Assembly: GCA_025449835.1 (NCBI GenBank)
Contig: JANWIO010000151.1
Location: forward strand, 1 to 34,247
Length of the DNA stretch: 34,247 nt
Reading direction: 5' to 3'
Source: Vampirovibrionales bacterium
Lineage (GTDB): Bacteria; Cyanobacteriota; Vampirovibrionia; Vampirovibrionales; JAGQHJ01
Part shown: piece after piece, positions 1 to 34,247 of the stretch
Numbering within the stretch: position 1 is the stretch's first letter
Layout: every line of letters begins with the position of its first letter
Notes under the pieces: model-generated
The model's input: the letters and a program-made list of their open reading frames with translations, nothing else
What the model was told of the DNA's origin: nothing
Databases searched by the model: none
Position numbers and translations under genes: made by a program

Positions 1-1
1 G

Positions 2-226
2 CACCTTGCAGCAAGTTTAAAAAATTTCTTACTGAGTCCCGTTGTGCCTCTTATTGGCTATTTTGGGCTTGATAATACTGGAATCACGGAATTAATCAGT
101 AAAGACAGCCCAATGCTACAGAGTATTCTTGGAGAGGGGTTTGGACACATTGGGGCGTGTTATTCACTTCACTACGTTATTAAGTCCCTATCCCATATAG
201 GAAAAGCATTAAAAGGAAGTTCTTAG
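2..226 (+). CDS. 3' end of an unrecognised gene (partial)
   Basis: The frame is open from the window edge and ends in TAG at 224-226. A GTG at 44 could start a 60-residue protein, but no ribosome binding site precedes it and the frame stays open upstream (HLAASLKNFLL...), so this is more likely the C-terminus of a longer protein. The visible part is Gly/Ser/His rich with moderately hydrophobic stretches (SPVVPLIGYFGL, HIGACYSLHYVIKSL) and a basic end (GKALKGSS). I recognise no family and propose no function. Confidence 0.45.
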   Translation, partial: HLAASLKNFLLSPVVPLIGYFGLDNTGITELISKDSPMLQSILGEGFGHIGACYSLHYVIKSLSHIGKALKGSS

Positions 227-362
227 GGAAATATCACAAAAACACAATTGGAGGATGTAATATGAAGCGCCTTCTCTGAGCAATGTATTTTATTTTTAGG
301 AACTGATCTGGCACAATACGGGGTAGCAGTTCATTCCAATATTATGATAGTGAGAGGTTTAT

Positions 363-3110
363 ATGATGCGGAAACCCATTCAACGGAAGTTTTTTCATAA
401 ATCCATATCGATTGCAGCGTTGGCAACCTTTGTGTTGCCTTTAAATTTGCTAACGGCTGTTAGCTGGAGTACTGTGGATACTGCGCCCCAGATTTACCAT
501 ACCATTTTGCCTTCGGGACAGCAGGTGTATGTGCAAGAAATCCATACCCAGCCCATTGTAACCATTGATACCTGGGTGAATACCGGCTCGGCGCAAGAAG
601 TCCCTCATGATAATGGTGTTTCCCACTTTTTAGAGCATTTAACTTTTAAAGGAACGCTTCATCATAAACCTGGCGAAATTGATCGCATTTTAGAATCCCA
701 TGGGGCAGAATTTAATGCCGCTACCAGTGACGATTTTACCCATTTTCATATTACGATGCCCGCTTCATTTTTGCCGATAGCGGCAAAGCTGCAAGCGGAT
801 ATGCTGATGAATGCCAGCATTAATCCACCAGAATTGACCCATGAGCGTAAAGTGGTTCAGGAAGAAATTAACCGTTCTCTCGATTCTCCAGGACGTAAGG
901 CCTACATCGCTTTGGATAAACTGCTTTTTGCAGGGCATCCCTATGCTATGGATACGTTAGGCCCTAAATACAATATTCAAACTTTGCCGCGGCAGGAAAT
1001 TTTAGGGTATTACCATAAATGGTATCAACTCAAAAACTTTAAAACAGTTGTGGTGGGAGATGTGAACCATCAGCAAGTGGCGGCCTTGATTCAGAAAGTA
1101 TTTGACCAAGCCTATGCTGAGCAAACCCGACCCAAAGCTGGTATTCCTCATTTTGAGCCAGTTCACCCCTTAACGCATCCGAAGTCAACGGTATTTAGTG
1201 ATCCCAATATTGCTGCGGAAGAGTTTGAGCTGGGCTTCCAAGCACCCTCTGTTAAAGGTCGTTCTGAAAACGATGCCTTGGATATTGCAGCCAGTATTTT
1301 GGGCCAAGGGAGTAGCTCTCGCTTATACCAAGACTTAAAAGAAAAACAGCAATTGGTGAATGAAATATCTGTGGATAATGGCACCCAACGCCAGGCAGGT
1401 GTGTTTGCTGTTTACGCAGCAATGAAACCCAAAAATCGGGAAGCTGCTAAAAAAGCCATTTTAAAAGAATTGGAACGTTTTAAAGCTCAAGGGCCAACGC
1501 CTGCAGAAATGCAAAAAGCAAAAACACAGGTGATTAAAGACTTTGCTTTTTTAAACGAATCAACAGGCGGTGTTGCTGAGTCTATTGGGTACAGTGTAAC
1601 TATTGGCAAACTAAGCGACTATTCGGAATACGTCAATAATATTCAAAAAGTGACGGCTCAAGAGGTCCAAGCGGCAGCGCAAAAGTATTTAAACTTTGAC
1701 AAAGCGGCCATGGTGGAAGAAATTCCTGGCGCAAAGGATGCAGGCGCTACACAACAAGAGCAGCAAAATATTGCATTGTTACAAAATGCGGCAAAAGTCC
1801 CTGTGGCGTCTTCTCAAAATGCCATGAAAACTGTTCAAAATACGGCTCAGGTTTCTAAAGTTGTCCTCCCGGATGGGGCCACATTGTTGCTAAAACCTTC
1901 GCCGACAACCCAGACGGTTGCCATTGATATTTTTGCAAAAGGCGGTCGCCTGGCTGAATCCAAACCGGGTGTTCCTCAGTTAACCAGTAGTCTACTTTTA
2001 AAGGGAACCAAAAGTAGGACTGAAGCACAAATTAGTGATGAACTTGGTCGTTTAGGTCTTTCCTTAGATGCTTCCAGTGATAATGATACTTTTCAAATTA
2101 CGGGTACCTGTGTTGCTGGGGATTTTAGCAAATTACTGTTAATCCTTCAGGATGTCTTGCAAAATCCGACGTTTTCACAAAGTGAACTTGATAAAACCCG
2201 AGCTGATTTGATTGAAGCCTTAAAAACAGGTCGTAATCAGCCCAGCAGCTTGATGTTTGAAAACATGACCCATGGACTCTATCCCAATCATCCCTATGGG
2301 GCGGTGGGTAAAACGGTGGAGGAAGCCTTGCCAAGTGTTACCCGACAAGACGTTGTTTCTTACTACCACAAAGAGATGCAGCCTAAAAACCTAGTGATCT
2401 CCGTGGCGGGGAACTTTGATCCGGGTCTTGTGAAAACCAGTCTCCAGCAGATTGTTGAAGGCTTGCCGGTAGAAGAAGCCTTTCATGCACCAAAATATCA
2501 GCCTGTCCAACCTCTTTCAAAAAATGTAACGATTATTGCGCATAAGCCCCAACAAGCAGCAACCTGGGTTGGATATGCCTGGTTAGCGCCAGCGATTTCA
2601 ACCCATAAAGATTACCTTACGCTGAAGGTTATTAATGCACTTCTGGGGTCTGGCTTAAGTTCTCGTTTGTTTGTAGATCTTCGGGAAAAGCATGGTTGGG
2701 CTTACCAGGTGAGCAGTATGTTTCCCAGCTCTTTGGAAAAAGGAAGCTTTGCCATGTATATTGGAACGGATCCCCGGAACCTGGAAAATGTCCAAAATGG
2801 CTTTGAGCAGGAAGTCACCCGTCTTTTGACCCAGCCTGTTTCTGCACAAGAACTTCAAGATGCTAAAAATAAGCTAACTGGGACTTTTGCCTTGGCTCAT
2901 GAATCCAATGCCAATCAGGCTTATTATCTGGGATTTTATGAGACAATGGGCGTTGGTTATCAGTTTGATAAGGAGTATCCACAGTTGGTGCAGCAAATTA
3001 CACCACAGGATGTCCAACGGGTGGCAAAAGAAATTTTCGGCCAGCCCAGAGTCGTTTCTATCGTGGATCCCAAAGAGGTTATTGGTCAACTAAACACCCA
3101 TGAAAATTAA
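363..3110 (+). CDS. Exported tandem-domain M16 (pitrilysin-family) zinc metallopeptidase
   Basis: At 915 residues this is two M16 halves in one chain. An N-terminal signal sequence (basic MMRKPIQRKFFHK, then a hydrophobic run to about residue 32) points to export. The first half carries the inverted zinc motif HFLEH (H88, E91, H92), with the third ligand at E167/E168 in ERKVVQEEI. The second half, from about residue 495, has the same fold pattern but no HxxEH. Instead it has the SSRLF...REKxGxxY signature (R768, Y781), which in two-subunit M16B enzymes belongs to the inactive substrate-binding partner. The protein therefore looks like a natural fusion of catalytic and non-catalytic subunits acting on peptides outside the cytoplasm. 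GAGG at 354-357 precedes two candidate starts, ATG 363 and ATG 366. The end overlaps thrB by 11 bp, suggesting co-transcription. The family call is firm; the substrate is unknown. Confidence 0.95.
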   Translation: MMRKPIQRKFFHKSISIAALATFVLPLNLLTAVSWSTVDTAPQIYHTILPSGQQVYVQEIHTQPIVTIDTWVNTGSAQEVPHDNGVSHFLEHLTFKGTLHHKPGEIDRILESHGAEFNAATSDDFTHFHITMPASFLPIAAKLQADMLMNASINPPELTHERKVVQEEINRSLDSPGRKAYIALDKLLFAGHPYAMDTLGPKYNIQTLPRQEILGYYHKWYQLKNFKTVVVGDVNHQQVAALIQKVFDQAYAEQTRPKAGIPHFEPVHPLTHPKSTVFSDPNIAAEEFELGFQAPSVKGRSENDALDIAASILGQGSSSRLYQDLKEKQQLVNEISVDNGTQRQAGVFAVYAAMKPKNREAAKKAILKELERFKAQGPTPAEMQKAKTQVIKDFAFLNESTGGVAESIGYSVTIGKLSDYSEYVNNIQKVTAQEVQAAAQKYLNFDKAAMVEEIPGAKDAGATQQEQQNIALLQNAAKVPVASSQNAMKTVQNTAQVSKVVLPDGATLLLKPSPTTQTVAIDIFAKGGRLAESKPGVPQLTSSLLLKGTKSRTEAQISDELGRLGLSLDASSDNDTFQITGTCVAGDFSKLLLILQDVLQNPTFSQSELDKTRADLIEALKTGRNQPSSLMFENMTHGLYPNHPYGAVGKTVEEALPSVTRQDVVSYYHKEMQPKNLVISVAGNFDPGLVKTSLQQIVEGLPVEEAFHAPKYQPVQPLSKNVTIIAHKPQQAATWVGYAWLAPAISTHKDYLTLKVINALLGSGLSSRLFVDLREKHGWAYQVSSMFPSSLEKGSFAMYIGTDPRNLENVQNGFEQEVTRLLTQPVSAQELQDAKNKLTGTFALAHESNANQAYYLGFYETMGVGYQFDKEYPQLVQQITPQDVQRVAKEIFGQPRVVSIVDPKEVIGQLNTHEN

Positions 3111-4005
3111 GGTCCCTGCGACTTCTGCCAATCTCGGACCGGGTTTTGATACGTTGGGGATGGCGCTTCAATTTTATAACCATTTTGAAGCCCATCCTGA
3201 CGATATCCTTTCGGTAGTGTTATCACCCAGCACCTGTGTTCCTGTAGAAGGGCTTTCCTTAACACCTTCTGAAAATTTGTTGGCAAAAGCGTATTGCCAT
3301 TATTTTCAGATTCGTCAATCAGACTTAATTCCAGCAAAACTGGTGATTGAAGCGCATGTGCCCTTATCCCGAGGTCTTGGCAGTAGTTCAACGGCTATTG
3401 TTGCGGGGTTGTATCTGGCCAATGCCATGCACCCTAAGCCCCTTAACAAGGTTGATTTGGTTTCGATGGCTGTGGACATGGAAGGTCACCCGGACAACGT
3501 GGTGCCTGCATTGTTGGGTGGTGTGCGCTGTTGCTTAAGTGATCACAGGTCATTCTCTATGGATTGGCCCGAAAAATGGGGCATGATATTGGTGATTCTG
3601 CCAGAGCCAGTCAGTACTCATGACGCAAGAACCATTATGCCTGCCCATTATTCTCAGCAAGAAGCCGTTGCCACTGTTCGAGGGATTGCAGCATGGATTT
3701 ATGCCGTAGAACATCAGGATGAATCATTGTTCCAGTATGCCCTGGCTTCGGATACTTTGCACCAACCAGCCCGAAGTAAGCTGATTCCTGAATTTGACAT
3801 TCTCAAGCAATTATTACAGAAAACTAGCGTATTAGGTACTGTCATTAGTGGTTCTGGGTCTGCGTTGGCTGTTTTCACCCCTAACCCAGAGGTGCATCAA
3901 GAGACCCTTGGGCTTTTAAAAGGCTCGGCCAGCAGATTGTCTCACTGTAAAATTATGAACGTGCGCCCGGATTTAGAAGGTGCACGAGAAATTGCTAGTC
4001 ATTAA
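3100..4005 (+). CDS. thrB: Homoserine kinase
   Basis: This GHMP-family kinase phosphorylates L-homoserine with ATP, the step before threonine synthase. Its 301 residues match the usual length. Visible motifs are the N-terminal VPATSANLGPGFDTLG, the glycine/serine ATP loop PLSRGLGSSSTA (residues 88-99), HPDNVVPALLGG, and the C-terminal GTVISGSGSAL motif. The ATG lies inside the end of the M16 gene with no good Shine-Dalgarno nearby, so translation is probably coupled. The 3' end overlaps the convergent pheA by 11 bp. No other threonine genes lie nearby. PheA, the convergent neighbour, belongs to another amino-acid pathway. Confidence 0.96.
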   Translation: MKIKVPATSANLGPGFDTLGMALQFYNHFEAHPDDILSVVLSPSTCVPVEGLSLTPSENLLAKAYCHYFQIRQSDLIPAKLVIEAHVPLSRGLGSSSTAIVAGLYLANAMHPKPLNKVDLVSMAVDMEGHPDNVVPALLGGVRCCLSDHRSFSMDWPEKWGMILVILPEPVSTHDARTIMPAHYSQQEAVATVRGIAAWIYAVEHQDESLFQYALASDTLHQPARSKLIPEFDILKQLLQKTSVLGTVISGSGSALAVFTPNPEVHQETLGLLKGSASRLSHCKIMNVRPDLEGAREIASH

Positions 4006-4858
4006 GCATGCCTAAGACTGGATACACCCCTAAACACTTATAAAACTGGGTTTTTTGTTGTAAAAGGGTTTCTACTGGTGGGGGAATAGAACCCTCAATA
4101 TCCAGGTAAAACAGGTAATCCCCCAGGCTTTTTTTGGTGGGCCGGGATTCGATTTTGCTCATGTTCAGATGATGTTCTGCAAGAAGTGTTAGGATTTCAA
4201 GAAGTGCACCGGGTTTATTTTTAAAAAGCCCAATACAAAGGGATGTTTTCACCGGTGTTTGGGATGGAATGATTAAAAAGTCTGACCCAGCGGTTTCATG
4301 GGCTGAAATGATAAAAAACCGGGTGGCGTTTTGGTCGAGATTGCCGATATTTTCTACCAATATTTCAAGTCCATAGTGTTCTGCGGCTTTGGTTGATCCC
4401 AAAGCGGCATGGGTCTCATCCAGGGATAACAATGCTTTGACAGCTTCAGATGTGGATGATGCGGGAATAAATTTGACGTCTTTACCCAGAAGTGTGTATA
4501 GAGCTTCTCGGCACTGGCCAATGGCTTGCGGATGAGAATGAATGTAGGCAATTCCCTTTAAAAATTTGTCGTGACGAATCAAGGCATGCTGAATCGGCCG
4601 GATAAATTCAGCAATAATATGGGTTTTTTCCAAGTTCAGCGCGAGGCTATCTAATACTTCTGCAACGGAGCCCTCCAGCGCATTTTCGGCGGGGATGCAG
4701 CCCATATCTAAAGCGTTTTCTTCTACGGCCTGTATAATGTGAGATAACGTGTCCATGGGGACGGTTAAACCTGAGGCGGATTGACTGTATTTCGAAAGAA
4801 AGCATTCTGTAGCAGATTGAGAATGGGTCCCAACGGGGCCTAGATAACCGATTCGCAA
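3995..4858 (-). CDS. pheA: Prephenate dehydratase with ACT domain
   Basis: This monofunctional enzyme decarboxylates and dehydrates prephenate to phenylpyruvate in phenylalanine synthesis. Its 287 residues match the stand-alone (non chorismate-mutase-fused) form. The catalytic domain shows GYLGPVGTHSQSA at the N-terminus (H where F is usual in GTFS), IPAENALEGSV, and the catalytic TRF triplet at 179-181 within NATRFFII. A C-terminal ACT domain (about 205-275) contains GALLEIL and ESRP (237-240), the phenylalanine-sensing signature, so feedback inhibition by phenylalanine is expected. The start is TTG at 4858-4856, with AGGG 8 nt upstream on the minus strand. The stop is TAG. It converges on thrB with an 11-bp overlap. 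Confidence 0.96.
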   Translation of the reverse strand: MRIGYLGPVGTHSQSATECFLSKYSQSASGLTVPMDTLSHIIQAVEENALDMGCIPAENALEGSVAEVLDSLALNLEKTHIIAEFIRPIQHALIRHDKFLKGIAYIHSHPQAIGQCREALYTLLGKDVKFIPASSTSEAVKALLSLDETHAALGSTKAAEHYGLEILVENIGNLDQNATRFFIISAHETAGSDFLIIPSQTPVKTSLCIGLFKNKPGALLEILTLLAEHHLNMSKIESRPTKKSLGDYLFYLDIEGSIPPPVETLLQQKTQFYKCLGVYPVLGMLND

Positions 4859-5029
4859 AGCAAAATCCCTTTTTCTTTATCTCTGGGGAATGGGCTTATT
4901 ATAAAACGCCCTGGTTGCTGAAAGCCAATTTGAATTTGAGACAAAATACCCTATGCCGGGTTTACCGTGCGAAGGGCACAGAAAAAACCCAAGTGGCGAA
5001 ATAGACAAGACCGAGCTTAAAGCTATTTT

Positions 5030-5365
5030 TTAACCATTGGCAAATGTCTTAAAGGAACGCTGAATATCATCAGAGATCACTTTTCGGACTGCATCCATTT
5101 CTGTTGTAACCGCTTTTTGCTGAGCTTTGACCAACTCAAGACGCATATCAATGCCTTTTTCAACTTCAGCCAACTGAGCTTGTCGAACTTCAATAATCTG
5201 TGCCTGAGCGCTTCCTGGCATCATGTTTGATGTCAGAGAAAATAAGCTGGATGCAACGGATTGCAACTGCATTAAATTCTCTGTCAACTGGTTCATTTGA
5301 AGCTCTAAGTCATTGTTGCGAGCTGTTAACAGCATGTCGCGTGCCATTTCAGCAGCGAAACTCAT
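5030..5365 (-). CDS. Small coiled-coil protein of unknown function
   Basis: This 111-residue soluble protein has no signal peptide or membrane segment. The sequence is almost wholly helix-forming, with two heptad-like blocks (about residues 15-45, NNDLELQMNQLTENLMQLQ, and about 58-95, AQAQIIEVRQAQLAEVEKG) separated by a Ser/Pro/Gly break (SLTSNMMPGSA). A helical hairpin or oligomerising coiled coil is likely. It is a real gene by its start: AGGAG at 5375-5379 sits 9 nt before ATG 5365-5363. It has an AT-rich upstream region of its own and lies 171 bp from pheA on the same strand, so it may be monocistronic. The shape recalls small adaptor, chaperone or filament-associated proteins, but I recognise no family. 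Confidence 0.8.
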   Translation of the reverse strand: MSFAAEMARDMLLTARNNDLELQMNQLTENLMQLQSVASSLFSLTSNMMPGSAQAQIIEVRQAQLAEVEKGIDMRLELVKAQQKAVTTEMDAVRKVISDDIQRSFKTFANG

Positions 5366-5655
5366 ACGCGAAATCTCCTAAAACATTTTCCTACCATCGA
5401 AAAGAGACTATAAAAAAGAACGAAATAGAGAGAATTAACATTATCTAAATATATAAAAACAATTTATTAACTTTTTGTGCCAATTGTTAACGAATGTTTC
5501 TTTTCCTGGGGCGCTTTCGCCCGGAATAGGCGCTGGTTATTTGGAGTTTGAGGAATTGTGATTGAGAGGAGAGGTTGAGTTTCCATGCCAGGCAAACTTA
5601 CGGTAAAATCTTTAAGAGCTCTTTGTTTAGAAGCTGTTGAGATTGATTTGGAGCG
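5366..5655. other. 290-bp divergent intergenic region
   Basis: This separates the coiled-coil gene (-) from trmFO (+). The left part (about 5395-5475) is very AT rich and probably holds both promoters, but I could not fix a convincing -35/-10 pair. At 5509-5522 there is a perfect 5-bp stem with a CTTT loop (GGGCG/CGCCC). It has no T tract on either side, so it is a leader structure rather than a terminator. From 5567 a strong purine-rich ribosome binding site leads into a 25-codon ORF starting at 5585, described separately. Confidence 0.6.
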
Positions 5656-5662
5656 GTGTTAA
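5585..5662 (+). CDS. 25-codon upstream ORF, possibly coupled to trmFO
   Basis: ATG 5585 is preceded by AGGAGAGG (5567-5574), among the best ribosome binding sites in the window. The frame encodes MPGKLTVKSLRALCLEAVEI plus five more residues and ends in TAA at 5660-5662, inside the first codons of the annotated trmFO frame. The peptide looks like an amphipathic helix and matches no family I know. It could be a leader peptide that couples translation to trmFO, a small protein, or a chance ORF. The ribosome binding site is the only strong evidence. Confidence 0.35.
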   Translation: MPGKLTVKSLRALCLEAVEIDLERC

Positions 5663-7062
5663 TCTTGGTACATCCGAAAATTGCGATAATTGGTGGCGGC
5701 TTGGCTGGATCAGAGGCTGCTCTACAGTTTGCAAAAAGAAATATTCCGGTAACCCTTTATGAAATGAAGCCGTTAAAACGATCTTCGGCACATCATTCCG
5801 ATGAGCTTGCAGAAATTGTTTGTAGCAATAGTTTTGGGAATCTACAACTTTCCACAGCCAGCGGTTTACTGAAGGAAGAGTTGCGCAGGCTGGATTGTCA
5901 GCTCATTAAAACGGCTGATCGCCTTGCCGTACCTGCGGGTAATGCGCTCGCTGTTGATCGGGAAAGTTTTTCAAAGGCCATCACCGAACAAGTCGCTCAA
6001 ATGCCTCAAATTACAAGAGTCTCTGAAGATGTCACTGCATTACCAGAAGATGCCGATTATGTGATCATTGCCACAGGCCCTCTCACCTCATCGGGGTTGG
6101 TAAGCACCCTGCAAGAATTACTCCAACAGCAGCAACTTTACTTTTTTGACGCTGCGGCGCCCATTGTGACCAAAGATTCGATTAATTTTGAGGTGGCCTT
6201 TTTTCAAAACCGGTACAACAAGTCTGCTCAAGATGTAGAAGGCACAGGCAATTATATTAATTGCCCCTTAAATAAAGAGCAGTATTTGGCCCTTGTGGCA
6301 CATATTCTGGACTCTGAAAAAACACCCTTAAAATCCTTTGAGGCCAATGAGACCCGTTTCTTTGAAAGTTGTTTACCCATTGAGGTTTTGGCGAGTCGCG
6401 GTGTGGATACCTTGCGCTATGGTCCTTTAAAACCGGTGGGTATAGTTGATCCTGCTACTGAAAAAAGGCCCTATGCCGTCATTCAATTGCGCCAGGATAA
6501 TCTGGAAGGCACCCTTTATAACATGGTAGGGTTTCAAACCAACTTGAAATGGGGGGCGCAAAAAGAAATGATGCAGCTGATTCCAGGCTTAGAAAATGCA
6601 GAAGTGGTTCGCTACGGGGTCATGCACCGAAATACTTTTTTAAACAGCCCAGCCGTTTTACAACCAACGATGCAACTTCGCCAATTCCCTCAAATTCTCA
6701 TTGCAGGCCAACTTACCGGAGTTGAGGGGTATACAGAGTCTATTGCTTCGGGCTTAAGGGCGAGTTTAACCCTTATCGAATTGCTTCATGGAGAGACTCC
6801 CAATCCCTTCCCCTCAGATTGTATGATGGGGGCCTTATTTCAGTATATTACCCGTACAGAAGCCAAGCATTTTCAACCCATTAATAGTAACTGGGGCATT
6901 TTACCCCCATTGGCAGAATCCATTCGAGACCGTAAAGCTCGGAATGAGGCTTTGGCGAAACGAGCTTTAAGTGCTTTGGACAGGTTTATTTCTTCTGAAA
7001 AATCGCTTGGCTTATCACCATCGGTCTTTGCTGTGCCAACTGCTGAACCGATAAGGTCGTAA
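5656..7062 (+). CDS. trmFO: Methylenetetrahydrofolate-tRNA-(uracil-5-)-methyltransferase TrmFO
   Basis: This flavoprotein makes 5-methyluridine at position 54 of the tRNA T-loop, using methylene-tetrahydrofolate as carbon donor and FAD as reductant/carrier, unlike SAM-dependent TrmA. It shows the FAD-binding Rossmann motif IIGGGLAGSEAA (11-22), the AEIVCSNSFG motif with the conserved cysteine C56, VDRESFSKAIT, and ESCLPIEVLASRGVDTLRYG with the second conserved cysteine C239. At 468 residues it is somewhat longer than usual because of a C-terminal tail that overlaps nuoN. GTG 5656 gives the longest frame, but GGAG (5650-5653) lies only 2 nt before it and 11 nt before TTG 5665, so MVHPKIAIIGGG... 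from 5665 is the better start on that evidence. It is a lone gene, preceded by a short ORF. Confidence 0.97.
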   Translation: MLILVHPKIAIIGGGLAGSEAALQFAKRNIPVTLYEMKPLKRSSAHHSDELAEIVCSNSFGNLQLSTASGLLKEELRRLDCQLIKTADRLAVPAGNALAVDRESFSKAITEQVAQMPQITRVSEDVTALPEDADYVIIATGPLTSSGLVSTLQELLQQQQLYFFDAAAPIVTKDSINFEVAFFQNRYNKSAQDVEGTGNYINCPLNKEQYLALVAHILDSEKTPLKSFEANETRFFESCLPIEVLASRGVDTLRYGPLKPVGIVDPATEKRPYAVIQLRQDNLEGTLYNMVGFQTNLKWGAQKEMMQLIPGLENAEVVRYGVMHRNTFLNSPAVLQPTMQLRQFPQILIAGQLTGVEGYTESIASGLRASLTLIELLHGETPNPFPSDCMMGALFQYITRTEAKHFQPINSNWGILPPLAESIRDRKARNEALAKRALSALDRFISSEKSLGLSPSVFAVPTAEPIRS

Positions 7063-8536
7063 ATTGATAAAAGGGTGATGCAAAAATCCCCAGCAACAAC
7101 GTTGCAAACACACAGAAGGATAAAGCCGTTGAAAGTGCCGAGGATGTTGGAGCACTGTCTGAAATTGCTTCCACTTCTGCGGAGGGCTCTTTAACCACCA
7201 TCAGGCGAATGATGTTGAGATAGTATGCCATAGAGATGGTGCTGTTTAACAGGGCAATAATAACAAGCCAAATATATACAGGGCCAGCCAATGCAACCGA
7301 TTGAAACAGGAAGAACTTCGCAAAGAACCCGGCGGTGATGGGAATGCCTGTTAAAGAGAGTAAACAGATACTAAACCCAAAGGTTAACCAGGGGCGTTTC
7401 TGAACCAATCCACTAAAAGCCGTAATTTCATCCGTTTGGGTGAGCGTACTAAACGCAATCACGGCCGCAAAAGCACCTAGGTTCATAAAGAGGTAAGTAA
7501 CGAGGTAGAAAAGCAAACTGCTAACACTCACGCTGGTGCCAACCACCAAACCAAGAAGCATATAGCCTGCATGTGCAACGGTGCTGTATGCCAAAAGACG
7601 TTTTGCATTGTGTTGTTTGAGCGCCACAAAGTTACCAATGATCATGGAAAGAACCGCCAGAATACCCCAAATCACAGCCCATTCTGCAAAACCTGAGAAT
7701 AGAATAAGGAGCATCCGAATGGTAATGGCAAAAGCAGCGGTTTTAGAGACAACGGATAAAAAGGCTGAAACTGGTGTTGGAGCGCCTTCATAAACATCTG
7801 GAGCCCACATATGAAAAGGCGCTGCTGAGAGTTTAAAGCCTAAAGCGGCAACAATCATTAACATAATGACAATCAAGGTTGGGTGAACCACTCCGTGATA
7901 ATGAACCAGAGCAATACCAATGTCTTGGAAGTTGGTGGATCCGGCCAACCCATAAACGAGAGAAAGTCCAAACAAGAAGACGGCGGTTCCCATACCACCA
8001 TAAATCAGATATTTAAGTGAGGCTTCTGCACTTTTAATGGTTCGCCGAAAATAACCTGCCAGAATGTATGAGGTAATACTGAGTGTTTCTAGGGCGACGA
8101 ACACCATAATTAAGTCATTTGAGCTGGCCAAAAGCATACCGCCCAATGATGCACCCATAATCAAGACGTAAAAATCTGATACGATACGTGTGTTTTTTTC
8201 CAAAAACCGGTGAGAAATGGCAATGGTGACGCCTGCACCGAGTAAAATCAGCATCCGCATCAGATACCCGAACATGTCAATGGTGATACTGCTATAAGCT
8301 GCTTTTTGAGGGGTGATAACGGGTACTCTTAGAAAGGTCCAGGCCAACGCCGACAGTGCCAACAAAACCGTGATTAAAGAGACTTGCATGAGGGCATAAT
8401 TCTCTTCGGAAGTTTTCTTGGGGTTAAAAATGGTGAGGCAAAGCACAACCAAAAGACCCAGGGTTAAAATGCCTTCAGGTAGGAGATAAAACAAATTCTG
8501 TTGGCTCATCACAGTCAGTGAAGACAAATCAAACAT
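6986..8536 (-). CDS. nuoN: NADH-quinone oxidoreductase (complex I) subunit N
   Basis: This is an antiporter-like, proton-pumping membrane subunit, 516 residues with about fourteen hydrophobic segments. The family signature is clear: FHMWAPDVYEGAPTPVSAFL followed by a lysine-containing helix (SKTAAFA), plus ALETLSITSYILAG in the helix carrying the pump glutamate. It is the last gene of the nuo operon. ATG 8536 shares its A with the nuoM stop (TAATG) and has AAGGAG 10 nt upstream, so translation is coupled. The C-terminal end runs 77 bp into the end of the convergent trmFO. No terminator separates the two genes. Confidence 0.96.
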   Translation of the reverse strand: MFDLSSLTVMSQQNLFYLLPEGILTLGLLVVLCLTIFNPKKTSEENYALMQVSLITVLLALSALAWTFLRVPVITPQKAAYSSITIDMFGYLMRMLILLGAGVTIAISHRFLEKNTRIVSDFYVLIMGASLGGMLLASSNDLIMVFVALETLSITSYILAGYFRRTIKSAEASLKYLIYGGMGTAVFLFGLSLVYGLAGSTNFQDIGIALVHYHGVVHPTLIVIMLMIVAALGFKLSAAPFHMWAPDVYEGAPTPVSAFLSVVSKTAAFAITIRMLLILFSGFAEWAVIWGILAVLSMIIGNFVALKQHNAKRLLAYSTVAHAGYMLLGLVVGTSVSVSSLLFYLVTYLFMNLGAFAAVIAFSTLTQTDEITAFSGLVQKRPWLTFGFSICLLSLTGIPITAGFFAKFFLFQSVALAGPVYIWLVIIALLNSTISMAYYLNIIRLMVVKEPSAEVEAISDSAPTSSALSTALSFCVFATLLLGIFASPFYQFTTLSVQQLAQQRPMVISQAIFQKK

Positions 8537-10155
8537 TAGTGGCTTTCTCCTTTTTTATGAGCAATAACAGAACGAGGGATAGAGGCAATGGTTTGTGTTG
8601 TTACGGGATTATGGGCTTCCTCAATATGGTTATAGGGAGCTGCCATTGCCGTCATTTCAGATGAAAATTGCCCAGCAACCAAGTTGGGAGCAAACCCAAT
8701 AATAATGATGGGTAAGACCAAACCAGCAAGAACAAAGGCTTCACTGGGGACGGCATCCTTTAAGTCGGACCATTTGGGAAAGATTGGCCCCATAAAGACT
8801 CGTTGAAACATCCATAACAGGTAGGCTGCGCCCAAAATAACACCGATGGCTGAAATAATGGTCAACGTTTGAATCGAAAGCATTAAATGTGTGCCGCCAA
8901 ACCATGGGATGGATTGGAAGGCATGCGAGAGAAAGGCACCGTAAAACACCAGTGTCTCAGCGGGGAAACCAGCAAGTAAGGGCAATCCAAGACTGGCTAA
9001 AGCAATAATCAGTGCGAAAAAGTAAACGGTGGGAAGATTTTTACCAAAGCCACCCATTTCAGCAATGGAGCGGGTATGAGTTCTGGTGTACAGTGTTCCA
9101 ACAATCATAAAGAGCCCGGCGCTGATTAAGCCGTGACTAATCATTTGGAAAACTGCTCCTTTGAACCCAATGGCGTTTAAGGCACCTAAGCCTAGGAGTA
9201 CAAAGCCCATATGGCTCACACTACTGTAGGCAATAAGCTTTTTCAAGTCGGCCTGGACCATGGCAACCCCAGCGGTGTAAATAATATTGATCATCCCAAT
9301 CAGCACCAAATAAGGTGCTAACACGTGAGCGGCTTCTGGAAACCACCCGAAACAAAGACGAAGCATCCCATAAGCACCCATTTTAAGAAGAATACCTGCA
9401 AGAAGCATACTAACGGGGGTTGGAGCTTCAACGTGGGCATCGGGAAGCCATGTATGGAAGGGTACCATTGGCAATTTAATTGCAAACGCAATGAAAAAGC
9501 CCAAAAAGAGCAAAATCTGAGCACCTACGGCTAAACCTAAGTGGGGAATTTGTGACACTCTTGAAAAATCAAAGGTTCCGTCGCCAAATATGGATTTGCT
9601 CAAGAAATAAAGTCCTAAAATGGCAGCTAACATAAAAATACTGCCAAACAGAGTATACAAAACAAACTTCAGGGCTGCGTATTCTCTTCGAGGACCACCC
9701 CAAATAGAGATCAGCAGATACATGGGGATCAATTCAAGTTCCCAAAAGAGGAAAAATACAAAGAGATCCCGTGCCATAAACACGCCTAAGATGGCGCTGG
9801 TGAGCATAAATATCATGGAGTAATAGAGTTTTAAGCGTTTATTAATGGAGGTAAAACTGGCCACAATGGACATGAAGACCAGAAAGGTTGTTAACAGAAC
9901 CAACACCCAACTTAAAGCGTCGGCCCCCACAATGTAATTAATACCCAGTTGCGGCAACCAGGGAACGTATTGGTAAACCGGAATATTGTGTTTGGCGGTT
10001 GCCAACCAGAAAAACACGGATAAGACAAAGAGTAAACCAGCGCCAACACCGCTAAAAGTGTGCAGCAGTTTATCCCTGTTTGGTAATAATGGAAGTATCA
10101 GAGCATAAACTAGCGGGAGAATGATTAAAATTGAGGCAACCGGAAGATGATCCAC
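8536..10155 (-). CDS. nuoM: NADH-quinone oxidoreductase (complex I) subunit M
   Basis: This antiporter-like membrane subunit of the proton-pumping arm is 539 residues with about fourteen transmembrane helices. It shows FWELELIPMYLLI, whose first glutamate (E139) matches the essential pump glutamate of NuoM, and FHTWLPDAHVEAPTPVS followed by LLKMGAYG with the conserved lysine. The start is GTG at 10155-10153, supported by AAGGAG (minus strand, 10164-10169) overlapping the end of nuoL. The stop shares a base with the start of nuoN. The C-terminal tail after the last helix is hydrophilic and His/Lys rich (AHKKGESH). Confidence 0.97.
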   Translation of the reverse strand: MDHLPVASILIILPLVYALILPLLPNRDKLLHTFSGVGAGLLFVLSVFFWLATAKHNIPVYQYVPWLPQLGINYIVGADALSWVLVLLTTFLVFMSIVASFTSINKRLKLYYSMIFMLTSAILGVFMARDLFVFFLFWELELIPMYLLISIWGGPRREYAALKFVLYTLFGSIFMLAAILGLYFLSKSIFGDGTFDFSRVSQIPHLGLAVGAQILLFLGFFIAFAIKLPMVPFHTWLPDAHVEAPTPVSMLLAGILLKMGAYGMLRLCFGWFPEAAHVLAPYLVLIGMINIIYTAGVAMVQADLKKLIAYSSVSHMGFVLLGLGALNAIGFKGAVFQMISHGLISAGLFMIVGTLYTRTHTRSIAEMGGFGKNLPTVYFFALIIALASLGLPLLAGFPAETLVFYGAFLSHAFQSIPWFGGTHLMLSIQTLTIISAIGVILGAAYLLWMFQRVFMGPIFPKWSDLKDAVPSEAFVLAGLVLPIIIIGFAPNLVAGQFSSEMTAMAAPYNHIEEAHNPVTTQTIASIPRSVIAHKKGESH

Positions 10156-10167
10156 GTAAATGACTCC

Positions 10168-12060
10168 TTATACTATCCACATTAAAACAATTGCAAGGGT
10201 TAAAATGGCGCCAAAGAATATCATCAGATAACTTTGAACACGTCCATTTTGGAGCGTCCGAAGCGCACCGCCACTTGCGTTAACCGTACTGGCCGTCAGA
10301 CCCACAATGCCATCAATAATGGTGCGATCAAACCAAGCCGAAAGCGCTGCAAACGGTAGATATACATTTTTCGCAATCCAAAAGTAAGCATTGTCGAAAT
10401 ACCATTTGTTCCAGAGCAATTCATACAAGGGGCTAAATGTGGTTTTAAGGCGCTCTGGACTGATAAGTTTTGGACTACCATACATGAGCCAAGCAAGGAC
10501 GTATCCACCAATGGCAAAGGACATGGAGAGTCCCATCACAGCAAAGTTGGGGCCATTTTCAACCAGGCTGACACCATAGTGAACAAAATGCTCAAACGAA
10601 GGAAGTCCTAATTGACCAGATAATGCAAAGCCGATCAAGGCAGATGGAATGGCCAAGGCAACCAACGGAATCCACATCACTTTGGGGGATTCATGAGGAT
10701 GGGAATGACCACGGTATTCGCCATGAAAAGTCATAAAATAGGTTCTAAACATATAAAATGCCGTTAATCCAGCCGTTACAACGCCAATGGCAAACAGTAG
10801 CGGCTGTGAAATGGAAGCGCCAATAATTTCATCCTTGGACCAGAAGCCACTGAAAGGTAAAACACCTGTAATGGCAATGGTTCCAACTAAATAGGTTGCG
10901 GCCGTGATGGGCATATGTTTCCACAACCCACCCATTTTGCGCATATCCTGTTCATCATGACAGCCGTGGATAACACTTCCTGAACAGAGGAACAACATTG
11001 CTTTAAAGAAAGCATGGGTCATTAAGTGGAAAAGCCCAGCAGCATAAGCCCCAATCCCCATTGCCATCACCATATACCCTAATTGAGACATGGTGGAGTA
11101 GGCCAGTGCTTTTTTGATGTCAACCTGTGTAATGGCAATGGTTGCAGCAACAAAGGCCGTAATACCGCCAACCCAGGCAATAACGGTCATTGCAACTGGT
11201 GAAATGGTGAAGACTGGGTACATTCTGGCAATCAAGAAAACACCTGCTGCAACCATTGTTGCGGCATGGATGAGAGCACTAATGGGGGTTGGACCCTCCA
11301 TCGCATCGGGCAACCAGGTATGTAAGGGAATTTGTGCACTTTTGGCGACAGGACCCATAAAAATGAGGAGCGCCATAATGGTAAACCCAACAGGGCCAGC
11401 AGCATGTAAAGCAACTTGTGCAGCTCCTGACATATCGGTAAAGCTTAACACTGGGCCAGGCCACCAATTCCAGGTGAAATAAAGTAAAACCAAAATACCG
11501 GTGAGGAGACCAAAGTCACCAATCCGGTTCATTAAAAAAGCTTTTGTTGCGGCTGCAGCGGCAGAGGGACGGGTAAACCAGAATCCAATGAGAAGATAGC
11601 TGCTAACTCCCACCATTTCCCAGAAAACATACATTTGAAAGAGGTTTGAACTTAAGACCAGCGACAGCATTGAAAAATTAAATAAAGCGAGATACGCATA
11701 AAAACGGCTATATCCCGGATCGTGGTACATATAGCCGTGGGTGTATATTTGAATCAACAAACTTACCGAGGTTACAATGAGCAGCATCAGCATTCCGGCA
11801 GCATCAATGTAATACCCCATCGATAATGTGAGCGAACCCGCATGCAGCCAGGGGGCACTTACACTGATAGGCTCATAATGGGGACCCCATGCACTTAAAA
11901 AGAGAAGCGTGTGAACAAGCCCCAGAAAGGTCGAGCCAACCACTAAGGCGGCGCCACTTTTTTGAGGTAGGATTTTAGACCATCTCCCCAGCACAATAAT
12001 CGCAAAAGCAATCAAAGGGTAAATGGGGATTAACCAGATATTTTGAATCAACTCCGTCAC
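10168..12060 (-). CDS. nuoL: NADH-quinone oxidoreductase (complex I) subunit L
   Basis: This is the largest antiporter-like membrane subunit, placed at the distal end of the membrane arm in known complexes and carrying the long lateral helix at its C-terminus. At 630 residues it is of normal length. Motifs are FWEMVGVSSYLLIGFWF (pump glutamate helix), HTWLPDAMEGPTPIS, ALAYSTMSQLGYM, and a FWSKDEIIGAS segment. The start is GTG at 12060-12058, with AAGGAG 6 nt upstream. It follows nuoK by 19 bp and precedes nuoM by 12 bp, with the nuoM ribosome binding site in that gap. Confidence 0.98.
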   Translation of the reverse strand: MTELIQNIWLIPIYPLIAFAIIVLGRWSKILPQKSGAALVVGSTFLGLVHTLLFLSAWGPHYEPISVSAPWLHAGSLTLSMGYYIDAAGMLMLLIVTSVSLLIQIYTHGYMYHDPGYSRFYAYLALFNFSMLSLVLSSNLFQMYVFWEMVGVSSYLLIGFWFTRPSAAAAATKAFLMNRIGDFGLLTGILVLLYFTWNWWPGPVLSFTDMSGAAQVALHAAGPVGFTIMALLIFMGPVAKSAQIPLHTWLPDAMEGPTPISALIHAATMVAAGVFLIARMYPVFTISPVAMTVIAWVGGITAFVAATIAITQVDIKKALAYSTMSQLGYMVMAMGIGAYAAGLFHLMTHAFFKAMLFLCSGSVIHGCHDEQDMRKMGGLWKHMPITAATYLVGTIAITGVLPFSGFWSKDEIIGASISQPLLFAIGVVTAGLTAFYMFRTYFMTFHGEYRGHSHPHESPKVMWIPLVALAIPSALIGFALSGQLGLPSFEHFVHYGVSLVENGPNFAVMGLSMSFAIGGYVLAWLMYGSPKLISPERLKTTFSPLYELLWNKWYFDNAYFWIAKNVYLPFAALSAWFDRTIIDGIVGLTASTVNASGGALRTLQNGRVQSYLMIFFGAILTLAIVLMWIV

Positions 12061-12079
12061 CGCAGTCTCCTTAGAACTT

Positions 12080-12394
12080 CTACCATTTTAACAAGTTAAA
12101 CCGTTCCATATCCGCTGTAGAACGTCGACGGTACAATGCAATCAAAATTGCAAGCCCCACAGAAGCTTCTGCTGCTGAAACGGTGAGAATAAAGATGCTA
12201 AAAATTTGCCCACTCAAATCATTCATATTCACATAATTATTAAAGGCCACCAAATTAATGTTCACTGCATTCAGCATCAACTCAATACACATCAGTAGCC
12301 GAATTGCATTTCTGCTGGATAAAACGCCATACAGACCAATGCTAAACAGGATGGTTGTGAGGGCAATATAATGATACAAACCAATATTAAACAT
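12080..12394 (-). CDS. nuoK: NADH-quinone oxidoreductase (complex I) subunit K
   Basis: This small three-helix membrane subunit (104 residues, normal length) forms part of the half-channel next to NuoJ and NuoN. Both conserved membrane glutamates are visible in context: MCIELMLNAVNINLVAF in the second helix and TVSAAEASVGLAILIALYRR in the third. It starts 4 bp after the nuoJ stop, with GGAG upstream inside the end of nuoJ. Its identity is certain from length, motifs and position. Confidence 0.97.
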   Translation of the reverse strand: MFNIGLYHYIALTTILFSIGLYGVLSSRNAIRLLMCIELMLNAVNINLVAFNNYVNMNDLSGQIFSIFILTVSAAEASVGLAILIALYRRRSTADMERFNLLKW

Positions 12395-12398
12395 TGAA

Positions 12399-13127
12399 TT
12401 AATGCACTCCTAATGTTTCTTTCTCTGAATCAAAGTTTTCAGAGGCTAAATTTCCATTGCCTTCGTTCAGAGAGCAGCAAGATTTTCCTTCCATTGCGCC
12501 GCCGTCCAAATCCTGGCTTACGTGAGGTTCACCTTCTGCCTCTTCTTCAGGGAATTGCCGTTTCGAAAGAATAATGGCCCCAATCATTGCAAGTAACAGT
12601 AAGACGGAAGCCAATTCAAAAGGAAGTAAGTATTTTGAGAAGAGGAGGAGACCAATATGGGTAACACCCCCATCAGCAATGATTGCTTGTACACCCGGTA
12701 AAGTTTCTGCAATGCTGGGTTGCACTCTTTCAAGGAATAAGCCATTCACCGCAGTAAAGTTATAGTTCGGAGATAATAACGACCACAGGAGAAATCCCAT
12801 AAACGCAAAGGCAATAACCCCGGGGATAAGCCAATACCGTTTTGGTCGTTCCTGGCCCACAGGATCAACAAAGGGTTTATCGCCGGTTAACATAATCCCA
12901 AATATCAATACAATAGTAAGGCCCACGCCATATACCAAAATCTGTGCTGCTGCGATAAATGGCGCATTGAGCAACACAAATAAGCCCGCAATGGAGAGAA
13001 AGGTCACCAATAAAAGCAATGCACTGTAAACAATGCTTTTATGGAAAACAACCCCAAGGGCACCACCAATCATCATTATTGCAAATAACCAGAAGCTAAT
13101 CTGATTCAATAGTGTCAAATTTTCCAT
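12399..13127 (-). CDS. nuoJ: NADH-quinone oxidoreductase (complex I) subunit J
   Basis: This membrane subunit lies between NuoH/NuoA and NuoK in the complex. About five hydrophobic helices cover residues 8-190, including the conserved YVGGLTI-type helix, here ILVYGVGLTIVLIFGIML, whose bulge is implicated in coupling. At 242 residues it is longer than most homologues because of a hydrophilic acidic C-terminal tail of about 50 residues (after LSKRQFPEEE) that contains a Cys-Cys pair (GKSCCSLNEG). The tail is unlike anything I know in NuoJ. The ATG overlaps the nuoI stop (TAATG). Confidence 0.94.
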   Translation of the reverse strand: MENLTLLNQISFWLFAIMMIGGALGVVFHKSIVYSALLLLVTFLSIAGLFVLLNAPFIAAAQILVYGVGLTIVLIFGIMLTGDKPFVDPVGQERPKRYWLIPGVIAFAFMGFLLWSLLSPNYNFTAVNGLFLERVQPSIAETLPGVQAIIADGGVTHIGLLLFSKYLLPFELASVLLLLAMIGAIILSKRQFPEEEAEGEPHVSQDLDGGAMEGKSCCSLNEGNGNLASENFDSEKETLGVH

Positions 13128-13612
13128 TACTCTACGTGTTTCTCCAAACCGTGTCGAACGCGGTACTCGTCAGACTCCTCACCACTCAGACTCAGAGCAT
13201 ATTTATCAAGAACCAACGCTTCTCTACTATACTCAGCAAGTTCAAAATCATCTTGCATTTTGATGCAATCAACGGGGCAAACCTCTGTGCAGTTTCCACA
13301 AAAAATACAGCGCCCCAAATCAATGGTAAACCGATCAATCACAGGCACTTTTTGTTCGTCTCGGTGCATTTCAATCTGAATCAAATCACCGCAAGGGCAG
13401 ACACGAGCACAGGCTTGACACCCAATACAAAGGTCTTCACCACCAGACTTTGTTAAAAGAGATAATCGACCGTGAAACCGATCGCTTAAGTCCGGCATCA
13501 CTTCAGGATATTCCAGAGTGACAGGCGGCCTGAACAAATGCTTAGCAACAGTGGCTAGGCCACGCCCGACTTCAACAACACCGCTAACAACTTTATTATC
13601 TAAAACACTCAT
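13127..13612 (-). CDS. nuoI: NADH-quinone oxidoreductase (complex I) iron-sulfur subunit I
   Basis: This peripheral-arm subunit carries two [4Fe-4S] clusters (N6a and N6b) that pass electrons toward NuoB. Two ferredoxin motifs are intact: CIGCQACARVCP and CIFCGNCTEVCP. I place the start at ATG 13612 (MSVLDNKVV, 161 residues). It lies 4 nt after the nuoH stop, has AGAGG upstream, and gives a typical length. The frame is open upstream to 13678, adding 22 residues (MAISLRERLSQEF...), but these overlap nuoH by 62 bp and look like an antisense-free readthrough of the neighbouring frame. It is translationally linked to nuoH and nuoJ. Confidence 0.97.
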   Translation of the reverse strand: MSVLDNKVVSGVVEVGRGLATVAKHLFRPPVTLEYPEVMPDLSDRFHGRLSLLTKSGGEDLCIGCQACARVCPCGDLIQIEMHRDEQKVPVIDRFTIDLGRCIFCGNCTEVCPVDCIKMQDDFELAEYSREALVLDKYALSLSGEESDEYRVRHGLEKHVE

Positions 13613-13616
13613 TGCG

Positions 13617-14861
13617 TTACACTGTCCTCTGCTGCAGTTGAATTCTTGAGATAACCTTTCTCTTAAAGATATTGCCAAAAATCACTAAAATCAAGAACAA
13701 GACAATGGCCAATACCCCATAAGCAACAATGTAGGGTACCACAAATGTGAAAGGACCGGCTTGTATCGTTTTAAGCCCAGTTCCAATCCAAGTCAATTTC
13801 AAAATGGCAATACTCAAAATATTGACCAATGACAGGGGAATTAAAAACTTCCAACTAAAGCCCATTAATTGGTCAGGTTTTAGCCGAGGAAGTGTTCCCC
13901 GAATTAACATGGCCAATGCAATAAAGATATAGGTCTTTATAATAAGCCAGGTAGCCATTTCAAATTCTAATAAAATGGGATCGTTGATGTGGAACCATTT
14001 TTGGAGTAGCAGTCCACCAAAAGGTGAATAATAGCCACCAAAGAATAAGATAACCATTAAAACACTCATCCCAAACAGGCTGGCGTATTCTGCCAAGAAG
14101 AAGAGCGCAAATTTCATTCCGGTATACTCTGTGTTGTAGCCGCTAACCAATTCACTTTCAGCTTCGGGTAAGTCGAAGGGACTCCGGTTGACTTCAGCAA
14201 TTGAGGAACTCCAGAAAATCACAAAACTCAAGGGTAAAATGCTTAGCCAATACCAGGAAAATATTCCATATTGTCCTGCATTTTGAGATTCAATAATGGT
14301 TTTCAGGTTTAAAGTCCCGGCGGCCAGTGCAACGCCGAGTGCCGATAAAACCAGCGGGATTTCATAACTAATAGCTTGTGCGGCACTTCTCATACCGCCA
14401 ATAAGGGAGTATTTATTGTTGCTTCCCCATCCGGCAAGCACAATACCCACCACCGATAAAGAGGAAAGAGCAAAGATTAAAAGTAAGCCAATGGGCAAAT
14501 TCAGTCCCAAAAGTTTATCTGTAAAAGGCAAAAGGGCATAAATCACAAACGTGGGGGCAAAAAACAGGATGGGAGCTGCTGTGAACAAAAACTTATCCTG
14601 CCCGGGAATCATAATATCTTCTTTAAAGAGGAGTTTGACGCCATCGGCAACGGTTTGTAAAAGCCCCCAAGGGCCAACTCGGTTAGGACCTTTCCGTTGG
14701 GTAATCCAGGCCAATACTTTTCGTTCCATCAGCACCATAAAAACAACAGCCACTTGACCCACCAGGGAGATGACAACAAACATCAAACCTGCCCAGATGA
14801 AGAAAATCAGCTCTACAGGAAGCCCTAAATTCATTAATAAGCGATAAATTAAATCATGCAT
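13617..14861 (-). CDS. nuoH: NADH-quinone oxidoreductase (complex I) subunit H
   Basis: This membrane subunit forms the quinone chamber with NuoB and NuoD and has about eight helices. Signature regions are MERKVLAWITQRKGPNRVGP near the N-terminus, VADGVKLLFKED, and the charged loop NRSPFDLPEAESELVSGYNT that couples quinone reduction to pumping. I choose ATG 14861 (MHDLIYRLL, 414 residues): GGAGG (minus strand, 14874-14878) lies 12 nt upstream and the codon follows the nuoD stop by one base. A longer frame from 14903 would add 14 residues (MAVLMLFYRRSIDK) and overlap nuoD by 41 bp. Confidence 0.97.
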   Translation of the reverse strand: MHDLIYRLLMNLGLPVELIFFIWAGLMFVVISLVGQVAVVFMVLMERKVLAWITQRKGPNRVGPWGLLQTVADGVKLLFKEDIMIPGQDKFLFTAAPILFFAPTFVIYALLPFTDKLLGLNLPIGLLLIFALSSLSVVGIVLAGWGSNNKYSLIGGMRSAAQAISYEIPLVLSALGVALAAGTLNLKTIIESQNAGQYGIFSWYWLSILPLSFVIFWSSSIAEVNRSPFDLPEAESELVSGYNTEYTGMKFALFFLAEYASLFGMSVLMVILFFGGYYSPFGGLLLQKWFHINDPILLEFEMATWLIIKTYIFIALAMLIRGTLPRLKPDQLMGFSWKFLIPLSLVNILSIAILKLTWIGTGLKTIQAGPFTFVVPYIVAYGVLAIVLFLILVIFGNIFKRKVISRIQLQQRTV

Positions 14862-14862
14862 C

Positions 14863-16095
14863 TTATCGATCGACCTCCGGTAAAATAACATCAATACTGC
14901 CAAAGATGGCCATCAAGTCAGGAAAGAGTAACCCTTTCATCAAGGGAGCCAAAACGCTTAAATTTGAAAAGGATGCACCACGCCATTTTATCCGATAGGC
15001 CTTTGGTGAACCATCTGTAATAATGTAGCACCCTAAAAAGCCTCGTGGAGACTCAACAATTGTTGAACCTTCTCCTTTCGGAGGCTTATAGGTAATTAAA
15101 TTGATTTTTTTACCATAAATTTGAAGATCCATCTCATTGGCTGTTTCGTCACCGGCCGCCCGGCGTTTATTCAGCTCTGCCGTATCACCCCCAGGGATTT
15201 TATCAATGGCTTGGCGAATGATCTTCAAAGATTCACGCATTTCTTGAAAACGAACTCGGTAGCGATCATAGCAATCACCTGTGTTTCCAACGGGAACGTC
15301 AAAATCCACTTCATCATAACTGCAATAGGGATTTGTTTTTCGAAGATCAAGCTTAATACCGGATGCTCTCAATGAGGGACCCGTAACCCCATTCGCAAGG
15401 GCCATTTCCGCACTCATAATACCAATACCAATGGTCCGATCCAGGAAAATGGGATTTTTCGTTACAATGGCTTCATACTCATCCAAGCGATCTGGAAACT
15501 CATCAACCACTTTTCGCACTTTATCCAACCAGCCTTCTGGCATATCAGCAATCACACCACCAAAGCGATAGTAGTTATACATCATCCGGGCGCCAGTCAG
15601 GTCTTCAAAGAGCTTTAGTATCTTTTCCCGCTCCCTAAATGCATAGAACATCGGGCTGCTTGCGCCTAAATCAAGTAAAAATGTCCCAAACCACAATAAG
15701 TGAGAGGTAATCCGATTTAACTCCATGGTAATCATTCGGATGTATTGAACCCGTTTGGGTACTTCAAGCTCCGCAATGGCTTCAACCGTGGAGACAAAAG
15801 CATAATGATCAAAGAATGAAGAGAGATACTCAACACGATCAATGGTGGGTTGGTATTGATACAAAGAACGGGACTCTGCCATTTTTTCTTTGCTTCGGTG
15901 CAGATAGCCAATGACGGGCTCAATATTTTTGACAATTTCACCATCTAATGTGGTGATAAGCCGTAACACTCCATGGGTGCTGGGGTGTTGCGGGCCAATA
16001 TTAACCACCATATCGTTTGTATCAATATCTTTTTCAAGAAAGACACCTTGTTGGGGTATATTTGTTGCTGTCGTTGCCATATATCTACCGCTCAT
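14863..16095 (-). CDS. nuoD: NADH-quinone oxidoreductase (complex I) 49-kDa subunit D
   Basis: This peripheral-arm subunit forms most of the quinone site. It is a separate protein here, not fused to NuoC. GPQHPSTHGVLRL at about 33-45 carries the quinone-binding histidine. HLLWFGTFLLDLGA, GARMMYNYYRFGGV and GDCYDRYRVRFQEMRES are typical of the family, and the length (410) is normal. ATG 16095 overlaps the end of nuoC by 11 bp, and ATG 16080 (MATTATNIPQ) is an alternative. Neither has a clear ribosome binding site, so coupling to nuoC is likely. The stop is followed after one base by the nuoH start. Confidence 0.97.
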   Translation of the reverse strand: MSGRYMATTATNIPQQGVFLEKDIDTNDMVVNIGPQHPSTHGVLRLITTLDGEIVKNIEPVIGYLHRSKEKMAESRSLYQYQPTIDRVEYLSSFFDHYAFVSTVEAIAELEVPKRVQYIRMITMELNRITSHLLWFGTFLLDLGASSPMFYAFREREKILKLFEDLTGARMMYNYYRFGGVIADMPEGWLDKVRKVVDEFPDRLDEYEAIVTKNPIFLDRTIGIGIMSAEMALANGVTGPSLRASGIKLDLRKTNPYCSYDEVDFDVPVGNTGDCYDRYRVRFQEMRESLKIIRQAIDKIPGGDTAELNKRRAAGDETANEMDLQIYGKKINLITYKPPKGEGSTIVESPRGFLGCYIITDGSPKAYRIKWRGASFSNLSVLAPLMKGLLFPDLMAIFGSIDVILPEVDR

Positions 16096-16801
16096 TCCAT
16101 ACTAATCGGGGATCTTCTACTTTATAGTCCTTTCTAAGAGGAAATCCAAGCCAGTCTGAAGGCATTAAAATCCGCTTCAAATTAGGATGCCCTTCAAATG
16201 TAATGCCAAAGAGATCGTAGGTTTCTCGTTCATGCCAGTCTGCTGTTGGCCAAACAGAAGTAACCGAGGGAAGTTTCTCATCAGCAGCGGTGGCTTTTAA
16301 AATCAGACTCTCAAAGCTTTGCGTTGAGTATAAGTAATAAACAACTTCGAGGCGATCTTTCCAGTCGACCCCTGCCACATAGACCAGCAAATCAAATTTG
16401 GAAGCCGAGTTATCGCGTAAAAATTCAGAAACTTCTCTCAATTCGGTTGATTTAATGTCAACCATTTCAGTGCCCTTGGCATCTTTTCCCAAATGAGTTG
16501 GAGAAAAGCCATTGGCTTGAAGTAATTCACCATACTTACCAGGTTCTGGCGGAGGGGGAGTCTCTTCTTTTTTCGGTGCCACTTCTTTAGGAGCGGCAGC
16601 CTTGTCTTCAGTTGTTTGTGCAGCCACTTCTTTCTTTGGAGCAGCTTTAGCTACCTCATCAGAATCCTCTGATTTTTTGGCTTTAACTGCTTTTTTAGGT
16701 TTTTCTTCTGGAGCTTTCTCTTCAGCCGATGGTGTGGTTTCCAAAGAGGCTTCTACTTCGTTAGGCTCCTGTGGATTGTTTTTTTCTTTCTCGTTGCTCA
16801 T
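16085..16801 (-). CDS. nuoC: NADH-quinone oxidoreductase (complex I) 30-kDa subunit C with a disordered N-terminal extension
   Basis: This peripheral-arm subunit contacts NuoB and NuoD. The conserved domain spans about residues 89-238, ending in the family signature [19 protein letters not shown] then [18 protein letters not shown]. The first 88 residues are an unusual low-complexity segment rich in Glu, Lys, Ala and Pro (for example [17 protein letters not shown], then [10 protein letters not shown]) and are probably disordered. The frame overlaps the end of nuoB by 41 bp. The only ATG is at 16801 with a weak ribosome binding site. A TTG within the extension could give a shorter product starting just inside it, but none would remove the whole extension. 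Confidence 0.95.
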
Positions 16802-17459
16802 CTCGAAATCTTATATTACCTCTGACCAATTCTAAGTCATCTAATTCGTAAGCTTCTGTTTGAACACCCCAGCGAACGTAATCTGGGAAGTCTTCATTGG
16901 GGAGTAATACTTCCCCTGGGCCTAGTTTTACACGTGTCCGGTGCTTTGCAATCCGTTCTTTGCGATCTTTTAAAGATTCCATCCGGATTTTTTTCTGAAG
17001 CTGGATTAATGCATCAATCAATGCCTCAGGACGAGGAGGACACCCTGGGACGTAGACATCAACCGGTACGAGTCGATCAACACCTCGGACCACTGAATAG
17101 GTGTCATTTTCGTACATGCCGCCTGTGACTGTGCAGGCCCCCATCGCAATTACATATTTGGGCTCAGGCATCTGTTCATAAAGCCGAACCAGGGCCGGGG
17201 CCATTTTATGGGTGATGGTACCCGCTGTAATAATCAGGTCGGATTGCCGGGGGGTTGCCCGGAACACTTCAGACCCAAAACGGGAGATATCAAAATTTGA
17301 AACACTGGTCGACATCATCTCAATGCCACAGCATGAAGTTGCAAACGTAAGGGGCCACACCGAGTTGGAGCGAGCCCAGTTGTAAACTTTATCCAAACTA
17401 GAAAGAATAATACCGCTGCTTTCCAGTAATTCACCCAGATCAGGAAGATTCATTGTCAT
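16761..17459 (-). CDS. nuoB: NADH-quinone oxidoreductase (complex I) iron-sulfur subunit B
   Basis: This subunit carries the terminal [4Fe-4S] cluster N2 that reduces quinone. The four cysteine ligands are present: the tandem pair C43-C44 ([11 protein letters not shown]), C109 ([11 protein letters not shown]) and C140 ([11 protein letters not shown]). The core ends near residue 165. A further basic/acidic tail of about 65 residues makes this protein (232) longer than the minimal NuoB and reaches 41 bp into nuoC. ATG 17459 follows nuoA by 25 bp, with GGAGG 13 nt upstream in that gap. A second ATG lies two codons on. Confidence 0.97.
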
Positions 17460-17484
17460 TATCGGAGACTAACCTCCATTTTAT

Positions 17485-17844
17485 TTACTGCCATTCTAGG
17501 GCTTTTCGCCTCCAAGCATAAACCAAACCAATAAAGAGTATTGCGATGAAGATAAACATTTCAACCAACCCCAAGAGGCCTAATTTATCATAAGCCATTG
17601 CCCAGGGGAAAAGGAAGATTGCTTCAATATCAAACAGGATAAACAAAAGCGAATAGAGATAAAATTTAACATCAAATTTAATATGCGCTTCCCCAAAGGG
17701 TACCATGCCCGATTCATATGTGGTTTGTTTTAATTCATTGGGTGCTTTTGCACTGACAACCCAAGCGGCAATAACGGTACTTACTGCAAACAGAATGGAG
17801 CAGATAAACAGAATAAATAGAACACCAAAGCCTTGTGTGTACAT
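17485..17844 (-). CDS. nuoA: NADH-quinone oxidoreductase (complex I) subunit A
   Basis: This three-helix membrane subunit lies near the quinone chamber and is first in the nuo operon. YESGMVPFGEAHIKFDVKFY and LFDIEAIFLFPWA are the family hallmarks. I place the start at ATG 17844 (MYTQGFGVLF, 119 residues, the normal length). The frame also offers ATG 17871, adding MYGDGNLKI. If the -10 element at 17892-17897 (minus strand) is the promoter, transcription would begin near 17885 and leave only about 14 nt before 17871, too short for a ribosome binding site, whereas 17844 gets a leader of about 40 nt. The downstream order is nuoB-C-D-H-I-J-K-L-M-N; nuoE, nuoF and nuoG are absent here. Confidence 0.94.
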   Translation of the reverse strand: MYTQGFGVLFILFICSILFAVSTVIAAWVVSAKAPNELKQTTYESGMVPFGEAHIKFDVKFYLYSLLFILFDIEAIFLFPWAMAYDKLGLLGLVEMFIFIAILFIGLVYAWRRKALEWQ

Positions 17845-17885
17845 TATCTTAAGGTTCCCATCGCCATACATTTATTTTAATATTC

Positions 17886-17902
17886 ACTGGTATTATACCA
17901 GT
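17886..17902. promoter_or_regulatory. Perfect 17-bp palindrome with back-to-back extended -10 elements
   Basis: ACTGGTAT-T-ATACCAGT is a perfect inverted repeat with 8-bp arms in the short gap between nuoA (-) and the TPR gene (+). On the plus strand it contains TGGTATTAT, and on the minus strand TGGTATAAT. Each fits an extended -10 element (TG, one base, hexamer). No good -35 box is visible on either side, which fits extended -10 promoters. The site could be a bidirectional promoter, an operator for a dimeric regulator overlapping it, or both. If transcription starts there, leaders of about 23 nt (TPR gene) and about 40 nt (nuoA from 17844) follow. Confidence 0.55.
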
Positions 17903-17925
17903 AGTCCTTAGATGGAACTACAAGC

Positions 17926-19701
17926 ATGAAAAAACAAAAATACAAAACAATCAATCGATGGCTTTTCATTTTTATCATAATCGGTACTTTAAACCTCACG
18001 TTAACGGGCTTTGTTAGAGCTGATTCAACAAATTCTTCCGATATTTCCAATCGAATTGACGCGTTGCTTTCGAAAAAGCAATGGAAGCCTGCTATTTCCC
18101 TTTTAAAAGTTGAGGTTCAACAAAATCCTACGGATTGGGCAACAAGAAGCCGCTTATTAAATCTTGAGCTGCTGATTAATTGGCGTGACGATGCCCAGAG
18201 CTTGGTCGATAATTCAGAATCCATTGCGCCAAATCAGATTGAGCCTTTGGTGTTAAAAACTGATTTTATTTTAGGCCCGTTGGTGGGACGTGGAGATGTT
18301 TCCCAAGAATCAGACTCGTTGAACCAGTTAATGGGCGTTTTACAGCAGGCGGAGCTTTTGAATGCAGCGGACCCAGGTACTTTATATATCAAAGGAGTGG
18401 TGAGTAAGCTACAAGGGAATAACCAAGACGCAGAAGAGTGTTTTTTAAGGGCAATTTATGAGAATTCAGACGATTTAAGATCCCAACAAGCACTCATTGA
18501 TCTGTATTTGCACCAGCATTATGTGAAGATGGCGCTTCCTTTGCTTTCCCAAGCCATTGATGAAGACCCTCAAAATATAGACACGCTGTATCTGGTTGGA
18601 AGAACCTTTTTGGAGAAGGGTGATCCGCAAAAGGCTATGGATTACCTGAAAAAATCTCGTGCCATTGATATTATGGACCGTCCTACCCGTTTATTAATGA
18701 TAGCAGATGCTCAAAATCAATTGGGGCTCCAGCAGGAGGCGTCAGAGAATTATGAAAAAGTATTAACGTTTTGGCCCAACCGAGCAGATTTATGGGAAAA
18801 ATACGCGCAAGTATCCGATGGGCTCCAGCTTCATGACCAGGCTATTACCGCCTACAAAAAAGCCTATCACCTTCAACCTACGATTTTAGGCGGCTTGCTC
18901 AGTGATGCCGAAACGATCTTTTGGACCAAACCGCTTTATGAAGCTTTACCGGCTTATGAAAGAATTCTCGAAATTGCGCCGGAGCGAGAAGATGTTTTGG
19001 CTTTGTTAATTCAGATTCGGTATGCCCTTTGGCAGGAGAGTGTTCCTCCGTCGCCAGAGGCCTTAGATCAGTTACAGGAGGATCTGAATGCAAGTGAGCA
19101 GATACATCTTACAACCGCTTTACAGATCGTGGACATTGAGCTTCAGGTGATGAAACAAAATCACTGGACCCCAGGGCTTCAACAGGTCCTTCAGGGCGTT
19201 GTTTCTGTGGAAAAATCGCCCCTTGTTCGTCTTCAGGGGCAACTTTTGTTAAATGAGCCTACTGAGGCCCAAGCCACCATTCAACAGCTTAAATTAACCC
19301 AAAATAGTCGGATAGAAATGCAATACCTCGTATTGTGTGGGGCTTGGCGAGTGGCATTGGAGCAGGCTCAGAAAAATCCAGCTTTAAGCATGATGTTGAT
19401 GTGGGTTCAAAACTGGTCGAATCAAAAGAAAAAGCCCTTCGGAGAAGATTTATATACGGCAACTACATTTCTTCATGCGGATAAACCCCAAAAGGCAGTT
19501 GAAGCACTTCAAAAAGCGCAGATTTACGATCCTCTTTCGCCAGAAATCCAGTTAGACTACGCAACAGCATATCTTCAACTGAACCGGCCCAAGGATGCTC
19601 AGGCAGCGATAACAGCGGCAAAAGTATTGGGGCTTTCAGAGCAACAACAAACGCAGCTTTCGAAACTTGAAGAGTCTCTTCAGCACTATTCACCCCGGTA
19701 A
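17926..19701 (+). CDS. Exported tetratricopeptide-repeat protein
   Basis: At 591 residues, this protein has an N-terminal signal peptide or anchor (basic MKKQKYKTINR, hydrophobic FIFIIIGTLNLTLTG, possible cleavage after VRA at about residue 32). The mature part is a helical solenoid. Clear 34-residue TPR units run from about 150 to 350 (each with the W/L-G-Y-A-P pattern, e.g. LYLVGRTFLEKGDPQKAMDYL), with further degenerate units before and after and another pair near the C-terminus (DKPQKAVEALQKAQIYDPLS, RPKDAQAAI). TPR arrays are protein-binding scaffolds, and export suggests a periplasmic or membrane-surface assembly or binding role. It is divergent from nuoA across a shared palindrome; whether it helps complex I or only shares control is unknown. 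GGA at 17914-17916 is a weak ribosome binding site. Confidence 0.85.
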   Translation: MKKQKYKTINRWLFIFIIIGTLNLTLTGFVRADSTNSSDISNRIDALLSKKQWKPAISLLKVEVQQNPTDWATRSRLLNLELLINWRDDAQSLVDNSESIAPNQIEPLVLKTDFILGPLVGRGDVSQESDSLNQLMGVLQQAELLNAADPGTLYIKGVVSKLQGNNQDAEECFLRAIYENSDDLRSQQALIDLYLHQHYVKMALPLLSQAIDEDPQNIDTLYLVGRTFLEKGDPQKAMDYLKKSRAIDIMDRPTRLLMIADAQNQLGLQQEASENYEKVLTFWPNRADLWEKYAQVSDGLQLHDQAITAYKKAYHLQPTILGGLLSDAETIFWTKPLYEALPAYERILEIAPEREDVLALLIQIRYALWQESVPPSPEALDQLQEDLNASEQIHLTTALQIVDIELQVMKQNHWTPGLQQVLQGVVSVEKSPLVRLQGQLLLNEPTEAQATIQQLKLTQNSRIEMQYLVLCGAWRVALEQAQKNPALSMMLMWVQNWSNQKKKPFGEDLYTATTFLHADKPQKAVEALQKAQIYDPLSPEIQLDYATAYLQLNRPKDAQAAITAAKVLGLSEQQQTQLSKLEESLQHYSPR

Positions 19702-19823
19702 GCGTTGCAAAATTTAAAAGCCTGCTGTTTTTTGTTAAGAAATGTATTTTTTCGGCGTTTTGATCGCACATTTTTGCCTTGATGGGTTTTTAACCTGTGT
19801 CAGAGGAGCGAAATGAGATAAGT

Positions 19824-21248
19824 ATGACTTCAATTTATCCAACGCAAATGCCTTATAACCCTGCACCGGTCAGTAACCAAACGTATCGGCCCCGGCAAGG
19901 TGTTTTTTATGCGCTGGATATGAACTTATCTGCTCCACCATCACCAGAACGAAGCGCAAAATTGAGACTACGAGACTGGGCTTTTCATCCGATTGAAACC
20001 TATTACTTAATGCAGCAGCTTAAAATATCCCCCCAGAAAAATGAATCGTTTGGGATGCGATTGGCGATGTACCGGGTATTAAAGCAAACCCTTTCTACAA
20101 AAGGCCGGAAAAATCTCTACCAACAGTTGATTCAAGGCCGATTAACCGATGTGAAGGCGGATGATAATCGTTCTACGTTAAGCCATTTGTATGCCATTGT
20201 GACAACACCTCGGGCAGAAGGGTTAGAGGCCAAACTGGTTTTGGAAGACATCTTACGCTTAATGTCAGCCCCTCAGACCATTACCCAACGGTTTGGAAAA
20301 CTTCAACCACAGTTCTTACAAGGTTTGATGAATTATTATAACAGCGGTTCTGGTCCGAAAATATCTCAGCCCATTGATATCAATAGTTTGCGTGTATCCT
20401 CCAGCGCCACGTGTGTTGCATCGAGCCTGATGTATTACATGGTGTCTAAAAATCCCAGTGAATTTGCCCGTCATATTGCAGAATTAACGAGCCCTCGCTT
20501 GGCTTTTCAAGAAAAAGCATGGCTCAATGAAATTTCACCGGAAGATCCGTCTCAAGCCGCCCAAAAATTAGCGGAATATGGCATTCCTGCGGTAGCTGTC
20601 CCTGGAACCAATGGAGCACAGTATTGGGTTAAAGTGGATTTACCCTACAGTGGTTTATTTCGGGCAATGAATCACGAAGGTTCTCACGAGATTGGAACTC
20701 GTGGTGTTGTAGAAGCTGCCTATCAATCGGCGTTAACTCATCTGGTTGTTCGGTCTTACGATCCGGGTTTGGATATGCGTGTTAACCCAGATGGCACATT
20801 GGATCCCTCAAAAGGACTTGAAGAAGATCGGAAAACCTTAATGGAAAGCATTATAAAAGATAACGGTGGTGTGATGTCGGTCACCTATCAATTCACTGCT
20901 GCCGGATCGGACGATGAACCTTATTTAATGGGCTACTACCGCAATTTTGATCAGACGACCCGTGATGTAATGCAGGCGATTGATAATGGCGAGCAGGTAA
21001 TTATTGGTATTACCGATACTGACCGCCTTGGCACACCGGGGCGGATTAATATGGGCCATGAGTTAACGGTTACAGGATATGAACAGGATAAAAAAACAGG
21101 CGAAATTATGTTTACCATTGCAGATAGCGATGATGATGATCCCAATTTGGTTAAACGCCCAGCAAGTGAGATCGTTCCGCAGATTCATCATGCGGGTTTC
21201 CCTGTTAAACCGGCACAAAGAATCTGGAATGAAATTAACAGTCGCTGA
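19824..21248 (+). CDS. Unrecognised protein with a papain-like Cys/His/Asp arrangement; frame cut by TGA
   Basis: This is 474 residues from ATG 19824 (MTSIYPTQMPYNPAP), with AGGAG at 19804-19808. The frame opens earlier at GTG 19797 but without a ribosome binding site. A Pro/Tyr/Gln-rich N-terminus (1-30) precedes a mostly helical part and then a region with three spaced motifs: C197 in SSSATCVASSLMYYM at the start of a helix, H412 in GHELTVTGYE, and D434 in FTIADSDDDD. This order and local context (helix after Cys; GHxxxVxGY strand; short strand ending in Asp) resemble C39/papain-fold cysteine peptidases, although the Cys-His spacing is long. There is no signal peptide. The TGA at 21246-21248 is followed by the same open frame for another 128 codons, so this may be only part of the gene. 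Confidence 0.75.
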   Translation: MTSIYPTQMPYNPAPVSNQTYRPRQGVFYALDMNLSAPPSPERSAKLRLRDWAFHPIETYYLMQQLKISPQKNESFGMRLAMYRVLKQTLSTKGRKNLYQQLIQGRLTDVKADDNRSTLSHLYAIVTTPRAEGLEAKLVLEDILRLMSAPQTITQRFGKLQPQFLQGLMNYYNSGSGPKISQPIDINSLRVSSSATCVASSLMYYMVSKNPSEFARHIAELTSPRLAFQEKAWLNEISPEDPSQAAQKLAEYGIPAVAVPGTNGAQYWVKVDLPYSGLFRAMNHEGSHEIGTRGVVEAAYQSALTHLVVRSYDPGLDMRVNPDGTLDPSKGLEEDRKTLMESIIKDNGGVMSVTYQFTAAGSDDEPYLMGYYRNFDQTTRDVMQAIDNGEQVIIGITDTDRLGTPGRINMGHELTVTGYEQDKKTGEIMFTIADSDDDDPNLVKRPASEIVPQIHHAGFPVKPAQRIWNEINSR

Positions 21249-21635
21249 AAAGACCAGTCGATGGTCCAGGATCAGGCTGGTCAAGCTCGATATCATCTTA
21301 TCTCAATGGTTCCCGTCAATAAACAAAAAGCTTTCTTAGAAGAGTATCAGCGGAAGTTGCAGCAAGAAGAAGCCGGGGCGAATCAAAACCAGGCCATTAC
21401 TCAACCTGCTCAACAGCAACACTACTATCAACCGATGCCATTTGTGCCATACCCTCAATATACTCAGGTGAGAAATCCATTTCAAATGACAATGCCTTAT
21501 ACACCGGCTCACCCATATGCATCCCAATGGTCTCATTACGCTTATCCAACCGCTTCAGTCTGGCAAAACCCTTACCAATCCTATGTTTATTCAGCTAATC
21601 GTGGGTTACCTCAAATGCCACAGCGTGCAGCCTAA
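21249..21635 (+). pseudogene. In-frame continuation downstream of the TGA (C-terminal tail)
   Basis: The reading frame of the preceding gene continues without shift from 21249 to TAA at 21633-21635. The first residues (KDQSMVQDQAGQARYHLISM, then VPVNKQKAFLEEYQRKLQQE) look like folded or helical protein. The rest is a Pro/Tyr/Gln-rich tail (e.g. HYYQPMPFVPYPQYTQ), similar in composition to the N-terminus of the upstream part. An ATG at 21261 could start a 124-residue protein, but no ribosome binding site precedes it. Three readings are possible: a nonsense mutation in one gene (or a sequence error), TGA readthrough producing an extended form, or a coupled second gene. I favour a single ancestral gene. 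Confidence 0.5.
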
Positions 21636-21655
21636 GTCTTAGAACAATTAAAGAT

Positions 21656-22294
21656 TTAATGGGTGGATTGTTGGGTATTTAAATTTTGGTCCATGGCACG
21701 ATCTCGGTTAATGGAGCCGTCATCTAGTAATTTCTTTTTTCGGGGATCGTTACTGACCTCATTTAAAGTATCGAGGGACCTGAAAAGACTTGTAAAACCA
21801 CTATTTCCTGGTAATACCAGTAGGTTCCCCTTGTCTGGTGGATTCCCTACGAAAACAATATTTTGTTTTGCAATTTCGCCGGTATGTTGAATAATTTGTG
21901 CTTTTTGAACATCCGACTTGTTATTGGCAGACCACACAATGGCCTCAACAAATTGCCTATCACCGAGGAGATCGGGATTTCCTGGAATTTGGATCGGCAT
22001 TTCCAGCACCCCTGATTTGGGAACTGTCCCTGTTTTTTCAACAGTGGACTTGCCCACATCGGTTCCGTCTGATTGTGAGGACAAAATAAGCTCAACTTCT
22101 TTTCCAGGTTTTGCCTTAATGGTAAATACTGCTGTTCTTCCAGGCAAAATTTGGCTCGGTAAATAAAGTTGTGGCGGTTGCTTCACCAGATCGTTTAAAT
22201 TTAAAGCCTGTGCATTGGGTATAATTAACATACCAACAAACAATAAACCGCTGAAAACAATCCCACATTTTTTAAGAGCAGTTATCCTATTCAT
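21656..22294 (-). CDS. Exported protein of unknown family
   Basis: This is 212 residues from ATG 22294, chosen because GGAGG (minus strand, 22302-22306) lies 7 nt upstream. The frame is open 11 codons further but without support. The N-terminus is a classic signal peptide (MNRITALKKC, hydrophobic FSGLLFVGMLII, cleavage likely after AQA at about residue 30). The next 130 residues have alternating hydrophobic beta-type pattern (LYLPSQILPGRTAVFTIKA, EVELILSSQS, VEAIVWSANN) suggestive of an immunoglobulin-like beta sandwich. The last 60 are hydrophilic (NDPRKKKLLDDGSINRDRAM). It probably acts in the periplasm or cell surface. It converges on the 19824-21635 gene with a 20-bp gap and diverges from secG. 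Confidence 0.75.
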   Translation of the reverse strand: MNRITALKKCGIVFSGLLFVGMLIIPNAQALNLNDLVKQPPQLYLPSQILPGRTAVFTIKAKPGKEVELILSSQSDGTDVGKSTVEKTGTVPKSGVLEMPIQIPGNPDLLGDRQFVEAIVWSANNKSDVQKAQIIQHTGEIAKQNIVFVGNPPDKGNLLVLPGNSGFTSLFRSLDTLNEVSNDPRKKKLLDDGSINRDRAMDQNLNTQQSTH

Positions 22295-22413
22295 GTCTTC
22301 ACCTCCACATCTTCGTCTTGCCAACAATTATTGTAACGAAATCTGAAAAATTTTCCTATCAGAAATTTCTGTGTTTTAATAGCAAACAGAAATTGAAAAA
22401 GGAGCCATTCAAT

Positions 22414-22659
22414 ATGTTGGTGTTGATTCTGCAAATTCTCCAAATGATTGTGGGGGTTATGTTGATTGTATTGGTTCTATTACACTCACCCAAAGGGGAT
22501 GGTATGGGGGGTATTGGTGGCGCTGCTCAATTATTCTCAAGCCAAAGAGGTGCTGAAGCTGGATTAAACAAGGTAACCACGTGGGTTACGGTTATCTTTT
22601 TTCTGCTATGTGCCATTAACGGCTTCTATGGCCAAGCCCTTGCGGGTGGCGGACACTAA
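22414..22659 (+). CDS. secG: Preprotein translocase subunit SecG
   Basis: This small membrane subunit stimulates SecYE/SecA-driven export. It has 81 residues, two transmembrane helices (about 2-22 and 55-75) and, between them, the family loop SPKGDGMGGIGGAAQLFSSQ. ATG 22414 is preceded by AAGGAG (22399-22404) at 9 nt. A longer frame from 22318 adds 32 residues that lack coding character and overlap the divergent promoter region. It is monocistronic as far as can be seen, with maf and rarA converging from the right. Confidence 0.95.
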   Translation: MLVLILQILQMIVGVMLIVLVLLHSPKGDGMGGIGGAAQLFSSQRGAEAGLNKVTTWVTVIFFLLCAINGFYGQALAGGGH

Positions 22660-22724
22660 AATTAGAACTTTAAAAAGAACACCTGTTTTTGCTGGCGGCC
22701 AAGGCGATGGTTGATTTAATACGG

Positions 22725-23342
22725 TTAAAAAATTAGTTTCACACCGAGGTTATGGCAAAGTTTGTGTAAAAGATTCATGGACATGCCCACCACATTAAAA
22801 TAACAGCCTTCAATCCACTCAATTAAAACGCTGCCATAGCCTTGAATGGCATAAGCCCCCGCTTTGTCCATGGGTTCTTCCGTTTCAATGTAACGCCAAA
22901 TTTCTTGAGGTGTCAGTGCTTTCATTTTTACGCGGGTTTCAAGCGCTTCTGCCAAGGATCTCCCTTGATAAAAGACAGCAATGGCAGAAAACACAGAATG
23001 CTCTGTTCCTTGAAGTTTGGTAAGCATTTCAAAGGCTTCGTCTTTGCTTTCAGGCTTTTCCAAAATTTCTCCATTACAAACAACAAGTGTATCCGCAGCG
23101 ATAACCAGGGCATTTGGATAGAGATCCGTCACCGATTTTCCCTTAGACTCCGCCAGAAACAATGCTTTTTGTGTAGGAGATAAGCCGGTTACGTCTATTT
23201 CTTTTTCGTTAATGGGTGGGGAAACCACTTGAAAAGGAATTTGTAATGCGGCGAAAAGTTCCTTCCTCCTGGGAGATCCCGATGCCAGAATGATCAAGGG
23301 AAGCCTGTTTTTATCAGATAAAGGTGATGGTTCTGCAATCAT
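22725..23342 (-). CDS. maf: Maf family nucleotide pyrophosphatase
   Basis: This house-cleaning enzyme hydrolyses non-canonical or excess nucleoside triphosphates; the dTTP/UTP-type subgroup is most likely. The P-loop-like motif ASGSPRRKELF (20-30), the ADT motif (83-85) with VVCNGEILEKP following, and DKAGAYAIQG near residue 155 are all intact. The length (205) is normal for the family. ATG 23342 lies 3 bp after the rarA stop without a separate ribosome binding site, so it is translated as the second gene of a rarA-maf pair. Both partners fit genome or nucleotide-pool maintenance. Confidence 0.95.
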   Translation of the reverse strand: MIAEPSPLSDKNRLPLIILASGSPRRKELFAALQIPFQVVSPPINEKEIDVTGLSPTQKALFLAESKGKSVTDLYPNALVIAADTLVVCNGEILEKPESKDEAFEMLTKLQGTEHSVFSAIAVFYQGRSLAEALETRVKMKALTPQEIWRYIETEEPMDKAGAYAIQGYGSVLIEWIEGCYFNVVGMSMNLLHKLCHNLGVKLIF

Positions 23343-23345
23343 GGT

Positions 23346-24581
23346 TTAGTCTTCAAGGTAACGTTTTCCAATCAGTTCGGTGGGTAAAAAAGTTTGTTCT
23401 GTCATAGGATGATCATGGCTGTATAGGTATCCGATACCGTGGCCGTATTTTTGGGCATCCTGATAATGGGAGTCTTTTAGGTGGGATGGGACTTCAAAGC
23501 TGTTTCCTTCTTTTTGAATATCGTGAAGTACGGCGTCGATAGCCATGATGGTTTGATTCGATTTTTTGGCCTTGGCAACATAAATAGTTGCTTGAGCTAG
23601 AGGGATTCTTGCCTCTGGAAACCCCAATTTTTCAACAACCTGGGATGCCGCATTGGCTAAAACCAGGGCCATTGGGTCCGCATTACCCACATCTTCACTG
23701 GCCGTTACCAAAAGACGTCTTGCAATAAATCGTGGATCTTCTCCAGCAGCAATCATTTTTCCCAGCCAATACAAAGCTGCATCGGCATCAGAACCCCGCA
23801 TGCTTTTTTGATAAGCAGAAGCATGATCATAATGCTCATCTCCGTTTCTATCATAATTCAACCGATTTTGTTGGGCGAGCTGTTCTAAGAGTTCGATGGT
23901 TAATATCCGTTTTCCATTCTCTAAAGGGGCGCATAAATATGCGGTTTCCAGTAAATTTAAGGCACTTCTCCCATCACCATTCGCATAATCAACAATAAAT
24001 GAGATTGCTTTATCAGATGTTTCAAGGGTGTTCAGTTTTTCGACGCCGCGATTTACCAAGGTGGTAATCTCTTCCCGATTTAAATAATTGAGTCGTATCA
24101 CCAATACCCGAGAAAGTAAGGCCGAAATAACCTGAAAACTTGGATTTTCAGTGGTTGATCCTATCAGGATAAGTGTTCCGTTTTCAACATAAGGGAGTAA
24201 GGCATCTTGCTGTGTTTTGCTGTAACGGTGGATTTCATCAATGAAGAGAACGGTTTGTTTTTGAGCAAGATTTAATGTTTCTCTGGCACCTTCAACCACT
24301 TTCCGAAGATCGGCTATTCCAGAGGAAACAGCGCTTAGTTCAACAAATTGGGCGCCGGAGTTCTCGGCAATCAAACGAGCCAAGGTGGTTTTCCCCACAC
24401 CAGGAGGTCCCCAAAAGAGAAGGGACGTTAGACTTTTAGAATTGATCAGGTTGCGCAGTGGGGCATTCTCTCCTAGCACGCTTTTTTGTCCCACAAAGTC
24501 CTGAATCTTTGTTGGACGAAGCTGTTCTGCAAGAGGCGTCCGTTTGTATTGGTTTCCCAGGAGATCTAAAAGATTTGCCAT
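23346..24581 (-). CDS. rarA: Replication-associated recombination protein A (AAA+ ATPase, MgsA/RarA)
   Basis: This AAA+ protein, related to clamp-loader and RuvB-type ATPases, acts at stalled replication forks and DNA ends. It has 411 residues. Walker A is GPPGVGKTT (58-66), Walker B FIDEIHRYSKTQQDALLP (about 113-130), with sensor 1 in LIGSTTENPSF and an arginine finger region SALLSRV. The C-terminal half carries the family tetramerisation region (SMRGSDADAALYWLGKMI, EDPRFIARRLLV). The start ATG 24581 has no strong ribosome binding site. It diverges from the 1351-residue acidic protein across a 74-bp gap that must hold both promoters. Confidence 0.97.
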   Translation of the reverse strand: MANLLDLLGNQYKRTPLAEQLRPTKIQDFVGQKSVLGENAPLRNLINSKSLTSLLFWGPPGVGKTTLARLIAENSGAQFVELSAVSSGIADLRKVVEGARETLNLAQKQTVLFIDEIHRYSKTQQDALLPYVENGTLILIGSTTENPSFQVISALLSRVLVIRLNYLNREEITTLVNRGVEKLNTLETSDKAISFIVDYANGDGRSALNLLETAYLCAPLENGKRILTIELLEQLAQQNRLNYDRNGDEHYDHASAYQKSMRGSDADAALYWLGKMIAAGEDPRFIARRLLVTASEDVGNADPMALVLANAASQVVEKLGFPEARIPLAQATIYVAKAKKSNQTIMAIDAVLHDIQKEGNSFEVPSHLKDSHYQDAQKYGHGIGYLYSHDHPMTEQTFLPTELIGKRYLED

Positions 24582-24655
24582 AAGGTATTCAAGTTCCAGT
24601 TTTTTTACCGATAACAGTATAGAATAGTAAAAAGAACTCTTGCACGAATTATTCC

Positions 24656-27600
24656 ATGTCCGCTTTACATGTAACGATTGAACAGCTCACCGCAGAAAGG
24701 CTGGAAGGGCGTTGTACGCAATGGAGTGACTTTCCAAAGCCGGGCTATTTTATTGATTTTTTGACGAATCAAGGCACCCATTTTTATACTCAGATAGAAT
24801 CCGTTAGCCCTGTTCCGGAAGCCCCCAATGTACTACACCTCTCTTTGCTGCCAATTTCTGGAAGCCCTGATTCTCGCGTAAAAGAAGCCAGCCAGATTTC
24901 CCAGATGGACTTTTACAAAAATCAACAGGGCTATCAAGACATGGATGTTCCAATTGCCCTTCATGATATCCAGTTTGACCTCAATAAGTCGGGTAAAGTG
25001 GTGTATGTAAAGCCCAATGAGTTGGGACTACATCAACGCATCGTTAAAAGCTTCAAAGATGCTGGATTTCCAGTCGTGATTATTGATCCTATTGGCATGT
25101 CATGGGGAGAGGAGGAAGCCAAACAGTATCTTCTTGGAAAAGATACGCAATTGTCTGTTCAGGAAGTGGGGATAAATTATTTTATTGAGTGGGTTATTGA
25201 AAGTCTTCCTAAGGCCATTCAACCTAAAGCTTCAGAGTTTTTATTGAGCCTGGTTCCGCCAACACCTGATTTTATTCCTATTCAATACTTTGTAAGCCAT
25301 CCGTTATTAAAGGATCATCCGCTTTCAGCCGCTATTTTACATCAGCTGTATGTGTTTCATAAAAACCAGTTGTTTGCATCGTTGCCCGAAAAAGCCTTAA
25401 CCTTTGAAAAAATTGAAGGTTGTTTGCATTTAAACCTATCCGCTTTACCTCCTGCGCTTTTACCTTTGGCTTACGAGGGGATTCTTCGGATGGCTTTCCG
25501 GCAGGTATTACCTGTGAACACACAGATTGTTTTGATTGCCCCAGAAGTTCATCCTGATTTTGTCTCAGAATTTATCCAGCGGATTCATCACCGAATTTTC
25601 TTAGTCAGCAATATTTCAAAGACCTGGAAAGAATTTGTTGTGGACAGTTGGGGAGAAGCCCGTTTATTTGGTGAGGAAGGGATCGAAGTTCAAGGGGAAA
25701 TCACAGATGATTTGAAGCTGTTTCTTCCCTATCGGAATATTGAAAACTTGGCAGCCACGCTTTCCAATCCAACAGAACCGACTGCGATTGAAACAGCAGA
25801 AGACGCGGTTCAGGCGGCGTCAGAAAATATCGATGGCCTTGAGGCTGCTTCCCCAGATTTTGAAGAAGGCTCACAACGCGAGATGACGACAGATGTTTTA
25901 CCAGCCGTAGAGCCAAATGAACCTGAGTTAGTCGACTTGGAGTCTATCATTGATGAGGATTTGTTAACGTCTACGGAAGAGCAAAATGCAGCTCTTGAGA
26001 CTGTTTCTATAGAGGCTGAAGCCGGTGTGGCTGATGATTTAGAATCCCTCCATCAGTTATTGGGGAGTGCACCAGAAAATCAAGAAGAGGCCTTGGAAGG
26101 CGCTGATTCTCCTGAGGCAAATGCAGAACCTTCTGTCCTTGACCTGGATTACTTTCTCAATAAAGAAACAGATGGGCTGGAATTTGAAAGCGAGGGAGGG
26201 GATGATGCAAGTGACACGTCTCTTGTATCGGAAGCCTCATCTGAGGATCCTAACTGGAAGGGTATGGTAATTGATTGGAAAGAGTCACAAGAGCCCGTTA
26301 ACGAAACAACTCATCTTGTTGCAACATCCGATGATTTCTTAATGGATTCATCCCCATGGTTGCCTGAGGGGGAAGAGAGTCTTCTGGTCTCAGGCGAAAA
26401 CTTGGAACAAAACGATACGAATCTGGATGGGGTAACAGCGTTTGATACCGATGATTCTTCTAAAACCTTTGTTGGTGGTAAAAGTTTACTGGATGAAGAA
26501 ATTGACTTTTTGCCGGAGAGTTCCGACAAGCTTTGGGATTTTGATTTTTCATCATTATCAGGCTCTAATGATGGTGATACAGGGTTTTATAGGCTTTTAC
26601 AAAAAGAGATTCCCAATATTGCAGTAGGTATTGCTCCCATTGAAATGCTGGAGGATGCTGGAGGTCTTGGACTTGATTGGGATATGTCAACATTGGAGAT
26701 GGAAGAAGGGCTGCTTGCAAATATGGCGCCTGATCTTTTGGAGACGGTTTCTGAGAAAAACCTTGAAACAGACGAAGATAAGCTAGAACTAGAGGCCGAA
26801 GTCGAGGTGGGGACTACAACTGTTTTTGAAGAGGTTTATGTCTCCGGGGAGGAAATGGAGCAAGACAACATTGATTATTTGAAAGATTTATTGGAGACAT
26901 CTGAAAAAGAATCAAAAGCAGTGCAAGAGAATGATACTATTGGTGGACTCTTTGATGAACATTGGGTTTATGAGTTGGAGGAAGGCGGTGAAGAGATTGC
27001 GGCCATGGATAACACCCAAGTACATTCCTCTCAAGGAATGGCTATCAATTTCCATGAATTTGTAGACTCAGCTCAAAGTGCCGCAGGTAGTGATTGGGAG
27101 TTAAGTGTGGTTCAAGAAGCTCAGCCTCAATCTGAACAGATTGCAGAAGAAACTTTGGCAGAAGTAGCAGCTGTAAATGATGAAGGTGACTTTGTTTTTC
27201 ATTTGGATGACGATGAAGATACTTTACCCAGTAATAATTTAGAGTTTATTGATCTACCTACTGAAAATGATGACTTACTGAAAGCGTCACAGGATGAAGA
27301 GATGCCAATCTTTACCCTTGATCAGGGGAATATCACAGAGACTTCTCTACCCCCAGGATTGGTTTCGTCAGAGGGAGATGACCAAGCCTCGGATAACACC
27401 CAATCCATGGAAGGGGAACCTCTTTTGCAAACGCCAGACGAAACTGTTTCTACAGATGCTTTAACCCTGGAATCTGACGAAGAACTTCAATTCTTTCTTC
27501 TGGAGGATGAAGCAGAAGAACAACAATCCTCAGATTCCTCCATTGATGAGCTGGAAGCTCGTATGTTAGATCTTTCAAATCAACTGGGTGTAAACGATCC

Positions 27601-28711
27601 AGGCTTTGGAGAAAAAGCTTTGGCTTCACAGGTTGAAGCGTTAAGCAAAATGAATTATGTCGATCCAGCTCTTGAAGCGAGCTTGCAGAACGAGGCCGTT
27701 TCTTCTGAAGAGGATGATGACTTTAATTGGCAAATGGGTTCAAACACGATGAGTGAGGTCGGCGAGTTTCAATTTGATTTGCCTGAAGCACAGTCGATTG
27801 AAGATACTGAAGACGCTGAACTTTCAGAATCGCTTGCAGAGACAACTTTACAGGAAAATATAGACTTTTCGCTTCAATTTGAGTTACCAGAAGAACAATC
27901 ATCGATTGAAGAGCCTATCAGCCTAGATTTCCCAGAATCACTTTCAGAAACTGCTGTTGATGAAAATGTAGCCGTCGTACCTCAGTTAGAATTAGCTGCT
28001 GATATGCCTATTGAGGGGCTTGATGTAACGAAAACCGAAATGTCTTTTGAACCTCTAGAGGAAGTAGAATCCTTACCTTCTCCAGAATTGGAGGCATCGG
28101 AGCCAGTTGCTGAATCACCTGATTTGACCTTACCAGAACAAGAAGAAGAGGCCAATCCCTTAGAAACATTGAGTTTAAGTGAGGCATCTGAACCCTTAGC
28201 TGATTTGGAAGGGCTTGATTTTCATTTTGAAACATCTCTAGAAGAAACAGAACCCATTTCACTGGAATTTGGTACACTAGAATCACAACCCGATCAGCCA
28301 CAGGAAATTGCAGCCGTGAATGCATCTGATGCACAAATTTTCAGTCAGCATGATGATGCTTTAGATCTTTTATTCCCAAGCACGCCAGAGATGTTTGACT
28401 TAGAAGGGAAGCAGGAGCCTGATGAAGTCATTCCCGATTTCAATCTTGATCCAGACCCTCAGGCAGATGCACAAGTGGGAAGCACTCAGCAGTTGGAGTC
28501 TGCATTACCCATCTATAAAAATCTATCACGAGAGGATGGGGTTATTGCATTTAGGCCCGGAGAACAGGTATTCCATAAACGGTACGGGCAAGGCACTATT
28601 AAAAAAGTGATTACCATGGACGCAGATCAGGTGATTTTAAATATTAATTTTGAAGGGATCGGGAAGCGTTTATTGGATCCGAATTTGTCGCAACTTGAAA
28701 AAGTCAGCTAG
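24656..28711 (+). CDS. Giant acidic protein: decayed HerA/FtsK-like ATPase head, ~900-residue acidic linker, PcrA/UvrD-type C-terminal domain
   Basis: This protein has 1351 residues and no signal peptide or membrane segment. Residues 1-70 could be a small beta barrel. Residues 100-360 have the layout of a HerA/FtsK-type P-loop ATPase (strand, loop, helix, then PVVIIDPIG; a leucine-rich LSALPPALLPL helix; a second core strand), but the P-loop position reads YVKPNELGLHQ (117-127) with no GKS/T, and the Walker B position reads IVLIAPEVHP (291-300) with no Asp-Glu pair. Residues 370-1290 are low complexity, extremely Asp/Glu/Ser/Leu rich, with a 35-residue repeat at 1038 and 1073. The last 57 residues (FRPGEQVFHKRYGQGTIKKV ... 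LSQLEKVS) closely follow the C-terminal Tudor-like domain of PcrA/UvrD helicases, which is known to bind RNA polymerase. The ribosome binding site is weak. Domain calls are by eye; the role is unknown, perhaps a scaffold at DNA or RNA polymerase. Confidence 0.8.
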   Translation: MSALHVTIEQLTAERLEGRCTQWSDFPKPGYFIDFLTNQGTHFYTQIESVSPVPEAPNVLHLSLLPISGSPDSRVKEASQISQMDFYKNQQGYQDMDVPIALHDIQFDLNKSGKVVYVKPNELGLHQRIVKSFKDAGFPVVIIDPIGMSWGEEEAKQYLLGKDTQLSVQEVGINYFIEWVIESLPKAIQPKASEFLLSLVPPTPDFIPIQYFVSHPLLKDHPLSAAILHQLYVFHKNQLFASLPEKALTFEKIEGCLHLNLSALPPALLPLAYEGILRMAFRQVLPVNTQIVLIAPEVHPDFVSEFIQRIHHRIFLVSNISKTWKEFVVDSWGEARLFGEEGIEVQGEITDDLKLFLPYRNIENLAATLSNPTEPTAIETAEDAVQAASENIDGLEAASPDFEEGSQREMTTDVLPAVEPNEPELVDLESIIDEDLLTSTEEQNAALETVSIEAEAGVADDLESLHQLLGSAPENQEEALEGADSPEANAEPSVLDLDYFLNKETDGLEFESEGGDDASDTSLVSEASSEDPNWKGMVIDWKESQEPVNETTHLVATSDDFLMDSSPWLPEGEESLLVSGENLEQNDTNLDGVTAFDTDDSSKTFVGGKSLLDEEIDFLPESSDKLWDFDFSSLSGSNDGDTGFYRLLQKEIPNIAVGIAPIEMLEDAGGLGLDWDMSTLEMEEGLLANMAPDLLETVSEKNLETDEDKLELEAEVEVGTTTVFEEVYVSGEEMEQDNIDYLKDLLETSEKESKAVQENDTIGGLFDEHWVYELEEGGEEIAAMDNTQVHSSQGMAINFHEFVDSAQSAAGSDWELSVVQEAQPQSEQIAEETLAEVAAVNDEGDFVFHLDDDEDTLPSNNLEFIDLPTENDDLLKASQDEEMPIFTLDQGNITETSLPPGLVSSEGDDQASDNTQSMEGEPLLQTPDETVSTDALTLESDEELQFFLLEDEAEEQQSSDSSIDELEARMLDLSNQLGVNDPGFGEKALASQVEALSKMNYVDPALEASLQNEAVSSEEDDDFNWQMGSNTMSEVGEFQFDLPEAQSIEDTEDAELSESLAETTLQENIDFSLQFELPEEQSSIEEPISLDFPESLSETAVDENVAVVPQLELAADMPIEGLDVTKTEMSFEPLEEVESLPSPELEASEPVAESPDLTLPEQEEEANPLETLSLSEASEPLADLEGLDFHFETSLEETEPISLEFGTLESQPDQPQEIAAVNASDAQIFSQHDDALDLLFPSTPEMFDLEGKQEPDEVIPDFNLDPDPQADAQVGSTQQLESALPIYKNLSREDGVIAFRPGEQVFHKRYGQGTIKKVITMDADQVILNINFEGIGKRLLDPNLSQLEKVS

Positions 28712-28756
28712 TTCCTATTCAATAGAGAAGAATTGGATTGAATCAGGAATAGGAAC
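28711..28756 (+). promoter_or_regulatory. 10-bp inverted repeat covering the ileS ribosome binding site
   Basis: GTTCCTATTC (28711-28720) and GAATAGGAAC (28747-28756) are perfect complements separated by 26 nt. The right arm contains AGGA (28751-28754), the only plausible ribosome binding site for ileS, 11 nt before its ATG. The left arm begins at the last base of the preceding stop codon. Folding of the transcript would hide the ribosome binding site, while ribosomes finishing the upstream gene would cover the left arm. That suggests translational coupling or a switch. There is no T tract, so it is not an intrinsic terminator. Confidence 0.5.
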
Positions 28757-28765
28757 AATACGCTT

Positions 28766-31651
28766 ATGACGGATGGTTCTTCTGCCACACAGGGCCAGAC
28801 AGTAGATTACAAAGAAACCCTCAATTTACCCAAAACGCCTTTTAAAATGAAGGCGGGTTCGGTTACGCGTGAACCGGAATTGGAAAATTTTTGGGCTGAA
28901 AATCAGGTTTATGAAAAAGTTCAGGCGGCCAAAGTAAAAACCAATCGTTTTTTACTTCATGATGGCCCCCCTTACTTGAGCTCCGATAAAATCCATATTG
29001 GCACCGCTTTGAACAAAATTCTGAAAGACATTGTGACCAAATATAAATCCCAAAAGGGATTTTATTCTCCCTTTGTTCCGGGCTATGACGGCCATGGACT
29101 GCCCATTGAAAATGCGGTGGTCAAGTCGATTAAGGGTGGGCGTTCTGCCATCACAGAAGTGGAACTCCGCAAGCGCTGTCGGGAATTTGCCTTAAAAAAC
29201 TTAAAGGGGCAGGAAACGAATTTTAAGCGCCTAGGTGTTTGGGGCGATTGGGAACATCCTTATGTCACCATTCATGGACCTTTTGAAGCCGTTCAAATCC
29301 GTTTATTTTGGGAAATGTACCAAAAGGGATATGTCTACAAAGGGTTAAAGCCGGTTTATTGGTGTCCGCATTGTGAAACGGCTTTGGCCGATGCCGAAGT
29401 GGAATACCAAGACCATACCTCTCCCAGCGTGTATGTCCGTTTTTCAGCAGGTGACTTTTCTTCCCCTGATTTTCCCACACAGGTTAATCGGGATTGGCCC
29501 GATACTTACTTTGTGATTTGGACCACAACCCCTTGGACCTTACCGGCGAATCTGGCGTTAGCCCTAAGCCCGGAGATGGACTACGTTTTTATTAAAACCC
29601 AACATTGGGGAACCTTGATTGTGGCAGAGGCTCTGCTTCAGGACTTTCTCCAGAAAGCAGGAATCACTTCTTATGATGTGATTTATCAGACCAAGGGATC
29701 GGCGTTGGAAAATTTAAAGCCACAGCATCCTTTTTGTGATCGAATCAGTCCCACGATTTTGGGAGATCACGTCACAGCGGATGCTGGGACAGGGATTGTT
29801 CATACAGCCCCTGGCCATGGGCATGAAGACTACTTGGTGGGTCAAAAATATCATTTAGGCGTTTTATCGCCTTTGAATAACAAAGGTGTTTTTACCGAGG
29901 AGGCGGGAGATCGCTTTGCTGGGCTGTTTTATGAAAAGGGAAACCAGGCTGTTATTGAGGTTCTCAAAGAAAAGAAAGCCTTGATTGCTCAAGAGGATAT
30001 TTCTCACAGCTATCCCCATTGCTGGCGATGCCATAATCCTGTTATTTTCAGGGCAACGGAGCAGTGGTTTATCAGTATTGATGGTTTTCGTGAAAAAGCG
30101 CTGGAAGAGATCCGCAAGGTAACCTGGGTTCCCGCCCGGGGTGAACATCGTATCACCAGCATGGTGGAAAACCGGACTGATTGGTGTATCAGCCGCCAGC
30201 GAGTCTGGGGCGTTCCGATTCCTGTATTTTATTGTAACCAGTGCCAAACTCCTTTAATTAATGCGGATATTATTGATAGCCTGGCAAAGCGATTTGAGCA
30301 GGAAACATCTGATTCTTGGTGGGCTTACGATGCAAAAACCCTGTTAGGGGAAGGTGTTACCTGTTCTCAATGTGGCCATGGTGACTTTACGAAAGAAATG
30401 GACATTATGGATGTTTGGTTTGACAGTGGTGTGACCCATACCGCTGTGGTTGAAGCCAGATCCGAGGAATTAGGACATCTACCCGTTGAGCTTTATCTTG
30501 AAGGGTCTGATCAGCACCGCGGCTGGTTTCAATCGGCCCTCTTAACCAGTGTTGCCGTTCGGGGAGAACGCCCCTATAAGAGTGTTTTAACCCATGGCTT
30601 TGTCTTAGATCCCGATGGGCGAAAAATGAGTAAAAGCTTGGGCAATGTGGTGGACCCTCTGGATGTTATCCAGCAGTATGGGGCTGATGTCTTAAGGCTG
30701 TGGGTGGCCAGCGTGGATTACACCAATGATGTTCGGATTGGCAAGGAAATTGTGAATCAACTGGCAGAAGTTTACCGCAAAGTCCGTAACACCATTAGGT
30801 TTATCCTGGGAAATCTGGCGGGATTTAATGCTACGGATCAGCGGGTGCCTTATGCTCAATTATCCCGGCTAGATCAGTATACACTCTTTCGGCTACAGCA
30901 AGTGGTGGAAACCTTGACACAAGCCTTTGAAATCTATGAATTCCATCGTTATTACCAAGTGTTGCAGAATTTTTGTGTCACCGATTTAAGTGCCTTGTAT
31001 TTTGATGTGACGAAAGATATTTTATACACGGCGCCTCAAAATTCCGTTCAACGGCGGGCTGTGCAAACAGTTTTGTTCGAACTCCTGGCAACATTAACGC
31101 CTTTATTAGTCCCAGTGATGCCGCATTTGGCTGAAGATATCTGGTTAAATATTCCTGATGAACATCGGCCAACCTTTGGTTTACCAGAAGCGCCTTTGAG
31201 TATTCTGATGACGCCTTGGCCCCAGGTGAATTCACAATATTTGAATGAGGCATTAGCTGTTGAGTTTAAGCAGCTCCTTTCAGTGAAAGAAGCGGTCAAT
31301 TTTGCCTTGGAAAAACCTCGTTCCGAAGGGATTTTGGGAAGTTCATTAGAGGCTGATGTGGTGGTTGTGCCCAAAAATGATCAGATGACAAAGCTGTTTG
31401 CGACGATCCCCCCTTCCGAACTGGCTGCTTTGTTTATTACTTCCGGGGTTCAGGTGGCAGATACGCCACCTGCTGAGACCATTGGGAGTACCAATGGTGC
31501 ACTCGCAGAGGATGTTGCTGTTTATGCCATTAAGGCGATGGGTAAAAAGTGTATTCGGTGCTGGAAATTTTTGCCTTCGGTTGGTGTGACGCCAGAACAT
31601 CCTGAAATCTGTAGCCCATGCATTGAAGCCGTTCAAGCCGCCTTGGGATAA
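28766..31651 (+). CDS. ileS: Isoleucyl-tRNA synthetase with HIGT in place of HIGH
   Basis: This class I synthetase charges tRNA-Ile. Its 961 residues follow the bacterial layout with a C-terminal zinc finger (CIRCW ... CSPC, about 930-955). The active-site segment is LLHDGPPYLSSDKIHIGTAL: the signature HIGH reads HIGT (residues 77-80), and the preceding loop differs from the common YANGDIH, with one extra residue. KMSKS is canonical at 620-624 within GRKMSKSLGNVVDP. The editing (CP1) domain is present, including WTTTPWTLPANLALA and GTGIVHTAPGHGHEDY. The start ATG 28766 follows AGGA at 11 nt, inside a hairpin arm. It follows the acidic-protein gene by 54 bp on the same strand and may share its transcript. 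Confidence 0.97.
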   Translation: MTDGSSATQGQTVDYKETLNLPKTPFKMKAGSVTREPELENFWAENQVYEKVQAAKVKTNRFLLHDGPPYLSSDKIHIGTALNKILKDIVTKYKSQKGFYSPFVPGYDGHGLPIENAVVKSIKGGRSAITEVELRKRCREFALKNLKGQETNFKRLGVWGDWEHPYVTIHGPFEAVQIRLFWEMYQKGYVYKGLKPVYWCPHCETALADAEVEYQDHTSPSVYVRFSAGDFSSPDFPTQVNRDWPDTYFVIWTTTPWTLPANLALALSPEMDYVFIKTQHWGTLIVAEALLQDFLQKAGITSYDVIYQTKGSALENLKPQHPFCDRISPTILGDHVTADAGTGIVHTAPGHGHEDYLVGQKYHLGVLSPLNNKGVFTEEAGDRFAGLFYEKGNQAVIEVLKEKKALIAQEDISHSYPHCWRCHNPVIFRATEQWFISIDGFREKALEEIRKVTWVPARGEHRITSMVENRTDWCISRQRVWGVPIPVFYCNQCQTPLINADIIDSLAKRFEQETSDSWWAYDAKTLLGEGVTCSQCGHGDFTKEMDIMDVWFDSGVTHTAVVEARSEELGHLPVELYLEGSDQHRGWFQSALLTSVAVRGERPYKSVLTHGFVLDPDGRKMSKSLGNVVDPLDVIQQYGADVLRLWVASVDYTNDVRIGKEIVNQLAEVYRKVRNTIRFILGNLAGFNATDQRVPYAQLSRLDQYTLFRLQQVVETLTQAFEIYEFHRYYQVLQNFCVTDLSALYFDVTKDILYTAPQNSVQRRAVQTVLFELLATLTPLLVPVMPHLAEDIWLNIPDEHRPTFGLPEAPLSILMTPWPQVNSQYLNEALAVEFKQLLSVKEAVNFALEKPRSEGILGSSLEADVVVVPKNDQMTKLFATIPPSELAALFITSGVQVADTPPAETIGSTNGALAEDVAVYAIKAMGKKCIRCWKFLPSVGVTPEHPEICSPCIEAVQAALG

Positions 31652-31689
31652 GATGATTTATTCTCCCTTTGTTTTTGAATACAAATATT

Positions 31690-31727
31690 TTCTAGATTCA
31701 GGCTTATGGTAGCATGGCCTTCTAGAA
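31690..31727 (+). promoter_or_regulatory. Imperfect inverted repeat between ileS and the LPD29-like gene
   Basis: TTCTAGA-TTC-AGGC (31690-31703) pairs with GCCT-TCTAGAA (31717-31727) as an 11-bp stem with a three-base bulge and a 13-nt loop. It ends 7 nt before the GGGAGG ribosome binding site at 31735-31740. No T tract follows, so an intrinsic terminator for ileS is unlikely. It could be a leader hairpin or a protein-binding site of the downstream gene. Confidence 0.35.
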
Positions 31728-31747
31728 TCATAATGGGAGGATTGGAA

Positions 31748-32413
31748 ATGAATGGTATCAGGATTGCTTCTGCGACCTCATCAGTGATGTTTATGGGAAA
31801 AAGGGCCTCTGTAAAAAAAGCACCCAAGCCCAAGGTTGAAACCATAACAGATGAAATGGGCACGAGTACCTATACGACCCATTTTGACGTGGACCGGGTG
31901 TTTTACCCAAAAGGGCTAACAGAGTATCATTTTACGGGGAAAAATTTTGATGCCTCCCGAGATATTGCGCAAACGGCTTCGTTAATTCGGCAAGAGATTA
32001 AATCTCAAATCAGCGAAAAGAAGTTGCCTAAGGTAAAATACAGTATTCGTATTCAACGTTATCCGGGAGGGCAATCGTTACGAATGACGATTAAAGGCTT
32101 GCCGTTTCCCTTGGTAACATCTGAAAGCCTGAAAATTGGGGAAAAAATCAAGGCAAGAAGAGATCGGAAAATTCCGCAAAATCATTATTTAGCGAAGTAT
32201 TCCTTTATCAATTATGGCCTTGTGGATTTGACGCCTAAGGCATTAGACGTGTTACAGCAAACAAAGGCTATTCTTAAAAGTTATAACTCAGAAAGCTACA
32301 TCATGGGGCCTGGAGATGGTGGCTATAACCATTTTTATGAGAGTGTTGAGTATGATCTCGATTATGTGATTTCAGAAAGAGAAAAAGTCCAACATGCTCT
32401 AAAAAAGGCCTAA
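31748..32413 (+). CDS. Stand-alone LPD29-like protein
   Basis: This is 221 residues from ATG 31748, fixed by GGGAGG (31735-31740) at 7 nt. The longer frame from 31706 would start upstream of that site. After a basic N-terminus (GKRASVKKAPKPK) comes a segment at 74-117 (AQTASLIRQEIKSQI, KLPKVKYSIRIQRYPGGQSL) that follows the pattern of LPD29, a small domain first described in polyvalent proteins of phages and conjugative elements: helix with IRxxLK, PxVKFSVR strand, then GGxSxxV. Downstream LTPKALDVLQQTKAILKSYN (161-180) and the HFYESVEYD end also fit that family. It is cytoplasmic, and its function is unknown. It may be a domesticated mobile-element gene; no other mobile-element gene adjoins it. 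It converges on a glycosyltransferase remnant. Confidence 0.7.
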   Translation: MNGIRIASATSSVMFMGKRASVKKAPKPKVETITDEMGTSTYTTHFDVDRVFYPKGLTEYHFTGKNFDASRDIAQTASLIRQEIKSQISEKKLPKVKYSIRIQRYPGGQSLRMTIKGLPFPLVTSESLKIGEKIKARRDRKIPQNHYLAKYSFINYGLVDLTPKALDVLQQTKAILKSYNSESYIMGPGDGGYNHFYESVEYDLDYVISEREKVQHALKKA

Positions 32414-32422
32414 TCTTTGGAC

Positions 32423-32650
32423 TTATACCATTTCTTGCTGTAGTTCGGCTACGACCTCTTGAAAAACCCCAGTCCAGTCATTAAATTTCTGCTGACGAAA
32501 GAGCTTGGCCTTGGGGTACCAGGGGCTATCTGTTCGATTATGGAACCAGCGCCACTCTGAGATTTTGGACAATAAGATCCAAACCTGTTTTCCCAAAGTC
32601 CCTGCCAGGCGGGCTACACATATATCCACAAAAAAACGGGTTGCATTCAA
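32423..32650 (-). pseudogene. C-terminal remnant of a GT9-like/TPR-linked glycosyltransferase
   Basis: The frame ends in VDICVARLAGTLGKQVWILL, then SKISEWRWFHNRTDSPWYP, KAKLFRQQKFNDW and VAELQQEM. This is the conserved C-terminus of glycosyltransferases usually fused to TPR arrays (VDTxVAHLAGALGKPVWxLLP ... DWRW ... DSPWYPxxRLFRQ...DW). Only about 65 residues of the domain remain. The frame opens at TTG 32650 and meets an in-frame TAA nine codons further upstream, and no frame on that strand supplies the missing part. The normally invariant His of VAHLAG is Arg. I read it as the decaying end of a deleted gene rather than a working protein. Confidence 0.75.
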
Positions 32651-33064
32651 AGAAAAGCACTTTGAAACCCATTTTTACAACCAGCGTTGTCTTGAAACCC
32701 TCTATTAATGGTGGTTTGTAACTCAATGTTAAGTTTTTAAATCCTTTTTTGGGAGAAATTGGCATTAAAAATCAATAATTTGTTTTTATAAATATGTATA
32801 TGTTTAACTCTTTGTTATGCCTAGAAGGCAAATGTGTGTGTTGAAAAAATTCGGAGGTCTCATCAGTGAACAAGAACACTGGGTGGGCAGAAAAGTTACT
32901 CGGTCATCTCGTTTCCGCAACCGTTTTCCCAACCTGCCAAATAGAAAACCCCACCTCAAAAATTATTATTCTCAACATCAACAGCGATCTGTTTCCCAAA
33001 AAACAATCAGGGCGTAACAGTTCCAGCTGTGTAGAGGTTTGGATACCCAATTAACAAAGGAAAG
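32651..33064. other. 414-bp region without a convincing gene
   Basis: This lies between the glycosyltransferase remnant and bL25. It includes an AT-rich stretch (about 32740-32815). One possible small gene is GTG 32866 to TAA 33054 (62 codons; starts MNKNTGWAEKLLGHLVSATV). It has GGAGG at 32853-32857, 8 nt before the start, but shows no family resemblance and low-complexity composition. An overlapping frame from ATG 32817 is basic and unconvincing. The region may be leftover sequence from the deletion that removed the glycosyltransferase body. Confidence 0.5.
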
Positions 33065-33463
33065 TTAAGAAACGGAAACCACTTCTTCTGGACGAGTGGC
33101 AACATTTTCTTCTACTTGAGGTTGCTGTTGGGATGCTGCCTTATTTTGAGATTTTTGTTTGGATTTTGCCTTAGAATCCGGGGCGGAAGGTACCAAAAAC
33201 TCAATATGCCGAATAGAACCCGTGGTATTTCTTTTTTGAAGTTGTTTCACTTGAACATCCATGGATTTTCCGAGTCCATCCAACTTAAAATTTCGAACAC
33301 CTCGGGAAATAGCGACTTCAAATTCATGCGCTTTCACTTGGATGGAAAATGGTTCAATGGATTTTCCATAAACCGTTGCAGGGATGTATCCTGCTTTACG
33401 CAATTGACTCAGGGTAATGGTGGTGTCCCTTTCAAAAATTTTAAGGGGTTCTTGTTTTGTCAT
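33065..33463 (-). CDS. rplY: Ribosomal protein bL25 (short form)
   Basis: This 5S rRNA-binding protein of the large subunit is 132 residues long. The N-terminal L25 domain shows LRKAGYIPATVYGKSIEPFS (about 21-40), HEFEVAISRG, and LQKRNTTGSIRHIEFL (about 74-89), all typical. The second beta domain of the CTC/TL5 type is absent. Instead the protein ends in a 40-residue Gln/Lys/Ser/Glu-rich tail (SKAKSKQKSQNKAASQQQP). GGAG lies 9 nt before ATG 33463. The 280 bp upstream hold two inverted repeats that could be control elements. Confidence 0.93.
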   Translation of the reverse strand: MTKQEPLKIFERDTTITLSQLRKAGYIPATVYGKSIEPFSIQVKAHEFEVAISRGVRNFKLDGLGKSMDVQVKQLQKRNTTGSIRHIEFLVPSAPDSKAKSKQKSQNKAASQQQPQVEENVATRPEEVVSVS

Positions 33464-33743
33464 TTTTGAATACTCCAGGCGTTCATCGTTGAGGGTGGCG
33501 GTAGAATGTATGTTGCCATAAACCAGAGGAAAGCGTCAAGGATAATCCTTTAAAAGTGGAAACAACATCAATGTTTTCCCTCTCTGTATCCATTAAATAC
33601 CGGGAGCAAACCGGTTCAACCGCTTGCAAACCCCGGTCATTTCTATTGTCTTACCGAGTAAAAATTGTGCCCCCTGGAAACATTTTCAAAAAGTAAGCTC
33701 CAACAGTGTAAACCATTGGAGCGATGCATTGGATGTTGTGGGA
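33464..33743. other. 280-bp region upstream of bL25 with two inverted repeats
   Basis: No gene is visible. At 33538-33550 there is a perfect 13-bp palindrome, AAGGAT-A-ATCCTT. On the minus strand it abuts a TTGACG hexamer that could be a -35 box for bL25, although no matching -10 is clear. At 33599-33637 there is a longer stem: ACCGGG/CCCGGT, then GCAA/TTGC, then CGG/CCG around a TTCAA loop, with small internal loops. It follows the leucine-dehydrogenase-type gene on the minus strand, with no good T tract. Confidence 0.5.
33599..33637 (-). promoter_or_regulatory. Imperfect hairpin between the dehydrogenase gene and bL25
   Basis: Thirteen base pairs in three blocks (6+4+3) enclose a five-base loop. 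The sequence immediately after the stem on the minus strand is ATTTAATGG, too weak for a standard intrinsic terminator. It may end or slow transcription from the upstream dehydrogenase gene, or be part of a bL25 leader RNA. Confidence 0.35.
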
Positions 33744-34247
33744 TCAACAGAGAACCGAGATACGCTCAATAGCGCTCTCAGGCCTCTGATGAGGCTTTTT
33801 TCGGGCAGCATCAATCCTCCTCAATGCAAGCCGACGAGCAGCTTCTTGAGTGGTGACGTTTTCCTCCCTCGCTACCTTGAAAACTTCCATGGTACGGTCA
33901 TAAACCGCTTCGGTTTTTTGACGTGCCGTATCAAAGCTCAAGTGTTCAATTTCACATGCAACCATAATCACACCACCGGAATTAATCACAAAATCCGGGG
34001 CGTACAAAATATCCCGTTCTTTTAAAATTAAGCCGGAAACTTCATCCGACAGAATATTATTGGCTCCCCCTGCCACAATACTAACAGGTAATGTTTGGGC
34101 TCTCTCTGGGGTAATCACGCCACCCACTGCATTGGGCGAAAAAATATCTGCTTCAATGTCGAAAATATCATCACCCTGAACCAGGGTAATCTCTGGAAAA
34201 TTACTTTTAACCCGTTGTAGGGCAGATTCATTGACATCGGTAACCCA
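33744..34247 (-). CDS. Leucine dehydrogenase-type (Glu/Leu/Phe/Val family) amino-acid dehydrogenase, C-terminal part
   Basis: The gene runs off the right edge, so 167 residues are visible. It belongs to the NAD(P)-dependent family that reversibly deaminates branched-chain or related amino acids to 2-oxo acids. The end of the Rossmann domain is seen: VTDVNESALQRVK (the acidic D after the second strand favours NAD), ADIFSPNAVGGVI, VAGGANNILSD and ILYAPDFVINSGGVIMVA, all as in leucine dehydrogenase. The N-terminal substrate domain with the catalytic lysine lies outside the window, so substrate preference cannot be judged. The C-terminus (ESAIERISVLC) is atypical. The stop is TGA, one of very few in this window. 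Confidence 0.92.
   Translation of the reverse strand, partial: WVTDVNESALQRVKSNFPEITLVQGDDIFDIEADIFSPNAVGGVITPERAQTLPVSIVAGGANNILSDEVSGLILKERDILYAPDFVINSGGVIMVACEIEHLSFDTARQKTEAVYDRTMEVFKVAREENVTTQEAARRLALRRIDAARKKPHQRPESAIERISVLC

Follow-up and report, generated by a model that had tools for sequence, protein, structure and literature searches.

A pseudo-HerA protein with a long acidic tether and a UvrD/PcrA-type Tudor tail in non-photosynthetic Cyanobacteria

Within a stretch of 34,247 nucleotides from a Vampirovibrionales bacterium (the window), one gene (24656..28711, + strand) encodes a protein of 1351 aa in which a pseudo-HerA head is followed by an acidic linker and a Tudor tail of the UvrD/PcrA type, an arrangement that is called from the open reading frame and from relatives with the same layout. 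The protein is a member of an undescribed family that is specific to a non-photosynthetic cyanobacterial clade. Searches of the literature and of domain and family libraries gave no description of a dead HerA combined with a UvrD-type tail, which agrees with the original prediction that the architecture had no known description. The architecture is secure and the function is what we infer from it: the protein probably serves as a scaffold for docking or competes with UvrD.

The gene and its surroundings

The predicted 1351-residue protein is present as an open reading frame that starts with ATG, and across 24656-28711 no rival frame stays open for more than 110 codons. Homologues in other genera of the order (645-2157 aa) have the three-part layout and adjoin rarA, and mostly also ileS, thus the reading frame is not an artefact. 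The divergence from rarA that had been reported also holds, rarA lying on the - strand (23346..24581) and the gene on the + strand, whilst ileS is found downstream (28766..31651, +); rarA is beside the gene, and ileS at that place, only within the window's order. The motifs that had been quoted were all found, YVKPNELGLHQ at aa 117-127, IVLIAPEVHP at aa 291-300 and the tail motif at aa 1299-1350. Promoter and terminator scans gave scores under the shuffle mean, and the protein matches no defence-system family. Pfam finds no domain of the SF1 helicase core in the 1351 aa, and the matches in NCBIfam are mainly in the tail, as PcrA/UvrD. Elsewhere in the window (19797-21248) is a gene for a 483-aa protein with a weak match to Peptidase_C39_2 (E 0.0082), which is under the cut-off.

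A head of HerA descent

The head (aa 1-362, 24656..25741, +) is made up, judging by profiles, of a HAS-barrel-like beta region and a RecA-like HerA/DUF87 core without Walker motifs, and its profiles and structural models indicate that it descends from HerA-type DNA translocases. The window head has no direct match in Pfam itself, and is tied to its relatives by profiles, by the shared tail and by the layout. The order-level head profile A1 matches relatives in the class with E down to 4e-15, and hhalign aligns A1 with the relatives' profile A5 over 336 columns (97% probability, E 6.6e-11). Pfam DUF87, the central domain of HerA, is recognised in 11 of the 39 heads from relatives, with E reaching 2.3e-9, and one head exceeds the gathering score (23.5 vs 23.2 bits). 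When profiles were compared with the PDB, A1 gave no match and A4 gave weak matches only, the best of which was HerA (E 0.012), whilst for A5 the only sequence match below 0.1 was S. solfataricus HerA 4D2I (E 2e-7), the P-loop of which, ATGSGKS, aligns with residues of the family that do not form a P-loop.

The HerA fold is matched by the AF2 model of the head of one relative, L069 (pLDDT 87.6, pTM 0.86), for which Foldseek gives HerA as the best matches (E 3.3e-18, TM 0.74); its 50 best matches are HerA or HerA complexes judging by their titles, a few of which are unspecific. The model of the window head is poor (pLDDT 64) and too poor to decide alone, its best Foldseek matches being the DndH C-domain, VirB4 and HerA, which are weak and of the same superfamily; as a result, the fold of the window head rests mainly on homology to the better-modelled relatives. 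An inactive HerA/FtsK-like head had been proposed, to be checked by structure prediction. Of this the HerA likeness and the missing catalytic residues stand, HerA replaces FtsK as the closest relative, and the structural check came out confident and HerA-like for L069 and weak for the window head.

With HerA, a hexameric DNA translocase (PF01935 DUF87; 4D2I, 8XAU), the head has in common its fold, sequence homology, a hhhhDxxG strand and a hhDLS strand, whereas the family is without Walker A, has a degraded Walker B and has added a long tether and a Tudor tail. The HerA-type hhhhDxxG strand is VVIIDPIG in the window (aa 140-147, 25073..25096, +), the D144 of which never varies in alignments A1 and A6, and the HerA counterpart of the strand is IFDYHGEY. 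The same genome has an intact DUF87 protein (L189, G000:C8:29951-30418; Walker A ASSGMGKS, E 2.1e-12), with which neither A1 nor A5 gave a match in hhalign.

The sequences show that the ATP-binding motif is lost in all 108 members examined. The degenerate P-loop position (YVKPNELGLHQ, 25004..25036, +) is placed by the family alignment only, and none of the 108 heads has a Walker A there, so the loss is an old one that the whole family shares. The sole match to a Walker A regular expression among these heads, in L094 near residue 32, is inside the N-terminal beta region. At the degenerate Walker B position (IVLIAPEVHP, 25526..25555, +), the acidic pair is absent in the window (IAPEVHP) and degraded in most relatives, with single D/E residues surviving in some.

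A PcrA/UvrD-type Tudor tail

The tail (aa 1299-1350, 28550..28705, +) is a PcrA/UvrD-type Tudor domain which keeps the chemistry of the RNAP-binding surface, with residues H1307, Y1310, K1337/R1338 and L1339/L1340. In isolation it matches Pfam PF21196 (PcrA_UvrD_tudor) with E 3.9e-6 and 27.1 bits (26.9 bits in a second scan) against a cut-off of 23.9, the full-length protein scoring 22.2 bits, just below that cut-off; the solved structures closest to the tail are those of UvrD Tudor domains (E ~1e-8), and the PcrA/UvrD-type tail that had been read from the letters is thereby borne out. The probable register of PcrA H681, W684, K712 and L714 on the tail follows the numbering of the pulldown study cited next. 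In PcrA these four residues are needed for RNAP binding in pulldown (PMC5397179), and at their positions in the family tail H is kept, W is replaced by Y, K is K or R, and L is kept.

With PcrA/UvrD (PF21196; 5DMA, 6YI2, 7EGS, 7EGT) the protein shares the tail family, the RNAP-binding residues and a disordered linker ahead of the domain, but there the tail sits on an SF1 helicase and here on a HerA-type head. A UvrD-like Tudor tail on a non-helicase protein has a precedent in DinX of M. tuberculosis, a Y-family DNA polymerase with disorder around its tail (PMC6511836), which differs from this family in being a polymerase without a HerA part. The RNAP interaction domains of Mfd and CarD (PF02559) are also Tudor-like and are matched weakly by the tail (E 0.023, below cut-off), yet they form another sequence group with another docking site on RNAP beta.

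The acidic tether

Between the two ends is an acidic, variable tether with a local duplication (about aa 363-1283, 25742..28504, +). The Asp/Glu-rich middle had been described correctly, as acidic residues abound in it and basic ones are scarce, with D+E of 21-30% and K+R of 0-5% in each 100-residue block across residues 401-1300; the window linker has 27% D+E and a net charge of about -226. Among 28 members measured, the linker is 200-1712 aa long with 13-37% D+E, and it is net negative in all 28, whilst acidic-aromatic motifs are enriched in the linkers of some relatives and not in others. Conservation of the ends and variation of the middle argue that the middle is a tether, the presence of which is conserved and the length and sequence of which are not. 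The survey of homologues that had been suggested thus found conservation at both ends, but not of linker length. A 28-base direct repeat in the linker (27768-27795 vs 27873-27900, 82% alike, spacing 105 bases) hints at growth by local repeats. Shortly ahead of the Tudor domain is the short motif LPIY(KN) (aa 1284-1289, 28505..28522, +), and at that place 104 of 108 members match a loose pattern of the same type.

Distribution and gene context

In the class (non-photosynthetic Cyanobacteria, "Melainabacteria"), some 203 of the 289 genomes sampled have the family, the count being the union of two lists from two head profiles. No match in other classes of the phylum was listed in a phylum-wide search, the listed matches all being within the window's class. 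A scan of genome contigs with the window head alone as query gave no match, the head profile built from the order led to members in further families across the class, and the alignment of these class relatives gave 222 confirmed matches in named genomes, with 80 retained. The titles of relatives are mostly Gastranaerophilales, Melainabacteria, Cyanobacteria or "bacterium", with one Caenarcanum and one Acinetobacter, the latter taken as a mislabelled MAG. Complete relatives keep the same three-part layout.

The neighbours of the gene change between lineages, with rarA, maf and ileS in the window's order and, by lineage elsewhere, comM, nadD-yqeK, cobO with FliS and a possible FliT, or FlhB; these changing neighbours do not settle function, nor do they as a whole point to repair. 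FlhB is on the same strand and begins 4-7 bases downstream of the gene in L053, L054, L055, L057, L058, L059, L063, L065 and L068, and the FlhB beside L053 matches Pfam Bac_export_2 with E 4.5e-112. FliS is just downstream in 17 loci (L062, L066, L079 and 14 more), followed by a possible FliT of 122 aa, and just upstream in 15 loci is a small protein of unknown kind (84 aa). Beyond the order, proximity to rarA was rejected as a guide to function, because L061, which is of the order, is the only one with rarA among the 77 loci whose upstream sequence is long enough.

Candidate docking partners

The helicase interaction motif is [VIL]-D-x-x-T-G-E-[VIL]-[VILT], and in Bacillus the PcrA tail is competed for by UvrB and RNAP (PMC8318588). 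In solved complexes the UvrD tail is bound to E. coli RNAP beta (7EGS) and to UvrB (7EGT). A perfect copy of the motif, LDATTGEIL, is present in UvrB of the window's genome, whilst the RpoB there is of the cyanobacterial type, without the SI1 insert that carries the motif, and the strict motif is absent from the 832 of about 1114 RpoB residues examined. RNAP is therefore doubtful as the specific partner, and UvrB appears, on the motifs, at least as likely a partner as RNA polymerase. Docking on RNA polymerase, as originally proposed, thus keeps its basis in the surface residues of the tail but loses its specific partner to doubt. Near residue 110 in the N-terminal part of RpoB (L151) is VNRDTGEIKEQE, which is close to the motif. 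A DNA-pattern search of the genome for the motif gave further sites in helicase-like, MinC-like and FlhA-like proteins, the FlhA-like one having LDPGTGEL, with these names assigned by reading the sequences.

Possible roles of the protein

The chances are about even that the family is a clade-specific, ATP-independent adaptor, with a Tudor domain that docks on UvrB or RNAP beta and a head that holds another partner or DNA. In such an adaptor the Tudor domain would dock on a beta-hairpin with the helicase interaction motif, most probably that of UvrB here and possibly that of RNA polymerase beta, and the head, either single or as a putative HerA-like ring that does not pump, would hold another partner or DNA nearby, so that the protein would anchor factors at complexes of repair or transcription. 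By sharing the docking sites of UvrD it may also regulate the access of UvrD. It is distinctly unlikely that the heads form a HerA-like ring which never hydrolyses ATP, a hub from which several very long tethers would each lead to a UvrD-type docking domain, and which would organise repair and transcription complexes in a multivalent, non-enzymatic way found in this class only.

The protein might instead be an antagonist of UvrD, competing for the motif on UvrB or RNA polymerase and so limiting UvrD, with the head only setting stability or oligomerisation. Just two PF21196 domains occur in the genome, one in UvrD and one in the 1351-aa protein, which have the LLDP tail signature in common. Across the class, genomes of families with the protein mostly give two matches to a tail profile and other genomes mostly a single match, taken as UvrD, with exceptions partly in large or contaminated genomes. 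These counts fit an antagonist, as does the competition of UvrB and RNAP for the PcrA tail in Bacillus (PMC8318588), however the HerA-derived head and long tether in every full-length member seen are left unexplained, and such a role is unlikely. A transcription-bound scaffold, its tail docked on RNA polymerase beta, is favoured by the tail family, one member of which is the UvrD domain in the solved complex with E. coli RNAP beta (7EGS), by the conserved RNAP-binding residues and by VNRDTGEIKEQE in the beta region, which is near the motif; set against this, RpoB resembles that of cyanobacteria in missing SI1 and the strict motif is not in the 832 residues examined, so that this too is an unlikely role.

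That the family is a flagellar or export-linked factor acting with flagellar proteins is suggested by the FlhB in nine loci and the FliS in 17, by the abundance of relatives in Gastranaerophilales, and by the motif match in the FlhA-like protein. For the common ancestor of two orders, Gastranaerophilales and Vampirovibrionales, flagella have been inferred (PMC4451040). Yet the neighbours in other lineages are unrelated and the literature has flagella lost in part of Gastranaerophilales, which makes a flagellar role very unlikely. It had also been proposed that the acidic middle imitates DNA and would titrate DNA-binding proteins; the acidity and net charge of the window protein are in favour, but the linker varies widely in length and acidity and its acidic-aromatic motifs are enriched in some relatives only, thus a tether fits better and mimicry is extremely unlikely.

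Significance

Both ends of the protein are known modules, and it is the joining of a dead HerA to the UvrD docking domain that was not found described, in an architecture that spans much of a bacterial class, including the Gastranaerophilales of the gut. An RpoB without the SI1 motif provides a clear test of whether UvrD-type tails act there mainly via UvrB. If the adaptor role is true, a HerA-type motor would be reusable as a static scaffold, and a dedicated non-helicase protein would use the docking sites of UvrD in genomes that keep UvrD.
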